Assembly (NCBI RefSeq): GCF_003312875.1
Contig: NZ_CP015163.1
Span: 3,348,001 to 3,412,000, forward strand
Direction of reading: 5' to 3'
Length of the DNA: 64,000 nt
Origin: Amycolatopsis albispora
GTDB taxonomy: Bacteria; Actinomycetota; Actinomycetes; Mycobacteriales; Pseudonocardiaceae
Part shown: positions 1-64,000 of the stretch, piece by piece
Layout of the letters: every line of letters starts with the position of its first letter
How positions within the stretch are numbered: position 1 is the first letter of the stretch
Notes under the pieces: generated by a model
Database searches by the model: none
Told to the model about the DNA's origin: nothing
Seen by the model: the letters and a program-made list of their open reading frames with translations, nothing else
Made by a program: the position numbers and the translations under genes

Positions 1-468
1 GCCGAATATGCGACCGGCCTGATCCGGACCACCCTCACCGTGCTACCGCGCCGGACTTCTGTCTTCACGGCAAAGGCAATCACAATCAGTGCCTTGTCGC
101 TCGTCGCAGGCATCGGCGCAACCTTCGCCATCCACCTGATCAGCAAGGCGATATTCGGCGACCGTGACTTCCCCGGCTACCACGATCTGGCCAGCGAAGC
201 ACCTGGTTTGCTCGGCGCCGGAACAACGGTCGGGTTGGTGGCGTTGATCGGTCTCGGTGCCGGAACAGTGCTGCGATCCACGGCCGGTGCTGTTTCCCTC
301 CTTGTGCTGTTGTTGTTCGTCTTGCCGATGATCAGCGGGTTCCTGCCGGAGCCGTGGCGTGAACGAATCAGTTCGACCTTGCTGACCAATCCAGCTAGCG
401 CGCTCGGGCTGGCCGTCGTGTTTTTGGCCGTCGCCACCGTGCTGATCCACCGGAGGGATGTCGGATGA
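1..468 (+). CDS. ABC-2 type transporter permease, 5'-truncated by the window edge
   Basis: The reading frame is already open at base 1, and the residues there (AEYATGLIRTTLTVLPRR) align with an internal stretch of the next gene (SEHSSGLIRTSFTAVPQR). The true start is therefore outside the window, and the GTG at 40 is internal. About 155 residues remain. They contain hydrophobic membrane segments separated by short polar loops and end in the basic tail HRRDVG, as in ABC-2 permeases. It should form the membrane channel of an ABC exporter with its neighbour; the ATPase would lie upstream. Its stop overlaps the next start (ATGA), indicating translational coupling. The substrate is unknown. Confidence 0.85.
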   Translation, partial: AEYATGLIRTTLTVLPRRTSVFTAKAITISALSLVAGIGATFAIHLISKAIFGDRDFPGYHDLASEAPGLLGAGTTVGLVALIGLGAGTVLRSTAGAVSLLVLLLFVLPMISGFLPEPWRERISSTLLTNPASALGLAVVFLAVATVLIHRRDVG

Positions 469-1241
469 CTGGGATCCTGCGCTCGGAATGGGTGAAACTG
501 CGATCGGTTCGCTCCACCTACGTGATCCTCACAATCGTTCCTGCCATCCTCGGCCTGGTCGCTCTGATGACCATGACCGTCGTGAACTTCTGGGACGCCA
601 CACCCGCTCGCCGCGACACCGTCATCCTCTCCCCGTTGACGGGCTTCACCTCGTGGCTGGCCGGCGTCGGCCTGGCGATTCTCGGTGTCCTGGCAATAAC
701 CAGCGAACACTCCAGCGGTCTTATCCGCACCAGCTTCACCGCGGTACCTCAGCGGACGAAGGTGCTCGCGGGCAAGGCCCTGGTGCTTGCCGCGGTCGCG
801 TTCTCCGTCGGTCAAATCGTCGAGTTCGGCTCGTTCTTTCTGAGCCGGGCAATGATCGGTGACCGCATCGTCGTCGGTCACACGAGCACACTCGCCGAAG
901 AGGCCCCGCGGATGCTGGCCGCAGGCTCAATCGCCGTTGTATACGCCATGCTGGGACTTGGCCTCGGCACGCTCCTGCGCTCGACTGCCGGCGCAATCTC
1001 GGCGCTCGTCGCATACTGGTACGTCGCTCCACTGGTCACCCAGAAGCTGCCAGGTGAATGGGCGTCCTGGACGACGTCGGTCATGCTCACCCACCTTCCG
1101 GAGCAGTTGGCCGGGTCTGGAAAGTTCGGGATGGGGCCGGAGCTGGTTCTTTCCCAGGCAGGTGCGGCGGTCGCGATCGTGCTCTACGTAACGCTGGCCC
1201 TCGGCAGTGCGGCGATCGTGTTACGGCGCCGAGATGCCTGA
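465..1241 (+). CDS. ABC-2 type transporter permease
   Basis: A 258-residue polytopic membrane protein, paralogous to the truncated gene before it. Both share the motif GLIRT, a cytoplasmic basic segment, the block GLGLGTLLRSTAGAISALV (GLGAGTVLRSTAGAVSLLV in the partner) and a C-terminal arginine-rich tail. About six hydrophobic segments are visible. The ATG overlaps the upstream stop by four bases, so the two permeases are probably made together and pair as a heterodimeric channel. Pairs of this kind usually serve drug, peptide or lantibiotic export with a separate ATPase; the substrate cannot be read from the sequence. Confidence 0.85.
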   Translation: MTGILRSEWVKLRSVRSTYVILTIVPAILGLVALMTMTVVNFWDATPARRDTVILSPLTGFTSWLAGVGLAILGVLAITSEHSSGLIRTSFTAVPQRTKVLAGKALVLAAVAFSVGQIVEFGSFFLSRAMIGDRIVVGHTSTLAEEAPRMLAAGSIAVVYAMLGLGLGTLLRSTAGAISALVAYWYVAPLVTQKLPGEWASWTTSVMLTHLPEQLAGSGKFGMGPELVLSQAGAAVAIVLYVTLALGSAAIVLRRRDA

Positions 1242-1755
1242 TGTCGGTTACAACGCCGAACAGCAGACGTTCACCCATCAACCGCAACAGGTGGTCACAC
1301 GGACTGCCCGCCTGTGTGAACTCTGGCACGAGGTGCTGACCGAACAGCACCACGTGGCGCACCGTTGCACCATGGACTGGTCGCTCTCGTGGACACCCGG
1401 GGACGACGCCGACCTGCTCGCCGGCTGGCGTTTGTGGCTGGAGTTGAGCGATCAGGTGTGGCCGGACAGTTCCTGGACCGGCACCCCGGCCGACGCCATC
1501 CGCCGCATCCGTGAGCTGCTCGCCGTCTGTGATGAACTTGAACGCGGAACGCTCACGCCGCTGGTGCAGTCCATGTTCCTGACGACCGGCGCCGCCGTGG
1601 GGCTCTGGTGGGACGACGACCAACCGCTCGACGTCGACCGCGCGGCCCTGCTCCATGCCGACCTGGCAGTGGTGGCCGAGCACATCGATCGGGTGCTGAC
1701 CGCCCTGGCCGCCGGCGGCGGCTGGACGGATTTGAACACCGTTCGTCATCGTTGA
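1234..1755 (+). CDS. hypothetical protein
   Basis: A 173-residue soluble protein I do not recognise. The chosen ATG at 1234 lies inside the last codons of the permease gene, suggesting coupling; a GTG at 1207 in the same frame is an alternative but overlaps more. The protein is rich in Trp, Asp and Leu, has a predicted mostly helical profile with no membrane segment, and contains the acidic patch WWDDDQPLDVD near residue 130. Its stop codon (TGA, 1753-1755) abuts the stop of the convergent HNH gene, so the two genes end back to back. It may be a cytosolic partner of the transporter, judged only from position. Confidence 0.55.
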   Translation: MPDVGYNAEQQTFTHQPQQVVTRTARLCELWHEVLTEQHHVAHRCTMDWSLSWTPGDDADLLAGWRLWLELSDQVWPDSSWTGTPADAIRRIRELLAVCDELERGTLTPLVQSMFLTTGAAVGLWWDDDQPLDVDRAALLHADLAVVAEHIDRVLTALAAGGGWTDLNTVRHR

Positions 1756-2952
1756 TCAGGCGGCGCGTGCTTGTTGCGGGCTCGCCGGGAAAAGCGGAGT
1801 CGGCTTCGTCGTACGGCTGCGCCCCGTCGGGGTCGTGATGGTCAGCTCGCCTGTTTCGCGGTTGAGATCGAACTTCCAGCCGGGCGCGTCCTTGAGCCGA
1901 TGATGGGAGCGGCAGAGCACGCAGAGGTTCTGGCAACTGGTGTCGCCGCCCTTGACCCGCTCTCGGTTGTGGTCCAGGTCAGCGCACTGCGCCGGATGGT
2001 GACAGCCCGGCATCCGGCACACCCGGTCTCGCACTCGCACGTAGTCGGCGAGGTGAGCGGGTGGCCGATACCGGGAACGTCCCACATCCAGTGGAGCCCC
2101 GCTGGCGGGATCCGTGATCACCTTGCGCCAGACGCTGTTCGGTTGCTTCATGATGTCGCGCGCGATCGAGGCCGGGATGGGACCATGCCCCACCAACTCC
2201 GCGGCCCGATCGGTGATGCCCAATGCCGCGTCTGCCGCCACATGGATGAACACCTCGGCACGAGGCGCACCAGTACGCTCCCCCAGGAGCAACTCGGCGA
2301 ACACGTCGGCACGAAGCTGGTCCATGGTGCGCTTTTCCTTGCGGGACCGCATGGTCCGAGCAATGCGGTTGACTCGAGCGTAGATCGTCGAGGCCACCTC
2401 GGCGGGCAACTCTGCGGCCAGCTGCGCCATCGAGTCATCACGATGACGAATCTCGACCCTTCGATCCGATCTTCGTGCTCTCGCTCGCGCTTCGGCACCA
2501 TCCGGGTCGATCTTGTGGACGAGATCGCGGGTGATGCGCCGGATCTGACCAGCGTCTTTGGCGGTGATCCGGCCGACCAGGGCAACGTCCACCTTGCCGG
2601 CCAAGTCGTCCGGCAACGGTGCCACCACGTCGGAGATCTTCTCTGCGGCAAGTCGGCTCAAGGCACCGGCCTCCATCGCCGCTAGCACGTTCGGCAAGCG
2701 GTGCATGACATCGCGAGCGAGTCTGACGAGGTTCTCCGCGGCGCGTCTCGACAGAGACAGCTCGAATGCCACCTCGTCGACGACCGAACGCGTGTCGCCA
2801 CGCAACTCGGTCAACCGGTGGATCGCGCGCAGTTCGATCGCTTCGAGCTGCGCGCTCAGCCGCTTCGCGCTGAACAGGGCGTCGACAACCGAGCTGTCGT
2901 CGAACCCTTGGATAGCAGCAGAACTGAGGGAAAAGAATTGGGATCGCTTCAT
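1756..2952 (-). CDS. DUF222 / HNH endonuclease (13E12 repeat family)
   Basis: A 398-residue protein of the actinobacterial DUF222-HNH family, the '13E12' family of mycobacteria. The N-terminal ~250 residues are the helical DUF222 region (FELSLSRRAAENLVRLARD). The C-terminal ~90 residues carry the HNH nuclease core: CRMPGCHHP, DLDHN and CVLCRSHHRLKD, with two CxxC-type zinc pairs and the His-Asn-His set. I start at the ATG at 2952 (MKRSQFF), because family members start near this point and an upstream in-frame start would run through the putative operator. A LexA-like box lies 22 bp upstream, so DNA-damage induction is likely. These genes are thought to be nucleases of unclear biological role and often vary in copy number. 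Confidence 0.88.
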   Translation of the reverse strand: MKRSQFFSLSSAAIQGFDDSSVVDALFSAKRLSAQLEAIELRAIHRLTELRGDTRSVVDEVAFELSLSRRAAENLVRLARDVMHRLPNVLAAMEAGALSRLAAEKISDVVAPLPDDLAGKVDVALVGRITAKDAGQIRRITRDLVHKIDPDGAEARARARRSDRRVEIRHRDDSMAQLAAELPAEVASTIYARVNRIARTMRSRKEKRTMDQLRADVFAELLLGERTGAPRAEVFIHVAADAALGITDRAAELVGHGPIPASIARDIMKQPNSVWRKVITDPASGAPLDVGRSRYRPPAHLADYVRVRDRVCRMPGCHHPAQCADLDHNRERVKGGDTSCQNLCVLCRSHHRLKDAPGWKFDLNRETGELTITTPTGRSRTTKPTPLFPASPQQARAA

Positions 2953-2973
2953 GCAGACAACGATACCCAACAA

Positions 2974-2989
2974 TCGAACACTTGTTCCT
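2974..2989 (-). promoter_or_regulatory. LexA (SOS) box-like palindrome
   Basis: TCGAACACTTGTTCCT on the plus strand matches the actinobacterial SOS consensus TCGAAC-N4-GTTCGA at 14 of 16 positions, counting the spacer as free. It sits 22 bp before the chosen start of the HNH gene. Mycobacterial 13E12-family genes are among the known LexA targets, which supports the reading. Binding is inferred, not shown. Confidence 0.6.
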
Positions 2990-3011
2990 GCCACGAATGG
3001 GTGTTTCAAGG

Positions 3012-3620
3012 TCAAGAGCCTGACGAAGACCCCGACCCCAAGGCTCGCAACAGGAACTCGACCAACTCTTCTCGATATCCGGGATCCAGAGCCACTTTCC
3101 GCACACCCAATCGCCAGAACAGCGGCCCCGGAAGGAAATCGAGGGCCATTTCCAGGTTCAGGTCAGCGGGCAGTTCACCGCGCGCGATCGCTCTGCGCAA
3201 CATAGCCGCACCCTGCCGACGTCGCGGCTCACCGATCATCGCCTGGATAGCGGCAGCCAGCGCGGGGTTTCGCCCGGCCTCGGCGGTCAGATCCGGGAAG
3301 ATCGCGGAAAAGTGCGAATGGGTGAACCAGTCACGGAGCGCATCCACGGTGGCCAGGAGGTCACCACGCAGCGAGCCGGTGTCGGGCACCTCCGCCAACG
3401 GAACGCTGAATTCCGACAACACCGCGAGCACCATCTCCTGCTTGGACGGCCAGCGGCGGTAGAGGGCACTCTTCCCGACCCCAGCACGCCTGGCCACGGC
3501 CTCCATCGACAGGCGGCCGTAACCGCAGACGGCGAGCTCATCCAGGACGGCATCGGTGATGGCCGAAGTGATCCGGGGCTGGAGCACGGCCGCGCCGGTC
3601 GGAGTGCGACGAGTGGTCAT
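3012..3620 (-). CDS. TetR/AcrR family transcriptional regulator
   Basis: A 202-residue repressor. The N-terminal helix-turn-helix is clear at about residues 35-60 (LSMEAVARRAGVGKSALYRRWPSKQEM), followed by an all-helical ligand domain. I use the ATG at 3620 (MTTRRTP) rather than the GTG-type start four codons upstream. It is divergently transcribed from the SnoaL-like/NmrA-like pair, and the 98-bp gap holds two palindromes that look like its operators, so it probably represses both itself and that pair. The ligand is unknown. Confidence 0.9.
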   Translation of the reverse strand: MTTRRTPTGAAVLQPRITSAITDAVLDELAVCGYGRLSMEAVARRAGVGKSALYRRWPSKQEMVLAVLSEFSVPLAEVPDTGSLRGDLLATVDALRDWFTHSHFSAIFPDLTAEAGRNPALAAAIQAMIGEPRRRQGAAMLRRAIARGELPADLNLEMALDFLPGPLFWRLGVRKVALDPGYREELVEFLLRALGSGSSSGS

Positions 3621-3641
3621 GCCCCACAGCATACGACTGGA

Positions 3642-3694
3642 CGGGACGGACCCGTCCCGCGTAGGGTTGTGGACGGGACGGTGCCGTATCGTCC
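3642..3694. promoter_or_regulatory. two operator-like palindromes in a divergent promoter
   Basis: Site 1 (3642-3659) has arms CGGGAC and GTCCCG around six bases. Site 2 (3671-3694) is an interrupted palindrome centred on ACGGTGCCGT with flanking GGAC/GTCC arms. Both share the half-site GGACGGGACGG (3639-3649 and 3671-3681), so they also read as direct repeats 32 bp apart, about three helical turns. This placement between a TetR gene and its divergent target is typical for TetR operators. Confidence 0.65.
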
Positions 3695-3718
3695 ATTCGT
3701 CGACTTGCAGGAGTTGTA

Positions 3719-4165
3719 GTGCCTAGAACCGCCCGTGACCTGGTAGAAGAGGGTCTGCGCCGAATCCTGGTGCAGGATATGACCGGCTTCGCCGACCTTT
3801 GGGCAGCTGACGGAGTCCTCGAGTTCCCCTTCGCCTCCGCTGAATATCCAAGCCGCCTCGACGGCCGCGACGCCGTGCGCGAGTACCTGCGCGACTACAA
3901 CAACTACCTCGCTCCGGAGCGCGTGGTAGCTCGTGAGATCCACGAAGTGGCCGACGCCGATCGGGTCGTCGCGGAGTTCGAGGTGGCCGGGACGATCGTG
4001 GCCAGCGGGCAGCCCTACCGCATGCGCTACATCGCGGTCATCACCGCGAAAGACGGGGAAATTGCGCACTACCGCGACTACTGGAGCCCGCTGGCCGCTG
4101 CCGAAGCGATGGGTGGCGCCGGCGAGCTCATGTCGTTCGCCAACTCCACGACATCGACGACATGA
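3719..4165 (+). CDS. SnoaL-like / NTF2-fold protein
   Basis: A 148-residue protein with the SnoaL-like NTF2 fold pattern: an N-terminal helix, the strand segment ADGVLEFPFASAEYPSRLDGRDAVREYLRDY (shown here only as the family hallmark), and C-terminal strands ending in KDGEIAHYRDYWSPLAA. The GTG start at 3719 has a good ribosome site (GCAGGAG, five bases upstream). Such proteins act as small-molecule isomerases, hydrolases or binding proteins. Its stop overlaps the start of the NmrA-like reductase by four bases, so the two probably work on the same compound. It is likely controlled by the divergent TetR. Confidence 0.85.
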   Translation: MPRTARDLVEEGLRRILVQDMTGFADLWAADGVLEFPFASAEYPSRLDGRDAVREYLRDYNNYLAPERVVAREIHEVADADRVVAEFEVAGTIVASGQPYRMRYIAVITAKDGEIAHYRDYWSPLAAAEAMGGAGELMSFANSTTSTT

Positions 4166-4983
4166 CGACGCTGGTCATCGGCGGAACCGGCACAACCGGC
4201 AGCCGGGTTGCCGCCCTGGTCGGTTCGTCCGCCCGTGTCGCCACCCGCAAGCCGGCTCTGGCCGGTCAGACTCGTTTTGACTGGAGGGAACCGGAAACCT
4301 ACGGTCCGGCATTGGCCGACGTCGACCGGATCTACCTGGTGCCTCCCATCGGCGTGGCCGACCCGGTGCCGATCGTCGAACCGTTCCTGGCCGAGGCCCG
4401 GGACCACGGTGTACGCCGGGTCGTACTGCTGAGTTCGTCGGCGATCACCGAGGACACTCCCCAACTGGGCGAACTCCAGCGCCTGGTGCGGGTGGGGTTT
4501 CCGGAATGGACGGTGTTGCGGCCGTCCTGGTTCATGCAGAACTTCTCCGGCGAGCACGCCGTCGCGCGGAGCATTCGGTCGACGGGCGAGATCGTCACCG
4601 CGACCGGCTCGGGTCGTGTCGCCTTTGTCGACGCCGACGACATCGCCGCGGTCGCCGTCCGCGCTCTGCTCGATCCGTTGCCGCACAACACCGACCATGT
4701 GATCACCGGCCCGCAGGCACTGAGCTACGCCGACGCGGCGAGCATCATCAGCGAGGTCACCGGCAAGCCGGTACGCCATCGTCCCGTCACCACCGGCGAA
4801 TTCGCCGCGCTGCTGACCGCGACCGGGCTGCCCTCGGAGTTCGCCGATGTACTCGCAGCGCTCGACGAGCAGATTCGCCACGGTGCCGAGGACCGTGTCA
4901 CCACCACCGTCGACGAGGTGACCGGGCGTCCCGCCCGCACGTTCGCCGAGTTCGCCGCCGCACATCGGGACAGTTGGCGATAA
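4162..4983 (+). CDS. NmrA-like NAD(P)-binding reductase
   Basis: A 273-residue Rossmann-fold protein. The N-terminal nucleotide motif GGTGTTGSRV (residues 7-16) is the atypical-SDR GxxGxxG pattern. The segment PEWTVLRPSWFMQNF is characteristic of the NmrA / NAD(P)H:quinone-azoreductase-like branch. No Tyr-x3-Lys catalytic pair is evident, as is usual in this branch, so it may be a redox sensor or a quinone/ergot-type reductase. The start codon overlaps the stop of the SnoaL-like gene (ATGA). Confidence 0.85.
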   Translation: MTTLVIGGTGTTGSRVAALVGSSARVATRKPALAGQTRFDWREPETYGPALADVDRIYLVPPIGVADPVPIVEPFLAEARDHGVRRVVLLSSSAITEDTPQLGELQRLVRVGFPEWTVLRPSWFMQNFSGEHAVARSIRSTGEIVTATGSGRVAFVDADDIAAVAVRALLDPLPHNTDHVITGPQALSYADAASIISEVTGKPVRHRPVTTGEFAALLTATGLPSEFADVLAALDEQIRHGAEDRVTTTVDEVTGRPARTFAEFAAAHRDSWR

Positions 4984-5046
4984 TCCGGGGGAAGTTGGCG
5001 ATTCAGCCGGTGTCGGGCGCGCCTGGGCCGGATTAACGTCCGGCAC

Positions 5047-5448
5047 GTGCTCATCATCGCCCCGATCCTGGTCGGGATCGCCTACGTCTGCCTCAATTCG
5101 TTCATCCGTGAACCGCACAACCGTCGCCGGTTCAACGCGGTGATGGTCGCGGGCGCCGGAGCCGCCTACCTCAGCAGCGGCGGCTTCGGCCCGTGGGAAC
5201 TCGCGTTCGCGGCCGTGGTCACCTACGTCGCCTACCGCGGGCTCGATTCGTGGACCTTCATCGGCATCGGCTGGCTGCTCCACACGGCGTGGGATGCCTT
5301 GCACCACTGGAAAGGCGCCCCGATTCTGCCGTTCGCCGAGCATTCCTCCCTCGGTTGCGCCATCTGCGATCCGGTGATCGCCGTCTGGTGCTTCCTGGGT
5401 GGCCCGTCGGTGCATGAACTGAAGGCCGGGCACCGCTCCTCGATTTGA
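5047..5448 (+). CDS. DUF6010-type small membrane protein
   Basis: A 133-residue integral membrane protein with about four hydrophobic segments (LIIAPILVGIAYVCL at the N-terminus, then AAVVTYVAYRGL, FIGIGWLLHTAWDALHHW and a C-terminal segment). Conserved polar residues HTAWDALHHWKG and CAICDP lie in or beside the membrane, and the composition resembles the DUF6010 family. GTG start at 5047; no strong ribosome site is seen, so it may be leaderless or poorly translated. The last codons are embedded in a long terminator hairpin shared with the convergent MFS gene. Confidence 0.75.
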   Translation: MLIIAPILVGIAYVCLNSFIREPHNRRRFNAVMVAGAGAAYLSSGGFGPWELAFAAVVTYVAYRGLDSWTFIGIGWLLHTAWDALHHWKGAPILPFAEHSSLGCAICDPVIAVWCFLGGPSVHELKAGHRSSI

Positions 5449-5466
5449 GGAATACGGTGCCCGGCC
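5424..5466. terminator. bidirectional hairpin between convergent genes
   Basis: Arms GGCCGGGCACCG (5424-5435) and CGGTGCCCGGCC (5455-5466) pair perfectly over 12 bp, with an inner CCTC/GAGG pairing in the loop. It overlaps the last codons of the DUF6010 gene and lies just beyond the stop of the MFS gene, so it can end transcription from both sides. There is no U-run, as is common in high-GC actinomycetes. Confidence 0.8.
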
Positions 5467-5479
5467 CAACTTCACCACG

Positions 5480-6634
5480 TCACTGGCGAACTCGCTTCCG
5501 AACACCCTGTGCGGCAAGGGCAACGGCGAACGCCGCGACCATCAACGCCGCACTGACCCACAACGGTGCGCGGAACCCCGGCCCGGTGCCGATGGCGATG
5601 CCACCGAGCCACGGCCCGACAGCGGCGCCGACGTTGAAAGCAGCCGTGGCGAATCCGCCAGCCAGTGTGGGCGCTTCTTCCGCGAGGTAGAACACACGGG
5701 AAATCAACGTGGACCCGGTCGCGAAAGCGAGCGTTCCTTGCACCAGCACGAGTACAATGACGGCGAACGTGTTACCTGCCGTCATCGCGAACAACGACCA
5801 GCCCACGATCAGCGCCACCATGCCGGTGGCCAGCAACGGCACCGGATGCGTGTCGCCGATCCGGCCGCCGATCGTCACCCCGAGGAACGAGCCGACGCCG
5901 AACAATGCGAGCAACGCCGGAACCCAGCCCTCACTGAGCCCAGTATCGGTAGTGAACAGCGGCGCGAGATAGGTGAAGGCGCAGAAGGTCGCGCCGTTCA
6001 CCAACGCGGCCACCAGCAGAACCACGAGCAGCCGAGGGTTACGCAGCGACCGCAGTTCACCGCGCACACCTGACTCCGCGATGTCCGGCCGACCGGCCGG
6101 AATCGTCCGCAGGATCGCGATGAGCGGCGGCAGCGAAACCAACGCGACGGCCCAGAAGGCCGAGCGCCAACCCCACTGCTGCCCGAGCCAAGCGCCGGCC
6201 GGCACACCGGCAACGCAGGCGACGGTGACTCCGCCGACCACAATGGACGTGGCGCGGGCCTTGGCGTTCGACGGGACCATCGCGTTGGCGGTCGCCAGTG
6301 CGGTGGCCCAGAATCCGGCGTTAGCCAAGGCCCCGACGACGCGAGTGGCTAGCAGTACTTCGTAGCTCGTGGTCAGCGCACCGACAATGTGGACCGCCAC
6401 GAAGGTGGTCAGGAAAATCGCCAGCGCGCGGCGGCGTGGCCAGCGCAGGCTCAGCGCCGCCATCAAGGGCGCGCCGACGACCATCCCCACCGCGAAACCG
6501 GAGGTGAGCAGGCCCGCGGCGGGAACGGAAACGCGCAGATCAGTGGCGATCGCCGGGATGAGCCCGGACAGCATGAATTCGGAAGTGCCCTGGGCGAATA
6601 CGGCCAGCCCGAGCAGGTAGACGGCAAAAGGCAT
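5480..6634 (-). CDS. MFS transporter, Cmx/AraJ-like drug exporter
   Basis: A 384-residue major facilitator with about 12 hydrophobic segments. The N-terminus MPFAVYLLGLAVFAQGTSEF is the hallmark of the Cmx/AraJ (DHA1) group, which exports chloramphenicol, sugars or related small molecules. The inter-helix 2/3 loop contains the MFS motif A region (LRWPRRRALA). I start at 6634 because family members begin at this Met-Pro; an ATG four codons earlier is also possible. It stands alone between two terminator hairpins. The drug specificity cannot be told from the sequence. Confidence 0.88.
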   Translation of the reverse strand: MPFAVYLLGLAVFAQGTSEFMLSGLIPAIATDLRVSVPAAGLLTSGFAVGMVVGAPLMAALSLRWPRRRALAIFLTTFVAVHIVGALTTSYEVLLATRVVGALANAGFWATALATANAMVPSNAKARATSIVVGGVTVACVAGVPAGAWLGQQWGWRSAFWAVALVSLPPLIAILRTIPAGRPDIAESGVRGELRSLRNPRLLVVLLVAALVNGATFCAFTYLAPLFTTDTGLSEGWVPALLALFGVGSFLGVTIGGRIGDTHPVPLLATGMVALIVGWSLFAMTAGNTFAVIVLVLVQGTLAFATGSTLISRVFYLAEEAPTLAGGFATAAFNVGAAVGPWLGGIAIGTGPGFRAPLWVSAALMVAAFAVALAAQGVRKRVRQ

Positions 6635-6720
6635 GAAGGACCCCATTGAGGACGTCGGGAAAACGGCAGCGTTCAGCGATGTCCGAATAGGACAATTCGC
6701 GGTCGGCTACCGTCTGGACG

Positions 6721-6762
6721 CCTCGGGGCTGGACATGCCTAGCAGGCTAGCCAGCCCCGAGG
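6721..6762 (-). terminator. hairpin terminator after the rhodanese gene
   Basis: CCTCGGGGCTGG (6721-6732) and CCAGCCCCGAGG (6751-6762) form a perfect 12-bp stem with an 18-base loop. It lies 32 bp downstream of the stop codon of the rhodanese gene and upstream of the MFS gene, so it should isolate the two. A smaller palindrome GTCCGAATAGGAC (6681-6693) between this hairpin and the MFS start could be an operator. Confidence 0.75.
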
Positions 6763-6793
6763 ATCGCTGTCCACGCCTTTATCCGGCCCAGCC

Positions 6794-7231
6794 TCAGCAG
6801 TCGCAGGTGACTCCGGCGGTCGGCGACGTCAGCGGGTCGGCGGGCCGTCGCACGATGCCGTCGTCGGTTTCGACGCCGAAGCCTTCGCGGATCCAGTACT
6901 CGATGCCGCCGATCATCTCCTTGACGTGGAAGCCGAGCTTGGCCACGGCCAGAGCCGCCTTGGTGGCGCCGTCGCAGCCCGGCCCCCAGCAGTAGGTGAC
7001 CACCGGCAGGGTCGGGTCGAGCAGGTCCAGGCCACGGCGGGCGATCTCGGCCGTGGGCAGGTGCAGCGCGCCCGGGATGCGGCCTTGTGCCCAGGCCACG
7101 TCGCCCCGCGAATCCAGCAGGGTGAACCCGGGGGTCCCCGACTCCAGCGCGGCGTGCACGTCGGCGGCGTCGGTGCGGAACCGCAGTTGGGTGGCGAAGT
7201 AGGACACGGCATCCGAGGAAGTGATCGTCAT
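6794..7231 (-). CDS. rhodanese-like domain protein
   Basis: A 145-residue single rhodanese domain. The N-terminal signature FTLLDSRGDVAWAQGRIPGALHLP gives the usual Asp-Arg pair. The active-site loop is YCWGPGCDGATKAA, with the cysteine that would carry the persulfide, but the loop is longer than the usual CxxGxR and ends in a second Cys. The C-terminus TCDC adds two more cysteines. I start at the ATG at 7231, leaving a 93-bp divergent gap to the Lrp-type regulator, which probably controls it. It likely moves sulfur between thiols in the cytosol; the donor is unknown. Confidence 0.85.
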   Translation of the reverse strand: MTITSSDAVSYFATQLRFRTDAADVHAALESGTPGFTLLDSRGDVAWAQGRIPGALHLPTAEIARRGLDLLDPTLPVVTYCWGPGCDGATKAALAVAKLGFHVKEMIGGIEYWIREGFGVETDDGIVRRPADPLTSPTAGVTCDC

Positions 7232-7324
7232 GAGAAGAACGCTAGACAGGCGAGCTGTCGCAGGGAACCGAAGTTCCACGGCGTATTGCTGGGTTCGCCG
7301 CCACTTCCCTGGTATCCAGGAGCG

Positions 7325-7792
7325 ATGACCGTTGAATCACTGGACGACACCGACTGGCGCATCCTGGAGGCACTCCAGCTCGACGGTCGCGCCAGCTACG
7401 CGGACCTCGCCAGGACCGTCGCGATGTCGCCGAGCGCGGTGACCGAGCGGGTGCGCCGCCTGGAGGAAGCCGGGGTCATCACCGGCTACTCCGCGGTGGT
7501 CGACCCAGAACGACTCGGCTTGGCCATCACCGCACTGGTGCGCCTGCGTTACCCGACGGGCAACTACAAGCCGTTCCAGGATCTGCTCGCGGCCACACCG
7601 GAGATCCTGGAGGCACACCACGTCACCGGCGAGGACTGTTTCGTCCTGAAGGTCCTCGCCCGGTCGATGCGGCACCTGGAGACGGTCACCGGGCGGATCG
7701 CCCGTCTGGGTTCGGTCACCACGAGCGTGGTCTATTCGAGCCCGCTGCCGCGGCGCGACCTCACGCGGGGTCTCACAGTCGATCCGCAATAG
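7325..7792 (+). CDS. Lrp/AsnC family transcriptional regulator
   Basis: A 155-residue regulator. The N-terminal helix-turn-helix spans about residues 8-55 (DDTDWRILEALQLDGRASYADLART, then SPSAVTERVRRLEEAGVITGYSAVVDPERLG). The C-terminal RAM ligand-binding domain follows, with the family motif HHVTGEDCFVLKVLARSM. The ATG at 7325 follows AGGAG at 7318-7322. Divergent from the rhodanese gene, with the palindromes GGAACCGAAGTTCC (7264-7277) and CTGGTATCCAG (7309-7319) between them. It probably senses an amino acid, perhaps a sulfur one, judged only from the neighbour. Confidence 0.92.
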   Translation: MTVESLDDTDWRILEALQLDGRASYADLARTVAMSPSAVTERVRRLEEAGVITGYSAVVDPERLGLAITALVRLRYPTGNYKPFQDLLAATPEILEAHHVTGEDCFVLKVLARSMRHLETVTGRIARLGSVTTSVVYSSPLPRRDLTRGLTVDPQ

Positions 7793-7842
7793 ATACCGCA
7801 TCACAGGTTTTCTTCCGCGATCGCGTAGCTACACTGCCGATC

Positions 7843-8622
7843 ATGCCGAACTTGCGGATCAGTACGACCCTGGTGGCCGCGATGCTGGTGCTGGCCGCCT
7901 GCGGCAGCGAGGCACCGGTAGGCGACAACAACGCCACCGGCGCGGTGAACGGACCGGTCACCGTGTTCGCCGCAGCCTCGCTCACCGAGTCCTTCACCAA
8001 GCTCGGCCGGGAGTTCGAGACCGCGAACCCAGGCACGAAGGTCACCTTCAACTTCGCCGGCAGCTCGGCGCTCGCGCAGCAGATCAACCAGGGCGCGCCC
8101 GCGGACGTGTTCGCCTCCGCCGCGCCAGCCAACATGAAGCAGGTCAGCGACACCGGCGCGGCCAGCGGCGAGCCGGTCACCTTCGCCCGGAACCGCCTGG
8201 AGATCGCGGTACCCAAGGGCAATCCGGCAAGGATCACCGGGCTCGTCGATTTTGCCAACGCCGACCGCAAGATCGCGTTGTGCGACGAGAAGGTGCCCTG
8301 TGGCGCGGCGGCCAAGAAGGTCTTCGAGGCCGCCGGGGTGACGGCCGCACCGGACACACTCGAGCAGGACGTCAAAGCGGCGCTGACCAAGGCCCGCCTC
8401 GGCGAGGTCGATGCCGCGCTCGTCTACCGGACCGACGTCAAGGCCGCCGGCGGCGAGGTCGACGGCATCGCGTTCCCGGAGGCCGACAAGGCGGTCAACG
8501 ACTACCCGATCGCCACGCTGGCGAAGGCACCCAACGCCAGCACGGCCGGAGCGTTCCTGCAGTTCGTGCTGTCGGAACGCGGGCGCGCCGTGCTCGGCGA
8601 GGCGGGCTTCGACGCCCCATGA
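7843..8622 (+). CDS. modA: molybdate ABC transporter substrate-binding lipoprotein ModA
   Basis: A 259-residue extracytoplasmic binding protein. The signal peptide ends in the lipobox LAAC (Cys at about residue 20), so it is lipid-anchored. The mature domain begins PVTVFAAASLTESFTKLG and contains FNFAGSSALAQQINQGAPADVFASA, the classic ModA/WtpA oxyanion-binding pattern. A CDEKVPCG pair may form a disulfide. It binds molybdate (or tungstate) for uptake by ModBC, which follow immediately. No ModE-type operator is visible in the 50-bp upstream gap. Confidence 0.95.
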   Translation: MPNLRISTTLVAAMLVLAACGSEAPVGDNNATGAVNGPVTVFAAASLTESFTKLGREFETANPGTKVTFNFAGSSALAQQINQGAPADVFASAAPANMKQVSDTGAASGEPVTFARNRLEIAVPKGNPARITGLVDFANADRKIALCDEKVPCGAAAKKVFEAAGVTAAPDTLEQDVKAALTKARLGEVDAALVYRTDVKAAGGEVDGIAFPEADKAVNDYPIATLAKAPNASTAGAFLQFVLSERGRAVLGEAGFDAP

Positions 8623-8629
8623 CAACGCG

Positions 8630-9433
8630 ATGACCACGCGCCGCAGAGCACGGGGGCGGCTCCCCCTCATCCTGCTCGTTCCCGCACTGCTCAGCCTGGC
8701 GTTCCTGGTGGTGCCGCTGGCCGGGCTGATCATCAGGGCGCCGTGGAGCACGCTGCCCAGCCAGCTCCTGAGCCCCGAAGTCGGCGAGGCGCTTCGGCTG
8801 TCACTGGTGTGCGCGAGCCTGGCCACGGTGATCTGCCTGGTGCTCGGTGTGCCACTGGCGTGGGTGCTGGCCCGCGGTGAACTGCGCGGCCGGGGAGTGC
8901 TGCGGGCGCTGGTGACCGTGCCGCTTGTGCTGCCGCCCGTCGTCGGCGGTGTCGCCCTGCTGCTCGTGCTCGGCAGGCGCGGGCCGATCGGCCAGTACCT
9001 CGACTCGTGGTTCGGCATCTCGCTGCCGTTCACCACAGCCGGTGTCGTGATCGCCGAGGCGTTCGTCGCGATGCCGTTCCTGGTCATCTCCGTGGAGGGC
9101 GCGCTCCGGGCCACCGACCCTCGCTACGAAGAAGCGGCCGCGACGCTGGGCGCGTCGCGCTGGTTGACCTTCCGGCGGGTCACGCTGCCGTCGATCGCGC
9201 CGGGGATCGTGGCGGGCACGGTGTTGTGCTGGGCGCGTGCGCTCGGTGAGTTCGGTGCCACGATCACCTTCGCCGGAAACTTCCCCGGCGAGACCACCAC
9301 GATGCCGCTCGCGGTGTACCTGGCGCTGGAAGCCGATCCGGATGCGGCGATCGTGCTGAGCATGGTGTTGCTCATCGTGTCGGTCGTGGTGCTGGCCAGC
9401 CTGCGGGACCGCTGGATCCGGGGGGTGTCGTGA
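8630..9433 (+). CDS. modB: molybdate ABC transporter permease ModB
   Basis: A 267-residue inner-membrane permease with five to six hydrophobic segments. The EAA loop that docks with the ATPase is clear (YEEAAATLGASRWLTFRRVTLP, about residues 165-186). The motif PLVLPPVVGGVALLL and the segment ALGEFGATITFAGN are typical of ModB. The ATG at 8630 lies 7 bp after the modA stop; the last codons overlap the modC start (GTGA). It forms the molybdate channel. Confidence 0.95.
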   Translation: MTTRRRARGRLPLILLVPALLSLAFLVVPLAGLIIRAPWSTLPSQLLSPEVGEALRLSLVCASLATVICLVLGVPLAWVLARGELRGRGVLRALVTVPLVLPPVVGGVALLLVLGRRGPIGQYLDSWFGISLPFTTAGVVIAEAFVAMPFLVISVEGALRATDPRYEEAAATLGASRWLTFRRVTLPSIAPGIVAGTVLCWARALGEFGATITFAGNFPGETTTMPLAVYLALEADPDAAIVLSMVLLIVSVVVLASLRDRWIRGVS

Positions 9434-10482
9434 CGCTGCACGCCGATTTCCAGGTCGATCGGGACAGTGGGTTCCGGCTCGACCTGCGGCTGGCGGTCGC
9501 GCCTGGCGAAGTGGTCGCCCTGCTCGGGCCGAACGGTGCGGGCAAGACCACCGCACTGCGGTCGTTCGCCGGACTGCTGCCAATCAGCGAGGGTTCGTTG
9601 CGGTTGGACGACCGCGTCTGGGACGAACCGCCTCGGGAGTTCGTGCTCGCCGAGCACCGGCCGATCGGCGTCGTTTTCCAGGACTACCTGCTGTTCAACC
9701 ACCTGTCTGCGCTGGAGAACGTCGCTTTCGGACTTCGCGCGCGCGGCACCGAGCGCACCACGGCAAGACGCCTGGCCGCGGCCTGGCTGGACAAGGTCGG
9801 GCTTGACGCCCACCACCACACCCGGCCGCGGTCGCTGTCGGGTGGACAGGCGCAGCGGGTCGCGCTCGCGCGTGCCCTGGTCACCGATCCCGAGCTCCTG
9901 CTGCTCGACGAGCCGCTCGCGGCGCTCGACGCCGGCACCCGCCTGCACATCCGCGCCGAGTTGGGACGCCATCTCGCCGACTACCCGGGCCGCACGCTGC
10001 TGGTCACCCACGATCCGCTCGACGCGATGGTGCTCGCGGATCGGCTGGTGATCGTCGAGCAGGGCCAGGTCGTGCAGGAAGGCGCCCCCGCCGAAGTGGC
10101 GCGTCGGCCCCGCACGGACTACATCGCGCAGCTGGTCGGGCTGAACCTGCACCGCGGCAAGGCCGACGGCACCACGGTCGTGCTCGACAACGGCGGTCAG
10201 CTCACGGTCGCCGAACCCGCAACCGGTGCCGTGCACGTGGCCTTCTCCCCCACCGCCATCAGCCTGCACCCCGACCGGCCGACCGGCAGCCCTCGCAACA
10301 CCTGGCCGGTCACCGTGCTGGGGCTGGAGCAGCACGCGCACACGATCCGCGTCCATCTCGACGGGGAACCGTCTGTGCACGCCGACATCACACCCGCGGT
10401 GGTCGCCGAACTGCGCATCACGCCGGGCGCCCGGCTGTGGGCGGCGTTGAAGGCCACGGAAATCCAGACCTACTCCGCCTGA
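9430..10482 (+). CDS. modC: molybdate ABC transporter ATP-binding protein ModC
   Basis: A 350-residue ATPase. Walker A is GPNGAGKTT (about residues 34-42), the Q-loop is VVFQDYLLF, the ABC signature is LSGGQAQRVALARAL, Walker B is LLLLDEPLAALD and the switch His is in LLVTHDPLDAM. The C-terminal ~110 residues form the TOBE/MOP-like domain that binds oxyanion and can tune transport. GTG start overlapping the modB stop. With ModA and ModB it completes a molybdate importer, which would feed molybdenum-cofactor enzymes; none is encoded in this window. Confidence 0.95.
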   Translation: MTLHADFQVDRDSGFRLDLRLAVAPGEVVALLGPNGAGKTTALRSFAGLLPISEGSLRLDDRVWDEPPREFVLAEHRPIGVVFQDYLLFNHLSALENVAFGLRARGTERTTARRLAAAWLDKVGLDAHHHTRPRSLSGGQAQRVALARALVTDPELLLLDEPLAALDAGTRLHIRAELGRHLADYPGRTLLVTHDPLDAMVLADRLVIVEQGQVVQEGAPAEVARRPRTDYIAQLVGLNLHRGKADGTTVVLDNGGQLTVAEPATGAVHVAFSPTAISLHPDRPTGSPRNTWPVTVLGLEQHAHTIRVHLDGEPSVHADITPAVVAELRITPGARLWAALKATEIQTYSA

Positions 10483-10538
10483 GTCCGGCGGCGTCACCGT
10501 CGAACCAGGTGACAGCCGGGATCGACGAAACGGAGGGT

Positions 10539-12140
10539 CTACAGCTTGGGCAGGCGTTGCTCGACACCGAGCAACGCGGCGAACGGATCGCCGGCGTCCT
10601 TGAGCCGGTCGAACAGGTTGCGCACGGTCCAGCGGTCCGGGGCCAGCTCCGGATCATCCAGTTCGTCCCATTCGATCGGCACCGAAACCGGCGCCCCCGG
10701 GCGCGGCCGGATGCTGTAGGGCGCGACCAGCGTCTTGTTGATGACGTTCTGCGTGTAATCGAGCCGCGCCAGGCCCTTGCGCTTGTCCTTGGTCCACTTC
10801 CAGCTGACCAGGTCGGGCACGGTCCGGCCGATCGTCTTCGACACGGTCTCGGTCCAGGCGCGGGTCTCGGCGAAGGTGTACCGCGGTTCGACCGGCACCC
10901 ACACCTGGATGCCGCGCTGGCCGGTGACCTTCGGACGGCCTTCGAGACCGAGGTGCGACAGCGCCGTGCGGTGCAGGCGCGCCAGCACCAGCAGGTCGTC
11001 GAACGAGGTTTCCGGGCCGGGGTCGATGTCGAACAGCGCCCAGGTCGGGTGTTCGACGTCCGGCACCCGAGACGTCCACGCGTGCAGCTCGATCGCGCCG
11101 TAGTTCGCCAGCCACGCCATCGCGGGAAGGCTGTCCGGCACGAGGTAGTACTCGACGTCGCCGGCCTCGGCCTGCTCGTGATGCCAGCGCTTCAGCCACT
11201 TCGGCGCGTGGCTGGGCACTTCCTTGTGCCAGAACCCGGGCTTGTCGGTGCCGTTCGGGAAGCGGTGGGTGTTCAGCGGGCGACCGGCCAGGTACGGCAG
11301 CATCGTCGGCGCGATCAACGTGTAGTAGCGGATCAGGTCGCGCTTGGTCAGCGGCTCCTCGCCATCGCGCCCGGGCACCAGCACCTTGTCCAGATTGGTC
11401 AGGTTGAGCGACCGGCCGGCGAGTTCCCAGGTGCCCTTCGCGCCCAGTTCCTCGAGGGCGGCCATCTCGTCCTCGGTCGGCGGCTCCCACTGCCGCGTGC
11501 CCATCCGGACCTCGGCCTCGGCGGCAGGCAGGTCGCTGCGCCACAGCGCATCGGGATTGGCGGCGACCTCGTCGTTCGTGCGGCCGGTCTTCACCGACTT
11601 CGGATGGTCCTCGGCGTCCCAGCCGGGCTCCGCGTATTCGTCCTGCTTGTGCAGGAGAAACCACTGGTCCTTCTCGGACTCCGCGCGGCGCGGGCGGACC
11701 AGCACGAACAGGCCGTGCAGTTTTTCGCCGTAGAGGTTGAAGTGGAGGTTGCCGTTCTCGATGGCCTTCAGCGGGTCGTCGGTGTCGACCGGCTCCCAGG
11801 TGCCGCGATCCCAGACGATCACATCGCCGCCGCCGTACTCGCCCGCCGGGATCACGCCCTCGAAGTCGGCGTACTCGATCGGGTGGTCCTCGACGTGCAC
11901 GGCCATCCGGCGTGCCTTGGGGTCGAGCGTCGGTCCCTTCGGCACCGCCCAGCTGACCAGCACGCCGTCGATCTCCAGCCGGACGTCGTAGTGCCGGCGG
12001 CGGGCGCGGTGGCGCTGCACCACGAAGCGGTTGCCCGCGGGCTGCGTCTTGCCGTCACCGGCCGGTTCCGCTGTGCGCGTGAAATCGCGCATCGACTGGT
12101 ATTTGGCCAGCCGATCGGTTGTCTTCGCGCGCTTGTTCAC
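10539..12140 (-). CDS. LigD-type DNA repair protein: 3'-phosphoesterase plus primase-polymerase
   Basis: A 533-residue non-homologous end-joining enzyme with two of the three LigD modules. Residues ~1-170 are the 3'-phosphoesterase domain (FVVQRHRARRRHYDVRLE, then HPIEYADFEGVIPAGEYGGG). Residues ~225-520 are the AEP-type polymerase domain (NLDKVLVPG, YYTLIAPTMLPYLAGRPLN, and the catalytic LFDIDPGP with two metal-binding aspartates). No ATP-dependent ligase domain follows; the stop comes soon after the polymerase. The order phosphoesterase-polymerase differs from mycobacterial LigD (polymerase-phosphoesterase-ligase). I prefer the GTG at 12140; an in-frame ATG lies at 12158. A Ku protein and a separate ligase should be elsewhere. 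Confidence 0.9.
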   Translation of the reverse strand: MNKRAKTTDRLAKYQSMRDFTRTAEPAGDGKTQPAGNRFVVQRHRARRRHYDVRLEIDGVLVSWAVPKGPTLDPKARRMAVHVEDHPIEYADFEGVIPAGEYGGGDVIVWDRGTWEPVDTDDPLKAIENGNLHFNLYGEKLHGLFVLVRPRRAESEKDQWFLLHKQDEYAEPGWDAEDHPKSVKTGRTNDEVAANPDALWRSDLPAAEAEVRMGTRQWEPPTEDEMAALEELGAKGTWELAGRSLNLTNLDKVLVPGRDGEEPLTKRDLIRYYTLIAPTMLPYLAGRPLNTHRFPNGTDKPGFWHKEVPSHAPKWLKRWHHEQAEAGDVEYYLVPDSLPAMAWLANYGAIELHAWTSRVPDVEHPTWALFDIDPGPETSFDDLLVLARLHRTALSHLGLEGRPKVTGQRGIQVWVPVEPRYTFAETRAWTETVSKTIGRTVPDLVSWKWTKDKRKGLARLDYTQNVINKTLVAPYSIRPRPGAPVSVPIEWDELDDPELAPDRWTVRNLFDRLKDAGDPFAALLGVEQRLPKL

Positions 12141-12235
12141 ACCTATCGATATACCCATCCGGCGTCCGCCGGAAAAGCCCCGTTGTCACATCGGCCGCCT
12201 GCCGGGCGTCAGTGCGATGACGGAAGGACGTGAAA

Positions 12236-12682
12236 GTGGACGACGGCACGATCCCGGCGGAGGCGTTCGATGCGCACCGCGTTCAGCTGCGAACGGTCGC
12301 CCACCGGCTGCTCGGCTCGCCGGACGCAGCGGACGCCGCGATGCGGGAGGCACTGGCTCGGCTGACGGACGCGGGCGTCGACAACAACCTCGGCAGCTGG
12401 CTGACGGCGGTGGTCGCGCGGGTGTGCATCGAGCAGCTACGTGGGCGAGAAGCGGACGTCGATTTGTCGAACGAAGCGCGACTCGCCGATTCCGTGGGGC
12501 TCGCGCTGGTGATCGCACTGGAGCAGTTGACTCCGGCGGAACGACTCACGTTTGTGCTGCGCGACCTCTTTGCGATGCCGTACGACGAGATCGGCCCCAT
12601 CGTGAACCGCTCTCCCGTTGCGGCGCGGCAGCTCGCGGACCGCGCACGCCACCTCGTGCACGACGCGGGCATCGACTTCTGA
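12236..12682 (+). CDS. short ECF sigma factor-like protein
   Basis: A 148-residue protein resembling ECF sigma factors. An N-terminal region-2-like helix block (FDAHRVQLRTVAHRLLGSPDAADAAMREAL) is followed by a region-4-like block (LTPAERLTFVLRDLFAMPYDEIGPIV, then SPVAARQLADRARH). This matches the SigJ-type group, but it lacks the C-terminal SnoaL-like domain of that group and ends right after region 4. The GGAAGGA site (12222-12228) is best spaced for the GTG at 12236; an alternative GTG lies at 12230. No anti-sigma factor is adjacent. It may be a functional minimal sigma factor or a shortened relic. Confidence 0.72.
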   Translation: MDDGTIPAEAFDAHRVQLRTVAHRLLGSPDAADAAMREALARLTDAGVDNNLGSWLTAVVARVCIEQLRGREADVDLSNEARLADSVGLALVIALEQLTPAERLTFVLRDLFAMPYDEIGPIVNRSPVAARQLADRARHLVHDAGIDF

Positions 12683-12695
12683 CCCACGAAGCGGA

Positions 12696-12716
12696 TCAGA
12701 TGTTAGCGTCATCTGA
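12696..12716. promoter_or_regulatory. palindromic operator before the two-domain TetR gene
   Basis: TCAGATG and CATCTGA form perfect 7-bp arms around a 7-base spacer. It lies between the end of the sigma-like gene and the ribosome site (AAAGGGAGG) of the TetR gene at 12736, where an autoregulatory operator is expected. Confidence 0.55.
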
Positions 12717-12735
12717 ACGCCGGAAAGGGAGGACG

Positions 12736-13830
12736 ATGGCTCGGCTCAGCAGGGCGGAACTGCAGGAGCGCAACCGGGCGAAGGTGCTCAAAGCCGCACG
12801 CGAGGAGTTCACCGAACGCGGCTTCCGCGACGCGAAGGTCGACTCGATCGCCGAGCGCGCCGAGCTGACCCGGGGTGCCGTCTACTCCAACTTCCCCGGC
12901 AAGCGCGCCCTGTATTTCGCGGTGCTGGCGGACCTGGCCGAGCAGGCGACCCCTCCCCCACACGCCGAACCTGGCCGTGACCTCCGTGAAGCACTCGGGT
13001 CGCTTGCGCGGACTTGGGTGAGCAGGCTGCCGATCGCGGACGTCGATGCGCCCGACACCGCGCGCCTCGGCATGGACTTGGTCGCCGAGGTCAGCTCCGA
13101 TGAACGGCTTCGACAGCCGTTCACGCAGTTGATGAAGCTCAACGGGCTGTTGCTCGGCCTGGCGATGGAACGGCTGGAGCCGCCGGAGCGACCGCCCGGC
13201 GCGCCGCCGCGCCGGCTGGTCCGGGTCGCCGAGTCGGTTTCGACAACGTTGCAGGGCGCGAGCCGGCTGGCGGCGGCCGCGCCGGGCTTCGTCGAACCGT
13301 TCGACGTGGTCAGCACCTGCGAGTGGCTGGCGGGCCTCGACCTCAACGACTGGTGGGCGCCCCCGTCGACGATTTCGCCGAGCCGGAAGGTGGACGAGCC
13401 ATGGGTGCCGCCGACGGCGGTCGATCTGGTGCACGGCGAGGACGTATCGCTCGAGGACGACGGCATCGTAGTGGTTCTCGGGCTGAACCGGCTGGCCGCC
13501 GTGGAGCAGGCCGTTCGTTCGGACGACGTGGTGACCGCCGTCCTGGTCACCGCATCGCCGGACGAGCTGATGCCGTTGGCCCGGCTGACCATTGCCGAGT
13601 TCACGAGCTGCCTGCGTCCGGCGTTCCCGGTGACGGCCTGGCCTCGGCTGCGGGTGGTCGGCGACGCATCGGGAGCACTCGCCGCGGCGGCAGGTGTGCC
13701 CGCGATCGGGGACGACGGCGACAACACGGAGGTCGCGATCCGCGTCGAGGGCGGCCGGATCGTCGCCCGCGCTGACGGTTCCGGCGCCGGTCAGGCCGTC
13801 GCGAGCGCCCGTGACAGGGTTGCAAACTGA
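12736..13830 (+). CDS. TetR family regulator with extra C-terminal domain
   Basis: A 364-residue protein, far longer than the ~200 residues usual for TetR. Residues ~10-55 hold the helix-turn-helix (FTERGFRDAKVDSIAERAEL, then TRGAVYSNFPGKRALY). Residues ~60-215 are the helical regulatory domain. Residues ~230-364 form an alpha/beta region with alternating strands (DGIVVVLGLN, VTAVLVTASPDELMPLA, LRVVGDASGALAAAAGV, TEVAIRVEGGRIVARADG), a pattern recalling the peroxiredoxin/thioredoxin fold, but with only one Cys and no CxxC. It may sense a ligand or redox state through this domain; that is inference. It ends two bases into a KstR-like box before the next gene. Confidence 0.85.
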   Translation: MARLSRAELQERNRAKVLKAAREEFTERGFRDAKVDSIAERAELTRGAVYSNFPGKRALYFAVLADLAEQATPPPHAEPGRDLREALGSLARTWVSRLPIADVDAPDTARLGMDLVAEVSSDERLRQPFTQLMKLNGLLLGLAMERLEPPERPPGAPPRRLVRVAESVSTTLQGASRLAAAAPGFVEPFDVVSTCEWLAGLDLNDWWAPPSTISPSRKVDEPWVPPTAVDLVHGEDVSLEDDGIVVVLGLNRLAAVEQAVRSDDVVTAVLVTASPDELMPLARLTIAEFTSCLRPAFPVTAWPRLRVVGDASGALAAAAGVPAIGDDGDNTEVAIRVEGGRIVARADGSGAGQAVASARDRVAN

Positions 13831-13841
13831 AACACGTTCTA
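13828..13841. promoter_or_regulatory. KstR-like operator (TNNAACNNGTTNNA)
   Basis: TGAAACACGTTCTA fits the KstR consensus TNNAACNNGTTNNA at every fixed position, and its core AACACGTTCTA is that of mycobacterial cholesterol-regulon boxes. It overlaps the stop codon of the TetR gene and lies 14 bp before the GTG of the oxidoreductase gene, where repressor binding would block transcription. Confidence 0.55.
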
Positions 13842-13855
13842 ATAACGTCCGCCGG

Positions 13856-14701
13856 GTGAGACACGGGATCGTGCTGTTCACCAGCGACCGGGGCATCGCG
13901 CCCGCCGCCGCGGCCAAGGCCGCCGAAGCAGCCGGTTTCGACACGTTCTACGTGCCGGAACACACCCACATCCCGGTCAAGCGGGAGGCGCCGCACCCGG
14001 GTACCGGTGGCGCGGCCCTGCCGGACGACCGATACCTGCGCACCCTCGATCCGTGGGTGGCGCTGGCGACCGCCGCCTCGGTGACCACGCGCATCCGGCT
14101 GGCGACCGCGGTGGCGTTGCCGGTCGAAAGCGACCCGATCACGCTCGCGAAAACCATCGCCAGCCTGGACCACCTCTCCGGCGGGCGGGTCACGCTCGGC
14201 GCGGGTTTCGGTTGGAACGTCGACGAACTCGCCGATCACGGGGTGCCGGGGGCGAAGAGGCGGACTGTACTGCGCGAGTACCTCGAGGCGATGCGTGCGC
14301 TGTGGACGGCGGAAGAAGCGAGCTATGCCGGGGAGTACGTCTCGTTCGGCGCGAGCTGGGCGTGGCCGAAGCCGGTCCAACCGCACATCCCGGTGCTGGT
14401 CGGCGCTGGAGGCACGGAGCGGACATTCCGGTGGATCGCCAAATCGGCCGACGGCTGGCTCACCACTCCCGGCGACGTCGAAATCGACGACCAGGTGGCG
14501 CTGCTGCGGCGGATCTGGCGCGAAGCGGGCCGCGCGGGCGAGCCGGAGGTTGCCGCGTTGAGCGGGAAGCCGGACCCCGGCCGGATCGCGCACCTCGCGT
14601 CGATCGGCGTGACCGAGCTGATCTTCGGCCTGCCGGATCGTGAACCCGACGAGGTCACCGCCTGGCTCGGAAGGCTGGCGGGCAAGCTGGGCATCGGCTG
14701 A
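13856..14701 (+). CDS. LLM-class F420-dependent oxidoreductase
   Basis: A 281-residue luciferase-like (beta/alpha)8 protein. Family signs are AAEAAGFDTFYVPEHTHIP near the N-terminus, TTRIRLATAVALPVESDPITLAKTIASLDHLSGGRVTLGAGFGWN in the middle (named here by its core GGRVTLGAGFGWN) and PHIPVLVGAGG after it. These match the group typified by mycobacterial Rv2161c (TIGR03619-like), which uses coenzyme F420. GTG start at 13856, preceded by TAATAA-like sequence and a KstR-like box, so it may belong to a steroid or lipid response. The substrate is unknown. Confidence 0.88.
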   Translation: MRHGIVLFTSDRGIAPAAAAKAAEAAGFDTFYVPEHTHIPVKREAPHPGTGGAALPDDRYLRTLDPWVALATAASVTTRIRLATAVALPVESDPITLAKTIASLDHLSGGRVTLGAGFGWNVDELADHGVPGAKRRTVLREYLEAMRALWTAEEASYAGEYVSFGASWAWPKPVQPHIPVLVGAGGTERTFRWIAKSADGWLTTPGDVEIDDQVALLRRIWREAGRAGEPEVAALSGKPDPGRIAHLASIGVTELIFGLPDREPDEVTAWLGRLAGKLGIG

Positions 14702-14724
14702 ACGATCCCGGTAGAACTGGGTTC

Positions 14725-15099
14725 ATGGCCGAACTGCTGGCGCTGGTCGGGCGCGGGCTCTTGGTGCTCGTGGGGCACCTCGCACCGCTCGTCGATTGGT
14801 TCGACGTGCGGGAGCGACGGCGGCGGCGCACCAGGGCGGACGCCATCGCGCGCGGCGAACGCGTCGAGATTCCGTGCGTGCTCAAGGACGCCGAGCTGAC
14901 CGGGGGCGCGGAGCAGGGTGGACACCTCGCGGTCGGCGGCGGGAAGCCGGTGACCTGGGACGGCCGGGAATTCGACCCGGGGGCGCTGACCATGCAGGCG
15001 GTGGACCGGCAGGCGATCACCTTCCATTCGGCGAACCGGCGGACCGAACTGCGCGTACACCCCGACGAAGCCGCGCCGATCCTGCGCGCGCTCGAATAG
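14725..15099 (+). CDS. conserved hypothetical protein, DUF2550-like
   Basis: A 124-residue protein with one N-terminal hydrophobic segment (LLALVGRGLLVLVGHLAPLV), a very basic stretch (RERRRRRTRAD) on the cytoplasmic side and a beta-rich C-terminal domain (VEIPCVLKDAELTGG). The layout recalls the DUF2550 family of actinobacterial membrane-anchored proteins, but the match is weak. It lies 23 bp after the F420 oxidoreductase gene on the same strand and may be co-transcribed. Confidence 0.6.
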   Translation: MAELLALVGRGLLVLVGHLAPLVDWFDVRERRRRRTRADAIARGERVEIPCVLKDAELTGGAEQGGHLAVGGGKPVTWDGREFDPGALTMQAVDRQAITFHSANRRTELRVHPDEAAPILRALE

Positions 15100-15154
15100 C
15101 TCACCGGGCGGCTGGGTACTCGATCTTCACGACCTTCGACGGATGGAGGCGAGA

Positions 15155-15490
15155 ATGCCGTCCCTCGACGACGAACTTTGGAACGAGTTCCACCGCGTGG
15201 TGAACATGACCTCCCGCGAGCTGGACGAGTGGCTGCGCACCGACGGCGCCGGGCCCGAGACCGAGGCGCTGCCGGATCAGGCGGGCCGTGAGCTGGGCAG
15301 GCAGGTGCTCGCGGTGCTCCGCAAGCGGCGCGTCGACCTGGACAATGACGATGAGCGGGTGATGCGCAAGGTCGTCGACCGGGTGCACGCCGAACGGCGC
15401 GACGACCTGGAGCCCACCCAGGGCCAGGCGGCCTGGCGGCACAAGCTGATGTCCCTCGGGCACGACCCGCTCAAGCCCGTGCGCAGCTGA
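15155..15490 (+). CDS. DUF3140 family protein
   Basis: A 111-residue protein of the DUF3140 family, recognised by the opening DDELWNEFHRVVNMTSRELDEWL and the close GQAAWRHKLMSLGHDPLKP. It is small, charged, helical and without known function; the C-terminus looks like a nucleic-acid-binding or histone-like tail. I start at the ATG at 15155, since GGAGG lies five bases upstream; the ATG at 15143 precedes that site. Confidence 0.88.
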   Translation: MPSLDDELWNEFHRVVNMTSRELDEWLRTDGAGPETEALPDQAGRELGRQVLAVLRKRRVDLDNDDERVMRKVVDRVHAERRDDLEPTQGQAAWRHKLMSLGHDPLKPVRS

Positions 15491-15500
15491 AGCGCCGGGT

Positions 15501-16556
15501 TCACCAGCCGCGCACTCGCGGCCACCGTTCGCCATCGCCGAGGTGGTACTCGTCGTGTTGCGCGGCGGTCGCGCAGGCGTGGATCGGCAGGATGCGGACG
15601 CGGGTGCCGATCGGCAGGTCCGGCAACGTTTCGGTGCTGCCAGGACGGAGCGCGAGAATGCCGTGCTCCTGGCTGGCGTCGGCCATCAGCAGGTCGGGGT
15701 ACAGCTCGCCGTCGAAATCGGCGACGAGGCCGTAGCGCTGGTCCACGCGCTGCCGTTCGGTGCCGCGGTCGCGTGAGGTCGCCATCCAGCCGCCGTCGGT
15801 CAGGATCCAGCCCTTGTCGCGGCGGTGGCCGATCACCGTGGTGACCACGCTCAACGCGAGGTCGTCGATCCGGCAGACGCCGATCCCGGCCATCACGAGA
15901 TCGAAGAAGACGAAGTTGCCGGCCCGGACCTCGGTCACGCCGGTGAGGTCCTCGGCGAAGTGAGCGGTGGGCGTCGAACCGACGCTCACCACGGGAGCCT
16001 TGTGCCCGGCGTCTCGTAGATCGCCGGCGACCGTCACCGCGGCGAGCCGCTCCTGTTCCGCGGCGGCGACGAGCGCGGCGGGGCTGTCGGCGAAGTAGGA
16101 CTCGCCGGCGTGGGTGAGCACGCCGCGCAGGTCGGCGCCAAGTGCCCGCGCGATTTCCAGTGCGGCGGGGTCGCCTGGGACCAGGCCACCACGGTGGCCG
16201 TCGCAGTCGACCTCGATCAGGGCGGGGATGCCGGGCACCACCTGCTCCACGCTGTCGAGCAAAACGACGAGGTCGACGCCGCGGTCGCGTAGCGCACGCA
16301 CGCGGCCGACCTTGTCGGGCGAAAATCCGACGGCGTAGAGGATGTCGGTGAAGCCCGCGTCGGCGAAGGCCTCCGCTTCGGCGAGGGTGGAGACGGTGAT
16401 CGGGCCGGTTCCGCCGTCGAAGAGCAGGCGCGCGACCTCGACCGACTTCGCGGTTTTGACGTGCGGCCGCAGCGTGGTGCCGCCGAGGCGGTGGCGCAGC
16501 CGCTGGATGTTGGTTTCGAGCTTGGCCCGGTCAAGCGCGAGGTACGGAGTGCCCAT
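15501..16556 (-). CDS. PLP-dependent D-threonine aldolase-like / alanine racemase-fold enzyme
   Basis: A 351-residue fold-type III PLP enzyme. The N-terminus TPYLALDRAKLETNIQRL and the segment RPHVKTAKSVEVARL (Schiff-base Lys near residue 43) are typical of the D-threonine aldolase / D-serine dehydratase (DSD1) group. The C-terminal metal-type motif PIHACATAAQHDEYHL, with HxC, fits the Mn/Zn site of that group. It should cleave or dehydrate D-3-hydroxy-amino acids. It is divergent from the amine oxidase gene, and a TATAGT -10-like element lies just before its ATG at 16556, so the message may be nearly leaderless. Confidence 0.88.
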   Translation of the reverse strand: MGTPYLALDRAKLETNIQRLRHRLGGTTLRPHVKTAKSVEVARLLFDGGTGPITVSTLAEAEAFADAGFTDILYAVGFSPDKVGRVRALRDRGVDLVVLLDSVEQVVPGIPALIEVDCDGHRGGLVPGDPAALEIARALGADLRGVLTHAGESYFADSPAALVAAAEQERLAAVTVAGDLRDAGHKAPVVSVGSTPTAHFAEDLTGVTEVRAGNFVFFDLVMAGIGVCRIDDLALSVVTTVIGHRRDKGWILTDGGWMATSRDRGTERQRVDQRYGLVADFDGELYPDLLMADASQEHGILALRPGSTETLPDLPIGTRVRILPIHACATAAQHDEYHLGDGERWPRVRGW

Positions 16557-16576
16557 GCCGAGCACTATAGACAAAC

Positions 16577-16649
16577 TGTCCAGAGCTTGGACACGCAGTC
16601 CAGGCGAGGTGGACGGCGGCGGATTTGACGGCATTCGGGTCAAATCCGC
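16577..16649. promoter_or_regulatory. two palindromes in the racemase / amine oxidase promoter
   Basis: Palindrome 1: TGTCCAGAGCTTGGACA (16577-16593), arms TGTCCA/TGGACA, lies just upstream of the -10-like element of the racemase-fold gene. Palindrome 2: arms GCGGATTTGAC (16619-16629) and GTCAAATCCGC (16639-16649) are perfect over 11 bp with a 9-base spacer, in the middle of the 176-bp divergent gap. No regulator gene is adjacent. Confidence 0.6.
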
Positions 16650-16732
16650 GGTGCCGATGATGACAGCGGTGGCGGGTGTGATCGACGGTGGGGTGACAGC
16701 CCCGGAAGCGACCGCCGACGAAGGGAACGCCG

Positions 16733-18556
16733 ATGACGCCGCATCCGCTCTCCGCGCTCACCGCTGACGAAATCAACGACGTCCGGCGGGTGCTGACCGA
16801 CGCCGGGCAAGTCAACACGGACACCCGGTTCGCGTACGTCGGTCTGGACGAGCCCGACAAGTACGAGACCGCGCCGGAGCGGCGGGCGCGCGCGTTGCTG
16901 CTCAACCTCAAAACGGGCGCGGCGAGCGATGCGCGCGTTTTTCTGACGACCAAGGCGGTGGAGGTCGTCCCGATCGACGCCGCGGTCGGGCAGTTGCCCA
17001 TCCTCGACGAGGAATTCGGCGTCATCGGGCCGATCCTCAACGAGTCGCCAGAGTGGTTGGCGGCGCTGGAGAAACGCGGCGTCGATCCGGGCTCGGTGAT
17101 TTTTGCGCCGCTGTCGGCGGGCAACTACGGGTATCCGGACGAGGTGGGCAAGCGGTTGCTGCGGGTGCTCGCCTTCCGCCAGGACTTTCCGGCGGACCAC
17201 TGCTGGGCGCATCCGGTGGACGGGCTGTGTGCCTATGTCGACTTGATCGAGCGCAAGCTGCACAAGCTGATCGACCACCGCGTATTCGAGGTACCGGAGG
17301 AATCGGGCAACTACAACGATCCGGAGGTGGCCGGGCCGCCACTCGAGGGGCTCAAGCCGATCGAGATCCGTCAGCCGGAAGGGCCGTCCTTCCGGTTCGA
17401 TGGCGACGAACTGCACTGGGCCAACTGGTCGTTGCGCGTCGGCTTCGACACTCGGGAAGGGCTGGTGCTGCGGAAGCTCGCGTTCGGCGGACGGCCGATC
17501 GTAGAACGCGCGTCGATCGCCGAAATGGTGGTGCCCTACGCCGATCCGTCGCCGGTCCGGTTCTGGCAGAACTACTTCGACACCGGCGAGTACCTGTTCG
17601 GCCGTTACGCGAACTCGCTGAAGCTCGGCTGTGACTGCCTCGGCGAGATCACCTATCTCGACGTCACCGTGGCCGACGAACTGGGCAATCCGCGGGTCGT
17701 CGACAACGCGATCTGCGTGCACGAGGAGGACTTCGGCACGCTGTGGAAGCACAGCGACCTGTTCACCGGCATCGCCGAAACCCGCAGGCAACGCCGGCTC
17801 GTGATCAGCTTCTTCACCACCGTCGGAAATTACGACTACGGCTTCTACTGGTACCTCTACCTCGACGGCACCATCGAATGCGAGGTCAAGCTCACCGGTT
17901 TCCTGTTCACCTCGGCGTATCCGGAGGAAGGATCCGACTTCGCCACGCAGGTGGCGCCCGGCCTCGGCGCGCCGTACCACCAGCACCTGTTCTGCGCGCG
18001 GCTCGACATGGCGGTCGACGGCGGCGCGAACGCCGTCGACGAAATCGACGTGGTGCCCACGCCGATGGGCGAAGGCAACGAGCACGGCAACGCGTTCACC
18101 ACCAGGGCCACGCGGCTGACCAGTGAAACGGCCCGCGAGGCCGCACCGAACCGCGTCTGGCGCATCGTCAACCCGGGTAAGCTGAACCGGATGGGTGAGC
18201 CGGTCGGTTACACGCTTTCGGTGCAGCAGTCACCGACGCTGCTGGCCGACCCAGAATCGGTGATCGCCGCGCGTGCCTCGTTCGCCACGAAGCACCTGTG
18301 GGTCACGCGGTACGCATCGGGCGAGCGGTACGCGGCCGGCGATTTTGTGAACCAGAGCCCCGGCGGTGACGGGCTGCCCGCCTACACCGCCGCCGGTCGC
18401 GACATCGACGGCGAGGACATCGTGCTGTGGCACACCTTCGGCCCGACCCACGTGCCGCGCCTGGAGGACTGGCCGATCATGCCGGTCGACCACGCCAAGT
18501 TCACCCTCAAGCCGACCGGCTTCTTCGACCGGAACCCGACGCTGAACGTGCCCTAG
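16733..18556 (+). CDS. primary amine oxidase (copper / topaquinone)
   Basis: A 607-residue copper amine oxidase, normal length for bacterial cytosolic forms. The topaquinone precursor is Tyr367 in GNYDYG. The catalytic base is Asp283 in WQNYFDTGEY. Copper ligands are the two His in YHQHLFCARLDM (about residue 420) and one in HTFGPTHVPRLEDWPIMP near the C-terminus. The enzyme converts primary amines to aldehydes with O2, giving ammonia and H2O2. The ATG at 16733 follows GAAGGGA. No signal peptide. Its stop overlaps by four bases the stop of the convergent hydrolase gene. Confidence 0.96.
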   Translation: MTPHPLSALTADEINDVRRVLTDAGQVNTDTRFAYVGLDEPDKYETAPERRARALLLNLKTGAASDARVFLTTKAVEVVPIDAAVGQLPILDEEFGVIGPILNESPEWLAALEKRGVDPGSVIFAPLSAGNYGYPDEVGKRLLRVLAFRQDFPADHCWAHPVDGLCAYVDLIERKLHKLIDHRVFEVPEESGNYNDPEVAGPPLEGLKPIEIRQPEGPSFRFDGDELHWANWSLRVGFDTREGLVLRKLAFGGRPIVERASIAEMVVPYADPSPVRFWQNYFDTGEYLFGRYANSLKLGCDCLGEITYLDVTVADELGNPRVVDNAICVHEEDFGTLWKHSDLFTGIAETRRQRRLVISFFTTVGNYDYGFYWYLYLDGTIECEVKLTGFLFTSAYPEEGSDFATQVAPGLGAPYHQHLFCARLDMAVDGGANAVDEIDVVPTPMGEGNEHGNAFTTRATRLTSETAREAAPNRVWRIVNPGKLNRMGEPVGYTLSVQQSPTLLADPESVIAARASFATKHLWVTRYASGERYAAGDFVNQSPGGDGLPAYTAAGRDIDGEDIVLWHTFGPTHVPRLEDWPIMPVDHAKFTLKPTGFFDRNPTLNVP

Positions 18557-19413
18557 CCGAAGTAGCCCCGGAACAGGATTTCGTTGACGCGGGTGGTCGT
18601 TTCGACGCCGGTCTCGAAACCACCCTCCACCACCTGGGTGTTGTTCATGACCGCCACCGTGTAGCGCTCGTCCGGGCCGACGAAGCCAACCGTGTTCACC
18701 AGCCACGAGCCGTCGTTGTTGTCGTCGGACCAGCCGTTCTTGTTGCCCGGCTTCGCGGCCGGGCCCGCGCCCCACACGCCCCACTGCTGGTTCGCGTCCA
18801 CCGCGCGCAGTTCACCGACGATGTAGTCGCGGTGTTCGACCGGCATCCTCTCGAGCACGAAGTCCATCAGGCGGCCGAGGTCGTCCGCCGTGGTGAGGAT
18901 CCAGCCCCAGTGGTGCGGGTGCTCGTCGGTGAAGCGCATGTCGGTCATGCCGTATGACGGGAAGCGGGTGGCGAAGTCCTCGCCGCCGTACCGGTTCCAC
19001 AGCGTGTGCGCGGCGTCGTTGTCGCTGGTGTTCAGCATCGCGTGCATGAGCGCGCGATCCTCGTCGGTCAAATCGACGGCGCCCGCGTCGTCGCGCAGGA
19101 GCAGGTCGACCACCATCGCCAGCTTCGGTGTGGAGCAGGCCCAGATGAGCGTGTCCGAGTTGGCGTTGCGCCAGGTGGCGCCGGTCTGCCTGTCGTGCAC
19201 CACGATCCCGGCGAATCCGGGGCGGCTACGCGCGTAGGACTCCGCGCGGAGGATGCGCCTGCCGAGTTCCGGCTCGAAGCCGGGCGCGGCCGCCGCTGGA
19301 TCGTCTCCGGCGGCGGGCACCGGGCGTGCCTGGGCGACCGGGCTGGTCACCAGCGCGGCCAGCAGCAAGGTGGACAGCACACTGGAAACGACCCGCCGGC
19401 CGGAAGATTTCAC
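18553..19413 (-). CDS. secreted class A beta-lactamase-like serine hydrolase
   Basis: A 286-residue protein with a Sec signal peptide (about residues 1-29, ending AQA). The mature part shows the beta-lactamase/transpeptidase motifs: CSTPKLAMV (SxxK, Ser near residue 93), TSDND (SDN-like) and PGNKNGW in place of the usual KTG. The altered third motif argues against efficient beta-lactam hydrolysis, so a cell-wall peptidase or an inactive homologue is possible. GTG start at 19413. Upstream lies a 900-bp repeat array rather than a normal promoter region. Confidence 0.82.
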   Translation of the reverse strand: MKSSGRRVVSSVLSTLLLAALVTSPVAQARPVPAAGDDPAAAAPGFEPELGRRILRAESYARSRPGFAGIVVHDRQTGATWRNANSDTLIWACSTPKLAMVVDLLLRDDAGAVDLTDEDRALMHAMLNTSDNDAAHTLWNRYGGEDFATRFPSYGMTDMRFTDEHPHHWGWILTTADDLGRLMDFVLERMPVEHRDYIVGELRAVDANQQWGVWGAGPAAKPGNKNGWSDDNNDGSWLVNTVGFVGPDERYTVAVMNNTQVVEGGFETGVETTTRVNEILFRGYFG

Positions 19414-19477
19414 AGGTGCGACCCTAGCGGTTGCGACCGGCGGCGGGCGGCGAGTATTCGGCGGATTTTTCGCCCCT

Positions 19478-20185
19478 CCGATCTGGGACGGATCTTCATC
19501 ACTCCGACCCAGCGCAGGTCTTCACCCCCGCCCTCCCCGGTGCGGTTCCTCACCACTCCGACCCGGGGCAGGTCTTCACCCGCCCAACTGGCGCGGCCCT
19601 CACCGCTCCGGTCGGGACGGGCGTTCACTGCTCCGACACGGGACGGATCCTCACCACTCCGACCCGGTGCGGGTCTTCACCCGCCCGACTGGTGCGGACC
19701 CTCGCCACTCCGACCTGGGCCGGGCGTTCACTGCTCCGGTCCGGGACAGGGCTTCGCCGCCCGGGCCGGGGCGGTTCCTCACTCCGATCCAGTGCAGGCT
19801 TCACCGCCCGACCGGTGCAAGCCCTCACCGCCCGAACCGGGGCGGGTCTTCGCCGCTCGATCCGGGGTAGGGCTGCACCGCTTCGATCACGTGCGGGGCC
19901 TCACGATTTCGACCCGGGGATTCTCACCGCCTAGACCCGGGCGGGTCTGCACCGCCCGACCTGGCGCGGATCTTCGCCGCCCGATTCAGGGTGGGGCCTA
20001 ACCGTTTCAATTCGGGGTGGGGCGTCACCGCCCGACCCCGAGGTGGGGCTTCATCGCCCGACCTGGCGCGGGTCTTCACCACCCGATTCAGGGTGGGGCC
20101 TCACCGTTTCGATTCGGGGTGGGGCGTCACCGCCCGATTCGGGGGTGGGGCTTCACTGCCCGATTCGGGGCGGGTGGCGCCGGGG
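19478..20185. repeat. tandem minisatellite, ~25-bp unit, ~102-bp higher-order period
   Basis: About 27 imperfect copies of a 24-27 bp unit, approximately GAYYCGGGGYGGGKCTTCA followed by CCGCCC, run head to tail. Copies four units apart are most alike: the stretch at 19958-20035 recurs at 20060-20137 with about five differences, and the block near 19585 recurs near 19688. This gives a ~102-bp higher-order repeat. Many units can fold, for example GGGCGG-GTCTGCA-CCGCCC at 19939-19957. All plus-strand frames are nearly free of stops because the unit has none, but no ribosome site or codon pattern supports a gene. Base 19414-19477 shows nothing else clear beyond a possible promoter. Confidence 0.85.
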
Positions 20186-20327
20186 AGGGGCGGGGCGTCG
20201 CCGGGGCCGGGGCCGGGCAGGGGCGGGGCGTCGCCGGGCTGGGGCAGGGCAGGGGCGGGGGGTCGCCGGGGCAGGGCGGGGCGTCGTCGGTTCGGTTCGG
20301 GTGGGGTGGGGTGGGGTGGGGTGGGAT
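20186..20327. repeat. G-rich tail of the array, ending in (GTGGG)5
   Basis: Four copies of a GGGGCGGGGCGTCGCCGG-like segment (near 20186, 20219, 20250 and 20271) are followed by five perfect GTGGG units (20301-20325). The G-run ends two bases before the stop codon of the VWA gene. Such runs can form G-quadruplexes on the plus strand and may stall polymerases or end transcription of the operon that runs into it. Confidence 0.8.
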
Positions 20328-21485
20328 TCAGCGTTCTGTGCTGGTCATGTGGCTTGCCCATTGGGTCAGGTCGTCTCGGCGGATGGCGGCTGCCATCAGT
20401 TCGGGGAACAGGTCCGGCGTGCAGGCGAAAGCCGGGATGCCCAGGTCGGCCAGGGCGGCGGCGTTTTCCCGGTCGTACGAGGGTGCGCCGGAGTCTGACA
20501 GGGCGAGCAGCGCCACCATCTGCACCCCGGACCCGGTCAGCTCCGCCGCGCGGCGTAGCAGGTCTTCCCGCACCCCGCCTTCGTACAGGTCGCTGATCAG
20601 CACCAGCAGCGTGTTCGCCGGGCTGGTGATCAGGCTCTGGCAGTAGGCCAGCGCGCGGTTGATGTCGGTGCCACCGCCGAGCTGGGTGCCGAAGAGCACG
20701 TCCACCGGATCGGCCAGGTGCTCGGTCAGGTCGGCGATCTCGGTGTCGAAGGCGACGAACCGCGTGCTCAGCGAGTGCATCGAGGCCAGCACCGCGCCGA
20801 ACACGCCGGAGTAGACCACCGACTCGGCCATCGAGCCGGACTGGTCGACGCACAGGATCACCTCCCGCCGCACCTGGCGGGCCCGGCGGCCGTAGCCGAT
20901 CAGCCGTTCCGGGATCACCGTGCCCAGCTCGGGCGAGTAGTGCCGGAGATTGGCGCGGATCGTGCGCGACCAGTCGACGTCGGACAGGCGTGGCCGGTGT
21001 GTGCGGGCGGCGCGGTCGAGGGCGCCACGGACGGCGGCCCTGGTCGGCTCGGCGAGTCTGTCTTCCAGTTCGGCGACCACCTCGCGGACCACCCCGCGTG
21101 CGGTCTCCTTGGTTTCCTGCGGCAGCACGCTGTTCAGCGAAAGCAGCGTGCCGACGAGGTGGATGTCCGGTTCGACGGCGGACAGCAGCTCCGGCTCGAG
21201 CAGCATCCTGGTCAGCCCGAGCCTGTCCACCGCGTCGCGTTGCATCACCTGGACGACCGTGCCCGGAAAGTAGCGCCGGATGTCCCCGAGCCAGCGCGCC
21301 ACCCGCGGTGACGAACCGCCCAGCCCGCCGGTGCGGCGGCCGCCGCGGGCCTCGTCCGGCGGGGTGTCGTACAACGCGGCCAGCGCACCGTCGACGCCAC
21401 TGTCCTCATCGGACAGTCCGGCGCCGGTGCCGTCGTCCTCGCCGCCGAGCACCAGCCGCCACTTGCGCAACCGTTCCTCGGTCAT
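20328..21485 (-). CDS. VWA domain protein of a MoxR-VWA-SWIM operon
   Basis: A 385-residue cytosolic protein. The C-terminal half is a von Willebrand A domain with an intact MIDAS metal site: DQSGS (Asp214 to Ser218), a Thr in GGGTDINRAL and an Asp in LVLISDLYEGG. The N-terminal half is helical and specific to this family. It resembles E. coli YehP in domain type. MoxR ATPases usually work on VWA partners, and the MoxR gene is two genes upstream. Last gene of the five-gene operon; its ATG overlaps the DUF5682 stop. Confidence 0.88.
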   Translation of the reverse strand: MTEERLRKWRLVLGGEDDGTGAGLSDEDSGVDGALAALYDTPPDEARGGRRTGGLGGSSPRVARWLGDIRRYFPGTVVQVMQRDAVDRLGLTRMLLEPELLSAVEPDIHLVGTLLSLNSVLPQETKETARGVVREVVAELEDRLAEPTRAAVRGALDRAARTHRPRLSDVDWSRTIRANLRHYSPELGTVIPERLIGYGRRARQVRREVILCVDQSGSMAESVVYSGVFGAVLASMHSLSTRFVAFDTEIADLTEHLADPVDVLFGTQLGGGTDINRALAYCQSLITSPANTLLVLISDLYEGGVREDLLRRAAELTGSGVQMVALLALSDSGAPSYDRENAAALADLGIPAFACTPDLFPELMAAAIRRDDLTQWASHMTSTER

Positions 21486-23665
21486 CGGCTCACCCCCAGC
21501 AGTTTCGCGAGCACCGGCAGCACGGCCTCGGCCCGTTCCTCGTCGAGTTCCTCGGCCACCACCGCTTTCCGGGTGCCGCCACCGGAGGCGAGCCCGGCCG
21601 CGCGTTCCCCGATGGCCCGCTTCTCCGGCCCGGCGAACGCGCCAAACGTGCGGCGCAGCAACGGAAGCACCTCGGTGAACTGCTCGCCCGGAATGGCCGC
21701 GAGCCAGGCGTCGATCACCCGGAGCAGCCTGTCGTCATGCACCAGGAGCAGCGCGCCACCGGCGAAGAAGCCTTCGACGTAGGCCGCGCCCTTGACCGGC
21801 TCGATGCCGGCGGTGAGCACGCGGCCGAGCCGGATCTCCACGTCCCCGGTGTCCAGCCGGTCGGCGTCGAGCAGCAGGCGCGCGAGCTTCCCGGCCAGTA
21901 ACGCGGGCAGGCCGGGTGCGTCGACCAGGCCGTGCAGCGCGTCGATCCAGCGTTCCTTGGCGCTCTCGTCGAGCAGGGTGGTCGCCTCGTGCACGTCGTC
22001 GATCAGTTCGCCGAGGCGGGCGGCCGCGTCGTCGTCGAGGCCGTGCGCGGCGGGCGGCAGCCCGGCGCACACGCGCGCCAGGCTGCGATCGGCGACCACT
22101 CGCAGCGCGGCCACGTCGGTGCCGCGCACGTCGCCGTACCGGGTGACCCTGGCCAGCGCGGGCAACGCGGCCATCAGGTGCGCCACGTCGGCGTCGGCGG
22201 CGGCGCGTTCGTCCAGCGCGGCCAGCACCTCGGGCAGCGCGTCGGTGAGGTCGGCGAGCAGGCAGTCCTCCACCGCGGTGGTGATCTCCGGCAGCGGCGG
22301 CCGCCCGGCCACCACCTTGCGGACCACCTCGGTGGCCGCGGCCGGGACCGTAGTGCCGTAGACCCCGGCGGCGATCAGGTCCACCTCGAAGGACGGTTCC
22401 CAGGCCAGTTCCCAGGTTTCGCGGAACGTGCCCTTGCTCCGGACCGCGGAGACTTCCCTGACGCCCCAATGGATGCCGAGGATCCGCAGGCGGTGCAGCA
22501 GGCGCGATTTGCCAAGGCCCGAATCGGTGCGCAGGTCGAGATCCAGCTCGCGGACCACCGGATCCCGCTTCAGCCGCAGTCGCCGCGCCGTGGCTGTCAG
22601 GTCCGCGGCGAGCGGCGCCTGCGGGACCTGCTCGGACACCGCGCCGAGCCGCTCCCCCACCATCAGCTTCTCGACGACCAGCTTCCCGCGCAGTTCGTCA
22701 CCGTCGCAGAGCACTGCCTGGATGGCCTCCGAAACCTCCGCCAGCCCGGCCGAGGACCGGTCGCGCAGGGTGGCCAGCGTGTCGGCGAGCCGGACGGCCT
22801 CGATCACGTGCGCGGTGGAAACCGGCAGGTCCTGCCCACGCAGCACCCCGGCGGCCTCGGTCATCCAGCGCGCGGTGACGTCGTCCTCGGTGGTGAACAG
22901 GTGGTGGTACCAGCCGGGTGAGCGGATGCCGGCGCCGTAGCCGCTGGCCCCGGCCAGCCGCCCGTGTGTCCACGGCACCCAGGTGCAGGCCACCTTCCGC
23001 TTCGGCAGGCCCTTGAGCACGGCCTGGTCGCGGTTCGCCGGCGGCAGCGGGCTGGCCAGCGCGGGCACGTGCCACGCCCCGCAGATGACCGCGATCCGCT
23101 CGTAGCCCTGCTTGATCGTGCGGCGCAGCACCGTGCGCATGTACGCCTCACGCCGCTGCTCGTGCTCGCCGGAATCCGGCTCGTCCTCGCGCAGGGCCGT
23201 CATCGCCTCGGCGATCACCTCGAACGGCGACGTGCCGTCACGCCAGTGCTCGATCTTGTCGTCCCACCAGCGTTCCGGGTCGTCGTAGCCGGCGACCGCG
23301 GCCAGCCGCGCCAGCGGATCCGCCGACCGCCCCGCCCTGGCCGTGCCGTCCGGTTCGGCGAACTGGAACGCGGCGGGCAGGTCGCAGAAGTGCACCGGCA
23401 CCTCGTGCTCGACCGCGTACCGCAGCGCCTGCCATTCCGGGCTGAACAACGCGAACGGCCAGAACGCCGCGCGCGAGACGTCGTCGCTCGCGTAGGCCAG
23501 CAGCGCCACCGGCGGCCGCAGCTCGCGGACCAGCGGGACCAGCGCGTCGGCCTCCGGCGGCCCCTCGATCAGCACCACGTCGGGCGCCAGCTCGGCCAGC
23601 TCGGTGCGCACGGCCCTGGTCGAACCGGGACCGTGGTGCCGGATGCCGAGCAGATGCACGCTCAC
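21482..23665 (-). CDS. DUF5682 family protein
   Basis: A 727-residue protein of the DUF5682 family. The N-terminal ~250 residues have an alpha/beta pattern with the conserved HLLGIRHHGPGSTRAV, DVVLIEGPPEAD and a later ICGAWHVPAL, and resemble a TraB/erythromycin-esterase-like hydrolase fold in spacing of His and Glu. The rest is helical. No membrane segment. It occurs in the same operons as SWIM, MoxR and VWA proteins; the catalytic role is unproven. Starts and stops overlap both neighbours by four bases. Confidence 0.88.
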   Translation of the reverse strand: MSVHLLGIRHHGPGSTRAVRTELAELAPDVVLIEGPPEADALVPLVRELRPPVALLAYASDDVSRAAFWPFALFSPEWQALRYAVEHEVPVHFCDLPAAFQFAEPDGTARAGRSADPLARLAAVAGYDDPERWWDDKIEHWRDGTSPFEVIAEAMTALREDEPDSGEHEQRREAYMRTVLRRTIKQGYERIAVICGAWHVPALASPLPPANRDQAVLKGLPKRKVACTWVPWTHGRLAGASGYGAGIRSPGWYHHLFTTEDDVTARWMTEAAGVLRGQDLPVSTAHVIEAVRLADTLATLRDRSSAGLAEVSEAIQAVLCDGDELRGKLVVEKLMVGERLGAVSEQVPQAPLAADLTATARRLRLKRDPVVRELDLDLRTDSGLGKSRLLHRLRILGIHWGVREVSAVRSKGTFRETWELAWEPSFEVDLIAAGVYGTTVPAAATEVVRKVVAGRPPLPEITTAVEDCLLADLTDALPEVLAALDERAAADADVAHLMAALPALARVTRYGDVRGTDVAALRVVADRSLARVCAGLPPAAHGLDDDAAARLGELIDDVHEATTLLDESAKERWIDALHGLVDAPGLPALLAGKLARLLLDADRLDTGDVEIRLGRVLTAGIEPVKGAAYVEGFFAGGALLLVHDDRLLRVIDAWLAAIPGEQFTEVLPLLRRTFGAFAGPEKRAIGERAAGLASGGGTRKAVVAEELDEERAEAVLPVLAKLLGVSR

Positions 23666-24747
23666 CCGGCGATCTCCTGCCCGGCGCGGTAGAAGTCGTC
23701 CCAGCCCTCGCGTTCGCGGACCACGGTCTCCAGGTACTCCACCCAGATGGCGCGATCGGCCACCGGGTCCTTGACCACGGCGCCGAGAATGCCGGCGGCC
23801 ACGTCGTGTGCCCGGAGCACGCCGTCACCGAAGTGCGCGGCCAGCGCGAGGCCGCCGGTGAGCACGCTGATCGCCTCGGCGGTGGACAGCGTGCCCGACG
23901 GCGACTTCACCGCGGTGCGGCCGTCCTCGGTGCGCCCGGCACGCAGCTCACGGAACACGGTGACCACGCGCCGGATCTCGGCCAGGTCGGCGACGTCGGC
24001 GGGCAGCTCCAGCGACGCGCCCAGCTGCGCCACCCGCCTGCTGACGATCTCCACCTCGGCCTCGGCGGTGTCCGGCAGCGGCAGCACCACGGTGTTGAAC
24101 CGGCGGCGCAGCGCGCTGGACAGCTCGTTGACGCCCTTGTCGCGGTTGTTCGCAGTGGCGATCAGGTTGAACCCGGGACGGGCCTGCACCTCGGTGTTCA
24201 GCTCCGGCACCGGCAGCGTCTTCTCCGACAGCAGGGTGATCAGCGAGTCCTGCACGTCGGCCGGGATGCGGGTCAGCTCCTCGAGCCGCGCGATGCGGCC
24301 GTCACGCATGGCACGCAGCACCGGGCTCTCCACCAGCGCCTTCTCGCTCGGCCCCTCGGCGATCAGCCGCGCGTAGTTCCAGCCGTACCGGATGGCCTCC
24401 TCGGCGGTGCCCGCGGTGCCCTGCACCAGCAGCGTGGAATCGCCGCTGATGGCCGCCGCGAGGTGCTCGGAAACCCACGTCTTCGCCGTGCCGGGCACGC
24501 CGAGCAGCAGCAGGGCGCGATCGGTGGCCAGCGTGGCGACGGCGACCTCGATCAGCCGCCGCTGCCCCACGTACTTCGGGGTGATCTCGGTCCCGTCGGG
24601 CAGCGTGCCGCCGAGCAGGTACTGCACCACCGCCCACGGGGAAAGCCGCCACGACGGCGGGCGCGGCCTGTCGTCGACCGCGGCCAGCGCCGCCAGCTCG
24701 TCGGCGTGGTCCTGCTCGGCGTGCGGCCGCAGCACAGTGGAAGTCAT
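23662..24747 (-). CDS. MoxR-type AAA+ ATPase
   Basis: A 361-residue AAA+ protein. Walker A is GVPGTAKT (about residues 83-90), the Walker B / sensor region is IARLEELTRIPADVQDSLITLLSEK (core EELTR), sensor 1 is LIATANNRDKG and the arginine segment is ALRRRFN. The form is that of YehL-like MoxR ATPases, which remodel proteins together with a VWA partner. Middle gene of the operon; it overlaps the DUF5691 stop upstream and the DUF5682 start downstream. Confidence 0.92.
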   Translation of the reverse strand: MTSTVLRPHAEQDHADELAALAAVDDRPRPPSWRLSPWAVVQYLLGGTLPDGTEITPKYVGQRRLIEVAVATLATDRALLLLGVPGTAKTWVSEHLAAAISGDSTLLVQGTAGTAEEAIRYGWNYARLIAEGPSEKALVESPVLRAMRDGRIARLEELTRIPADVQDSLITLLSEKTLPVPELNTEVQARPGFNLIATANNRDKGVNELSSALRRRFNTVVLPLPDTAEAEVEIVSRRVAQLGASLELPADVADLAEIRRVVTVFRELRAGRTEDGRTAVKSPSGTLSTAEAISVLTGGLALAAHFGDGVLRAHDVAAGILGAVVKDPVADRAIWVEYLETVVREREGWDDFYRAGQEIAG

Positions 24748-26126
24748 GCCAGCTCCTCGTACATCTCACGGCGGAAGTTCAGGGTTTCGGCCAGCGCCCG
24801 CCGCCAGGGCGCCGAGCCGGGTTCGGGCGCGGTGGTGGCCAGCGGGTGCCCGAGGCACTCCGGCGGGACCGTTCGCGCGATGGTGACCGCGGCGTGCGCG
24901 ACGGCCCGGGTGTCCTCGCGGCCGGCCAGCCAGTCGAGCAGGACCGTGCCCACTTCGGGCGGCCACGGCGCGGGCAGGTCGACCACCAGCCGCGCCACCG
25001 CCTCGGGCCGCGCCTGCCGGATCAGCCGCGCCAGCACCTTCGCCCGTTCGGGTGGCGGCAGCACCTGGATCAGCGTGCCCGCGTCCGCCCGGCCGGGATC
25101 CGCGTCGAACAGGGCCTTCGCCCAGCGTGCGTCGCGATGCCGGACCGCGACCACGGCCCAGCCCTCACGCAGCACCGACGCCGGCGCGCCCTGGACGGTC
25201 AGCCGGACCAGCTCGGCCGGTGTGCCGAACTCGGCCCAGAACTCGGGCGGTGTCGCGGCGACCGCCTGGCGCAGCCAGCGTGTGTCCGCCTCCGGCACGT
25301 CGATTTCGAGCGCGTCTTCGCGGACGCGGACCAGCGGGCGCAGGCGATCGGCCATCCGGCGGCCCAGCGCGGACCCGGGCACCCGGAGCAGCAGCGCCGA
25401 CGCCAGCTGGCGGACCGACGCGGCCCGATCGCCGAGCGCGGCTTCGAGGAACGGCTCGTCCTCGGCCCGCAGATGTTCACCGAGCAGTTCGAGCACGGTG
25501 GCCCTGACCTCGGCGGGCTCGCTTTCCCAGCTGGCCGTGACCGCGGCGCGGGCGCCTTCGGGATCGGCCACCAGCGCGACCGCCAGCCACGAGCGCCGCT
25601 GCGCCGGCGAGCCGAAACGCCAGTCGTCGGCCCCGCCGCCGGGCTCGGGAGCGGCCGCGGTGAGGAAGCGCCATTCCGGGTTCAGCCCGGCCAGCCAGCG
25701 CCCGGCCGGTCCGGCCACCAGCGCCACCGGACCACGCAGCGCCGGTTTCGCGCGGGCGGCTTCGGCCAGCGCGGGCAGCCGCTCCGGCGGCACGCGCAGC
25801 CCGCGCTCGGCCACCACGCCGAGCCATTCCGCGAGCAGTTCGGGACGGCTCGCCGTGAGCAACCGGGCCAGCCGTTCTCGCGCCGCGTCCGGCAGGTCGG
25901 GCCGGGAATCGCTCTCCGCCACCGGCAGTGTTTCCGCCGCGTTCTCCGGCTGCCAGCCCGCGCGCCGGTACGCGGTGAGCAACGCGCCCGCGGTGAGCAG
26001 CGCGTCCGCCGGATCGGTGCGCTCACCGGCCAGCTCCCGCACCGCGGGTGGCAGCGCGCCGAGATCCGGCGCCCGCCGCCGGGTGCCGAGCAGCGCGACC
26101 CCGACCAGATCCGCCCACGCCGTCAC
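24744..26126 (-). CDS. DUF5691 family protein
   Basis: A 460-residue helical, Arg/Ala/Leu-rich protein of the DUF5691 type, seen beside SWIM and MoxR genes. It has the repeat-like look of a HEAT/ARM solenoid (blocks such as RQLASALLLRVPGSALGRRM), suggesting a scaffold. No catalytic motif is apparent. The GTG start at 26126 overlaps the SWIM gene's stop (GTGA), which fixes the start. Confidence 0.85.
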   Translation of the reverse strand: MTAWADLVGVALLGTRRRAPDLGALPPAVRELAGERTDPADALLTAGALLTAYRRAGWQPENAAETLPVAESDSRPDLPDAARERLARLLTASRPELLAEWLGVVAERGLRVPPERLPALAEAARAKPALRGPVALVAGPAGRWLAGLNPEWRFLTAAAPEPGGGADDWRFGSPAQRRSWLAVALVADPEGARAAVTASWESEPAEVRATVLELLGEHLRAEDEPFLEAALGDRAASVRQLASALLLRVPGSALGRRMADRLRPLVRVREDALEIDVPEADTRWLRQAVAATPPEFWAEFGTPAELVRLTVQGAPASVLREGWAVVAVRHRDARWAKALFDADPGRADAGTLIQVLPPPERAKVLARLIRQARPEAVARLVVDLPAPWPPEVGTVLLDWLAGREDTRAVAHAAVTIARTVPPECLGHPLATTAPEPGSAPWRRALAETLNFRREMYEELA

Positions 26127-27466
26127 AACCGCACCGCCCGATCCCCGTCCCAGCACAGCAACGGCCGCAACCCGGCCGAACCCCATTCCCCGGCCAGCGT
26201 GACCATCGCGCCCGCGGACACCGCGAGCAGCCGCCACGGGTCGAACCCCGGTACCAGCGGCAGTATTCGACCGTCCACATCGGACAACACCAGCTCCTCG
26301 CCGTGGCGTGCCGGGCGCAGCCCGGACAGCAGCACGGGCCAGCGGTCCAGCCACGGATCGGCGGCCATCGCCCGTGCGTGCGCGGCCAGCGCGACGTCGA
26401 TGGTGTCGCCGTCCGGCCGGGTGGCGGGCACCGGCGGACCGTGGTCGGCGACCAGCGCGCGCAACGGCAGCGCGCTGGGGTGGAAGGCCAGCTCCGCCGG
26501 GAGCACGTGCCCGGCGGGCAGCACCGAGCTGAGCGGCTGGCCCGGCGGCGCGAACGACAGCACCAGCGCCACCCGGCCGCTCCGCTCGCCGAACAACCAC
26601 GACCGCCGGGTGACCAGCTGGTCGCGCTCCTCGTCGAGCACCCCGCCGACCAACCAGGTGTCCGAGACGCGCTCACCGGACGACAGCACCCGCGCGGTGT
26701 CGGTGTTGAAGCCAAGCCGCGTGCGGACGGTCTCGGCCAGCGCGTGCGGTAGTTCGTCCAGCCGCGACCCGGCCTCGGCCAGCAGGTAGAGCAGCGACAG
26801 TTCGGCGAGCACGCGGCTCGGCCAGTCCTTGCGGCGGCCGACCAGGCCCGCCGCCCGGCGCAGCCCACCGGCCAGGCCGGGGGCCTGCGCGTCCACCATG
26901 CGCGCGGCCACCCGCCGCAGTTCCTCGGCGCCGCCGCGCTCCAGCCCGGCCAGCCCGCCGCGGACCTGGTCGAGCAGCCATTCACGCAGCTCGCCGGCAC
27001 CGGCGCTGACCCTGTCGGCCCGGCGCTCGGCACGTTTGGCCGCGGCTTCGGGATCACGCGGCCCCGCGCTTTCCCGGCGTTGCTCGGTGCGCTCGGCCCG
27101 CCTGGCGCGCTCGGCGAGCCAGGCCGTGACGAACTCCGGCTCCGGTTCCTCCGGCAGCTCACCGCCAGCCCAGCGCAGCAGCAGGCCGAGCGCGTGCTTG
27201 CACGGGAACTTGCGGCTGGGACAGGAACACCGGTACGCCGGACCGGCCAGTTCCACGCACGTCTGGTACGGCTTTTTGCCGCTGCCCTGGCAGTACCCCC
27301 ACACGGCCGCCGCCGACGCGCCCGCGCCGGACCAGCGCACCGCCGCCGCCTGCGCGCGCCCGGCCCGCGCCGAAGCCGCGTCCGGCGCGAGACCGATCAC
27401 GCGCTCGGTGCTCCACCGTGCCGGAGACACCTCAGGCACCTCGGACACCACGCCTCCCAACCCCAC
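26123..27466 (-). CDS. SWIM zinc finger protein
   Basis: A 447-residue protein. The SWIM motif CxCx6CxH is at Cys80, Cys82, Cys89 and His91 (YRCSCPSRKFPCKH), followed by a long Arg/Glu-rich helix and a C-terminal beta-rich region. SWIM fingers bind DNA or protein. It resembles E. coli YehQ in content. It is the first gene of the five-gene operon; GTG starts at 27466 and 27448 are both possible, with GGGAGG lying just before the latter. The first ~100 bp upstream are shared with the divergent P450 gene. Confidence 0.88.
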   Translation of the reverse strand: MGLGGVVSEVPEVSPARWSTERVIGLAPDAASARAGRAQAAAVRWSGAGASAAAVWGYCQGSGKKPYQTCVELAGPAYRCSCPSRKFPCKHALGLLLRWAGGELPEEPEPEFVTAWLAERARRAERTEQRRESAGPRDPEAAAKRAERRADRVSAGAGELREWLLDQVRGGLAGLERGGAEELRRVAARMVDAQAPGLAGGLRRAAGLVGRRKDWPSRVLAELSLLYLLAEAGSRLDELPHALAETVRTRLGFNTDTARVLSSGERVSDTWLVGGVLDEERDQLVTRRSWLFGERSGRVALVLSFAPPGQPLSSVLPAGHVLPAELAFHPSALPLRALVADHGPPVPATRPDGDTIDVALAAHARAMAADPWLDRWPVLLSGLRPARHGEELVLSDVDGRILPLVPGFDPWRLLAVSAGAMVTLAGEWGSAGLRPLLCWDGDRAVRL

Positions 27467-27582
27467 TTGCCCACCTCTCCCCTCGACCCGGATGGATCAT
27501 GCCAGCGGGCACCGACAGTTTCGGCGGCCACCACGCGGGTAGTCGGTTGGCGACCGGAAACCGCACCAGGGAGGTCCACACG

Positions 27583-28911
27583 ATGCCACGGCCCAGCGCG
27601 GAAGACCACGGCCTGACCACCTTGCCGGTGACCGACGCGGCCCGCGTGCTCACCGGGGTCGCACTGCCCACGCTGGCCGCCGGGGTGATCAAGCGGCTGC
27701 CGCCGATGATGAAGGTCGCCGAAAAGCTGCGTGTGGACGAAAGCGCGGACCGCGTGCTGCGCCGCCTGCGTGATCGCCACGGCGACGGGCCACTGCTGAT
27801 CAAGGCGCCCGGCCGGACCTTCGCGCTGCCCCTGTCCTCGGCGGACGCCGGCCGCGTGCTCGCCGAGTCGCCGTCGCCGTTCCACCCGGCGAACCTGGAG
27901 AAAACCGCCGCGCTGTCGCACTTCCAGCCACACGGCGTGCTGATCTCGCAGGGCGCCGAACGGGACGTGCGCCGCCAGTTCAACGAGAACGTGCTGGAGA
28001 CCGGTGAACCACTGCACCACCTGGCGCCCGCCGTGGCCGCGAAGGTGCGCGAGGAAGCGAGCCGGATGCTGGAACTGGCGGAGGTCGGCGGCAGGCTCGA
28101 CTGGCACACGTTCAACACGGCCTGGTGGCGGATCGTGCGCCGGGTGACGCTCGGCGACGCGGCCCGCGACGACCACCGCACCACGGACCTGCTGGCGCGC
28201 CTGCGACTGCGTGCGAACGTCGCCTACGGCATGAAGAAGGACAAGGCCACCCGCGAAGAAGTCGGTCAGCGGTTGCGCGCGCACGTGGCCCGCGCGGAGA
28301 AGGACAGCCTGGCCGGCGTGATCGCGCAGACCACGGCGAGCCCGGAAACCGATCCGGTCGGGCAGCTCCCGCACTGGCTGTTCGCCTTCGACGCCGCCGG
28401 GATCACGTCGTACCGGACGCTGGCACTGCTCGCCACGCACGCGGAGGAACGCGCGAAGGCGCTCCAGGACGAGGGCCCGCTGCTGCCGTACCTGCGTGCT
28501 TGCGAACTGGAATCGGTCCGGTTGTGGCCCACCACGCCGATGATCCTGCGTGACTCCACAGAGGACACCGACTGGCGTGGCGGCACCATGCCCGCCGGGA
28601 CCACCGTGCTGATCTTCGCGCCGTTCTTCCACCGCGACGAGGAGGAACTGCCGTTCGCGCACTGGTTCATCCCGGAGATCTGGCTCGACGGCCGCGCGCG
28701 TCAGCACCCCGCGCTGGTGCCGTTCAGCGCCGGTCCCGCCGAGTGCCCCGGCCGGAACCTGGTCCTGCTGGTGACCAGCACGCTGCTGTCGGCGCTGCTG
28801 GAACGCGCGGAGTTCACCGCGCTCAAACCGCTGGAGCCGGGCCGCCTGCCGTCCACTTTGGACAACTTCGGGCTGGCGTTCGACGTCACAGCACCGCGAC
28901 AGCGGACTTGA
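27583..28911 (+). CDS. cytochrome P450
   Basis: A 442-residue P450. The heme-binding loop is FSAGPAECPGRNL (Cys near residue 386), the ExxR motif is ELESVRLWP, and the I-helix segment is FDAAGITSYRTL, where the usual acidic-Thr pair is changed to Ile-Thr-Ser. No membrane anchor, so it is a soluble bacterial form. The ATG at 27583 follows GGGAGG at eight bases. No ferredoxin or reductase gene is adjacent. Its end overlaps the convergent UdgX gene by 26 bp. Substrate unknown. Confidence 0.92.
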   Translation: MPRPSAEDHGLTTLPVTDAARVLTGVALPTLAAGVIKRLPPMMKVAEKLRVDESADRVLRRLRDRHGDGPLLIKAPGRTFALPLSSADAGRVLAESPSPFHPANLEKTAALSHFQPHGVLISQGAERDVRRQFNENVLETGEPLHHLAPAVAAKVREEASRMLELAEVGGRLDWHTFNTAWWRIVRRVTLGDAARDDHRTTDLLARLRLRANVAYGMKKDKATREEVGQRLRAHVARAEKDSLAGVIAQTTASPETDPVGQLPHWLFAFDAAGITSYRTLALLATHAEERAKALQDEGPLLPYLRACELESVRLWPTTPMILRDSTEDTDWRGGTMPAGTTVLIFAPFFHRDEEELPFAHWFIPEIWLDGRARQHPALVPFSAGPAECPGRNLVLLVTSTLLSALLERAEFTALKPLEPGRLPSTLDNFGLAFDVTAPRQRT

Positions 28912-29524
28912 GATCGGCGACAAAGGCGGCGTAGGCCTCGTCGCGTTCGCGTGACCGCAGGATCGACGAGGGGTGCACGGTCGCCACGGCCCGTGCCTCG
29001 TGCTCGCCGGGGAGATCTTCACCAGGCAGTTCAAGGACTTCGCCGCGGCGTTCGGTGATGCGGAAGTCCGGGCCGTACACCGCCTGCGCCGCCGTCGCGC
29101 CGAGCAGGATCACCAGTTCGGGTCGTACCGAAGCGAGTTCCGCGAGCAACCACGGACGGCACGCGACGATTTCGGTGCGGCCCGGCTTCTTGTGGATGCG
29201 ACGGGAACCGCGCTCGTCGCGGCGGAACTTGAAGTGCTTGACGGCGTTGGTGAGATAGACGCCTTCGCGGTCGATGCCGCTTTCCTTCAGCGCCCGGTCG
29301 AGCAGGCGCCCGGCGGGGCCGACGAACGGTTCACCGCGGCGGTCTTCCTGGTCACCGGGTTGCTCACCGATGAGCATGGTCTTGGCCTCGCGGCCGCCCT
29401 CGCCGAAGACGGTTTGGGTGGCGTCCTGGTAGAGGTCGCAGCCGCGGCAACCGGCGGCCGCCTCGCGGAGGCGGGCAAGGTCCTTGGTCGCGGGCACGAA
29501 CTCGGCCGCTGTTCTGGTCACCAC
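28886..29524 (-). CDS. udgX: UdgX-family uracil-DNA glycosylase
   Basis: A 212-residue family-4-like uracil-DNA glycosylase of the UdgX type. Active-site motif 1 is GEQPGDQED (residues 53-61). The cluster cysteines include CRGC and VACRPWL. The loop diagnostic of UdgX is SRRIHKKP, with the His (residue 111) that in M. smegmatis UdgX bonds covalently to the uracil site. Motif HPSSILR closes the active site. It would lock onto and protect or excise uracil in DNA. GTG start at 29524 (a second GTG follows directly). Confidence 0.93.
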   Translation of the reverse strand: MVTRTAAEFVPATKDLARLREAAAGCRGCDLYQDATQTVFGEGGREAKTMLIGEQPGDQEDRRGEPFVGPAGRLLDRALKESGIDREGVYLTNAVKHFKFRRDERGSRRIHKKPGRTEIVACRPWLLAELASVRPELVILLGATAAQAVYGPDFRITERRGEVLELPGEDLPGEHEARAVATVHPSSILRSRERDEAYAAFVADLKSAVAVL

Positions 29525-29564
29525 GCTCCGTGGACTACCCGGGTGCGCGAGGGGGAAACCCTGA

Positions 29565-29615
29565 ACACGAATGTGGCTTTCGGGGCGGAAAACGCCCCGA
29601 AAGCCACATTCGTGT
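29565..29615. terminator. long perfect palindrome of the ATGTGGCTTTCG family
   Basis: Two 23-bp arms (ACACGAATGTGGCTTTCGGG plus GCG, and its complement) flank GAAAA. It lies directly after the stop of the CBS-protein gene and before the UdgX start, where it should end CBS transcription. The same arm recurs near 49.7 and 59.4-59.6 kb. Confidence 0.85.
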
Positions 29616-29617
29616 CG

Positions 29618-30031
29618 TCAGTACGACAGGGCCTCGACGAGGTCGCCGGTCTGCGGGTTCGGCAGGGACCTGGCCACGTCGGCCTGGCTGACCATGCCGA
29701 CCAGGTCGTGCCCGTCGATCACCGGCAGGCGGCGCACCTGGTGCTCCGCCATCGTCCGCAGGATCTCCTCGGCTTCGTCGTCCGCGCCGATGGTGACCGC
29801 CTCGCCCTGGGCCAGGTCACCGGCCCGGATCGCCCGCGGGTCCTTGCCGGCGGCGAGCACCTTCACCACGATGTCGCGGTCGGTGAGCACGCCCTTGAGC
29901 CGGTTGTCCTCACCGCAGATGGGCACCGCGCCCACGTCCAGCTCCGCCATCCGGCGCGCGGCGTCGAGTGCGGTGTCCGAGGTGCGCACGCACTCGGCGC
30001 CGGCGGTCATGATGTCTCGCGCCTTGGTCAT
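29618..30031 (-). CDS. Hrp1-like two-CBS-domain protein
   Basis: A 137-residue protein made of two CBS domains: DIMTAGAECVRTSDTALDAARRM with GAVPICGEDNRLKGVLTDRDIV, and AEEILRTMAEHQVRRLPVIDGHDLVGMVSQADVARSLP. Sequence and length are close to the mycobacterial hypoxic response protein 1 (Rv2626c). Tandem CBS pairs bind adenine nucleotides and sense energy state. A strong ribosome site (AGGAGGTGA) precedes the ATG at 30031. Neighbouring energy-metabolism genes suggest a stress setting. Confidence 0.92.
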   Translation of the reverse strand: MTKARDIMTAGAECVRTSDTALDAARRMAELDVGAVPICGEDNRLKGVLTDRDIVVKVLAAGKDPRAIRAGDLAQGEAVTIGADDEAEEILRTMAEHQVRRLPVIDGHDLVGMVSQADVARSLPNPQTGDLVEALSY

Positions 30032-30091
30032 CAGTCACCTCCTGGTCGGTTCCCCTCGCCGCAGGCATACCCACCGGAGAGCCGCCTACAC

Positions 30092-31846
30092 TCAGCCTTC
30101 GGGCGATTTGCTCGCGTCGGCCAATTTCTCCGACGGCGTCGGCGGTTCCTCACGGCGGCGGAACGGCGAAACGTGCGTCTCGTCCCGCCAGCGCGCCGAC
30201 ATGTGCGGGTAGTGCAGCTCGAACGCGGGCCGTTCGGAGCGGATGCGCGGCAGCTCGGTGAAGTTGTGCCGCGGTGGCGGGCAGGTGGTCGCCCATTCGA
30301 GCGAATTGCCGAAGCCCCACGGATCGTCCACTTCGGCGGGTTCGCCGTAGCGGTAGCTGCGCACCACGTTCCACAGGAACGGCAGCACCGACAGCCCCAG
30401 CAGGAACGCGCCCACCGTGGACACCATGTTCAGCCCGACGAACCCGTCGCTGACCAGGTAGTCGGCATACCGCCGCGGCATGCCCTCGTCGCCGAGCCAG
30501 TGCTGCACCAGGAAAGTGGTGTGGAAGCCGAGGAACGTGGTCCAGAAGTGCAGCTTGCCCAGCGGTTCGTCGAGCATCCGGCCGGTGATCTTCGGGAACC
30601 AGAAGTAGATGCCGGCGAAGGTGGCGAACACGATGGTGCCGAACAGCACGTAGTGGAAGTGCGCCACCACGAAGTAGGTGTCGGTGATGTGGAAGTTCAG
30701 CGGCGGCGAGGCGAGCAGCACCCCGGTGAGCCCGCCGAGCAGGAAGGTCACCATGAACCCGATCGCCCACAGCATCGGCGTTTCGAAGCTCAGCTGCCCC
30801 CGCCACATGGTGCCGATCCAGTTGAAGAACTTGATCCCGGTCGGCACCGCGATCAGGAAGGTCAGGAAGGCGAAGAACGGCAGCACCACCGCGCCGGTCG
30901 CGTACATGTGGTGCGCCCACACCGCGAACGACAGCGCGGTGATGCCGACCGTCGCCCACACCATCAGCTTGTAGCCGAACAGCGGTTTCCGGCTGAACAC
31001 CGGCACGATCTCGGTGATGATGCCGAAGTACGGCAGCGCCACGATGTAGACCTCGGGATGGCCGAAGAACCAGAACAGGTGCTGCCACAGGATGGCCCCG
31101 CCGTTGGCCGGGTCGAACACGTGCGCGCCGAGGTGCCGGTCGGCGAGCAGGCCGAACAGCGCCGCGGTCAGGATCGGGAACGCGGCCAGCACCAGGATCG
31201 AGGTGAACAGGATGTTCCAGGTGAAGATCGGCATCCGCCACATGGTCATGCCGGGCGCGCGCAGGCAGACCACCGTGGTGGTCATGTTGACCGCGCCGAG
31301 AATGGTGCCCAGCCCGGACACGATCAGCCCGGAGATCCACAGGTCACCGCCGATGCCCGGCGAGTGGATGGCGCTGGACAGCGGCGTGTAGGCGGTCCAG
31401 CCGAAGTCGGGCGCGCCGCCGGGCGTGACGAACGCGGCCAGCACGATCAGCCCGCCGAACAGGTACAGCCAGTAGGCGAAGGCGTTCAGCCGGGGGAACG
31501 CCACGTCCGGAGAGCCGATCTGCAGCGGCAGGATGAAGTTCGCGAAGCCGAACACGTTCGGCGTGGCGTAGAGCAGCAGCATGATCGTGCCGTGCATGGT
31601 GAACAGCTGGTTGTACTGCTCCTGCGAGAGGAACTGCAGTCCCGGATAGCCGAGTTCACCACGCATCAGCAGCGCCATCACACCGCCGACCAGGAAGAAG
31701 CCGAACGAGGTGGACAGGTAGAGAATGCCGATCTGCTTGTGATCGGTGGTGCGGAGCAGGTTGAGCAGCAGGCCGCCCTTGGGCCCGGCGTGGCGTGGCC
31801 GGTGCTCCACCGGCCTCGGCTGGAGCACTTCCCTCACTGCGGCCAC
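30092..31846 (-). CDS. ctaD: cytochrome c oxidase subunit I
   Basis: A 584-residue heme-copper oxidase catalytic subunit with 12 membrane helices. The Cu-B site is [15 protein letters not shown] with the cross-linking Tyr, the second pair is WAHHMYATG, and the heme ligands are in [15 protein letters not shown]. The end is a ~60-residue cytoplasmic tail. It reduces O2 to water in the plasma membrane and pumps protons. GTG at 31846 or 31849, both after GGAGG. No subunit II or III gene is nearby, as is normal for actinobacterial ctaD. Confidence 0.95.
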
Positions 31847-31921
31847 CACGTCACCTCCACGACGGAAGCGATACCCGTGCCGGGGCCGGTTCACACCCTC
31901 TCGGACGGGTACTCGCGCACT

Positions 31922-32344
31922 ATGACGGCACATCCCGAAACCGAAGGACCGCCGGTCGTCACCGGCGGAGATCCAGGGCAGTCCACGATACTCGTGTTCG
32001 ATCCGAACGGCCTCGCCAAGCACGGTGAGCTGCCGGCCACCTGGCGCCCGCTGACCGAACGGCGGCGCGTCGTCTGGTGCCGCGTGCCCGCCGACGGCGC
32101 GCTCACCGAGGCCGCCGAGCTGCTCGCCGACGGCGGCCTGACCCCGCCGGTGCACGTGGTGTGCGGGGCGCAGGCGGTCCACCCGGTGCTGCGCGTGCTC
32201 GACGACCAGCCGGACGCGGCGGCTTCGCTGCTGCTGGTCAACCCGCCGCCGGAGGCGAGGAACACCGGTGAGGTGATCACCCTCGAAGACCTTCCGCTGG
32301 GTCACCCGGAAGTGGTGGCCGCGGTGGAACGGGCCACGGCCTGA
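31922..32344 (+). CDS. hypothetical protein
   Basis: A 140-residue protein I do not recognise. It has an alpha/beta pattern ([56 protein letters not shown]) that resembles part of an alpha/beta hydrolase or a nucleotide-type fold, without a catalytic triad. The ATG at 31922 lacks a ribosome site; CACTAT-like sequence directly before it hints at a leaderless message. Divergent from ctaD and convergent with the FUSC gene. Confidence 0.6.
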
Positions 32345-32348
32345 CGGC

Positions 32349-33380
32349 TCAGGCGGCGAACTGCTCGAACGCCTTCTTCGCGGGGAGGAGGACCCCGGCC
32401 AGCCCGACGGTCAGGTCCACCCCCTGCGACGAGACCAGGTCCCGTTCGAGCGCGTCCATCGCCTCCCGGCCCTCTTCGACGATCGGCGCGAGCTCCTCGC
32501 CGTCCGCTCTGGCCCGGCTCAACCGGGCGGTGGCGTCGAGCAGCGCGGCGAGGCGCTCGCGCACCTCCTGGGACGGGTACCGGTAGGCGTCGTGCTCCCG
32601 CACGGCGTGGTCCAGCGCTTCGGTGAGTTCACGGACGTGCGGCCAGGCCGCGCGCAACTGCACCATCAGCGCGTGCCAGCGGGCGACGTGCGCACCCCGG
32701 TCGCCCACCTTGGACCGCGGGTTGAAGCGCACGCTTTCGGTGCCCCACCCGCTGGCTTCCTCGGCACGGCGGAGCAGCTGCTCGGTGTTGCGTGCCCTGG
32801 CCACCCAGTGGGGTGACGAATCGGGCACCGACGGCTCACGCAGGGTCGCCGCGATGTCGCACAGCACGTCGGCGAGTTCCGCGGCGACGGCCCTGGTGGC
32901 CGCCTCGGTGCCCCGCGTGTACACGGGCGGGAAGACCAGCGCGTTCATCGCGACCCCGATGGCCGCGCCGAGCACGGTCTCGCCGACCCGGTCCAGCATC
33001 AGCATCGAATTCTCCGCCGTGCCGTAGCTGACCAGCAGCAACGCCGTCACGCCCACCCACACGCCACTCGACCCGAAGCCGCGCCAGCGGCCGAGCAGCA
33101 GCCCGGTGAACACCACCAGCCCCAGCGCCACCGCCTGCCACGGCAGCACCTGGATGGCCACCGCGGCCAGCACCACGCCGAGCACCACGGCCCCGATCTG
33201 CTGCAGTGCCGACCACAGCGCGCGGTAGACGGTGGCCTCGATCAGGAAAACCGCCGCGTAGGGCGCGAGAAAGGGCTGAGGCAGGCCCCACCACTCGGCG
33301 GCGATGAGCCAGGCGATCACGGCCGCGACGGCCGCCTTGACCGCCTGGATCACCGCGGTCCGGGGCCACTGCTCACGCAC
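32349..33380 (-). CDS. FUSC / aromatic acid exporter-like membrane protein
   Basis: A 343-residue protein. The N-terminal ~170 residues hold five to six hydrophobic segments ([77 protein letters not shown]), as in the ArAE/FUSC family. The C-terminal ~170 residues are a cytoplasmic helical domain. Such proteins export aromatic acids. GTG start at 33380 overlaps the metallophosphoesterase stop by eight bases. Last gene of a four-gene coupled operon. Confidence 0.82.
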
Positions 33381-34104
33381 TCGGCACCCGGGCCGGTTCC
33401 ACGCAGTAGACGGCGTAGGCCGACCGGATGATCGGCTGGGCCACGTTGCGCACGCGCACCCCACCCGGGGTGACGCCCTGCTCGCAGCCGAAGTGCGCGT
33501 GCCCGTGCACGGCCAGGTCCACGCCGGTGGCGTCGATCGCCTCGCCCAGCTGGTACGCGCCCAGGAAGGGGTAGATCTCCGGCGGTTCACCACGCAGCGT
33601 GCCCGGGATCGGCGAGTAGTGCGTCAGCGCGACCTTCACATCGGTGCGCAACTCGGCGAGCGAGTCGTGCAGGCGGTCGGCGAGCTCCACCGAATGCCGC
33701 ACGAAGTTCTTCATCTCCGGCTCGCCGAACGCGCTCGCGCACTTGCCGGCGAACCCGCCGCCGAAGCCCTTGATCCCGGCCACGCCCAGCGTTTCCCCGC
33801 CGATCTCCAGCGTGACGTGCTCGCCTTCGAGCACGGTGATGCCGTGCTCCCGCAGCAGCTCGGTGATCTCCTTCTCGGCGTCACCGTGGTAGTCGTGGTT
33901 GCCCAGCACCGAAAGCACGGGCACCGGCAGGCCGGCGAACTCGTCGGCGACCACCTCCGCCTCGTCCAGCGTGCCGTGCCGGGTCAGGTCCCCGGCCAGC
34001 AACAGCACGTCGGCGTGCTCACCGACGTGCTCCAGCGCCGGGCGGAGCCGGCCGCGCGCGTCTTCGCCCAGGTGCACGTCCCCGATGGCCGCGATCCGGA
34101 TCAC
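33373..34104 (-). CDS. calcineurin-like metallophosphoesterase
   Basis: A 243-residue metallophosphoesterase with the complete metal signature: GDVHLGE, LLAGDLTRHG, LGNHDYH, a later THYSP and HGHAHFG. Two metal ions (Mn/Fe) would be bound. Cleaves phosphate esters, perhaps nucleotides or cyclic nucleotides. GTG start overlaps the BON gene's stop (GTGA). Cytosolic. Confidence 0.92.
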   Translation of the reverse strand: MIRIAAIGDVHLGEDARGRLRPALEHVGEHADVLLLAGDLTRHGTLDEAEVVADEFAGLPVPVLSVLGNHDYHGDAEKEITELLREHGITVLEGEHVTLEIGGETLGVAGIKGFGGGFAGKCASAFGEPEMKNFVRHSVELADRLHDSLAELRTDVKVALTHYSPIPGTLRGEPPEIYPFLGAYQLGEAIDATGVDLAVHGHAHFGCEQGVTPGGVRVRNVAQPIIRSAYAVYCVEPARVPSA

Positions 34105-34364
34105 CGCAGTTCCTCCCTCGAAGCCGGTTCCCCCACCGCCGAGACCCGCAGGTCGTTGTGCACCCGCAGGTCCGGGGCGTGCTCGTGGACCACCTGCTCC
34201 AGTTCGGCGCGGCGTGCCTCGCAGGCGACCTCGCCGGACAGGTGCACGTGGCCGCCGCGGATGTCCACCCGCACCCCCAGTTCGGTGGTGCGCTCGTCCT
34301 CGGCGATCGCCCGGCGCAACCGGGCCGCCCAGTACTGCGGCACGTCTTCGGCGTGCTCGGTCAT
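34101..34364 (-). CDS. BON domain protein
   Basis: An 87-residue protein consisting of one BON domain (AARLRRAIAEDERTTELGVRVDIRGGHVHLSGEVACEARRAEL; core GGHVHLSGEV). No signal peptide, so it is cytosolic here. BON domains bind phospholipid or act in stress tolerance. Starts inside the nucleotidyltransferase stop and ends inside the metallophosphoesterase start, each by four bases. Confidence 0.9.
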   Translation of the reverse strand: MTEHAEDVPQYWAARLRRAIAEDERTTELGVRVDIRGGHVHLSGEVACEARRAELEQVVHEHAPDLRVHNDLRVSAVGEPASREELR

Positions 34365-34921
34365 CGGTCCTCCACCACGTCGAGTTCCCGCAGCAACTGG
34401 AGAAAAGCCCGTGCGTACGGGGAATCACGCGTTTCGTCGGCCACCCGCGCCCAGTCCACCTGCTCCCGCAGCTCCCTGGCGATCTGCAGCAGGCCGGTGA
34501 AATCGCACCGGTGCGGGCCGAGCACGAGCAGCTTGTCGGTCATCAGGTCGGTCCCGGTGACCACCGGGGCCATGGTCGAGCCGATGCGCATCGGCTCGGC
34601 GCGGTCGAGCGTCTCGTCGGTGACCTCGCGGTGGTTGGGCCGGAAGATCAGGTCGACCAGGATGTCGCCGTCGTAGACCTTGGTCAGCCAGTCCTCCGGC
34701 GGCTCGACCGGGATCATGCCGGTTTCCGCGAGCACCCGGCTCGCCTTCTCCGCGTCGGACTCCTTGAGCAGCACGTCGACATCGTGCTCCGACGGTGGCC
34801 CGCCCCGCGCGTACACCGCGAAGCCGCCGGCCACCGCGAACCGGATCCCCTGGTGCGTCAACGTGTTCGCCACCCTGGTGAGGGTGTCGAGCAGGTCCTT
34901 CTCCGCCGCGGTCACCTCCAC
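34361..34921 (-). CDS. nucleotidyltransferase-fold protein
   Basis: A 186-residue protein of the aminoglycoside/polymerase-beta-like nucleotidyltransferase superfamily. The motif is GGFAVYARGGPPSEHDVDVLL, with the GG and the DxD metal pair (Asp-Val-Asp), and a third Asp in ILVDLIF. Such stand-alone domains often act as antitoxin partners or modify RNA or small molecules. GTG/ATG start at 34921; first gene of the four-gene operon. Divergent from the phosphoketolase gene. Confidence 0.85.
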   Translation of the reverse strand: MEVTAAEKDLLDTLTRVANTLTHQGIRFAVAGGFAVYARGGPPSEHDVDVLLKESDAEKASRVLAETGMIPVEPPEDWLTKVYDGDILVDLIFRPNHREVTDETLDRAEPMRIGSTMAPVVTGTDLMTDKLLVLGPHRCDFTGLLQIARELREQVDWARVADETRDSPYARAFLQLLRELDVVEDR

Positions 34922-35018
34922 CGGCTACCCGTTTGGCGCCTGGCCAATCCTCACCGCGCGTTTGCCCGGCCGGGCTCCGGGCTACTCCCGAAGCGCACCC
35001 GAGGGAAAGGCCGAACCG

Positions 35019-37322
35019 TTGCCCGACGCCACGCCGCCGGCCCGGTACCGCCGTGCCTGCGACTACCTGGCCGCCGCGATGATCTACCTGCGGGACAACG
35101 TGCTCCTGCGCGAACCGCTGCGCCCCGAGCACCTGAAACCCCGCCAGCTGGGCCACTGGGGCACCTGCCCCGGGCTCACTCTGGTCTACAGTGGACTGAA
35201 CCGGCTGGTCCGCGAAACCGGCAGGCGCACCCTGCTGGTCACCGGGCCGGGTCACGGCGCTCCGGCGATCCACGCGAACCTGTGGCTCGAAGGCACGCAC
35301 GCGGAGTACGACGAGAGGCTGGGCCGGGACGAAAGCGGGCTGGCCGAGCTGGTGCGCCGGTTCTCCTGGCCCGGCGGCTTCCCGAGCCACCTCTCCCCCG
35401 ACGTGCCCGGTGTCATCCACGAAGGCGGCGAGCTGGGCTACGCGCTGGCGACCGCGTTCGGCGCCGCGCTGGACGATCCCGGCCTGCTGGTCGCGTGCGT
35501 GGTCGGGGACGGTGAGGCCGAGACCGGGCCGACCGCGGGTTCCTGGCAGGCCGTCAAGTTCCGGGTGCCGGGCGTGGACGGCGCGGTGCTGCCGATCCTG
35601 CACCTCAACGGCTACAAGATCGCGTCACCGACGGTGTACGGCTCGATGTCCGACGAGGAGCTGACCGACTACTTCCGCGGCTGCGGCTGGACGCCCCTGA
35701 TCGTCGACACCACCACCGCCGCCGATCCGGACCAGGCCCTCGCCGATGCGCTCGACCAGGCCTACGCCGGGCTCGAGCACGAACGGCCGCCGATGATCGT
35801 GCTGCGCAACGCCAAGGGCGCGGGCGCACCCGGCGAAGACGCCGAGGGCAAGCCGCTGGCCGGGACGTTCCGCGCGCACCAGGTCCCGCTGACCAACGCC
35901 GCCGACGACCCGCGTGAGCTGGCCCTGCTGGAGGAATGGCTGCGGTCCTACCGGCCCGAAGAACTCTTCGACGAGCACGGTCGCCCGGCCGGGGACCTGC
36001 TCGCCCAGGTGCCCGACGGCGACCTGCGGCTGGGCCGGGTGCCCCAGGCCAACGGCGGCCGCCTGCGCGAACCGCTCCCGCTGCCCGAGTTGGACCGGTT
36101 CGCCGAGCCCGTCGAGGAACCGGGCGCCAGCGCGGCCGGTGCGACCGGCGTGCTCGGCGCCTGGCTCGCCGAACTGTTCCGCGCCACCGAGCAACGCCGC
36201 GACTTCCGCATCATGTGCCCCGACGAGCTGGAGTCCAACAAGCTCGGCGCGGTGCTGGAGGTGACTTCCCGCGCCTATGCCCGCGAAGTCCCCGGGTACG
36301 CCGAGAACCTCGGGCGCGGCGGCCGGGTGATGGAGGTGCTGTCCGAGCACCTGTGCCAGGGCTGGCTGCAGGGCTACCTGCTGACCGGGCGGCACGGGCT
36401 GCTGGCCAGCTACGAGGCGTTCGCCTCCATTGTGGACGGAATGGTGAACCAGTACGCCAAGTTCCTCAAGATGTCGGCCGAGGTCGGCTGGCGGGCCCCG
36501 GTGCCGAGCCTGAACTACCTGCTCAGCAGCGACGGCTGGCGTCAGGAGCACAACGGCTACAGCCACCAGGGCCCCGGTTTCCTCAACTCGATGCTGAACA
36601 AGAAGTCGTCGGTGGCGCGAATCTACCTGCCGCCGGACGCCAACACGCTGCTGGTCACCCTGCGCCGCTGCCTGGACACCACCGACCTGATCAACGTGGT
36701 GGTGGCTGGGAAGCAGAGCGGTCCGGTGTGGCTCGGCCTGGACGAGGCCCGCGCGCACTGCCAGGCGGGTGCCGGGGTGTGGGCCTGGGCGGGTACCGAA
36801 GGTGGTGCCACGCCCGAGGTGGTGCTGGCCTGCGCGGGAACCACCCCGACGACCGAGGTGCTGGCGGCGGCGTGGCTGCTGCGGCGGTCGGCGCCGGAGT
36901 TGCGGGTGCGCGTGGTCAACGTGGTCGACCTGCTCACGCTGGCGCCGCGGGAACGCCATTCGCACGGTATGAGCGACGAAGAGTTCGCCGCCTGCTTCGC
37001 CGAGGACGTGCCGGTGGTGTTCGGCTTCCACGGGTACCCCTCGGCGGTTCACGAGGTGCTGCACGGCCGCACCCGGCCCAACCGGTTCCACGTGCACGGT
37101 TATCTCGAAGAAGGCACCACTACCACACCCTTCGATTTGCTGGTGCGCAACCGGATGAGCCGGTACGACCTGGCCGCCGCCGCGCTTTCCCACGCGCGGG
37201 GCTGGGGTTCGCGGGGTGGCGACCTCGCCGACGCGCTGCTCCGCGAGCGCGACGAACTGCGGCACCGCGCCTACACCGACGGGGAAGACCCGGCGGAATT
37301 CACCGGCTGGAGGTGGTCGTGA
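35019..37322 (+). CDS. xfp: D-xylulose 5-phosphate / fructose 6-phosphate phosphoketolase
   Basis: A 767-residue thiamine diphosphate enzyme, close to the usual ~790. Signs are WGTCPGLTLVYSGLNRL, GPGHGAPA, SHEGGELGYAL-type core HEGGELGYALATAFG, and the ThDP-magnesium motif GDGEAETGP. The later segments QGYLLTGRHGLLASYEAF and QEHNGYSHQGPGFL bind substrate. Splits xylulose 5-phosphate (or fructose 6-phosphate) to acetyl phosphate plus an aldose phosphate. I choose the TTG at 35019, eight bases after GAGGGAAAGG. The palindrome TTGGCGCCTGGCCAA (34933-34947) may be its operator. Coupled to ackA (TGATG). Confidence 0.95.
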   Translation: MPDATPPARYRRACDYLAAAMIYLRDNVLLREPLRPEHLKPRQLGHWGTCPGLTLVYSGLNRLVRETGRRTLLVTGPGHGAPAIHANLWLEGTHAEYDERLGRDESGLAELVRRFSWPGGFPSHLSPDVPGVIHEGGELGYALATAFGAALDDPGLLVACVVGDGEAETGPTAGSWQAVKFRVPGVDGAVLPILHLNGYKIASPTVYGSMSDEELTDYFRGCGWTPLIVDTTTAADPDQALADALDQAYAGLEHERPPMIVLRNAKGAGAPGEDAEGKPLAGTFRAHQVPLTNAADDPRELALLEEWLRSYRPEELFDEHGRPAGDLLAQVPDGDLRLGRVPQANGGRLREPLPLPELDRFAEPVEEPGASAAGATGVLGAWLAELFRATEQRRDFRIMCPDELESNKLGAVLEVTSRAYAREVPGYAENLGRGGRVMEVLSEHLCQGWLQGYLLTGRHGLLASYEAFASIVDGMVNQYAKFLKMSAEVGWRAPVPSLNYLLSSDGWRQEHNGYSHQGPGFLNSMLNKKSSVARIYLPPDANTLLVTLRRCLDTTDLINVVVAGKQSGPVWLGLDEARAHCQAGAGVWAWAGTEGGATPEVVLACAGTTPTTEVLAAAWLLRRSAPELRVRVVNVVDLLTLAPRERHSHGMSDEEFAACFAEDVPVVFGFHGYPSAVHEVLHGRTRPNRFHVHGYLEEGTTTTPFDLLVRNRMSRYDLAAAALSHARGWGSRGGDLADALLRERDELRHRAYTDGEDPAEFTGWRWS

Positions 37323-38407
37323 TGCTGGTGCTCACGGTGAACGCGGGCTCGTCGAGCCTGCGGGCCCACTTGGTCGACACCACGGACAACCGCGTGGTGG
37401 ACGCGGCCGAGATCGGGCACCCCGCTGACTCGGAGGAAGCGCGCAAGGAACTGCGTGAACTGCTCGACCGGCTGCCTTCGGGCGCGCTGACCGCGGTCGG
37501 CCACCGGCTGGTGCACGGCGGTCCGGAGATCACCGAACCGGTGGTGGTGGACAACAAGGTCGCCGACCAGGTGCGCGAACTGACTTCGCTGGCGCCGCTG
37601 CACGTGCCGAACACGGTGGCGCTGCTGGACTTCCTGCGTGACGAGATCGCGGAACGCCCGCACGTGCTGTGCCCGGACACCGCGTTCCACAATGGACTCC
37701 CCGAGGCGGCGCGCACCTACGCGCTGCCCCGGCGGTGGCGGGAGGACTGGGGTCTGCGGCGGTACGGGTTCCACGGCATCTCCTACGCGTGGGCGCTGCG
37801 CCGGGCGGGTGAACTGCTCGGGAAGCCCGCTGGTGAGCTGAACCTGCTGATCGCACACCTGAGCGGCGGCTCGTCGGTCTGCGCGGTGCGTGAAGGCCGC
37901 AGTGTCGACACGTCGATGGGCTTCACGCCGCTGGAGGGCCTGGTGATGGCCAAGCGGTCGGGCACGGTTGATCCCGGCCTGCTGCTGTGGTTGCTGCGCA
38001 CCGGGAAGCTGAGCGTGGATGAGCTGGAAACCGGGCTGCAGAAGGAATCCGGGCTGCTCGGGCTCGGCGGCGCCGAGGACACCCGCGACCTGGTGGCCCG
38101 CGACGACAGCGACGCGAGGCTGGCGCTGGAGGTGTTCGCCCACCGGGCGCGGCGCGAACTGGCTGCGGCGGCGGCGAGCCTGGACCGGATCGACGGCCTG
38201 GTGCTGACCGGGGACATCGGCTGGGACCAGCCGGAACTCGCCGAGGACATCGCGGCGGGGCTGGGGATCCTGGGCTTCCGCGGCGGGCTGGACACCGCCC
38301 GCGAGGAGGACGCGGTGATCAGCCGGTCCGGACTGCCCGTGCTGACTGTGCAGTCCCGCGAGGAACTGCAACTGGCCATGGAAACGGCGCGCGCCGCACA
38401 GCCCTGA
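37322..38407 (+). CDS. ackA: acetate kinase
   Basis: A 361-residue acetate kinase, slightly shorter than the common ~400. It has VNAGSSSLRAHLV at the N-terminus, GHRLVHGG, DTAFH, YGFHGISY, and SMGFTPLEGLVMAKRSG, with the nucleotide motif LSGGSS. Converts acetyl phosphate and ADP to acetate and ATP, the energy-yielding end of the phosphoketolase route. The ATG overlaps the xfp stop, so both are made together. The FTG-type segment near the end is LTGDIGWDQPELA, where Glu/Asn substitutions from the usual FTGGIGEN are seen. Confidence 0.93.
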   Translation: MLVLTVNAGSSSLRAHLVDTTDNRVVDAAEIGHPADSEEARKELRELLDRLPSGALTAVGHRLVHGGPEITEPVVVDNKVADQVRELTSLAPLHVPNTVALLDFLRDEIAERPHVLCPDTAFHNGLPEAARTYALPRRWREDWGLRRYGFHGISYAWALRRAGELLGKPAGELNLLIAHLSGGSSVCAVREGRSVDTSMGFTPLEGLVMAKRSGTVDPGLLLWLLRTGKLSVDELETGLQKESGLLGLGGAEDTRDLVARDDSDARLALEVFAHRARRELAAAAASLDRIDGLVLTGDIGWDQPELAEDIAAGLGILGFRGGLDTAREEDAVISRSGLPVLTVQSREELQLAMETARAAQP

Positions 38408-38437
38408 GCATGAACAGCGCGCGCCGCACGTTCTCTC

Positions 38438-39625
38438 TCACGCGGGTTGCAGCAGGATCTTGATCGCGCCGTTGCGCTTTTCCTGGAACATCTTGTAGGC
38501 CTGCGGCGCGTCTTCCAGCGGCAGCCGGTGCGTGGTCAGGTCCTCGACGCCGAGTGGATCACCGTCGCCGGTGACCAGGGGCATCAGGTCGTCGATCCAG
38601 TGCCGGACGTTGGCCTGCCCCATGCGCAACTGGATCTGCTTGTCGAACAGCTCCAGCATCGGCAGCGGATCCATCATGCCGCCGTACACGCCGCTCAGCG
38701 AGATCGTGCCGCCCCGCCGGACCGCGTCGATCGCCGCGTACAGCACGCTCAGCCGGTCGATCCCGGCCTTCTCGGTCACCTTCGCCGCGATCGGCTTCGG
38801 CAGCAGGCCGACCAGCTGGTGCGCGAGCTTGCCCGCCGGCGCGCCGTGTGCCTCCATGCCGACCGCGTCGATCACCGAGTCGGCACCACGACCGCCGGTC
38901 AGGTCCCGGATCACGCCGCCGACCTCCGGCTGGGTGCGCACGTCGAGCGTGGTCACGCCGTGCCGCTCGGCCATGGTCAGGCGCTCGTCCACCAGGTCGA
39001 CGCCGATCACCTTGCCCGCCCCGCGGTGCAGCGCGATCCGGCAGCACATCTGCCCGATCGGGCCGAGGCCGAACACCACCAGGCTGCCGCCGTCGGGCAC
39101 GGCCGCGTACTCGACCGCCTGCCAGGCCGTCGGCAGCACGTCGGACAGGTAGACGAACCGCTCGTCCGGCGGGCCGTCCGGCACCTTGATCGGGCCGTAC
39201 TGCGCCTGCGGCACCCGCAGGAACTCGGCCTGGCCGCCGGGCACCTGGCCGTAGAGCTTCGTGTAGCCGAACAACGCGCCGCCCTTGCCCTGGTCGCGGA
39301 CCTGGGTGGTCTCGCACTGCGACTGCAGGCCCATGCCGCACATGTAGCAGTGCCCGCAGGAAATGTTGAACGGCACCACCACGCGGTCGCCCGGTTTCAG
39401 GCCGCCCGCCTCGGTGCCCACCTCCTCGACCACGCCCATCGGCTCGTGGCCGAGGATGTCGCCTTCGCCCATGAACGGGCCCAGCACCTCGTACAGGTGC
39501 AGGTCCGAACCGCAGATCCCGCTCGAGGTGACGCGGATGATCGCGTCGGTGGGTTCGAGCAGCTTCGGATCGTCGACGGTGTCGACCCGCACGTCCCGTT
39601 TGCCGTGCCAGGTGACCGCTTTCAT
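38438..39625 (-). CDS. zinc-dependent alcohol dehydrogenase
   Basis: A 395-residue medium-chain dehydrogenase of the formaldehyde/glutathione-independent group. The catalytic zinc site is GICGSDLHLYE with GHEPMGVVEEVG, the structural-zinc cysteines are CGHCYMCGMGLQSQC, and the Rossmann motif is GLGPIGQ. The ~395 length with the insert after residue 240 fits the Fdh-like branch. Start ATG at 39625 with GGAGG five bases upstream. Divergent from the pyruvate-oxidase-like gene; convergent with ackA. Confidence 0.92.
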   Translation of the reverse strand: MKAVTWHGKRDVRVDTVDDPKLLEPTDAIIRVTSSGICGSDLHLYEVLGPFMGEGDILGHEPMGVVEEVGTEAGGLKPGDRVVVPFNISCGHCYMCGMGLQSQCETTQVRDQGKGGALFGYTKLYGQVPGGQAEFLRVPQAQYGPIKVPDGPPDERFVYLSDVLPTAWQAVEYAAVPDGGSLVVFGLGPIGQMCCRIALHRGAGKVIGVDLVDERLTMAERHGVTTLDVRTQPEVGGVIRDLTGGRGADSVIDAVGMEAHGAPAGKLAHQLVGLLPKPIAAKVTEKAGIDRLSVLYAAIDAVRRGGTISLSGVYGGMMDPLPMLELFDKQIQLRMGQANVRHWIDDLMPLVTGDGDPLGVEDLTTHRLPLEDAPQAYKMFQEKRNGAIKILLQPA

Positions 39626-39663
39626 GCTGTCCTCCGTCCGCGTCTGCCTTCGTGCTCCACGGG

Positions 39664-39684
39664 TGCCCGCCGACCGTGCGGGCA
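39664..39684. promoter_or_regulatory. operator-like palindrome between ADH and pyruvate-oxidase-like genes
   Basis: TGCCCGC and GCGGGCA are perfect 7-bp arms around CGACCGT, in the middle of a 101-bp divergent gap. A shared operator for both genes is the simplest reading; GC-rich arms can also arise by chance. Confidence 0.45.
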
Positions 39685-39726
39685 AACTCGGTTTAGCCGC
39701 CGGAGCGGGGCGGTACCCGAAGTCGC

Positions 39727-41508
39727 ATGGCTGAGACAGTCGCTGACTTCGTGGTGGACCGGTTGCGGCAGTGGTCGATCGGGCAGGTGTTCGCCTATCC
39801 CGGCGACGGCATCAACGGCTTGGTGGCCGCGTTCGGCAGAGCGGACAACGACCCGAGGTTCGTGCAGGCGCGGCACGAGGAGATGGCCGCGTTCCAGGCG
39901 GTGGGCTACGCCAAGTTCAGCGGGCACGCCGGGATCTGCATGGCGACCTCGGGCCCCGGCGCCATCCACCTGCTCAACGGCCTCTACGACGCGAAGCTGG
40001 ACCACGTGCCGGTGGTCGCCATCGTCGGCCAGACCGCGCGCAGCGCGATGGGCGGCAGCTACCAGCAGGAAGTGGACCTCCAGGCGTTGTACAAGGACGT
40101 CGCCAGCGAATACCTGGTCGAGGTCAACGTGCCGGAGCAGCTGCCGAACGCGCTGGACCGGGCCATCCGGACCGCGCTGACGCAGCGGGCGCCGACCGCG
40201 CTGATCATCCCGGCCGACGTGCAGGACGAGAAGTACACCCCACCGCAGCACGAGTTCAAGCACGTGCCGTCGAGCCCGCCGGACCTGCCGCGCACCACCA
40301 TGGTGCCGCCGCGGGAGCAGCTCGACGCCGCCGCGGCGGTGATCAACTCCGGCGAGAAGGTCGCCGTGCTCGCGGGCCAGGGCGCTCGCTCGGCGGTCAC
40401 CGAACTCACCCAGTTCGCCGAGCTGACCGGCGCTGGCGTGGCAAAAGCGCTGCTGGGCAAGGACGTGCTCTCCGACGAGCTGCCGTTCGTCACCGGTTCG
40501 ATCGGCCTGCTCGGCACCCGGCCGAGCTGGGAGCTGATGCAGGAGTGCGACACGCTGCTGATCGTCGGCTCCAGCCTGCCGTATTCGCAGTTCCTGCCGG
40601 AGTTCGGCCAGGCGCGGGCGGTGCAGATCGACGTGGACGGCCGGTTCCTCGGCCTGCGCTACCCCACCGAGGTCAACCTGCTCGGGGACGCGCGGAGCAC
40701 GCTGAGTGCGCTGCTTCCGCTGCTGGTGCCCAAGGATTCGGCGAGCTGGCGGTCGAAGATCGAGAAGAACGTGGAGAACTGGTGGGAGACCGTCGGCCAG
40801 CAGGCGATGGTCGACGCGAAACCGGTCAACCCGATGCGCGTGGTGCACGAGCTTTCGCCGCGGGTGCCGGAGAACGCCATCGTCACCGCGGATTCCGGCT
40901 CCGCCGCCAACTGGTACGCGCGGAACCTGCGGATGCGCGGCGACATGCGAGGGTCGCTCTCCGGCACGCTGGCCACCATGGGCTGCGCGGTGCCGTACGC
41001 GATCGGCGCGAAGTTCGCCCACCCGGACCGGCCGGTGATCGCGCTCGCCGGGGACGGCGCGATGCAGATGAACGGGCTGGCCGAGCTGCTCACCATCGCC
41101 CGCTACCGTGCATTGTGGACGGACCAGCGGCTGGTGGTCTGCGTGCTGCACAACGGCGACCTGAACCAGGTCACCTGGGAGCTGCGGGCGCTCGGCGGCG
41201 CGCCGAAGTTCGAGGAGTCGCAGAACCTGCCCGAAGTGTCCTATGCGGACTTCGCGCGCGGGGTCGGCCTCGGCGGCATCACCGTGGACGAGCCGGACCA
41301 GCTGGGCCCGGCCTGGGAGCAGGCGCTCGCCTCGGACGGGCCGACCGTGCTGGACGTGCACTGCGACCCCGAGGTGCCGCCGATCCCGCCGCACGCCACC
41401 TTCGACCAGATCAAGGCGACCACGCAGGCGGTGCTCCGCGGTGACCCGAACGCGTGGCGCATGGCCCGCGAGGGCGTGAAGACCAAGGTGCAGGAACTCC
41501 TTCCCTAG
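39727..41508 (+). CDS. pyruvate oxidase / acetolactate synthase-like ThDP enzyme
   Basis: A 593-residue ThDP enzyme. The N-terminal domain has the activating Glu in RHEEMAAFQAVGYAKFSG and GICMATSGPGAIHLLNGLYDAK; the central domain follows; the C-terminal domain has GDGAMQMNGLAELL with HNGDLNQVTWE for Mg-ThDP. The pattern is that of PoxB-like pyruvate oxidases, which give acetate or acetyl phosphate from pyruvate, rather than biosynthetic acetolactate synthase. It lies beside xfp-ackA, also acetyl-phosphate genes. Confidence 0.85.
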   Translation: MAETVADFVVDRLRQWSIGQVFAYPGDGINGLVAAFGRADNDPRFVQARHEEMAAFQAVGYAKFSGHAGICMATSGPGAIHLLNGLYDAKLDHVPVVAIVGQTARSAMGGSYQQEVDLQALYKDVASEYLVEVNVPEQLPNALDRAIRTALTQRAPTALIIPADVQDEKYTPPQHEFKHVPSSPPDLPRTTMVPPREQLDAAAAVINSGEKVAVLAGQGARSAVTELTQFAELTGAGVAKALLGKDVLSDELPFVTGSIGLLGTRPSWELMQECDTLLIVGSSLPYSQFLPEFGQARAVQIDVDGRFLGLRYPTEVNLLGDARSTLSALLPLLVPKDSASWRSKIEKNVENWWETVGQQAMVDAKPVNPMRVVHELSPRVPENAIVTADSGSAANWYARNLRMRGDMRGSLSGTLATMGCAVPYAIGAKFAHPDRPVIALAGDGAMQMNGLAELLTIARYRALWTDQRLVVCVLHNGDLNQVTWELRALGGAPKFEESQNLPEVSYADFARGVGLGGITVDEPDQLGPAWEQALASDGPTVLDVHCDPEVPPIPPHATFDQIKATTQAVLRGDPNAWRMAREGVKTKVQELLP

Positions 41509-41592
41509 AGGGAGGCGATTCCCGCCGCAGGGGGAAGCCCGCGCACCCGTTCCTCCGCGAACCTGCTCCCGGCGGGTTCGAGGAGGAACGGC

Positions 41593-42600
41593 ATGACCAC
41601 AACAGTGCGCACCACGCTTCCCCGGCCGGGCGGACGGCACCTGCCCGGCCGCGTGACACTCCGGCTGGTCGACTGGTCCCGGCCCGATCCGTGGGTGCCG
41701 GAACAGCCTTATCGCGAGCTGATGGTGAGCCTCTGGTACCCGTCGGCAGGTGGGGGCAGGCCCGCGCGTTACCTGCGCGTGGGCGCGGCCGCGAGCATCG
41801 GCGACCTCGACGTGACCGGCGTCGGCCTGCACACCGAGGAGGGCGCGGCCGTCCCCCGCGGCGAGAAGCGGCCGGTCGTGTTGTTCTCCCCCGATTTCGG
41901 CATTCCGCGGGACTTCCACACCACCCTGGTCGAGGACCTGGCCAGCCACGGTTACGTGGTGGTGACCATCGACCACACCTACGAGACCGCGGTCGACTTC
42001 CCCGGCGGCCGGATCACCGAGCGGCGCGCCGACCGGGCACGCATCCCGGCCCGCGTGGAGGACGTGCGTACCGTGCTGGCCAAGCTGACCTCCCTGGCCG
42101 AGGGGCGCGTGCCCGGGGACGGCCTGCTGCCGCCGGGGCTCGGCGCGGCGCTCGACCTGACGCGGCTGGGCATCTTCGGCCACGGCGCGGGCGGCGGCAC
42201 CGCGGCGGAGGCGATGTACCGCGACAACCGGCTGCGCGCGGGCGTGGTGCTCGACGGCGAGTTCCTGCCGCCGATGCCGGGGCACGACCTGGAGCGCCCT
42301 GTCCTGCTGCTCGGCAGCGAGGCGGGCAACCGGACGCCGGCGGCCGAGTCGTTCTGGGCGCGGCACCACGGCTGGAAGCGCGACCTGGCCGTGGCCGGCA
42401 CGACCACGCTCTCGTTCACCGACTACGAACCGCTGCTGCCGCCCGGCTCACCGCGGCTGGGCCCGACCGCGCCCGGCAAGGTGGTCACCGCCACCCGCAC
42501 GCACCTGCGTGCCTTCTTCGACCTGCACCTGTGCGGACGGCCGACCCGGCTGTTCGACGGCCCGCTCAGCCGGTGCCCGGAGATCGTGTTCCGCCGCTGA
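41593..42600 (+). CDS. alpha/beta hydrolase (PAF-acetylhydrolase-like) lacking its nucleophile
   Basis: A 335-residue protein with the platelet-activating-factor-acetylhydrolase-like architecture. It shows RPVVLFSPDFGIPRDFHTTLVEDLASHGYVVVTIDH, cores LFSPDFGIPRDFHT and VVVTIDH. The nucleophile elbow reads GIFGHGAGGGTAAEAM, where the family has GHSxGG: residue 198 is Gly (GGC) in place of Ser. One A-to-G change in an AGC codon would do this. Catalytic His and Asp candidates remain. It may be dead, or a binding protein. ATG at 41593 with a GAGGAGGAAC ribosome site. Its last 15 codons fall in a 100-bp direct repeat. Confidence 0.85.
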   Translation: MTTTVRTTLPRPGGRHLPGRVTLRLVDWSRPDPWVPEQPYRELMVSLWYPSAGGGRPARYLRVGAAASIGDLDVTGVGLHTEEGAAVPRGEKRPVVLFSPDFGIPRDFHTTLVEDLASHGYVVVTIDHTYETAVDFPGGRITERRADRARIPARVEDVRTVLAKLTSLAEGRVPGDGLLPPGLGAALDLTRLGIFGHGAGGGTAAEAMYRDNRLRAGVVLDGEFLPPMPGHDLERPVLLLGSEAGNRTPAAESFWARHHGWKRDLAVAGTTTLSFTDYEPLLPPGSPRLGPTAPGKVVTATRTHLRAFFDLHLCGRPTRLFDGPLSRCPEIVFRR

Positions 42601-42872
42601 CCGGCCGCCGGGAGTCGATCGCGTCACGGCGCAGCCGGTCGGTGTGCTCGGTGAGCCGCCCTTCGACCTGCACCTGCGCGAACCGGCCGACGCGACTGTT
42701 CGACGGCGGGCACCAGTTCGAGCCCGGCGAGCGGCGCGGCCAGGCGCATCAACCGCTCGAAGATGTGCGTGACGACGGCCCGCTCAGCCGGTGCCCGGAG
42801 ATCGTGTTCCGCCGCTGACCGGCCGCCGGGAGTCGATCGCGTCACGGCGCAGCCGGTCGGTGTGCTCGGTGA
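42555..42872. repeat. 100-bp perfect direct repeat (42555-42654 and 42773-42872)
   Basis: Two identical 100-bp copies lie 218 bp apart. Copy 1 holds the last codons and stop of the hydrolase gene; copy 2 holds the last codons of the convergent HSP18-regulator gene. The 118-bp spacer begins with a diverged copy of the hydrolase's FDLHL coding segment (CTTCGACCTGCACCTG), then unrelated sequence. It looks like a tandem duplication or gene conversion that rebuilt both gene ends. The 183-bp gap 42601-42783 holds only this. Confidence 0.92.
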
Positions 42873-43392
42873 CCGCGGCGACCTCGGCGGCCAGTTGCTG
42901 GTGGTCCGCGCCGAGCCGCGGGTTCGCCTCGGCCAGCGGGGACAGCAGCGCCGCCGCGTCGTTGTCCCCGAGCGCCCGCTCCACCCGGCCGGCGCTTTCC
43001 GAGTCGAGCCCGCCCGCCGCGCTGACCTGCCCGGCCAGCCGCCGCAGCGACCCGGAGTTCTCGCGTGCCCAGGTGGCCACCGCGCGCTCGCCCGCCCGCC
43101 GGTCGCGCTGCGCGCGCACGCGCCCCTCGCCGGTCGCCTCACCCGAACTCGACGGGTTGAGCCGCAGGTAGCGGCGTTCGGCCGCCTGGCGGCTGGCCAC
43201 CCCGAGCGCGGGCGCCAGCGCCGCCCAGCTGACCCCCTTCGCGCGGGCCGCCGAGATCAGCTCCGGCTCCCACGCCGTCATTTCCTCCCGCAGCAGGCGC
43301 AGCGCGGTGAGCGCTTCGAGCAGGTCCTGCGGGCTCGCGTCGGGGTCGGCGAGCGCGGCGCCGACCTGCCGCAACCGTGACTCGGGATCCAT
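42784..43392 (-). CDS. HSP18 transcriptional regulator-like protein
   Basis: A 202-residue protein matching the 'HSP18 transcriptional regulator' proteins found beside hsp20 genes in actinomycetes. The N-terminal part has a helix-turn-helix-like segment (ARAKGVSWAALAPALGVASRQAAERRYLRL); the rest is helical with Arg-rich blocks. Divergent from the hsp18 gene, with a GTCATCGTTATGAC palindrome between them, as expected for a local repressor. Its C-terminal ~27 codons lie in the second copy of the 100-bp repeat, so its end may have been altered. Confidence 0.8.
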   Translation of the reverse strand: MDPESRLRQVGAALADPDASPQDLLEALTALRLLREEMTAWEPELISAARAKGVSWAALAPALGVASRQAAERRYLRLNPSSSGEATGEGRVRAQRDRRAGERAVATWARENSGSLRRLAGQVSAAGGLDSESAGRVERALGDNDAAALLSPLAEANPRLGADHQQLAAEVAAVTEHTDRLRRDAIDSRRPVSGGTRSPGTG

Positions 43393-43420
43393 GTGTCATC
43401 CTTTCGACGACATTTTGCTT

Positions 43421-43434
43421 GTCATCGTTATGAC
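43421..43434. promoter_or_regulatory. palindrome between HSP18 and its regulator
   Basis: GTCATCGTTATGAC has perfect 5-bp arms and a 4-base spacer, flanked by two ACGACAT repeats (43406-43412 region and 43433-43439). It lies in the AT-rich part of the 106-bp divergent gap and is a candidate operator. No HAIR (CTTGAGT-N7-ACTCAAG) element is present. Confidence 0.5.
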
Positions 43435-43498
43435 GACATGCTAGAACAACTGGTGCGTATTGACACCCCCTTGCCCGCTACTCCAGGAGGTGGAACCG

Positions 43499-43921
43499 AT
43501 GTTGATGCGCACCGACCCGTTCCGTGACTTCGACCGGCTGACCCAGCAGATGTTCGGCACCTGGTCGAAGCCGGCGGCCATGCCGATGGACGCCTACCGC
43601 TCCGGCGAGGAATTCGTGGTCATGTTCGATCTGCCGGGGGTGGACCCGGACGCGATCGAACTCGGCATCGAGCGCAACGTGCTCACCGTGAAGGCCGAAC
43701 GGCGGCCGGTCGCCGAAAACGCCGAAATGCAGGTCGCGGAACGCCCGCTCGGCGTGTTCTCGCGCCAGTTGTTCCTCGGCGACTCCCTGGACACCGAGCG
43801 CATCAGCGCCGACTACGAGGCCGGGGTGCTGAAGCTGCGCATCCCGATCGCCGAGCAGGCCAAGCCCCGCAAGATCGCCATCTCCGCGAGCGGTGGCGAC
43901 CGCAAGGAAATCCAGGCCTGA
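43499..43921 (+). CDS. small heat-shock protein HSP18 (Hsp20 / alpha-crystallin family)
   Basis: A 140-residue Hsp20 chaperone. The alpha-crystallin domain spans about residues 35-125 ([31 protein letters not shown], core [12 protein letters not shown]) with the closing motif [19 protein letters not shown], which includes the I-x-I-type C-terminal anchor. ATP-independent holdase of unfolded proteins. The ATG at 43499 follows AGGAGG at eight bases; a second ATG lies two codons on. Adjacent to its divergent regulator. Confidence 0.95.
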
Positions 43922-43986
43922 CCCTCACCGGACCGCCGCCGTCCCCGTGACGGGACGGCGGCCCATCTCGAGAGGCACGCGCAACC

Positions 43987-44415
43987 GTGGTCCCCTTGCT
44001 GGAAACCGATTTCGAGTTCACCCGCGCCCTGCGCGCCTACACCGCGGCCGTCGGCTCGGCCTGCGGCGCCGGGCCGGAGTCCTGCACCGTCGACACCGGC
44101 ACCCCGGCTTCCGCCTACATCGCGCTGGACGGGCGCCTGCGCCGCTATCCGGACCGCGACGTCGCACTGGTCTGGGACGAACGCCACGGCTGGGCGCTGG
44201 CCGTGGAAACCCACTCCGCCGAAGACCTGCTGATCGTCTGCTACCTCGGGCACAAGCTGCTGGCACGCCCCGCCGAAGTCGCCCGGTTCGCCGCGAAGGC
44301 GCTCTCCGGGCGCCCCGGCCTGGCCGAACCGCCGCAGCTGCGCGAGGCAGGCGCGCACGACTGGCTCACCGACCGGCTCCGGCCCTACGTCACCGGCCTG
44401 CTCAAGGCGAGCTGA
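43987..44415 (+). CDS. DUF6292 family protein
   Basis: A 142-residue protein of the DUF6292 type, with the core RYPDRDVALVWDERHGWALAVE and a C-terminal helix ending LTDRLRPYVTGLL. Common as a small stand-alone protein in Pseudonocardiaceae; no known role. GTG start at 43987. Its 3' end overlaps the convergent thioesterase gene by 31 bp. Confidence 0.8.
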   Translation: MVPLLETDFEFTRALRAYTAAVGSACGAGPESCTVDTGTPASAYIALDGRLRRYPDRDVALVWDERHGWALAVETHSAEDLLIVCYLGHKLLARPAEVARFAAKALSGRPGLAEPPQLREAGAHDWLTDRLRPYVTGLLKAS

Positions 44416-44837
44416 CCCCCCGCGCTCACCGGGGCGGGGTCACCGGTCACCGCGATCGAACCCTGGGCGATGGCGCACAGCCGCCGCTGTTCGTCCACTG
44501 TGTACAGATCGCACCGGCAGGTGGCCCCGCGCCTGCCCGCGCGCACCACGCTCGCCTCCGCCCGCAGCAGGCCGCCGGTGGCCGGGCGCAGGTAGTCGAT
44601 GGTGAACCCGCTGGTCAGCACCCCCGGGCCGAGCACGCTGCCGGCGGCGAAGGTCAGCGCGTTGTCGGCGGCGTAGCTGAGCACCCCGCCGTGCACGAAC
44701 CCGTTCTGCTGCCGCAGCTCGTCGCGGATGTCCAGTTCCAGCACGGCGATTCCGTCGCCGAACTCGGCGAGCCTGGCGCCGAGCAGCTTGCTGAACGGCT
44801 GGGCGTCGAGCCCGGCGCGGGCGAAGGCCAGATCCAT
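44385..44837 (-). CDS. PaaI-type hotdog-fold thioesterase
   Basis: A 150-residue hotdog thioesterase. The family segment is QQNGFVHGGVLSYAADNALTFAAGS, with the HGG loop and the acidic residue (Asp) that follows, and later LTSGFTIDYLRPATGG. It hydrolyses acyl- or aryl-CoA thioesters. Divergent from a MarR gene, with the palindrome TTCACTAGTGAA between them, so the MarR protein probably controls it. Confidence 0.9.
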   Translation of the reverse strand: MDLAFARAGLDAQPFSKLLGARLAEFGDGIAVLELDIRDELRQQNGFVHGGVLSYAADNALTFAAGSVLGPGVLTSGFTIDYLRPATGGLLRAEASVVRAGRRGATCRCDLYTVDEQRRLCAIAQGSIAVTGDPAPVSAGGQLALSRPVT

Positions 44838-44852
44838 CGCGGAACACCTCAC

Positions 44853-44864
44853 TTCACTAGTGAA
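44853..44864. promoter_or_regulatory. MarR-type operator
   Basis: TTCACTAGTGAA is a perfect 12-bp palindrome, unusual in this GC-rich setting, 16 bp before the thioesterase start and 44 bp before the MarR start. MarR proteins bind palindromes of this size. Confidence 0.75.
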
Positions 44865-44907
44865 TTGAGAATGGCGCGGACCCGCGCGAGCTGTCAAGAT
44901 CGAAGTC

Positions 44908-45348
44908 ATGCCCGAGCAGCGCCTGTACTTCCTGCTCCAGCGAGCCGCCCACGAACTGCGGGTGGACGCCGACCGCCGCTGCCTCGGCGCGGCCGGGATC
45001 ACCACCGCTCAGCTGGGCGCGTTGTTCGCCGTGCGCGAGTCGCCCGGCCTGTCCCAGCGCGACCTGGCGGCGGTGCTGGGACAGCGCGAATCGGCGATCA
45101 CCGCGATGGTGAACCGGCTGACCGCCGCGGGTCTGCTCGCGCGGGAACGCCACCCCGAGCAGCACCGCGCCCGGTGCCTGGTGCTGACCGAAGGCGGCGA
45201 AGACGCGCTCGCGCGCATCCGGCCCGAACTCGACCGGTTCAACGCCGAACTGCGCGCGTTGCTCGGCGACGGGTTCGACGACACCGTGGCCGCGCTGGCC
45301 CGGCTGGCCGGGTTCAGAACTTCGGCTCCTCGTGCGGACGCCCCTTGA
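44908..45348 (+). CDS. MarR family transcriptional regulator
   Basis: A 146-residue winged-helix repressor. The DNA-binding part is LSQRDLAAVLGQRESAITAMVNRLTAAGLLARERHPEQHRARCLVLTEGG (cores SQRDLAAVLGQ and MVNRLTAAGLL), with the wing RHPEQHRAR. It probably senses an aromatic or acyl-CoA ligand and regulates the divergent thioesterase. Its 3' end overlaps the convergent DsbA-like gene by 35 bp. Confidence 0.92.
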   Translation: MPEQRLYFLLQRAAHELRVDADRRCLGAAGITTAQLGALFAVRESPGLSQRDLAAVLGQRESAITAMVNRLTAAGLLARERHPEQHRARCLVLTEGGEDALARIRPELDRFNAELRALLGDGFDDTVAALARLAGFRTSAPRADAP

Positions 45349-45904
45349 GTTCGTGGAACCCGGGCACCGCGGCGACCAGCAGCGTGCCGTCCCACAGCCG
45401 CCCGGCGTCTTCCCCGCGCGGCACCCGGGAGATCACCGGCCCGAAGAACGACACCCCGGCCGACGAGATCACCGGTGTGCCGACGTGGTCCCCCACCTTC
45501 GCGATGCCTTCCTCGTGGGAGGCGCGCACGGCCTGGTCGTATTCGGTGGTTTCGGCGACCGCGGCGAGTTCCTCGGGCAATCCGGCGTCGGCGAGCACGC
45601 CCTCGAAACCCCACTGGCCGTTCTGGTGCACGCGCGTGCCGAACGCCGTGTAGAGCGTGCCCAGCGCTTCCTGCCCGTAACGCTGCTCGACGGCGGCGAA
45701 CAACCGCACCGGCAACCACAGATAGCCCTCGGTGTCGCCTTCCGGATCCACCTCGGCGTGTTCGTTGAGCACGGCCAGGCTCATCACGTGCCACCGCACC
45801 TCGACCGCGCGCACCCGCTCGACCTCGGTCATCCAGCGTGAAGTGAGCCAGGTGTACGGGCAGGACGGGTCGAACCAGAAGTCGGCGATCCGCTTCTCGG
45901 TCAT
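45314..45904 (-). CDS. DsbA-family mycothiol-type nitroreductase-like protein
   Basis: A 196-residue DsbA-like thioredoxin-fold protein close to mycobacterial Rv2466c (mycothiol-dependent nitroreductase): FWFDPSCPYTWLTSRWMTEVE, HVMSLAVLNE and GTPVISSAGVSFFGPVISR. The active site is CPYT, where Rv2466c has CPWC, so only the first cysteine remains. It could work by a monothiol mechanism with mycothiol. ATG overlaps the DUF1989 gene's stop (ATGA), so they form an operon. Confidence 0.85.
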   Translation of the reverse strand: MTEKRIADFWFDPSCPYTWLTSRWMTEVERVRAVEVRWHVMSLAVLNEHAEVDPEGDTEGYLWLPVRLFAAVEQRYGQEALGTLYTAFGTRVHQNGQWGFEGVLADAGLPEELAAVAETTEYDQAVRASHEEGIAKVGDHVGTPVISSAGVSFFGPVISRVPRGEDAGRLWDGTLLVAAVPGFHELKGRPHEEPKF

Positions 45905-46734
45905 CGCGCGTTCCCTTCTCGCGGCGGGCGCAGGCCGTGCAGGTTGCGGTACGCCGCCCGCTCCGGCGGCCGCCAGCCGTCGAGCAGTTCCGGGGCGGGC
46001 CGGTACACCTCGACACCGATCGGGTGACAGGTGTCGAGGGGATCGCGGGCGTCCGGTCCCCACAATGGCACGGACAGATCACCGCCGGGACAGGTCGACA
46101 GCGCACAAAGCAGGTCCAGTTCGGCGAAGAACTCGAAATGGTCGCCCTGCCGCGCCGGGCACGCCTTCATGAAATAGCGGTCCTCATTGTTGAGCCCGGT
46201 GCACTGGAAAACGTTGAGCACGTCGTGCACGTCGAATTCGGTGAGCCCGTACGGCAATATCGCGCGCACCAGGTTCGAATGGCAGTGGAAATCGAAGTCC
46301 TCGCCGGTGAGCATCCGGTTCACGTAGGGATCGCAGCGGGTGCCGAGCAGGTCGTGCACCCGGCCGCCGTGCTCGTCCGGGCCGTAGCCTTCGAGCGTGT
46401 CCGCGGTGATGGTGACCAGCGGGCGCAGGAACGGCAGGTTCGACCAGAGCCGGTCGAAGGTGCTCACGTGCGCGCGCTGCAGTTGCCGCGTGCGCGAGGC
46501 CCACAGCCGTTCGCGCGGATCGGCCGCGTTCCACAGGTTCAGGTCGCCCACCTGCGGGCCGTCCACGGTGACCAGCCGGCACAGGTGCCCGCGTGGGACC
46601 GTCCACGCGCGACCCGATCGGATCGGCACCTCGAACCGCTCCACCAGCTCACGCGGGCCTTCGGCCAGTCCGGTGTAGAACGCCCGGTCCACGGCCAGCG
46701 CCGGTCCTTGGTATGCGGCCGGGAAATCCGCCAC
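45901..46734 (-). CDS. DUF1989 (urea carboxylase-associated) family protein
   Basis: A 277-residue DUF1989 protein. Family motifs are FYTGLAEGPRELVERFEVP, HLCRLVTVDGPQVGDLNLWN, DLLGTRCDPYVNRML and VLNVFQCTGLNNEDRYFMK, with conserved Cys and His that bind zinc in structures of the family. Found with urea carboxylase or purine genes elsewhere, but none is here. The GTG at 46734 follows GGAAGGAG at seven bases. First gene of a two-gene operon with the DsbA-like protein. The 203-bp gap to the GH27 gene shows no clear element. Confidence 0.85.
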   Translation of the reverse strand: MADFPAAYQGPALAVDRAFYTGLAEGPRELVERFEVPIRSGRAWTVPRGHLCRLVTVDGPQVGDLNLWNAADPRERLWASRTRQLQRAHVSTFDRLWSNLPFLRPLVTITADTLEGYGPDEHGGRVHDLLGTRCDPYVNRMLTGEDFDFHCHSNLVRAILPYGLTEFDVHDVLNVFQCTGLNNEDRYFMKACPARQGDHFEFFAELDLLCALSTCPGGDLSVPLWGPDARDPLDTCHPIGVEVYRPAPELLDGWRPPERAAYRNLHGLRPPREGNAR

Positions 46735-46937
46735 TGGCCCGCTCCTTCCGGTGGTTCGAACAGGGGTCACGCATTTTGCTGAGGGGTATTTCCGGTGCTT
46801 CGGGCAGGGGGTTGCCGGACCGCGCGGCAGGTGTTCGGATTGTCGCGCTCGATCCGCCCGGCCGGGTTCATGGTAAGCGATTTTCCTGCCTCCCGCCGGG
46901 TCCGGCCATTGTTTCCGCCAACCGCCGAGGAGCACCC

Positions 46938-48968
46938 GTGTCCGCAGAACGACAAAGAAGACCCGCGCGCCGCTGGCTACTGGCCGCGGCGCTCGCGCTG
47001 TGCGCCGGTTTCGCGCTGCCGGTGGCCGGCACCGCTGCCACCGCCGTCACCGAACCGGCAGGCGACGGCCTGGCGCTCACCCCGCCGATGGGCTTCAACA
47101 ACTGGAACAGCACGCACTGTGACGGCACCTTCAACGAGACGATGATCCGCGACATCGCCGACATCTTCGTGTCGAAGGGCCTGAAGGAAGCCGGGTACAC
47201 CTACGTCAACCTCGACGACTGCTGGGCGCTGCCCGAGCGCGCGCCCAACGGGGACCTGGTGCCCGACCCGGTGCGCTTTCCCGGCGGTATCAAGGCACTC
47301 GCCGACTACGTGCACGGCAAGGGGCTCAAGTTCGGCATCTACTCCAGCGCGGGCACCAAGACCTGCCACGAGGCCGGGTTCCCCGGCGCGCTCGGCCACG
47401 AGCAGCGCGACGCGAACCTGTTCGCCTCGTGGGGGGTCGACTACCTGAAGTACGACAACTGCAACAACCAGGGCATCAACGCGGTCGAGCGGTACACGAA
47501 GATGCGTGACGCGCTGCGGGCCACCGGGCGGCCCATCGTGTTCTCGATCTGCGAATGGGGCATGAACAAACCGTGGGAATGGGGCAAGGGCGTCGGGCAC
47601 CTGTGGCGCACCACCATCGACATCAACGACAGCTGGGCCAGCATGCTCAGCATTCTCAAGCAGAACATGGTGCGCGCCGACCACGCCGGGCCGGGACACT
47701 GGAACGACCCGGACATGCTCGAGGTCGGCAACGGTGGCATGACCGGCACCGAGTACCGCACGCACTTCTCGCTGTGGTCGATGATGGCCGCTCCCCTGCT
47801 GATCGGCACCGACCTGCGCGAGGCGAGCCAGGAGACCTTCGACATCCTCGGCAACCAGGACGTGATCGCGGTCGACCAGGACCCGCTCGGCGTGCAGGGC
47901 CGGCCGATCCGCTCGGCGAACGGGCTGCACGTTTTTGTGAAACCGCTGGCGGGCGGGGACAAGGCGGTCGCCTTGTTCAACGAGAACGACACGCCGGCGC
48001 GGATCAGCACCACCGCGGCGGAACTCGGCCTGCCGCAGTCTTCGGGTTACCGGCTGCGTGACCTGTGGGCGCACACCGACGCGCACACCGCGGGCACGAT
48101 CAGCGCGATGGTGCCCGCGCACGGCACCGCGATGTACCGGATCGGCGCCGACCGCCACTGGTTCCAGTACCCGCCCGCACTCGACGCGGCCGCGGAGGTC
48201 GAACTGTCCTACGCCGGTGCGCTGCCGGTGGTCGCGCCGGGCACCCCGGCCGCGTACACCACCACGCTGGGCAATTCGGGCGGTGCGCCGGTCAGCGAGG
48301 TGCGGGCGCGGCTGCTCGCCCCGGCGGACTGGTCGGTCCGCGCCACCTCGGAGGCTGCGGCCACGGTGTTGCGCGGGAACGAGCAGTTCCACACCACGTG
48401 GGAGGTGACCCCGCCGCCGGGCACGCCGCCGGGCCGGTATCCGGTGAGCGCGGTGTTCGACTACGTGAATCCGCGAAGTGGCACGCCGGGGACGCTGACC
48501 CACGTCGCCGAGGCCGTTGTCCCGGAAGTACCGCAGACCGGCACGAGGTACCTCAGTGACGTGTTGTGGCTGCGGTCGTCGAACGGGTGGGGCCCGGTCG
48601 AGAAGGACACCACGAACGGTGAACGCGCCGCCGGTGACGGCGGGCCGATCACGCTGCGCGGAGTCACCTACGCGAAGGGGCTCGGCACGCACGCGCAGTC
48701 GTCGGTCGAGTACTTCACCGGCGGTTCGTGCGCGGAGGTGCGCGCGCTGGTCGGCGTGGACGACGGCAAGAACGGCTCGGTCACCTTCGAGGTGTGGGCC
48801 GACGGTGAGCGCGTGTACGACAGCGGGGTGCTCACGCCCGCCGACCCGGCCAGGACGCTCGTCGCCGACGTCACGGGCGCGGCGGCGGTCCGGCTGGTGG
48901 CCACCGACGCGGGCAACGGCATCACCAACGACCACGCGGACTGGGCGGAGCTGACGCTCACCTGCTGA
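46938..48968 (+). CDS. secreted GH27 alpha-galactosidase with NPCBM
   Basis: A 676-residue secreted glycosidase. The N-terminal signal peptide (RRPARRWLLAAALALCAGFA) is followed by the GH27 barrel (~residues 45-330): MGFNNWNSTHCDG, TYVNLDDCWALPER, the nucleophile Asp in YLKYDNCNNQG, and the acid/base Asp in HWNDPDMLEVG. Residues ~340-420 are the C-terminal beta domain, ~430-530 a NEW3-type domain (PAAYTTTLGNSGGAPVSEV), and ~540-676 an NPCBM carbohydrate-binding domain (TYAKGLGTHAQSSVEYFTG). Cleaves alpha-galactosides outside the cell. GTG start after GAGGAG. Confidence 0.95.
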   Translation: MSAERQRRPARRWLLAAALALCAGFALPVAGTAATAVTEPAGDGLALTPPMGFNNWNSTHCDGTFNETMIRDIADIFVSKGLKEAGYTYVNLDDCWALPERAPNGDLVPDPVRFPGGIKALADYVHGKGLKFGIYSSAGTKTCHEAGFPGALGHEQRDANLFASWGVDYLKYDNCNNQGINAVERYTKMRDALRATGRPIVFSICEWGMNKPWEWGKGVGHLWRTTIDINDSWASMLSILKQNMVRADHAGPGHWNDPDMLEVGNGGMTGTEYRTHFSLWSMMAAPLLIGTDLREASQETFDILGNQDVIAVDQDPLGVQGRPIRSANGLHVFVKPLAGGDKAVALFNENDTPARISTTAAELGLPQSSGYRLRDLWAHTDAHTAGTISAMVPAHGTAMYRIGADRHWFQYPPALDAAAEVELSYAGALPVVAPGTPAAYTTTLGNSGGAPVSEVRARLLAPADWSVRATSEAAATVLRGNEQFHTTWEVTPPPGTPPGRYPVSAVFDYVNPRSGTPGTLTHVAEAVVPEVPQTGTRYLSDVLWLRSSNGWGPVEKDTTNGERAAGDGGPITLRGVTYAKGLGTHAQSSVEYFTGGSCAEVRALVGVDDGKNGSVTFEVWADGERVYDSGVLTPADPARTLVADVTGAAAVRLVATDAGNGITNDHADWAELTLTC

Positions 48969-49029
48969 GGCGGTGAACCATGGCGGTGCGGGGACCGTAT
49001 CCAGTGGTGCCCCCGCACCAGGAGGATCC

Positions 49030-49605
49030 ATGCGCACGTTTGCCTTGCTCGCTTGTTTGCTGGCCGCCGTTCTCCTCGCCGGGTGCTCTGGTTCCGGCTC
49101 CGGTTCTGGTTCTGGTTCTGGCGGGGAGAACGCCCCGGCGGCCGCCGCCGGGAACGAGTCGGACATCCGCTTCTCGCAGCAGATGATCCCGCACCACCAG
49201 CAGACACTGGAGATCGCCGGCCTGGCCAAGGAACGCGGCACGCTGCCACTGGTCAAGACCACCGCGGAGGAGGTCTCGACCACCGAGGCCGCGGAGATCC
49301 AGCAGATGACCGGGTGGCTGCGGAGCTGGGGCGTGGACGTCCCGGCGCCGGGCGCGCACGGTGGCCACGCCATGCCGGGAATGCTGACGCTGCAGGACAT
49401 CGCCGCCCTGGAGAACGCGAGCGGGGCGGAGTTCGACCAGAAGTGGCTGAGCACCATGGCGAAGCACCTACGCGAAGGCGTCGCGATGGCGAAGAACGTC
49501 CAGCTGACCGGTGCCCACGAGGAAACGAAGGCGCTGGCGAGGAAAATCGTGGAAGGCCAGGAGGCGAAGATCGCCGAGATCACCGCCGCTCAACCGGCCC
49601 CGTGA
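49030..49605 (+). CDS. DUF305 domain lipoprotein
   Basis: A 191-residue lipoprotein. Signal peptide with lipobox LLAGC (Cys near residue 19), then six Ser-Gly pairs as a linker, then the DUF305 domain: the His-rich SQQMIPHHQQTLEIA, VSTTEAAEIQQMTGWL, GGHAMPGML and a final EDIxxL-like block. The paired His/Met could bind copper or another metal, as in copper-resistance-associated DUF305 proteins. Strong AGGAGG site before the ATG at 49030. Confidence 0.9.
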   Translation: MRTFALLACLLAAVLLAGCSGSGSGSGSGSGGENAPAAAAGNESDIRFSQQMIPHHQQTLEIAGLAKERGTLPLVKTTAEEVSTTEAAEIQQMTGWLRSWGVDVPAPGAHGGHAMPGMLTLQDIAALENASGAEFDQKWLSTMAKHLREGVAMAKNVQLTGAHEETKALARKIVEGQEAKIAEITAAQPAP

Positions 49606-49619
49606 CGGCGGGGCCTGGT

Positions 49620-49766
49620 GTCACGAATGTGGCTTTCGAGACGCCAGATGTCTCGAATGTGGCTTTCGTGACATCGGCCGGGGACACGAATGTGGCTTTT
49701 GTGTCGGCCCCGGGACACGAATGTGGCTTTGGGGGCCGATTCCGCCCCGAAAGCCACATTCGTGTC
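49620..49766. repeat. cluster of ATGTGGCTTTCG palindromic repeats
   Basis: Four copies of GAATGTGGCTTT run forward (from 49625, 49655, 49689 and 49719) and one inverted copy closes the cluster (49749-49766). The first pair (49620-49672) forms a nested structure: outer GTCACGAA/TTCGTGAC and inner TTCGAGAC/GTCTCGAA arms. The last pair (49714-49766) forms a long hairpin like that at 29.6 kb. It directly follows the DUF305 gene and probably serves as a terminator; the rest of the 424-bp gap (49767-50030) holds only a possible small gene. Confidence 0.85.
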
Positions 49767-49799
49767 GCGCGGCAGGGAGGCACCCGGAGGGCACCGGCC

Positions 49800-49976
49800 T
49801 CAGGGGCGCACCGGCGCACCCCTCCCCCGAAGGCAACCATTGCGCGACCGCGCCCCCGGGAGGCTCCTGGCCAACTCGTCCCCGGCGGCCACGCCCGACG
49901 GCGGCAGCTGCCCGAACTGCGTCGTCAGGCTCCGCAGCGTGAAGTCCGTCGAGCTGAGAAAGCTGTACACGTCCAT
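49800..49976 (-). CDS. possible small hypothetical protein
   Basis: A 58-residue reading frame (MDVYSFLSSTDFTLRSL...) with reasonable amino-acid composition in its first 40 residues and an Arg/Gly/Pro-rich tail. No ribosome site is clear upstream of the ATG at 49976, and no family is recognised. It may be a real small gene, a remnant of one, or chance. Confidence 0.25.
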   Translation of the reverse strand: MDVYSFLSSTDFTLRSLTTQFGQLPPSGVAAGDELARSLPGARSRNGCLRGRGAPVRP

Positions 49977-50030
49977 CGCGGCGAAGGTGTCCGAGTTGGC
50001 AATTTGCGGCCATAGCCCAAAACTGGCGGG

Positions 50031-50873
50031 ATGGGACTTCTCGACGGCAAGGCCGTGGTGGTCACCGGCGCCGGGCGCGGCCTCGGCCGCGAGTACGCCC
50101 GGCACGCCGCCGCGGCGGGCGCCGCGGTGGTGGTCAACGACGTGGATCCCGAGCCCGCCACCGAAGTCGCCGCCCTGATCACCGAGGCGGGTGGCCGGGC
50201 CGAGGTCAGCACCCATTCGGTGGCCGACGCCGACCAGGCCGCCGCGATCGTCACCCAGTGCGTGCGCGCCTTCGGCACGATCGACGGGCTGGTGAACAAC
50301 GCGGGCCTGAACTACCAGGTGCCGCCGTGGGCCGACGATCCGGTGCGGATGCGGGAGCTGATCGAGGTCAACGTGCTGGGCACGATGTTCACCGGAATGG
50401 CGGCCCTGCGGGTGATGCGCGACCGCGGCACCGGCGTGATCGTGAACGTCGCCTCGGGCGCGCTGCTGGGAAAGCGCGGTGCCGCCGCGTACTCGGCGTC
50501 CAAGGGCGCGGTCGCCTCGCTCACCTATTCGTGGGCCGCGGACCTGGCCGAGACGACCATCCGGGTGAACGCCATCAGCCCGCTGGCCTGGACCCGGATG
50601 GTCGAGGCCGACGAGGTGGAACGCGCGCGCCTGAGCCGCGACCTCACCCCCGACCTGGCCGCACCGCTGGTCACCTACCTGCTCAGCGACCTGTCGGCGG
50701 GCATCACCGGCCAGCTGGTCCGGTTGCGCGGCGACAAGCTGCACCTGGTGCGGCAGCACGCGGTGAAGCAGCCCGTGCTGACCTGCCCCCGGTGGGAGGT
50801 CGAGGACATCGCCGCCGCCTTCCGCGGTGAACTCGAGCCGGAACCACCCCCGGCCGAGCGGTGGAAGCTCTGA
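50031..50873 (+). CDS. SDR family NAD(P)-dependent oxidoreductase
   Basis: A 280-residue short-chain dehydrogenase. The cofactor motif is TGAGRGLGRE (TGxxxGxG), NNAG is present as LVNNAGLNYQ, and the catalytic set is Ser in NVASGALLG with Tyr and Lys in AYSASKGA. The C-terminal ~60 residues extend beyond the core, with EPEPPPAERW, as in MaoC/hydroxysteroid-type SDRs. ATG at 50031 with no obvious ribosome site, so possibly leaderless. The substrate is unknown. Confidence 0.9.
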   Translation: MGLLDGKAVVVTGAGRGLGREYARHAAAAGAAVVVNDVDPEPATEVAALITEAGGRAEVSTHSVADADQAAAIVTQCVRAFGTIDGLVNNAGLNYQVPPWADDPVRMRELIEVNVLGTMFTGMAALRVMRDRGTGVIVNVASGALLGKRGAAAYSASKGAVASLTYSWAADLAETTIRVNAISPLAWTRMVEADEVERARLSRDLTPDLAAPLVTYLLSDLSAGITGQLVRLRGDKLHLVRQHAVKQPVLTCPRWEVEDIAAAFRGELEPEPPPAERWKL

Positions 50874-50924
50874 CCGAGCGAATTCGCTGGACGTCCCCGC
50901 CGGGCTGTCCTAGCGTCGGCAGGC

Positions 50925-51704
50925 GTGTCACCCGTGGATCTGGAGGAGTTCGAACGCCTGCTCGCCGAAGGGGAAGCCGAGCCCGTCGAGGGCTGGGACT
51001 TCTCCTGGTTCGACGGGCGCGCCACCGAGGAACGGCCGTCGTGGGGGTACTCGCGGCTGCTCGCCGACCGGCTTTCGGCCGCCTCGATCGCGCTCGACCT
51101 GCAGACCGGTGGCGGTGAGGTGCTGGCGAGCGCGGCCCGTGGCGGCACGCGCCTGGTCGCCACCGAAGGCTGGCCGCCCAACGCCGCGATCGCCGCGCAA
51201 CGCCTGCGCCGCCTCGGCGGTTCGGTGGTGCTCGCCGCGCACGACGGCCTGCTTCCCTTCCGCGAGCACAGTTTCGACCTGATCACCGGCAGGCACCTGA
51301 TCGTGGAGCCGTGGACCGAGATCGCGCGGGTGCTCCGGCCCGGCGGCACCTTCCTCACCCAGGGCGTCGGCACCGGCTCGAACCGCGAGCTGTACGAGTT
51401 CTTCCTCGGCCCGCAGGCGGGCAACAGCGAGACCGACGAGGGCGCGGCCGCCAGGGCCGCCGATCGGGCCCGCGACGCCGGGCTCGAAGTACTCGACGTG
51501 CGTCACGAAAAGCTGCGCGTGGTGTTCTACGACGTCGGCGCGGTGGTCTACTTCCTGCGCAAGGTGCTGTGGACGGTGCCGGACTTCACCGTGGCCAAGT
51601 ACCGGCCGCGACTGGCCGAGCTGCACCGGCGCATCCAGGTGGAAGGCTCGTTCGTGGCGCATTCGCGGCGGTACCTGATCGAGGCACGCAAGCTCAGCGG
51701 CTGA
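50925..51704 (+). CDS. class I SAM-dependent methyltransferase
   Basis: A 259-residue methyltransferase-fold protein. Motif I is IALDLQTGGGEVLA (Gln in place of the common Gly after Leu-Asp), motif II-like is LVATEGWPPN, and the post-motif is EIARVLRPGGTFLTQGVG. The target is unknown. GTG start 51 bp after the SDR gene. The 3' end overlaps the convergent PL8 gene by 11 bp. Confidence 0.85.
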   Translation: MSPVDLEEFERLLAEGEAEPVEGWDFSWFDGRATEERPSWGYSRLLADRLSAASIALDLQTGGGEVLASAARGGTRLVATEGWPPNAAIAAQRLRRLGGSVVLAAHDGLLPFREHSFDLITGRHLIVEPWTEIARVLRPGGTFLTQGVGTGSNRELYEFFLGPQAGNSETDEGAAARAADRARDAGLEVLDVRHEKLRVVFYDVGAVVYFLRKVLWTVPDFTVAKYRPRLAELHRRIQVEGSFVAHSRRYLIEARKLSG

Positions 51705-54021
51705 TCTTGACCGTCCTGGTGGCGCCCTGCGCCCCGGCCACGTCGACGTCCACCGACCGGCGCAGGATCGTCACCCGGATCGACTGCTGCAGCTGCGTCG
51801 GATCGGAGACCGCGACCTCCCAGCCGTCACGCACCCGCGCCACCGCGATCGACGCGGGACCCGAGACGGTCACGTCGTCGATCGTGCCACCGGTGAAGAA
51901 GTTCGCCAGCAGCGCGCCCTCCCGCAACCGGATCGCCTGCACCTCGGCGGTGTTCGACCGCACCCGCCACGACGAAGCCGAAGCCGCGGTGGCCGCCGCC
52001 GAAGCACCCGGCAGCACCACGTAGGCGTAGCTCGCGCCGGACGGGTTCGCGCCGTGCTCGATCACCACCTTCTGGTACCGCCGCGTGTACGGCGTGGTGG
52101 TGCCACCGGTGTTCGCGCCCTTGTCGATGTCGGCCCAGGCGCCGGTGCGGTCCTCCCGCAGCACCGAAACGTCCACATCGGACAGCAGCACGTAACCACC
52201 GACACCGTCCAAGTGCGCCCAGCGCGGGTTCCGCAGCGCGGTCGTTTTACCGAGTTCGATCGGCAACAGACGGCCGTCCGCCCGCAGCGCGTTGCGTGGA
52301 TTCGCGCCGAGAGCACGGTTTTCCACGGTGGTCCGCACGTTCGCGCCGCTGGCGTCGCTGATGCCCGCGCCGAGGCACACCACACCGTCAGGGGTGAAGA
52401 ACCACGACTTCTTCGCGGTGAGCGTGCCGTCCTGCGAGATGAAGTCGACCCCGTAGGCGCCGTGCTGGGCGTCGAACCGCACGCCACCCGAATACGGCTT
52501 GCTGGACAACGGGATCTGCTCCAGCTTCGGCGGTTCGGAGTCCTTCGCCGTGGTGCCCGGCAGCAGTTTCGCGTCGACCGTCGGCCAGTAGGCGTCGCTG
52601 TAGTGGCCCTCGGCGTCGGGCCGGAACACGTACAGCACGCCGTCGCCGGTGTACCAGCCGCGCAGGTTCATCGAGTTGATCGCCTCGTACCGGCAGATCC
52701 GCGTCGAGCTGACCCCGAGCGACGCCGACCACGACGGTGTGACGTGCAGCATCCGGTCCTGCTGGCCGAACACCCGGTGCTCCGGCACCACCGGCGCCGG
52801 AGCCGGGTTCGACGCCAGCAACTCCTGCGCGTACTCGACCTCCGGCACGCCCACCGGCTGCAGCCCGCCGGAGAACCGCCCGACGTCGGTCACCTCCAGG
52901 TAGGGTGCCCACTTGCCGCGCTGGATCCACGAGGCGACCAGCCCGGTCAGCTGCGCGCGTTCCGGTTCGGGCGCGTTGCGCGCCAGCAGCGCCGTCGCGG
53001 CGGTCAGCTGGTGCCCGGCGTCGTGCCCGGTTTCCCCTTGCCTGGACAGGAACCGGCCGCGCACCGGCTCCATCATGTAGCCGTTGAACATGAACGGCGC
53101 CAGCGAATCCGGCACGGTCGCGCAGATCGCCCGCCGCACCTGCGCCGGCAGTTCCCACTCGGTGCCGCGGGTGATCTCCATCAGCCCGGCCACGGCCTGC
53201 ACCAGTACCAGCGCGTAGTGACCCGGATAGGGCACCACGTCGTGCTGGATGAACGAGCCGTCGGTGTGGAAACCGTCGCCCGAGGTGACCTTCGCGATCA
53301 GGCTGGCCGCACCACCACCGGCCACGTCGGTCACCGCGTCCACGCCGAGCTGGATGCGTGCGCTGTCCGCCATCATCGCGCCGGACACCACGGTCAGCGT
53401 GGCCTTGTCGGCCCGGTTCGCGCCGGTTTCCACCACCCGGGGGTTGTTGGTGCGCCGGTTGGGGTCGGCGACGAACCGCAGCACCGGCCGCAGGTACCGC
53501 TCGCGATCGGCCGCCGGCACGATGTCCCAAGTGGACGCCAGCGTCTGCAGCAACCACAGCGGGGTGCCGATCTCGTAGCTGTACCAGTTGCCGATCTCGT
53601 CGGTGTTTTCGTTGTACTGCACGCGGTACAGCGTTTCCAGCGCGGTGTGGATCCGTCGCGGCAGCGCCGGGTCCGCCGAGAGCGCGGAGCCCGGCGTTGC
53701 CCAGTTCACCGCGATGGTGCGCAGCCGGTAGTACATCTTCTGGAAGTAGGTGCTGCCCGGCCCCACCGGCAGATCCGGCCACAGCTGGTCGCGCGTGGTG
53801 TCCATCGCGGCGTTGTACGCCACGGCGACCTCGTCCAGCGCCTGGACCGCCTTCGTCCGCTCCGGCGAGGTGCGCCCGGCACCCACCTGGAGGTACCGGT
53901 ACGCGGCGATGATCTTCGCCGGATCGCCGCCGGCCGCGGCCAGGTGCGGGAACGCACCGGTCGCGGCCACGGCCACCACCGCCCCGCCGAGCAACGCCGA
54001 TCTGCGGGTGAGTTCGGGCAT
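51694..54021 (-). CDS. secreted polysaccharide lyase family 8 (hyaluronate/chondroitin/xanthan-type)
   Basis: A 775-residue secreted lyase with a twin-arginine signal (TRRSALLGGAVVAVAATGA). The helical N-terminal catalytic domain has NWYSYEIGTPLWLL (catalytic Asn region), TDGSFIQHDVVPYPGHYA (catalytic His and Tyr) and EPVRGRFLSRQ; the C-terminal half is the beta-sandwich region. PL8 enzymes cut uronic-acid polymers by beta-elimination, giving unsaturated uronates. It is the last gene of the uronate operon, 12 bp after the dehydrogenase gene, and would supply its substrate. Confidence 0.93.
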   Translation of the reverse strand: MPELTRRSALLGGAVVAVAATGAFPHLAAAGGDPAKIIAAYRYLQVGAGRTSPERTKAVQALDEVAVAYNAAMDTTRDQLWPDLPVGPGSTYFQKMYYRLRTIAVNWATPGSALSADPALPRRIHTALETLYRVQYNENTDEIGNWYSYEIGTPLWLLQTLASTWDIVPAADRERYLRPVLRFVADPNRRTNNPRVVETGANRADKATLTVVSGAMMADSARIQLGVDAVTDVAGGGAASLIAKVTSGDGFHTDGSFIQHDVVPYPGHYALVLVQAVAGLMEITRGTEWELPAQVRRAICATVPDSLAPFMFNGYMMEPVRGRFLSRQGETGHDAGHQLTAATALLARNAPEPERAQLTGLVASWIQRGKWAPYLEVTDVGRFSGGLQPVGVPEVEYAQELLASNPAPAPVVPEHRVFGQQDRMLHVTPSWSASLGVSSTRICRYEAINSMNLRGWYTGDGVLYVFRPDAEGHYSDAYWPTVDAKLLPGTTAKDSEPPKLEQIPLSSKPYSGGVRFDAQHGAYGVDFISQDGTLTAKKSWFFTPDGVVCLGAGISDASGANVRTTVENRALGANPRNALRADGRLLPIELGKTTALRNPRWAHLDGVGGYVLLSDVDVSVLREDRTGAWADIDKGANTGGTTTPYTRRYQKVVIEHGANPSGASYAYVVLPGASAAATAASASSWRVRSNTAEVQAIRLREGALLANFFTGGTIDDVTVSGPASIAVARVRDGWEVAVSDPTQLQQSIRVTILRRSVDVDVAGAQGATRTVKISR

Positions 54022-54033
54022 GGTGTCTCCCAG

Positions 54034-55509
54034 TCAGAGGATCTGCGGTGAACCGTCCGTCCGCCGCGGCAGCTGCCACGGGTTGTCCTCGCGCAGGGCG
54101 GGCGGCAGCAGCGCGTCGGGGAAGCCCTGCCAGGCCACCGGGCGCAGGAAGCGGTCGATCGCGGCGGTGCCCACCGAGGTGGTGGTCGGCGCGGTGGTGG
54201 CCGGGTACGGGCCGCCGTGCTGCTGCGCCCAGCTGACCGTGACCCCGGTCGGCCAGTCGTTGTACAGCACGCGACCGGCGATGCGGGCCAGCGGCGCCAG
54301 CAGCGGGCGCACATCGTCCACTTCGGACTCTTCGGCGTGCAGGGTGGCGGTCAGCCCCGGCTCGAGGCCGTTCAGCAGGCCGATCAGTTCTTCCTGGCTG
54401 GAGTAGGTGATCACCAATGAAGCCGGGCCGAAGCACTCGTGCCGCAGCACCTCCGACCCCTTGGCGAAGTTCTCCGCGGTGGTGCTGAGCAGCGTCGGCG
54501 CGAAGCCGCTGCCCGCGTTCTCCGGCGCGGCCACCACCTCGACGCCCTCGGTGGACCGCAGTGCGGCCACGCCTTCGGAGTAGCCGCCCGCGATGCGGTC
54601 GTTGAGCATCTCCTGCGCGGCGACACCGTCCACAGCGGACTTGAGCGCGTTGTCCAGCCCGTGCTCGGCCGGCAGGAAGACCAGGCCCGGCTTGGTGCAG
54701 AACTGCCCGGCGCCCAGGGTGAACGAGCCCGCGTAGCCCTTCGCGATCTCCTCGCCGCGTGCCTTCACCGCGCCCGGGGTGACCACCACCGGGTTGACGC
54801 TGCCCAGCTCACCGTAGAACGGGATGGGCACCGGACGGGCGTTGGCGATGTCGAACAACGCCCGGCCGCCGGGCACCGATCCGGTGAACGACGCGGCCGA
54901 AATGCGCGGGTCCTTGAGCGCGGTCACCCCGGTTTCGCGGCCGTGGACGACTGCGAAGACGCCCTCCGGCGCCCCGGCCGCGAGCAGCGCGGCGAGCAGG
55001 ACGCGCCCGGTCTGGTCGGTCAGGCGCGGGTGCCCGGGGTGCGCCTTGAGCACCACCGGGCAGCCGGCGGCCAGCGCCGAGGCGGTGTCCCCGCCCGCGG
55101 TGCTGAAGGCGAACGGGAAGTTGCTGGCGGCGAAAACCAGCACCGGCCCGATCGGCACCAGCACCCGGCGGATGTCCGGGCGCGGGCCCATCGGCCACTC
55201 CGGATCGGCGTGGTCCACGGTGGCCCGCAGGAAGGCGCCGTCGGTCAGCACCTGGCCGAACAACCGCAGCTGGAAGGTGGTGCGCTTCAGCTCACCACGC
55301 AGGCGCGGGGCGGCGGGCAGGTGGGTTTCCTCGGCGGCCAGCGCGACCAGTTCGTCGGCGGCCGCGTCGAGCGCGTCGGCGGCCGCGGTGAGCCAGCCGG
55401 CCCGCTCGGCGGGCGTGGTCTCGGCGAGCGCGGGCGCGACGTCCGCAGCGGCCTGGAGCACCCGCTCCAGCTCGGCTTCTTCGGTTTCGGCGGCAAGTTC
55501 TGCAGACAA
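54034..55509 (-). CDS. aldehyde dehydrogenase, 2,5-dioxopentanoate (ketoglutarate semialdehyde) type
   Basis: A 491-residue NAD(P)+ aldehyde dehydrogenase. The general base Glu is in FYGELGSVNPV, the nucleophile Cys in GAGQFCTKPGL, and the coenzyme loop in FTGSVPGGRALFDIA. The branch is that of 2,5-dioxovalerate dehydrogenase, the last step of the oxidative uronate route, giving 2-oxoglutarate. Position after the dehydratase gene supports this. 12 bp before PL8, 11 bp after the unknown gene. Confidence 0.9.
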   Translation of the reverse strand: MSAELAAETEEAELERVLQAAADVAPALAETTPAERAGWLTAAADALDAAADELVALAAEETHLPAAPRLRGELKRTTFQLRLFGQVLTDGAFLRATVDHADPEWPMGPRPDIRRVLVPIGPVLVFAASNFPFAFSTAGGDTASALAAGCPVVLKAHPGHPRLTDQTGRVLLAALLAAGAPEGVFAVVHGRETGVTALKDPRISAASFTGSVPGGRALFDIANARPVPIPFYGELGSVNPVVVTPGAVKARGEEIAKGYAGSFTLGAGQFCTKPGLVFLPAEHGLDNALKSAVDGVAAQEMLNDRIAGGYSEGVAALRSTEGVEVVAAPENAGSGFAPTLLSTTAENFAKGSEVLRHECFGPASLVITYSSQEELIGLLNGLEPGLTATLHAEESEVDDVRPLLAPLARIAGRVLYNDWPTGVTVSWAQQHGGPYPATTAPTTTSVGTAAIDRFLRPVAWQGFPDALLPPALREDNPWQLPRRTDGSPQIL

Positions 55510-55520
55510 GGCACAAACTC

Positions 55521-56660
55521 CTAGTTCACGGTGCGGGCGCCGCGCACGGCGGCGGCCAGGTCGGCCCAGCGACCGGCGCCGGCCAGGCCGAGGTGGTACA
55601 GGTGCAGTTCACCGGCGCCGGCCTTGGCCAGCTCGGCGGTGTAGCGGTCGATCTCGGGCACCGGGCTGGCGGCCACCGCGGTCACGTACGCGCCGACGTC
55701 CACATTGGACGGAAGCGTGGCACGGGCGGCGGCGACCGCGTCCACGCTGACCTGCCCGGGCGCCCAGCACTGGAGCACCACGGAATGCACGTCGTCGGGC
55801 GCGCCCGGGGTCAGTCCCGGCAACGCCCCGGTCACCCAGGGGTCCAGTGCCCCGTGCAGCACCAGTCTAGGCCCGGCGCCGATCTCGGCGAGGATCCCGG
55901 CCCGCAGCGCGTCGACGGACCGCTGCCGTCCGGCGAGCACGGTCGCCTTGACCTCCGGCGACAGGTTGTCCTCGGTGGCGCCGAGGTCGCCGCTGGCGAT
56001 CAGGCGCCGCGCCTCGGCGGCGAGCGCGGCCTGGATCTCGCCGGTGTCGCCGTCCCACTGCGCCGCGCAGGCCGCGCAGCAGCAGATCGACAGCACGCGT
56101 GCCGCCGCCGGCGACCACACCCCGTCGGTTTTCTCGTGCTGGTGCTGGTGGACCACGCCGAGCGGCCCGCAGGCCTCCAGGATCACCGACCGGAACTCCA
56201 GCCCGCGCACGCTTTCCGCGGCCACCTTCGCGGCGTACTCGCGGACCTCCTCACGGGCCGGGCACAGGGCCCACGGGTACACCTCGCCGAAGCAGTTCCG
56301 CACCGCGACCTCCGGGTGTTTGGTGCCCAGCAGCGAATTGTGCGTGAACACCACCCAGGCGGCCGCGGGAATCCCGGCCTTGCCGAGCGCACGCACCGCG
56401 TCACCGGCGCTGTCCTCGGCACCGGCCCAGTCCGGCTCGGCGGGGCGCAGCCGTCCCCAGGCGGACTCGCGGATCGGGCGGTAGAACGCGGCGTGCCGCG
56501 CCACCACCGACGACCTGCTCGGCGACCAGGGGGTCGCCGCCCGCGTGCTGTGGTACGAGACCGCGACGGCGACCTCGTCCACACCGAGTTCTTCCGCGCG
56601 CTCGGTGAATCCCGGCGCGTCCAGCACGTCCCACGGGTAGGCGTAGCCGGTCACCCTCAT
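55521..56660 (-). CDS. unknown TIM-barrel-like protein of the uronate operon
   Basis: A 379-residue protein I cannot assign. Strand-helix alternation (VDEVAVAVSYH, AAWVVFTHNSLLG, SVILEACGPLG, RLVLHGALD, SVVLQCW, VGAYVTAVAAS) suggests a (beta/alpha)8 barrel. It holds HQHQHEK and the cysteine-rich ICCCAACAAQW, which could bind metal, plus NCFGEVYPWALCP. No signal peptide. It starts inside the KdgD stop (TGATG) and is followed by the semialdehyde dehydrogenase, so it should act on a sugar acid or an oligouronide in the cell. A dehydratase or hydrolase role is possible but unproven. A GTG one codon earlier is an alternative start. Confidence 0.75.
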   Translation of the reverse strand: MRVTGYAYPWDVLDAPGFTERAEELGVDEVAVAVSYHSTRAATPWSPSRSSVVARHAAFYRPIRESAWGRLRPAEPDWAGAEDSAGDAVRALGKAGIPAAAWVVFTHNSLLGTKHPEVAVRNCFGEVYPWALCPAREEVREYAAKVAAESVRGLEFRSVILEACGPLGVVHQHQHEKTDGVWSPAAARVLSICCCAACAAQWDGDTGEIQAALAAEARRLIASGDLGATEDNLSPEVKATVLAGRQRSVDALRAGILAEIGAGPRLVLHGALDPWVTGALPGLTPGAPDDVHSVVLQCWAPGQVSVDAVAAARATLPSNVDVGAYVTAVAASPVPEIDRYTAELAKAGAGELHLYHLGLAGAGRWADLAAAVRGARTVN

Positions 56661-57619
56661 CACGCGGCCCCGATCCGGCCGAGCACCGCGAAGCCTTCGC
56701 TGACGATGCGTTCGAGGCGGTCCAGCTGCGCCGGGTTCGGTTCACGCAGCGGCGGGCGCACGGTGCCCACCTTCTCCCCGCGCAGCCGGGCCGCGGCCTT
56801 GACCAGCGACACCGCGAACCCCGGTGTCTCGTCACGCAGTTCGACCAGCGGCAGGTAGAACCCGGCCAGCAGCGCGTCCATCGTCGCTTCGTCCCCAGTG
56901 GACAGTGCTTTGTGGAAGGCGTGCGCGATCTCGGGCGCGAAGCAGTGCACCGCCGACGAATACCGGGCGACGCCGATGGCCGCGTAGGCTCGTGCCGACA
57001 CTTCGGCGGTGGGCAGTCCGTTGAAGAACAGGAACTCCTGTCCGCGCGGGTTGTCCGCGCCGCGGATGCCGGTGACGATCCTGGTCATCAGGTCGACGTC
57101 ACCGAAGCCGTCCTTGAGCCCGGCCACCGACGGCAGCTCGAGCAGCTGGACCGCGGCGGCCGCGGTGAACACGCCCGGCGAACGGTGGTAGACGATCACC
57201 GGGACGCCGCTGTCGCCGATGGTGTGGCGGACGTGGTCGACCAGCCCGTCCGGCGGGCCGGTGACCAGGTACGGCGGCAGGAGCAGCACCCCGTCCGCAC
57301 CACCCGCCTCGGCCGCGGCGACCCCGGCGCGCGCGGTGGCGGACCCGCCGCCGGCCCCGACCCAGATCGGCACGCGCCCGGCGACCACTTCACGAGCCCT
57401 GGCCAGCAGCGCCTGCACCTCGTCGGGGGCCAGCGAACTGAACTCGCCCGTGCCGCACGCGATGAACAACGCCCCCGCCCCCGCCTCCAGGTGCCGTTCG
57501 ACGTGGTCGGCGAAGGCACCGAGGTCGAGCTGGAGGTCCTCGGTGAACGGGGTGAGCGGGAACGCGAGCAGGCCGTCCAGTTCCGTCTTGGCCGTCTTGG
57601 GCTGTCCCAACTTCCCCAC
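56660..57619 (-). CDS. kdgD: 5-dehydro-4-deoxyglucarate dehydratase-like (KdgD, DHDPS family)
   Basis: A ~319-residue class I aldolase-fold protein. The N-terminal segment GLLAFPLTPFTEDLQLDLGAF and ACGTGEFSSLAPDE are family marks of KdgD, and the Schiff-base Lys is in SVAGLKDGFGD. It would dehydrate and decarboxylate 5-keto-4-deoxyglucarate to 2,5-dioxopentanoate, which the dehydrogenase two genes on uses. I prefer the GTG at 57619 (after AGAAGGG); GTG at 57637 is possible. First gene of the operon, divergent from IclR. Confidence 0.92.
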   Translation of the reverse strand: MGKLGQPKTAKTELDGLLAFPLTPFTEDLQLDLGAFADHVERHLEAGAGALFIACGTGEFSSLAPDEVQALLARAREVVAGRVPIWVGAGGGSATARAGVAAAEAGGADGVLLLPPYLVTGPPDGLVDHVRHTIGDSGVPVIVYHRSPGVFTAAAAVQLLELPSVAGLKDGFGDVDLMTRIVTGIRGADNPRGQEFLFFNGLPTAEVSARAYAAIGVARYSSAVHCFAPEIAHAFHKALSTGDEATMDALLAGFYLPLVELRDETPGFAVSLVKAAARLRGEKVGTVRPPLREPNPAQLDRLERIVSEGFAVLGRIGAA

Positions 57620-57747
57620 CACAACCCTTCTGTTCACATTTATGAATCAGATCTGCTATCGTGACGCTCGTTCACCTACAAGAACACTGTCGCAGGACGT
57701 TAATATGGGTGCGGACACAAGTCAACCCGCAGGTGGAGGAGGGGGCG
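57620..57747. promoter_or_regulatory. divergent promoter region of the uronate locus
   Basis: AT-rich for this genome. It holds GTTC-N8-GAAC (57670-57685), a TAATAT -10-like hexamer (57701-57706) for the IclR side and a TATGAATCAGATCTG stretch for the KdgD side. IclR regulators usually bind palindromes of this spacing in such a gap; binding is inferred. Confidence 0.5.
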
Positions 57748-58551
57748 ATGGCTCAGCCGACGGCTGTTTCAGCCGGTGAGCAGAATGCCGAGCCGGCCGG
57801 CGTCAAATCCGCGCGCCGAGCGATCGACCTGCTGGAGACCTTCGCCGAGAACGACGTCTGGATGTCGCTCTCGGACCTGCACACCCGCACCGGGTTCCCG
57901 CGGTCCAGCCTGCACGGGCTGCTGCGGACCCTGCACGAGGCCGGTTGGCTGGAGACCGATTCCAGTGGCACGCGGTACCGCCTCGGCGTGCGCGCGCTGA
58001 TCTGCGGAACGGCCTACCTCGACCGGGACCCGGTGGTGCCGTTCGCCACCGAGGCACTGGAGAAGGTGCGTGAGCGCACCGGGTTCACCGCGCACTACGC
58101 GCGGCGCAACGGCACCGAGGTGGTGTACCTGGAAACGCGGGAGTCCGCGAAGTCCATCCACCTGGTCTCGCGGGTCGGCCGCACGCTGCCCGCGCACGCC
58201 ACCGCGCTGGGCAAGGTGCTGCTCGCCGAACTCACCCACGACGAGATCGACGCGCTGCTGCCGAACCCGCTCACCGCGCTCACGCCCAACACGGTGACCT
58301 CGCTCGACGAGCTGCACCGCCAGTTCGCCGAGACACGGGAACGCGGGTACGCCTCGGAGATCGAGGAAGGCACGCCGGGCATCCGGTGCGTGGCCGCGGT
58401 GGTGCCGTACCGCATCCCCGGCACCGACGCGCTCAGCTGCTCGATGCCGGTCGACCAGGTCACCGAGGCCGAGGCGCGGCGGGCGGGCGAGCTGATCGCC
58501 GAGATCACCACCGAACTCGGGCAAACCCTGCGACGCGCCGGTATCCGCTGA
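57748..58551 (+). CDS. IclR family transcriptional regulator
   Basis: A 267-residue IclR-type regulator. The N-terminal winged helix is RRAIDLLETFAENDVWMSLSDLHTRTGFPRSSLHGLLRTL (cores SLSDLHTRTGFPRS and HGLLRTLHEAGW), followed by the GAF-like effector domain with IHLVSRVGRTLPAHATALGKVLLA and GTPGIRCVAAVV. It probably controls the divergent uronate operon and its own partner, with a uronate or aldarate ligand. The ATG at 57748 has GGAGGAGGGGG before it. Confidence 0.93.
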   Translation: MAQPTAVSAGEQNAEPAGVKSARRAIDLLETFAENDVWMSLSDLHTRTGFPRSSLHGLLRTLHEAGWLETDSSGTRYRLGVRALICGTAYLDRDPVVPFATEALEKVRERTGFTAHYARRNGTEVVYLETRESAKSIHLVSRVGRTLPAHATALGKVLLAELTHDEIDALLPNPLTALTPNTVTSLDELHRQFAETRERGYASEIEEGTPGIRCVAAVVPYRIPGTDALSCSMPVDQVTEAEARRAGELIAEITTELGQTLRRAGIR

Positions 58552-58580
58552 AACTCTCCCTGGTTGAAGAAAGAGGCGTC

Positions 58581-59405
58581 ATGGCAGACGAGCGCGTCCT
58601 GATCACGGGTGCGTCGGGGGTGGTGGGCACGCTGATGCGGCCGCGGCTGGCCAAGCCGGGCCGGATCCTGCGGCTGCTCGACGTGCGCCCGCCCGCTCCC
58701 CCGGAGCCCGGCGAGGCGGTCGAGGTGCTGACCGGGTCGGTCACCGATCCCGAAGCGATGGCGCGGGCCTGCGAAGGCGCCGACGCGCTGATCCACCTCG
58801 GCGGGCACAGCCGCGAGAACTCGTGGGAAGAGATCCTCGACGTCAACATCAACGGCACGCAGATCGCGCTGGCCGCGGCGCAGGCGGCCGGGATCAAGCG
58901 CGTGATCCTGGCGTCGAGCAACCACGCGGTCGGCTTCCGCCGGAACGACGAGGCTGGCCCGGACGGGCTGCCCGCCGATTCGAGCGCGCGGCCGGACACG
59001 TACTACGGCGTGGGCAAGGCGGCGATGGAGGCGCTGGGGAGCCTCTACGCTTCGCGGTTCGGCATGGACGTGATCTGCGTGCGGATCGGGTCCTGCTTCG
59101 AAACGCCGGTTGTGCTGGGTCAGCGTGGGCTGACGACGTGGCTCTCCCCCGACGACGGGGCGCGGCTTTTCGAGGCCTGCCTGAGCGCGCCTTCGCCTGG
59201 GTACCGGCTGATCTGGGGCGTCTCGAACAACAAGCGGCGGCTGTTCTCGCTGGACGAGGCGGCCGCGCTGGGGTACGAGCCGCAGGACGATGCCGAGTCG
59301 TATGCCGCCGAGGTCGCCGACCTCCCCGGCCCGACGGGAATCGCCGCCGACCACATCGGCGGCCCGTTCTGCACCGCTCCCCTGGGCGAATACAACCCCC
59401 TCTGA
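58581..59405 (+). CDS. udh: uronate dehydrogenase (NAD-dependent epimerase-fold)
   Basis: A 274-residue extended SDR. The cofactor motif is ITGASGVVGTLM, the middle segment is ALIHLGGHSRENSWEEIL with SSNHAVGF, and the catalytic Tyr and Lys are in YYGVGKAAME. These match bacterial uronate dehydrogenases, which oxidise glucuronate or galacturonate to the aldarolactone. It lies 29 bp after IclR on the same strand, and KdgD and the semialdehyde dehydrogenase lie opposite, completing the route apart from aldarate dehydratase. Confidence 0.9.
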   Translation: MADERVLITGASGVVGTLMRPRLAKPGRILRLLDVRPPAPPEPGEAVEVLTGSVTDPEAMARACEGADALIHLGGHSRENSWEEILDVNINGTQIALAAAQAAGIKRVILASSNHAVGFRRNDEAGPDGLPADSSARPDTYYGVGKAAMEALGSLYASRFGMDVICVRIGSCFETPVVLGQRGLTTWLSPDDGARLFEACLSAPSPGYRLIWGVSNNKRRLFSLDEAAALGYEPQDDAESYAAEVADLPGPTGIAADHIGGPFCTAPLGEYNPL

Positions 59406-59419
59406 CCTGGATAGGCCCG

Positions 59420-59609
59420 GTGTCACGAATGTGGCTTTCGAGACGTATCGCGTCTCGAAAGCCACATTCGTGACACCGCCAGGTCCCGCCGGGCCATGCC
59501 TGCCCCAGCACGGCGACCACCCGCGGGCAGCCAGCCCTCCATCACCCCCGGTCCGGACACGAATGTGGCTTTCGGGGCGGAAAACGCTCCGAAAGCCACA
59601 TTCGTGTCC
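59420..59609. repeat. two ATGTGGCTTTCG palindromes after udh
   Basis: Palindrome 1 (59420-59476) has perfect 26-bp arms around TATCG. Palindrome 2 (59555-59609) has 25-bp arms with one mismatch around GAAAA and is nearly the same as the one at 29.6 kb. Both stand in the 309-bp gap after udh, where they would end transcription. The 78 bp between them show nothing else. Confidence 0.88.
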
Positions 59610-59658
59610 GTCGGCGTCCCCGCTTGACACGGCAATGCGCGTCCCGCATCCTACTCCG

Positions 59659-59689
59659 AAGTAGCTGTTACTTCCGGTTACAGCTACTT
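59659..59689. promoter_or_regulatory. operator palindrome before the monooxygenase operon
   Basis: AAGTAGCTGT and ACAGCTACTT form perfect 10-bp arms around an 11-base spacer, 26 bp before the monooxygenase start. AT-rich against the local background. It fits a TetR- or AraC-type control site; no regulator gene is beside it. Confidence 0.7.
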
Positions 59690-59714
59690 GTGTCCGCAAC
59701 GGCGTGGAGGACCC

Positions 59715-61187
59715 ATGGGTGCGCGGTTCAAGGTGGTCATCGTCGGTACCGGCTTCTCCGGGCTCGGCCAGGCGATCCAGCTGGAGAAGGCGGGCATCCG
59801 CGACTACGTGATCCTGGAGAAGGCCGACGAGGTCGGCGGCACCTGGCGCGACAACTCCTACCCCGGCTGCGCCTGCGACGTGCAGTCCCACATGTACTCC
59901 TTCTCCTACGAGCAGAACCCCGACTGGACCCGCTCCTTCTCCCGCCAGCCGGAGATCTTCGACTACCTCAAGGGCGTCACCGACAAGTACCGCCTGCGCG
60001 ACAAGATCCGCTTCGGCGTGGAGATCACCGGCGCGCACTGGGACGAGTCGAAGAGCCTGTGGACCGTCGAAACCAAGTCCGGCGAGGAGTTCGTCGCGCA
60101 GTTCGTCGTGTCCGGGGTCGGCGGCCTGCACATCCCGCGCATCCCCGAACTGCCCGGCATCGAACGCTTCCAGGGCCGCACCTGGCACTCCGCGCAGTGG
60201 GACCACGACTACGACCTGACCGGCAAGCGCGTCGCCGTGGTCGGGACCGGGGCCAGCGCCATCCAGTTCGTGCCGCGCATCGCCCGCGACGTCACCCGGC
60301 TGGACCTCTTCCAGCGCACCCCGCCGTGGATCATGCCCAAGCCCGACCACGCCATGCCCGACTGGGCCAAGCAGCTGTTCCGCCGCGTCCCCGGCGCCCA
60401 GCGCGCCTACCGCACCGCGCTGTACTGGCTGCTCGAAGTCCGCGCGCTCGGCTTCAACGGCCACCCCGCGCTGATGAAGGCTGGCGAAGCCGTGGCCAAG
60501 CGCCACATCCGCAAGCAGATCCCGGACCACGACCTCCGCCGCAAGGTCACCCCGGACTACACCATGGGCTGCAAGCGCGTGCTCATCTCCAACGACTACT
60601 ACCCCGCGCTCTCCCGCGACGACGTCAACGTGGTCACCGACGGCATCCGCGAGGTCCGCGAGCACTCCATTGTGGACGAAGCGGGTGTCGAGCACGAAGT
60701 CGACGCGATCATCTACGGCACCGGCTTCCACGTCACCGACGCGCTGGAGTACCTGCGCATCACCGGTGTCGACGGGCGCGATCTGGCCAAGGAATGGGCC
60801 ACCGAGGGCATGCGCACGCACTTCGGCATCACCGTCGCCGGGTTCCCGAACCTGTTCTTCCTGCTCGGTCCGAACACCGCGCTGGGCCACAACTCGGTGG
60901 TCTTCATGATCGAGTCGCAGGCCCGGTACGTGGTGGACGCGATCAAGCTGACCGAACGCCACCGCGCCGCCGCGCTGACCGTGCGCGAGCGCGCGCAGGA
61001 GGAGTTCCAGGCCGAGATCCAGGACAAGCTGGTCAAGGGCGTGTGGACGCAGGGCGGCTGCAAGAGCTGGTACCTCGACGCGAAGGGCGTGAACCGGACC
61101 ATCTGGCCCGGCTTCACCTGGCGTTACTGGCAGCGCACCCGCCACGTGGACCCGAGCCACTACGAGCTGACCGGGCGGGCGCGGTGA
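59715..61187 (+). CDS. flavin-containing Baeyer-Villiger-type monooxygenase
   Basis: A 490-residue FAD/NADPH monooxygenase. The FAD motif is GTGFSGLGQ, the NADPH motif is VVGTGASAIQ, and the diagnostic sequence FxGxxxHxxxW is FQGRTWHSAQW (about residues 155-165). The N-terminal YPGCACDVQSH and GTWRDNSYPG are also typical. Inserts oxygen beside a carbonyl or hydroxylates a ketone. The ATG at 59715 has GGAGG five bases before it. First gene of a coupled three-gene operon. Confidence 0.94.
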   Translation: MGARFKVVIVGTGFSGLGQAIQLEKAGIRDYVILEKADEVGGTWRDNSYPGCACDVQSHMYSFSYEQNPDWTRSFSRQPEIFDYLKGVTDKYRLRDKIRFGVEITGAHWDESKSLWTVETKSGEEFVAQFVVSGVGGLHIPRIPELPGIERFQGRTWHSAQWDHDYDLTGKRVAVVGTGASAIQFVPRIARDVTRLDLFQRTPPWIMPKPDHAMPDWAKQLFRRVPGAQRAYRTALYWLLEVRALGFNGHPALMKAGEAVAKRHIRKQIPDHDLRRKVTPDYTMGCKRVLISNDYYPALSRDDVNVVTDGIREVREHSIVDEAGVEHEVDAIIYGTGFHVTDALEYLRITGVDGRDLAKEWATEGMRTHFGITVAGFPNLFFLLGPNTALGHNSVVFMIESQARYVVDAIKLTERHRAAALTVRERAQEEFQAEIQDKLVKGVWTQGGCKSWYLDAKGVNRTIWPGFTWRYWQRTRHVDPSHYELTGRAR

Positions 61188-62044
61188 CCACCGAGGACGA
61201 GCAGCTGGTGCTGCGCGCCCGCGACGTCCACTTCGACTGGTCCGCGCTGCCGATGCACTGGATCCCGGCCGAACCGCAGGCCACGCACACGATCAACGTG
61301 CTGCACCTGCTGCTGCCCGAGGGCGAGCGCTGGTTCGTCGAGCTGTTCAAGCAGGCCGTGCCGATGATCCGCGACGACCGGCTGCGCCAGGACGTGCTCG
61401 GCTTCATCGGCCAGGAGGCCATGCACGCCGAAGCACACAGCGGCGTGCTCGACCACTTCGAGGCACACGGGCTCGACCCGCGCCCCTACACCCGGCAGAT
61501 GGAATGGGTGTTCCGCCGCCTGCTCGGCGACCGCGACCTCACCGGCAAGGCCCGCGAGGAGTGGATCATCGAGCGGGTCGCCATCGTCGCCGCGATCGAG
61601 CACTACACCGCGTTCCTCGGCCAGTGGATCCTCGACTCGGTGCCACTGGACCACGCCGGTGCCGATCCGACCATGCTGGACCTGCTGCGCTGGCACGGTG
61701 CCGAAGAGGTCGAGCACCGCGCCGTGGCCTACGACCTCTACCAGCACCTCGACGGCAGGTACCTGCGCCGGGCGCGCACGATGGCGCTGGTCACGCCGGT
61801 GCTGGCCTGGCTGTGGGTGCGTGGCACGCGGTTCCTGATGGCCGCCGACCCGACGCTGTCGCGGAAGGCGACCTGGGGCGCGTTCCGCAGCGGCGCGCGG
61901 CGCGGGCTGGTGCCGAGCGGGCGTCAGCTGCTGCGGGAGATCCGGCCGTACTTCCGGCGGTCGTACCACCCGTCCGAAACCGGCGACACCGAGCAGGCGG
62001 TGGCCTATCTCGCCAGTTCACCGGCGGCGCTGGCGGCCCAGTGA
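61184..62044 (+). CDS. metal-dependent hydrolase / di-iron-like protein (PF10118 type)
   Basis: A 286-residue protein of the 'predicted metal-dependent hydrolase' (PF10118) family. It is helical and carries ExxH pairs in FIGQEAMHAEAH and HGAEEVEHRAV, with further Glu/His in IIERVAIVAAIEHYTAF, a ferritin-like four-helix metal site. The GTG start overlaps the monooxygenase stop (GTGA). With the reductase after it, it may form an oxygenase rather than a hydrolase; that is inference. Confidence 0.88.
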   Translation: MTTEDEQLVLRARDVHFDWSALPMHWIPAEPQATHTINVLHLLLPEGERWFVELFKQAVPMIRDDRLRQDVLGFIGQEAMHAEAHSGVLDHFEAHGLDPRPYTRQMEWVFRRLLGDRDLTGKAREEWIIERVAIVAAIEHYTAFLGQWILDSVPLDHAGADPTMLDLLRWHGAEEVEHRAVAYDLYQHLDGRYLRRARTMALVTPVLAWLWVRGTRFLMAADPTLSRKATWGAFRSGARRGLVPSGRQLLREIRPYFRRSYHPSETGDTEQAVAYLASSPAALAAQ

Positions 62045-63072
62045 CGCAGCCGAGGTTCCCGCCGGACCTGCGCGGCCGCCCCCGCGCGGACCGGCTGCTG
62101 TCCACGCTGAGCGGGGTCGCGGCGGTGTACACGCGGATCAGCCGGGTGAGCGGCCGGTGGCGCCCGCCGGTGGCCGCGGTGGACCGCGACCTGCCGATGG
62201 TGGTCGACGAGGCGGAAATGCTCGCCGAGGGCGTGAAAACCCTGCGGCTGCGCCGGATCGACGGCGCGCCGCTGCCTTCGTGGCGGCCCGGCGCACATCT
62301 CGACCTGGTCCTGCCGTCCGGCCGCGTCCGGCAGTACTCGTTGTGCGGTAATCCCGGCGACCTGGGCTGGTACCGCATCGCGGTGCGCCGGATCGAGGAC
62401 GGGCACGGCGGTTCACGCGAGGTGCACGAAGCGGTGGGCGCCGGCACCCGGGTCACCGTGCGCGGGCCGCGCAACGCCTTTCCCTTCATCAGCGCGGGCA
62501 GCTACCAGTTCATCGCGGGCGGCATCGGCATCACGCCGATCCTGCCGATGGTGCACGCCGCCGCGGCGGCCGGTGCCGACTGGCGGCTGGTCTACACCGG
62601 CCGCGACCGCGCCTCCATGCCCTTCGCCGATGAACTGTCCACATTGGATACCGACCGGGTGTGGATCCGGCCGGACACCGAGTACGGCATTCCCGCTTCC
62701 GGCGCCGAACTGCTGGAGAAGGCACCGGAGGGCGCACACGTGTACTGCTGCGGCCCGATCCCGATGCTCACCTCGGTGCGCACCGACGCGCTGGCGGGCG
62801 GGGCCAGGACCGTCCACTTCGAACGGTTCGCCGAGCCGCCGATCGTGGACGGCAAGCCGTTCCTGGTCGAGCTGCGCCGCAGCGGGCGGACGGTGGAGGT
62901 GCCAGCCGACCGCTCGGCGCTGGAGGTGATCCGCGCGGTACGGCCGGAGGTCGCCTACTCCTGCCGACAGGGTTTCTGCGGCACCTGCCGCGTGCGCGTG
63001 CTCGACGGCGACCAGGACAGCATGCTGATCTGCACCGACCGCACCACCGGCACCATCGCACTCGACCTCTAG
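62041..63072 (+). CDS. ferredoxin-NAD(P)H oxidoreductase with C-terminal [2Fe-2S] domain
   Basis: A 343-residue reductase of the phthalate-dioxygenase-reductase / VanB type. Flavin motif RQYSLCGNPGD, NAD motif GGIGITPILPM, a C-terminal plant-type ferredoxin domain with CRQGFCGTCRVRVL and a fourth Cys in MLICTD. It passes electrons from NAD(P)H to an oxygenase, here most likely the di-iron-like protein before it. GTG start overlaps that gene's stop. Its own end overlaps the convergent ATPase gene by four bases. Confidence 0.94.
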   Translation: MTQPRFPPDLRGRPRADRLLSTLSGVAAVYTRISRVSGRWRPPVAAVDRDLPMVVDEAEMLAEGVKTLRLRRIDGAPLPSWRPGAHLDLVLPSGRVRQYSLCGNPGDLGWYRIAVRRIEDGHGGSREVHEAVGAGTRVTVRGPRNAFPFISAGSYQFIAGGIGITPILPMVHAAAAAGADWRLVYTGRDRASMPFADELSTLDTDRVWIRPDTEYGIPASGAELLEKAPEGAHVYCCGPIPMLTSVRTDALAGGARTVHFERFAEPPIVDGKPFLVELRRSGRTVEVPADRSALEVIRAVRPEVAYSCRQGFCGTCRVRVLDGDQDSMLICTDRTTGTIALDL

Positions 63073-64000
63073 CGCAGCGCCGCCAGATCGACCACCTCCC
63101 GCGCCGGGCGGAAGTCGTCCGGTGGCACGCCTTTTGCGGTGCGCAGCCAGCCGACCCGATCCTGCGGCCTGCTCGACTTGCCCGCGGCCAGCAGCAGCGA
63201 GACATAGCAGCCGTAGTCCAGCGAGTACCCGTCATACAGGGTTCCCGGCGCGTTCTCGTCAACCACCCCGCGGCGCAGCAGGTGCAGCAGGCGGGCGTCG
63301 TGGAGGTCGTCGATCGCGGTCCACCGCGACTCCTGCGCCAGCAGGAAGGTCCGGCAGCGGCGGCGGCCGACCACCTCGTCGATCAGCTTGCGCAGCAGCT
63401 CGGCGGCGGCACGGTCGGTCTCGATCGCCTTGCGCTTGTCGCGCAGGTACCAGTCGCGGGCCGCGAGCCGGACGTCGCGGAGGTCGATCGGCTCGTCGTG
63501 CGCGTGCTGCGCGGCCAGCGCGGCGATGTTGATCGCGTCACGCGGCACCCCCTCCGCCGCTCGGGCCAGCTCCCCGAAGGCGTTGGGCCGGAACACCTCC
63601 CGCAAGAATGAGTCCACTTTGGAGGGTGGGTCGGCGAGCATCTTCGCCAGTGGCACCGAAGCGTGGTTGAACAGCAGCTCGGCGAAGAACTCGTCCTGCC
63701 CGGCGGGCTGGTCGTCCAGGCTGACCGCCGTCGCCGCGTCCGCGCCGACCTCGATCCCCAGGTGGTCCCCGTCGGGCAGGCGGCGGCGGAACCGCGACCG
63801 GCGCTCGATCGCGGCGATCTTCACCGTCAGCCCGTTGACCGGCAGCACGCTGCGGCGCAGCAGGTCGGCGAGCAGCGGCTGCAGCTCCAGCGGCAGGCTG
63901 CTCCACTCGTCGAGCAGCACCCAGAGCCGGGCACCGCCCAGCGCGGCGGCGATCCGCTGCAGCGCCCGGCCGAGCGGCCCGAACACCACCCGGTGCCGCT
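63069..64000 (-). CDS. P-loop ATPase, 5' end beyond the window (ORC-CDC6-like)
   Basis: The reading frame is open to the right edge; 310 codons are visible. The segment LWVLLDEWSSLPLELQPLLADLLRR is a Walker B with catalytic Asp-Glu, and KIAAIERRSRF may be sensor 1. Walker A must lie outside. The form resembles the stand-alone 'ORC-CDC6 family AAA ATPase' proteins of actinomycetes, but this is tentative. The C-terminal half is helical with a winged-helix-like end. Cytosolic; role unknown. Confidence 0.7.
   Translation of the reverse strand, partial: RHRVVFGPLGRALQRIAAALGGARLWVLLDEWSSLPLELQPLLADLLRRSVLPVNGLTVKIAAIERRSRFRRRLPDGDHLGIEVGADAATAVSLDDQPAGQDEFFAELLFNHASVPLAKMLADPPSKVDSFLREVFRPNAFGELARAAEGVPRDAINIAALAAQHAHDEPIDLRDVRLAARDWYLRDKRKAIETDRAAAELLRKLIDEVVGRRRCRTFLLAQESRWTAIDDLHDARLLHLLRRGVVDENAPGTLYDGYSLDYGCYVSLLLAAGKSSRPQDRVGWLRTAKGVPPDDFRPAREVVDLAALR

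Follow-up and report, generated by a model that had tools for sequence, protein, structure and literature searches.

The window, a stretch of 64,000 nucleotides from Amycolatopsis albispora, carries on its minus strand an operon of five genes encoding, in order, a SWIM protein, a DUF5691 protein, a MoxR AAA+ ATPase, a DUF5682 protein and a VWA protein, found at 20328..27466 as the original prediction had placed them. The domain content given there, including the MoxR–VWA gene pair, was borne out by a Pfam scan of the five proteins. The prediction had also held that all five genes overlap the next by four bases; since five genes have four junctions, this must refer to the junctions, and at all of them (4/4) the overlap is exact, reading GTGA or ATGA. 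The features of the locus are the following:

27496..27518, minus strand: putative RecA-NDp/PafBC-type promoter, CTGTCGGTG-N8-CATGAT (10/12 consensus positions; 29 nt before the SWIM start codon)
26123..27466, minus strand: SWIM zinc-finger protein, 447 aa, CxCx6CxH (open reading frame; Pfam PF04434, 7.6e-6)
24744..26126, minus strand: DUF5691 protein, 460 aa, predicted all-helical repeat (solenoid) (open reading frame; Pfam PF18944, 8.6e-113)
23662..24747, minus strand: MoxR-family AAA+ ATPase, 361 aa, YehL-like, Walker A GVPGTAKT (open reading frame; AAA_5 PF07728, 1.6e-39)
21482..23665, minus strand: DUF5682 protein, 727 aa, alpha/beta N-terminal domain and helical C-terminal part (open reading frame; PF18934, 1.4e-269)
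22886..23665, minus strand: DUF5682 N-terminal domain, approximately residues 1-260, predicted TraB-like fold (fold comparison; profile comparison not significant)
20328..21485, minus strand: VWA (CoxE-like) protein, 385 aa, MIDAS residues DxSxS, T, D (open reading frame; VWA_CoxE PF05762, 1e-54)

Conserved residues and predicted folds

The functional residues expected of these families are well conserved. In the SWIM protein, C80, C82, C89 and H91 are at least 90% conserved among 32 relatives. Over 99 sequences, the Walker A (G/P/G/T/K), Walker B (EE) and arginine (RRF) motifs of MoxR are invariant, and in the MIDAS of the VWA protein the D, S, S and later D occur in 100% and the T in 87%. 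The earlier guess of a solenoid for DUF5691 agrees with a confident, all-helical predicted structure (pLDDT 91.6) and with weak HEAT/armadillo-like matches, the one at residues 191-266 being HEAT/alphaRep-like (E 0.0043).

DUF5682, like DUF5691, is not mentioned in the literature searched. Its predicted structure has a pLDDT of 88.8, and in its N-terminal domain H10, H11, E34, R172, E173 and H199 are invariant among 25 sequences from all four classes of the set described below. Read by eye, the motifs follow the order GxxH, E, R(E/D)xxM, GAxH, which we take to be that of the TraB/PrgY/GumN (TIKI-type) family. Among viral fold matches, the top one is a member of the TraB family (E 6.2e-3, probability 1.00), and by fold the domain looks TraB-like. 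Comparison by profile does not back this kinship: hhalign against a shallow YbaP profile gave a probability of 0.1 to 0.2%, which is not significant, and Pfam TraB matched none of 55 DUF5682 members. In addition, Foldseek of DUF5682 against the PDB returned no match at E 0.001, and a YbaP query found no relative among PDB sequences; a TraB search across the phylum yielded one odd protein. The "possible hydrolase" of the original prediction thus gains structural support from the fold and none from the profiles, and the six invariant residues would be the candidate site of a metal-dependent enzyme. Unlike TraB/PrgY/GumN proteins, DUF5682 has a long helical C-terminal part added and would be cytosolic, as judged from context.

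Conservation, classes and gene neighbourhood

The five genes form one module, and their linkage is beyond chance. The original prediction had proposed a search for the set across genomes, and a homologue search found all five genes in 71 of 80 named relatives; these 80 loci are the best-scoring of 583, so the sample leans towards close relatives. Some loci were hand-picked from the matches of a 120-genome family sample and a 198-genome phylum sample. In the family sample, DUF5682 scores above 730 bits in 39 genomes, and DUF5691 reaches E 2.4e-56 or lower in exactly these genomes, with the two genes side by side; in four others DUF5691 matches only weakly (E 2e-4 to 5e-4) and DUF5682 is missing. 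In the phylum sample, DUF5691 exceeds the cut-off in 19 genomes, and each of them has DUF5682 nearby (19/19); four more hold a sub-cut-off DUF5691 and two hold DUF5682 only. The set is also present in cyanobacteria, planctomycetes and Bacteroidia, and Deinococcus and Rhizobium plasmids carry the five genes in identical order. In two cyanobacterial loci DUF5682 occurs with neither MoxR nor VWA near it. Among relatives, junctions on the same strand allow a 4-base overlap in 57/95, 79/97, 50/115 and 78/114 cases, in operon order, counts that leave out, through a distance limit, frames in which two domains are fused. Such fusions exist: SWIM and DUF5691 share one frame in 13 of the 80 named loci and are a single annotated CDS in Hymenobacter, and DUF5682 and VWA share one frame in 7/7 class B loci listed (16 fetched). 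These shared frames speak for a SWIM–DUF5691 and a DUF5682–VWA partnership.

Four classes can be recognised around a common core of MoxR–DUF5682–VWA. The window operon belongs to class A and the E. coli yehI-L-M-P-Q locus to class C. In both, MoxR, DUF5682 and VWA are adjacent in this order. The E. coli locus, however, has DUF4132 in front and no DUF5691, whereas the window set has DUF5691 and no DUF4132; the SWIM gene is first in the window and last in E. coli (yehQ), and the two DUF5682 proteins are about 25% identical. The proposed resemblance to E. coli yehLMPQ therefore holds for the MoxR–DUF5682–VWA–SWIM content, but the window set falls outside the strict E. coli type and forms a sister class of the yeh locus, as distinct from the same locus. 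The genome of the window also holds a class C (E. coli-type) copy at 8.02 Mb, with DUF4132 present, followed by a molybdopterin oxidoreductase gene. YehL is one of seven MoxR subfamilies, with no role assigned to it in the accessible text of that source (PMC3893208).

The known pairs RavA–ViaA, NorQ–NorD and CoxD–CoxE combine a MoxR ATPase with a VWA partner, as does the window operon. To our knowledge, neither DUF5682 nor DUF5691 accompanies these pairs, for which clients are known or proposed. By analogy, the window operon might encode a chaperone dedicated to maturing an enzyme that contains a metal or a cofactor. The MoxR protein is similar to NorQ (E 2.1e-11), which is among its closest solved relatives, after midasin; the VWA protein falls in a CoxE-like Pfam family; RavA–ViaA has been linked with the Nuo complex (PMC3893208); and the oxidoreductase gene after the class C copy points in the same direction. 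That gene is, however, a single case: no gene for a client enzyme is seen repeatedly next to class A, where no flanking family occurs in more than six genus labels. Moreover, the damage promoter described below is not obviously needed for a cofactor enzyme, and a maturation chaperone seems an improbable explanation.

The original prediction had described the set as a conflict or quality-control machine. Quality control fits better, and the conflict half of this description found no support. In a biological-conflict system of the MoxR–vWA kind, the MoxR–VWA pair would set the threshold, DUF5682 would act as effector and the damage promoter would be one alarm; we consider this unlikely. Three-component conflict systems built on a MoxR–vWA pair are known (PMC7159879) and, like the window operon, join a MoxR–VWA pair to a further conserved component. 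That component, as described in the same source, is VMAP, iSTAND, FtsH or a vWA-fused beta-propeller, whereas its place in the window operon is taken by DUF5682, DUF5691 and SWIM; for none of the five proteins did the Pfam scan give a VMAP, STAND or FtsH third component above cut-off, and the sub-cut-off matches (nSTAND3, 15.3 of 27.2 bits; bpMoxR, 25.4 of 27) both fall on MoxR itself. The terms "yeh" and "zinc finger" are absent from the text of PMC7159879. A conflict role would be consistent with the tie between vWA–MoxR–VMAP and CRISPR (PMC10910872), with the patchy occurrence of class A (1/6 same-genus genomes listed, namely that of the window alone), and with the copies on plasmids, two of which have restriction-type genes as neighbours: a PDDEXK nuclease gene for the copy in Hymenobacter, a type I restriction set for the class C copy in Iodobacter. 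On the contrary, PADLOC 2.0.0 gives no match at E 0.001 or lower for any of the five proteins, the sub-threshold matches of MoxR being IetA (0.0028 and 0.0033, a shared P-loop stretch) and TRIP13 (0.014). As for the association with defence islands that had been suggested as a check, no defence neighbour recurs among the flanking families. In addition, the gene content is constant, with no variable effector seen, and yehLMPQ is matched in 5301/5426 E. coli genomes. A phage origin was also considered and rejected: among 50,697 phage records a single unverified one, of 14 kb, matched, and a scan of viral contigs confirmed none.

A putative PafBC-type promoter upstream of class A

The new element of this analysis is the promoter: class A in actinobacterial relatives is enriched for a putative PafBC-type promoter. 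The RecA-NDp/PafBC motif of mycobacteria, tTGTCRgtg-8-TAnnnT (PMC5656591, PMC8151990), was scored on 12 consensus positions, the consensus being the mycobacterial one (PMC5656591). The 117 loci, some of which may be near relatives, were reduced to 111 non-redundant ones. In 62/111 of them, the region before the first class A gene matches at least 10/12 positions, versus 1.5% of random stretches, and in 24/111 it matches all 12, versus 0.18%. As controls, internal gene starts gave 1/101, 1/101 and 1/99, and the reverse strand 2/100. In the streptomycete-type loci, where the operon is split and divergent, the motif precedes both halves (17/17 each); nine of these 17 loci come from named Streptomycetaceae-type organisms. 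Six patterns, or seven with a mismatch variant, had been tried before the PafBC one, and the excess is far beyond the effect of choosing among them. An unbiased check is provided by the 8-mer count made with no prior pattern, in which TGTCGGTG ranked first (34/118 upstreams versus 4/450).

Genome-wide, the strict pattern has 12 sites in the genome of the window versus 0 in reversed controls, and 139 versus 1 in eight other genomes; 8/12 of the strict sites in the window's genome lie 6-8 bp upstream of a start codon. Among 10 genes scanned downstream of strict sites, three encode a DNA ligase, an exonuclease with GIY-YIG and a sliding-clamp protein, and a pair of WYL genes is located near genes of the Pup-ligase family. 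The window's own site (22-mer at contig positions 3375496-3375517), with two positions off consensus, is not remarkable alone, and in the window's genome the variant it represents (CATGNT at -10) does not exceed the control (4 sites versus 2).

The distribution of the motif is uneven. None of the four Actinoplanes and none of the four Rhodococcus class A loci reaches 10/12, and the motif is absent from the non-actinobacterial loci (0/9). For actinobacterial class C, a looser pattern occurs in 6/19 versus 6/950 random stretches, which is no more than suggestive of PafBC-type control, and the strict one (at least 10/12) in 2/17; classes B and D gave 0/16 and 0/20 even at 9/12. For Streptomyces, an initial search is reported to have suggested that S. 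venezuelae does not conserve the PafBC motif of M. smegmatis, and the same source leaves open whether the genus has a PafBC-type response (PMC9380542), a question on which the 17/17 divergent loci bear.

Other regulators were looked for. One Deinococcus copy has instead a DdrO-type operator (15/17 positions; 0/400 shuffles as good). LexA control in actinobacteria was rejected: the perfect GAACN4GTTC box occurs in 0/118 class A and 0/21 class C upstreams, with one-mismatch boxes in 33/118 class A upstreams versus 11.3 in mononucleotide shuffles. Nothing convincing was found for HspR-type or SigR-type motifs in actinobacterial upstreams, GGGAAC occurring in 16/118 class A (versus 13.3 in shuffles) and 5/21 class C upstreams (versus 2.1). 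LexA boxes in cyanobacterial loci were not significant (29, 233 and 399 of 400 shuffles), and the alphaproteobacterial LexA box reached at best 6/8 in two plasmid copies. MolR has been described as a member of the LexA regulon (PMC8533742); no CTGTN8ACAG box backing this description was found in the 26-kb stretch around E. coli yehH-yehL.

The set might instead be a general stress operon with several promoters, of which the PafBC motif would be only one and a poor guide to function. This would suit the collinear class A loci, of which only 51/100 reach at least 10/12, and the other genes behind the strict motif in the window's genome, which include acetyltransferases, a glyoxalase and an ABC transporter. 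It accounts poorly for the motif before both half-operons in every divergent locus and for the unrelated damage operator in Deinococcus, and we regard it as quite unlikely.

A possible damage-induced remodelling machine

The promoter evidence makes the quality-control reading specific, namely to DNA damage. We tentatively propose, at somewhat less than even confidence, that the operon encodes a DNA-damage-induced AAA+/VWA protein-remodelling machine. From what is known of the families, MoxR would form the AAA+ ring, and the VWA protein would be its adaptor, holding the client through the metal site. SWIM and the DUF5691 solenoid may together serve as a single targeting unit, delivering the machine to its client, be it a protein or a nucleoprotein. 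DUF5682, as partner of VWA, would add a TraB-like metal-dependent hydrolase by which the client could be cut or checked during remodelling. After damage, PafBC would switch the operon on, as DdrO would in Deinococcus, and the likely job would be to take apart or mature protein complexes that are made or become stalled in the course of repair.

In a wider sense, there may be, with a chance a little short of even, an unrecognised and widely distributed arm of the DNA-damage response, in which a MoxR–VWA remodeller and a TraB-like hydrolase are steered by SWIM and the solenoid, under PafBC in actinobacteria and DdrO in Deinococcus, with yehLMPQ as a divergent relative. The promoter evidence turns "function unknown" into a testable statement, that class A genes switch on after DNA damage; with a damage-gene switch in front of the operon in many soil bacteria, its job is now testable.

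The operon and its relatives

The minus-strand operon (window 20328-27466; SWIM first, VWA last) is real and conserved. Its five open reading frames were found exactly at the coordinates of the original prediction, the four junctions among them overlap by 4 bases just as had been claimed, and the domain names SWIM, DUF5691, MoxR, DUF5682 and VWA proved correct by Pfam. It is an operon of a known kind, MoxR-VWA, with parts of its own. In the open-licence PubMed Central literature, no mention of DUF5682 or DUF5691 was found; two papers there name at least two of yehL/M/P/Q, and two bring up MoxR along with SWIM and vWA, one of which deals with vWA-MoxR-VMAP (excerpts of PMC10910872). The nearest DUF5682 proteins (94-95% identity) belong to Amycolatopsis- and Saccharothrix-named records. 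The neighbours of the operon (window 16733-19413 and 27583-28911) are a copper amine oxidase, a Beta-lactamase2-family gene and a divergent cytochrome P450. Directly 3' of the VWA gene, window 19476-20325 is a long array of degenerate GC-rich tandem repeats, with periods of about 26, 51, 102 and then 33, and GGGTG repeats at its end.

From best-hit maps of loci fetched from phylum and family samples, four classes were distinguished under names of our own; MoxR, DUF5682 and VWA adjoin one another in all of them.

Gene order in the four classes
Class A: SWIM-DUF5691-MoxR-DUF5682-VWA; includes the window operon
Class B: MoxR, then a single long frame with DUF5682 and VWA; loci L063-L078
Class C: DUF4132-MoxR-DUF5682-VWA-SWIM, the E. 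coli type
Class D: VWA-MoxR-divergent DUF5682

In class B, a single stop-free frame spans DUF5682 and VWA in 7/7 loci printed (16 fetched). The Amycolatopsis albispora genome, a single contig of 9.12 Mb, has its second DUF5682 at 8.02 Mb within a class C set (fetched locus L004:4521-17619, about 8.0175-8.0306 Mb), whose gene order is that of E. coli yehI-L-M-P-Q and whose last gene, though without a Pfam match, can be aligned with the YehQ profile of E. coli. A molybdopterin oxidoreductase gene follows this set, and a PafBC-like site, TGTCAG-N10-TAATCT, stands 50 bp before its DUF4132 domain start. In E. coli K-12 (L003:475-7912), yehF (PF05406 family), the yehH pseudogene and yehI stand ahead of the yeh set; both the yehH and yehI frames match the DUF4132 profile.

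In the family sample, the 39 of 120 genomes with DUF5682 above 730 bits are exactly those in which DUF5691 scores E 2.4e-56 or lower, and within the genus class A is present in 1 of 6 listed genomes. Among the named loci (best 80 of 583), 63 keep the five genes collinear, eight have SWIM-DUF5691 divergent from MoxR-DUF5682-VWA, and nine lack some part. Six of these nine are situated at contig ends (L119, L133, L147, L168, L175 and L177). In L169 SWIM is displaced and DUF5691 was not found there. The cyanobacterial L157 and L158 carry a DUF5682 gene whose sequence is close to class A, but neither MoxR nor VWA lies near it; their scanned neighbours fall into unrelated families or gave no Pfam hit. 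In 13 of the same 80 loci, one stop-free frame runs through both SWIM and DUF5691, an open frame alone being no proof of fusion; in Hymenobacter, which has the class A order, one CDS covers both. The order is also found on plasmids of Deinococcus (a small ORF separates MoxR from DUF5682), Rhizobium and Methylosinus (VWA frame broken into three pieces). No family recurs in more than six genus labels among the flanking genes of class A.

A DNA-damage promoter motif ahead of class A

The RecA-NDp motif, the route of PafBC action (excerpts of PMC6789036), has the consensus tTGTCRgtg-8-TAnnnT (excerpts of PMC5656591), or TGTCRG-10-TA-3-T in M. tuberculosis (excerpts of PMC8151990). Its 12 fixed positions were scored in 117 class A loci, between -300 and +45 relative to the start of the SWIM domain. 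All 12 match in 26 loci, at least 10 in 68 and at least 9 in 92, against about 0, 1.1 and 10.6 expected from first-order random sequence and 0.25, 2.0 and 11.5 in random stretches of the same loci. After reduction to a single locus per cluster (n=111), 24 reach 12, 43 reach 11 or more and 62 reach 10 or more. At the same threshold of at least 10, internal gene starts of collinear operons gave 1/101 (MoxR), 1/101 (DUF5682) and 1/99 (VWA), and the reverse strand 2/100. Seventeen loci have SWIM and MoxR on opposite strands, and in 17/17 of them the motif reaches at least 10 before both genes; on the MoxR side CA replaces TA at -10, which is also the case in the window. An unbiased count gave TGTCGGTG as the top 8-mer (34/118 vs 4/450).

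A score of 10 is reached by 39 of the 68 named actinobacterial loci, with 21 of 34 genus labels represented. None of the four Actinoplanes loci does so, nor any of the four Rhodococcus loci, yet all of the latter score 9 at the same place. The motif reaches 10 in 0/9 non-actinobacterial loci, which agrees with a regulator known from actinobacteria.

In A. albispora, the strict pattern gave 12 sites vs 0 reversed controls (139 vs 1 in eight other genomes), and 8 of the 12 lie 6-8 bp ahead of a start codon. Ten downstream genes were scanned. Three of them encode a DNA ligase, a sliding clamp and an RNase_T/GIY-YIG exonuclease; among the others are acetyltransferases, a methyltransferase, a glyoxalase and an ABC transporter. 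A pair of neighbouring WYL genes is found at least 2.4 kb downstream of Pup-ligase-family genes that share their strand, an arrangement that would be expected for pafA-pafBC. The putative window site (27496-27518) mismatches at two of the 12 positions, and across the genome its variant pattern does not exceed the control (4 vs 2); its candidacy draws on its position and on similar sites kept before SWIM in Amycolatopsis and Kribbella.

Other regulators, defence and overall reading

In the Deinococcus taeanensis class A copy, TTACGCCAGAAACATAA just ahead of the SWIM start matches the DdrO operator pattern at 15/17, a score equalled by 0 of 400 shuffles; the operator consensus is TATGYYHTTARCRKA (excerpts of PMC8533742). 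According to the same excerpts, the DUF4132 protein DRA0166 of D. radiodurans is under DdrO control; mitomycin C raises it, and this rise depends on IrrE. A mycobacterial pafBC deletion proteome shows lower amounts of MoxR1/MoxR2 and of MSMEG_5511, a 'von Willebrand factor' protein (a table in PMC5656591).

A conflict role for the operon is unlikely. PADLOC matched 0/5 of its proteins at E 0.001, and E. coli yehLMPQ match in 5301/5426 genomes (in 5162 of these the match spans 80% or more of the query); plasmid copies, in 36 records with a match (some chromosome-sized), speak for such a role, as do two that adjoin restriction-type genes (7 neighbouring genes chosen for scan). Taken together, these observations do not demand a conflict role. 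The DUF5682 operons concerned adjoin a type I restriction set on an Iodobacter plasmid (L183) and a PDDEXK nuclease on a Hymenobacter plasmid (L182); both of these neighbours match PADLOC PDC-S02 models.

Judging from the promoter sequences, class A regulation is very probably linked to DNA damage in actinobacteria. That the operon would encode a damage-induced MoxR-VWA remodelling machine is a more tentative proposal, plausible but slightly short of an even chance.
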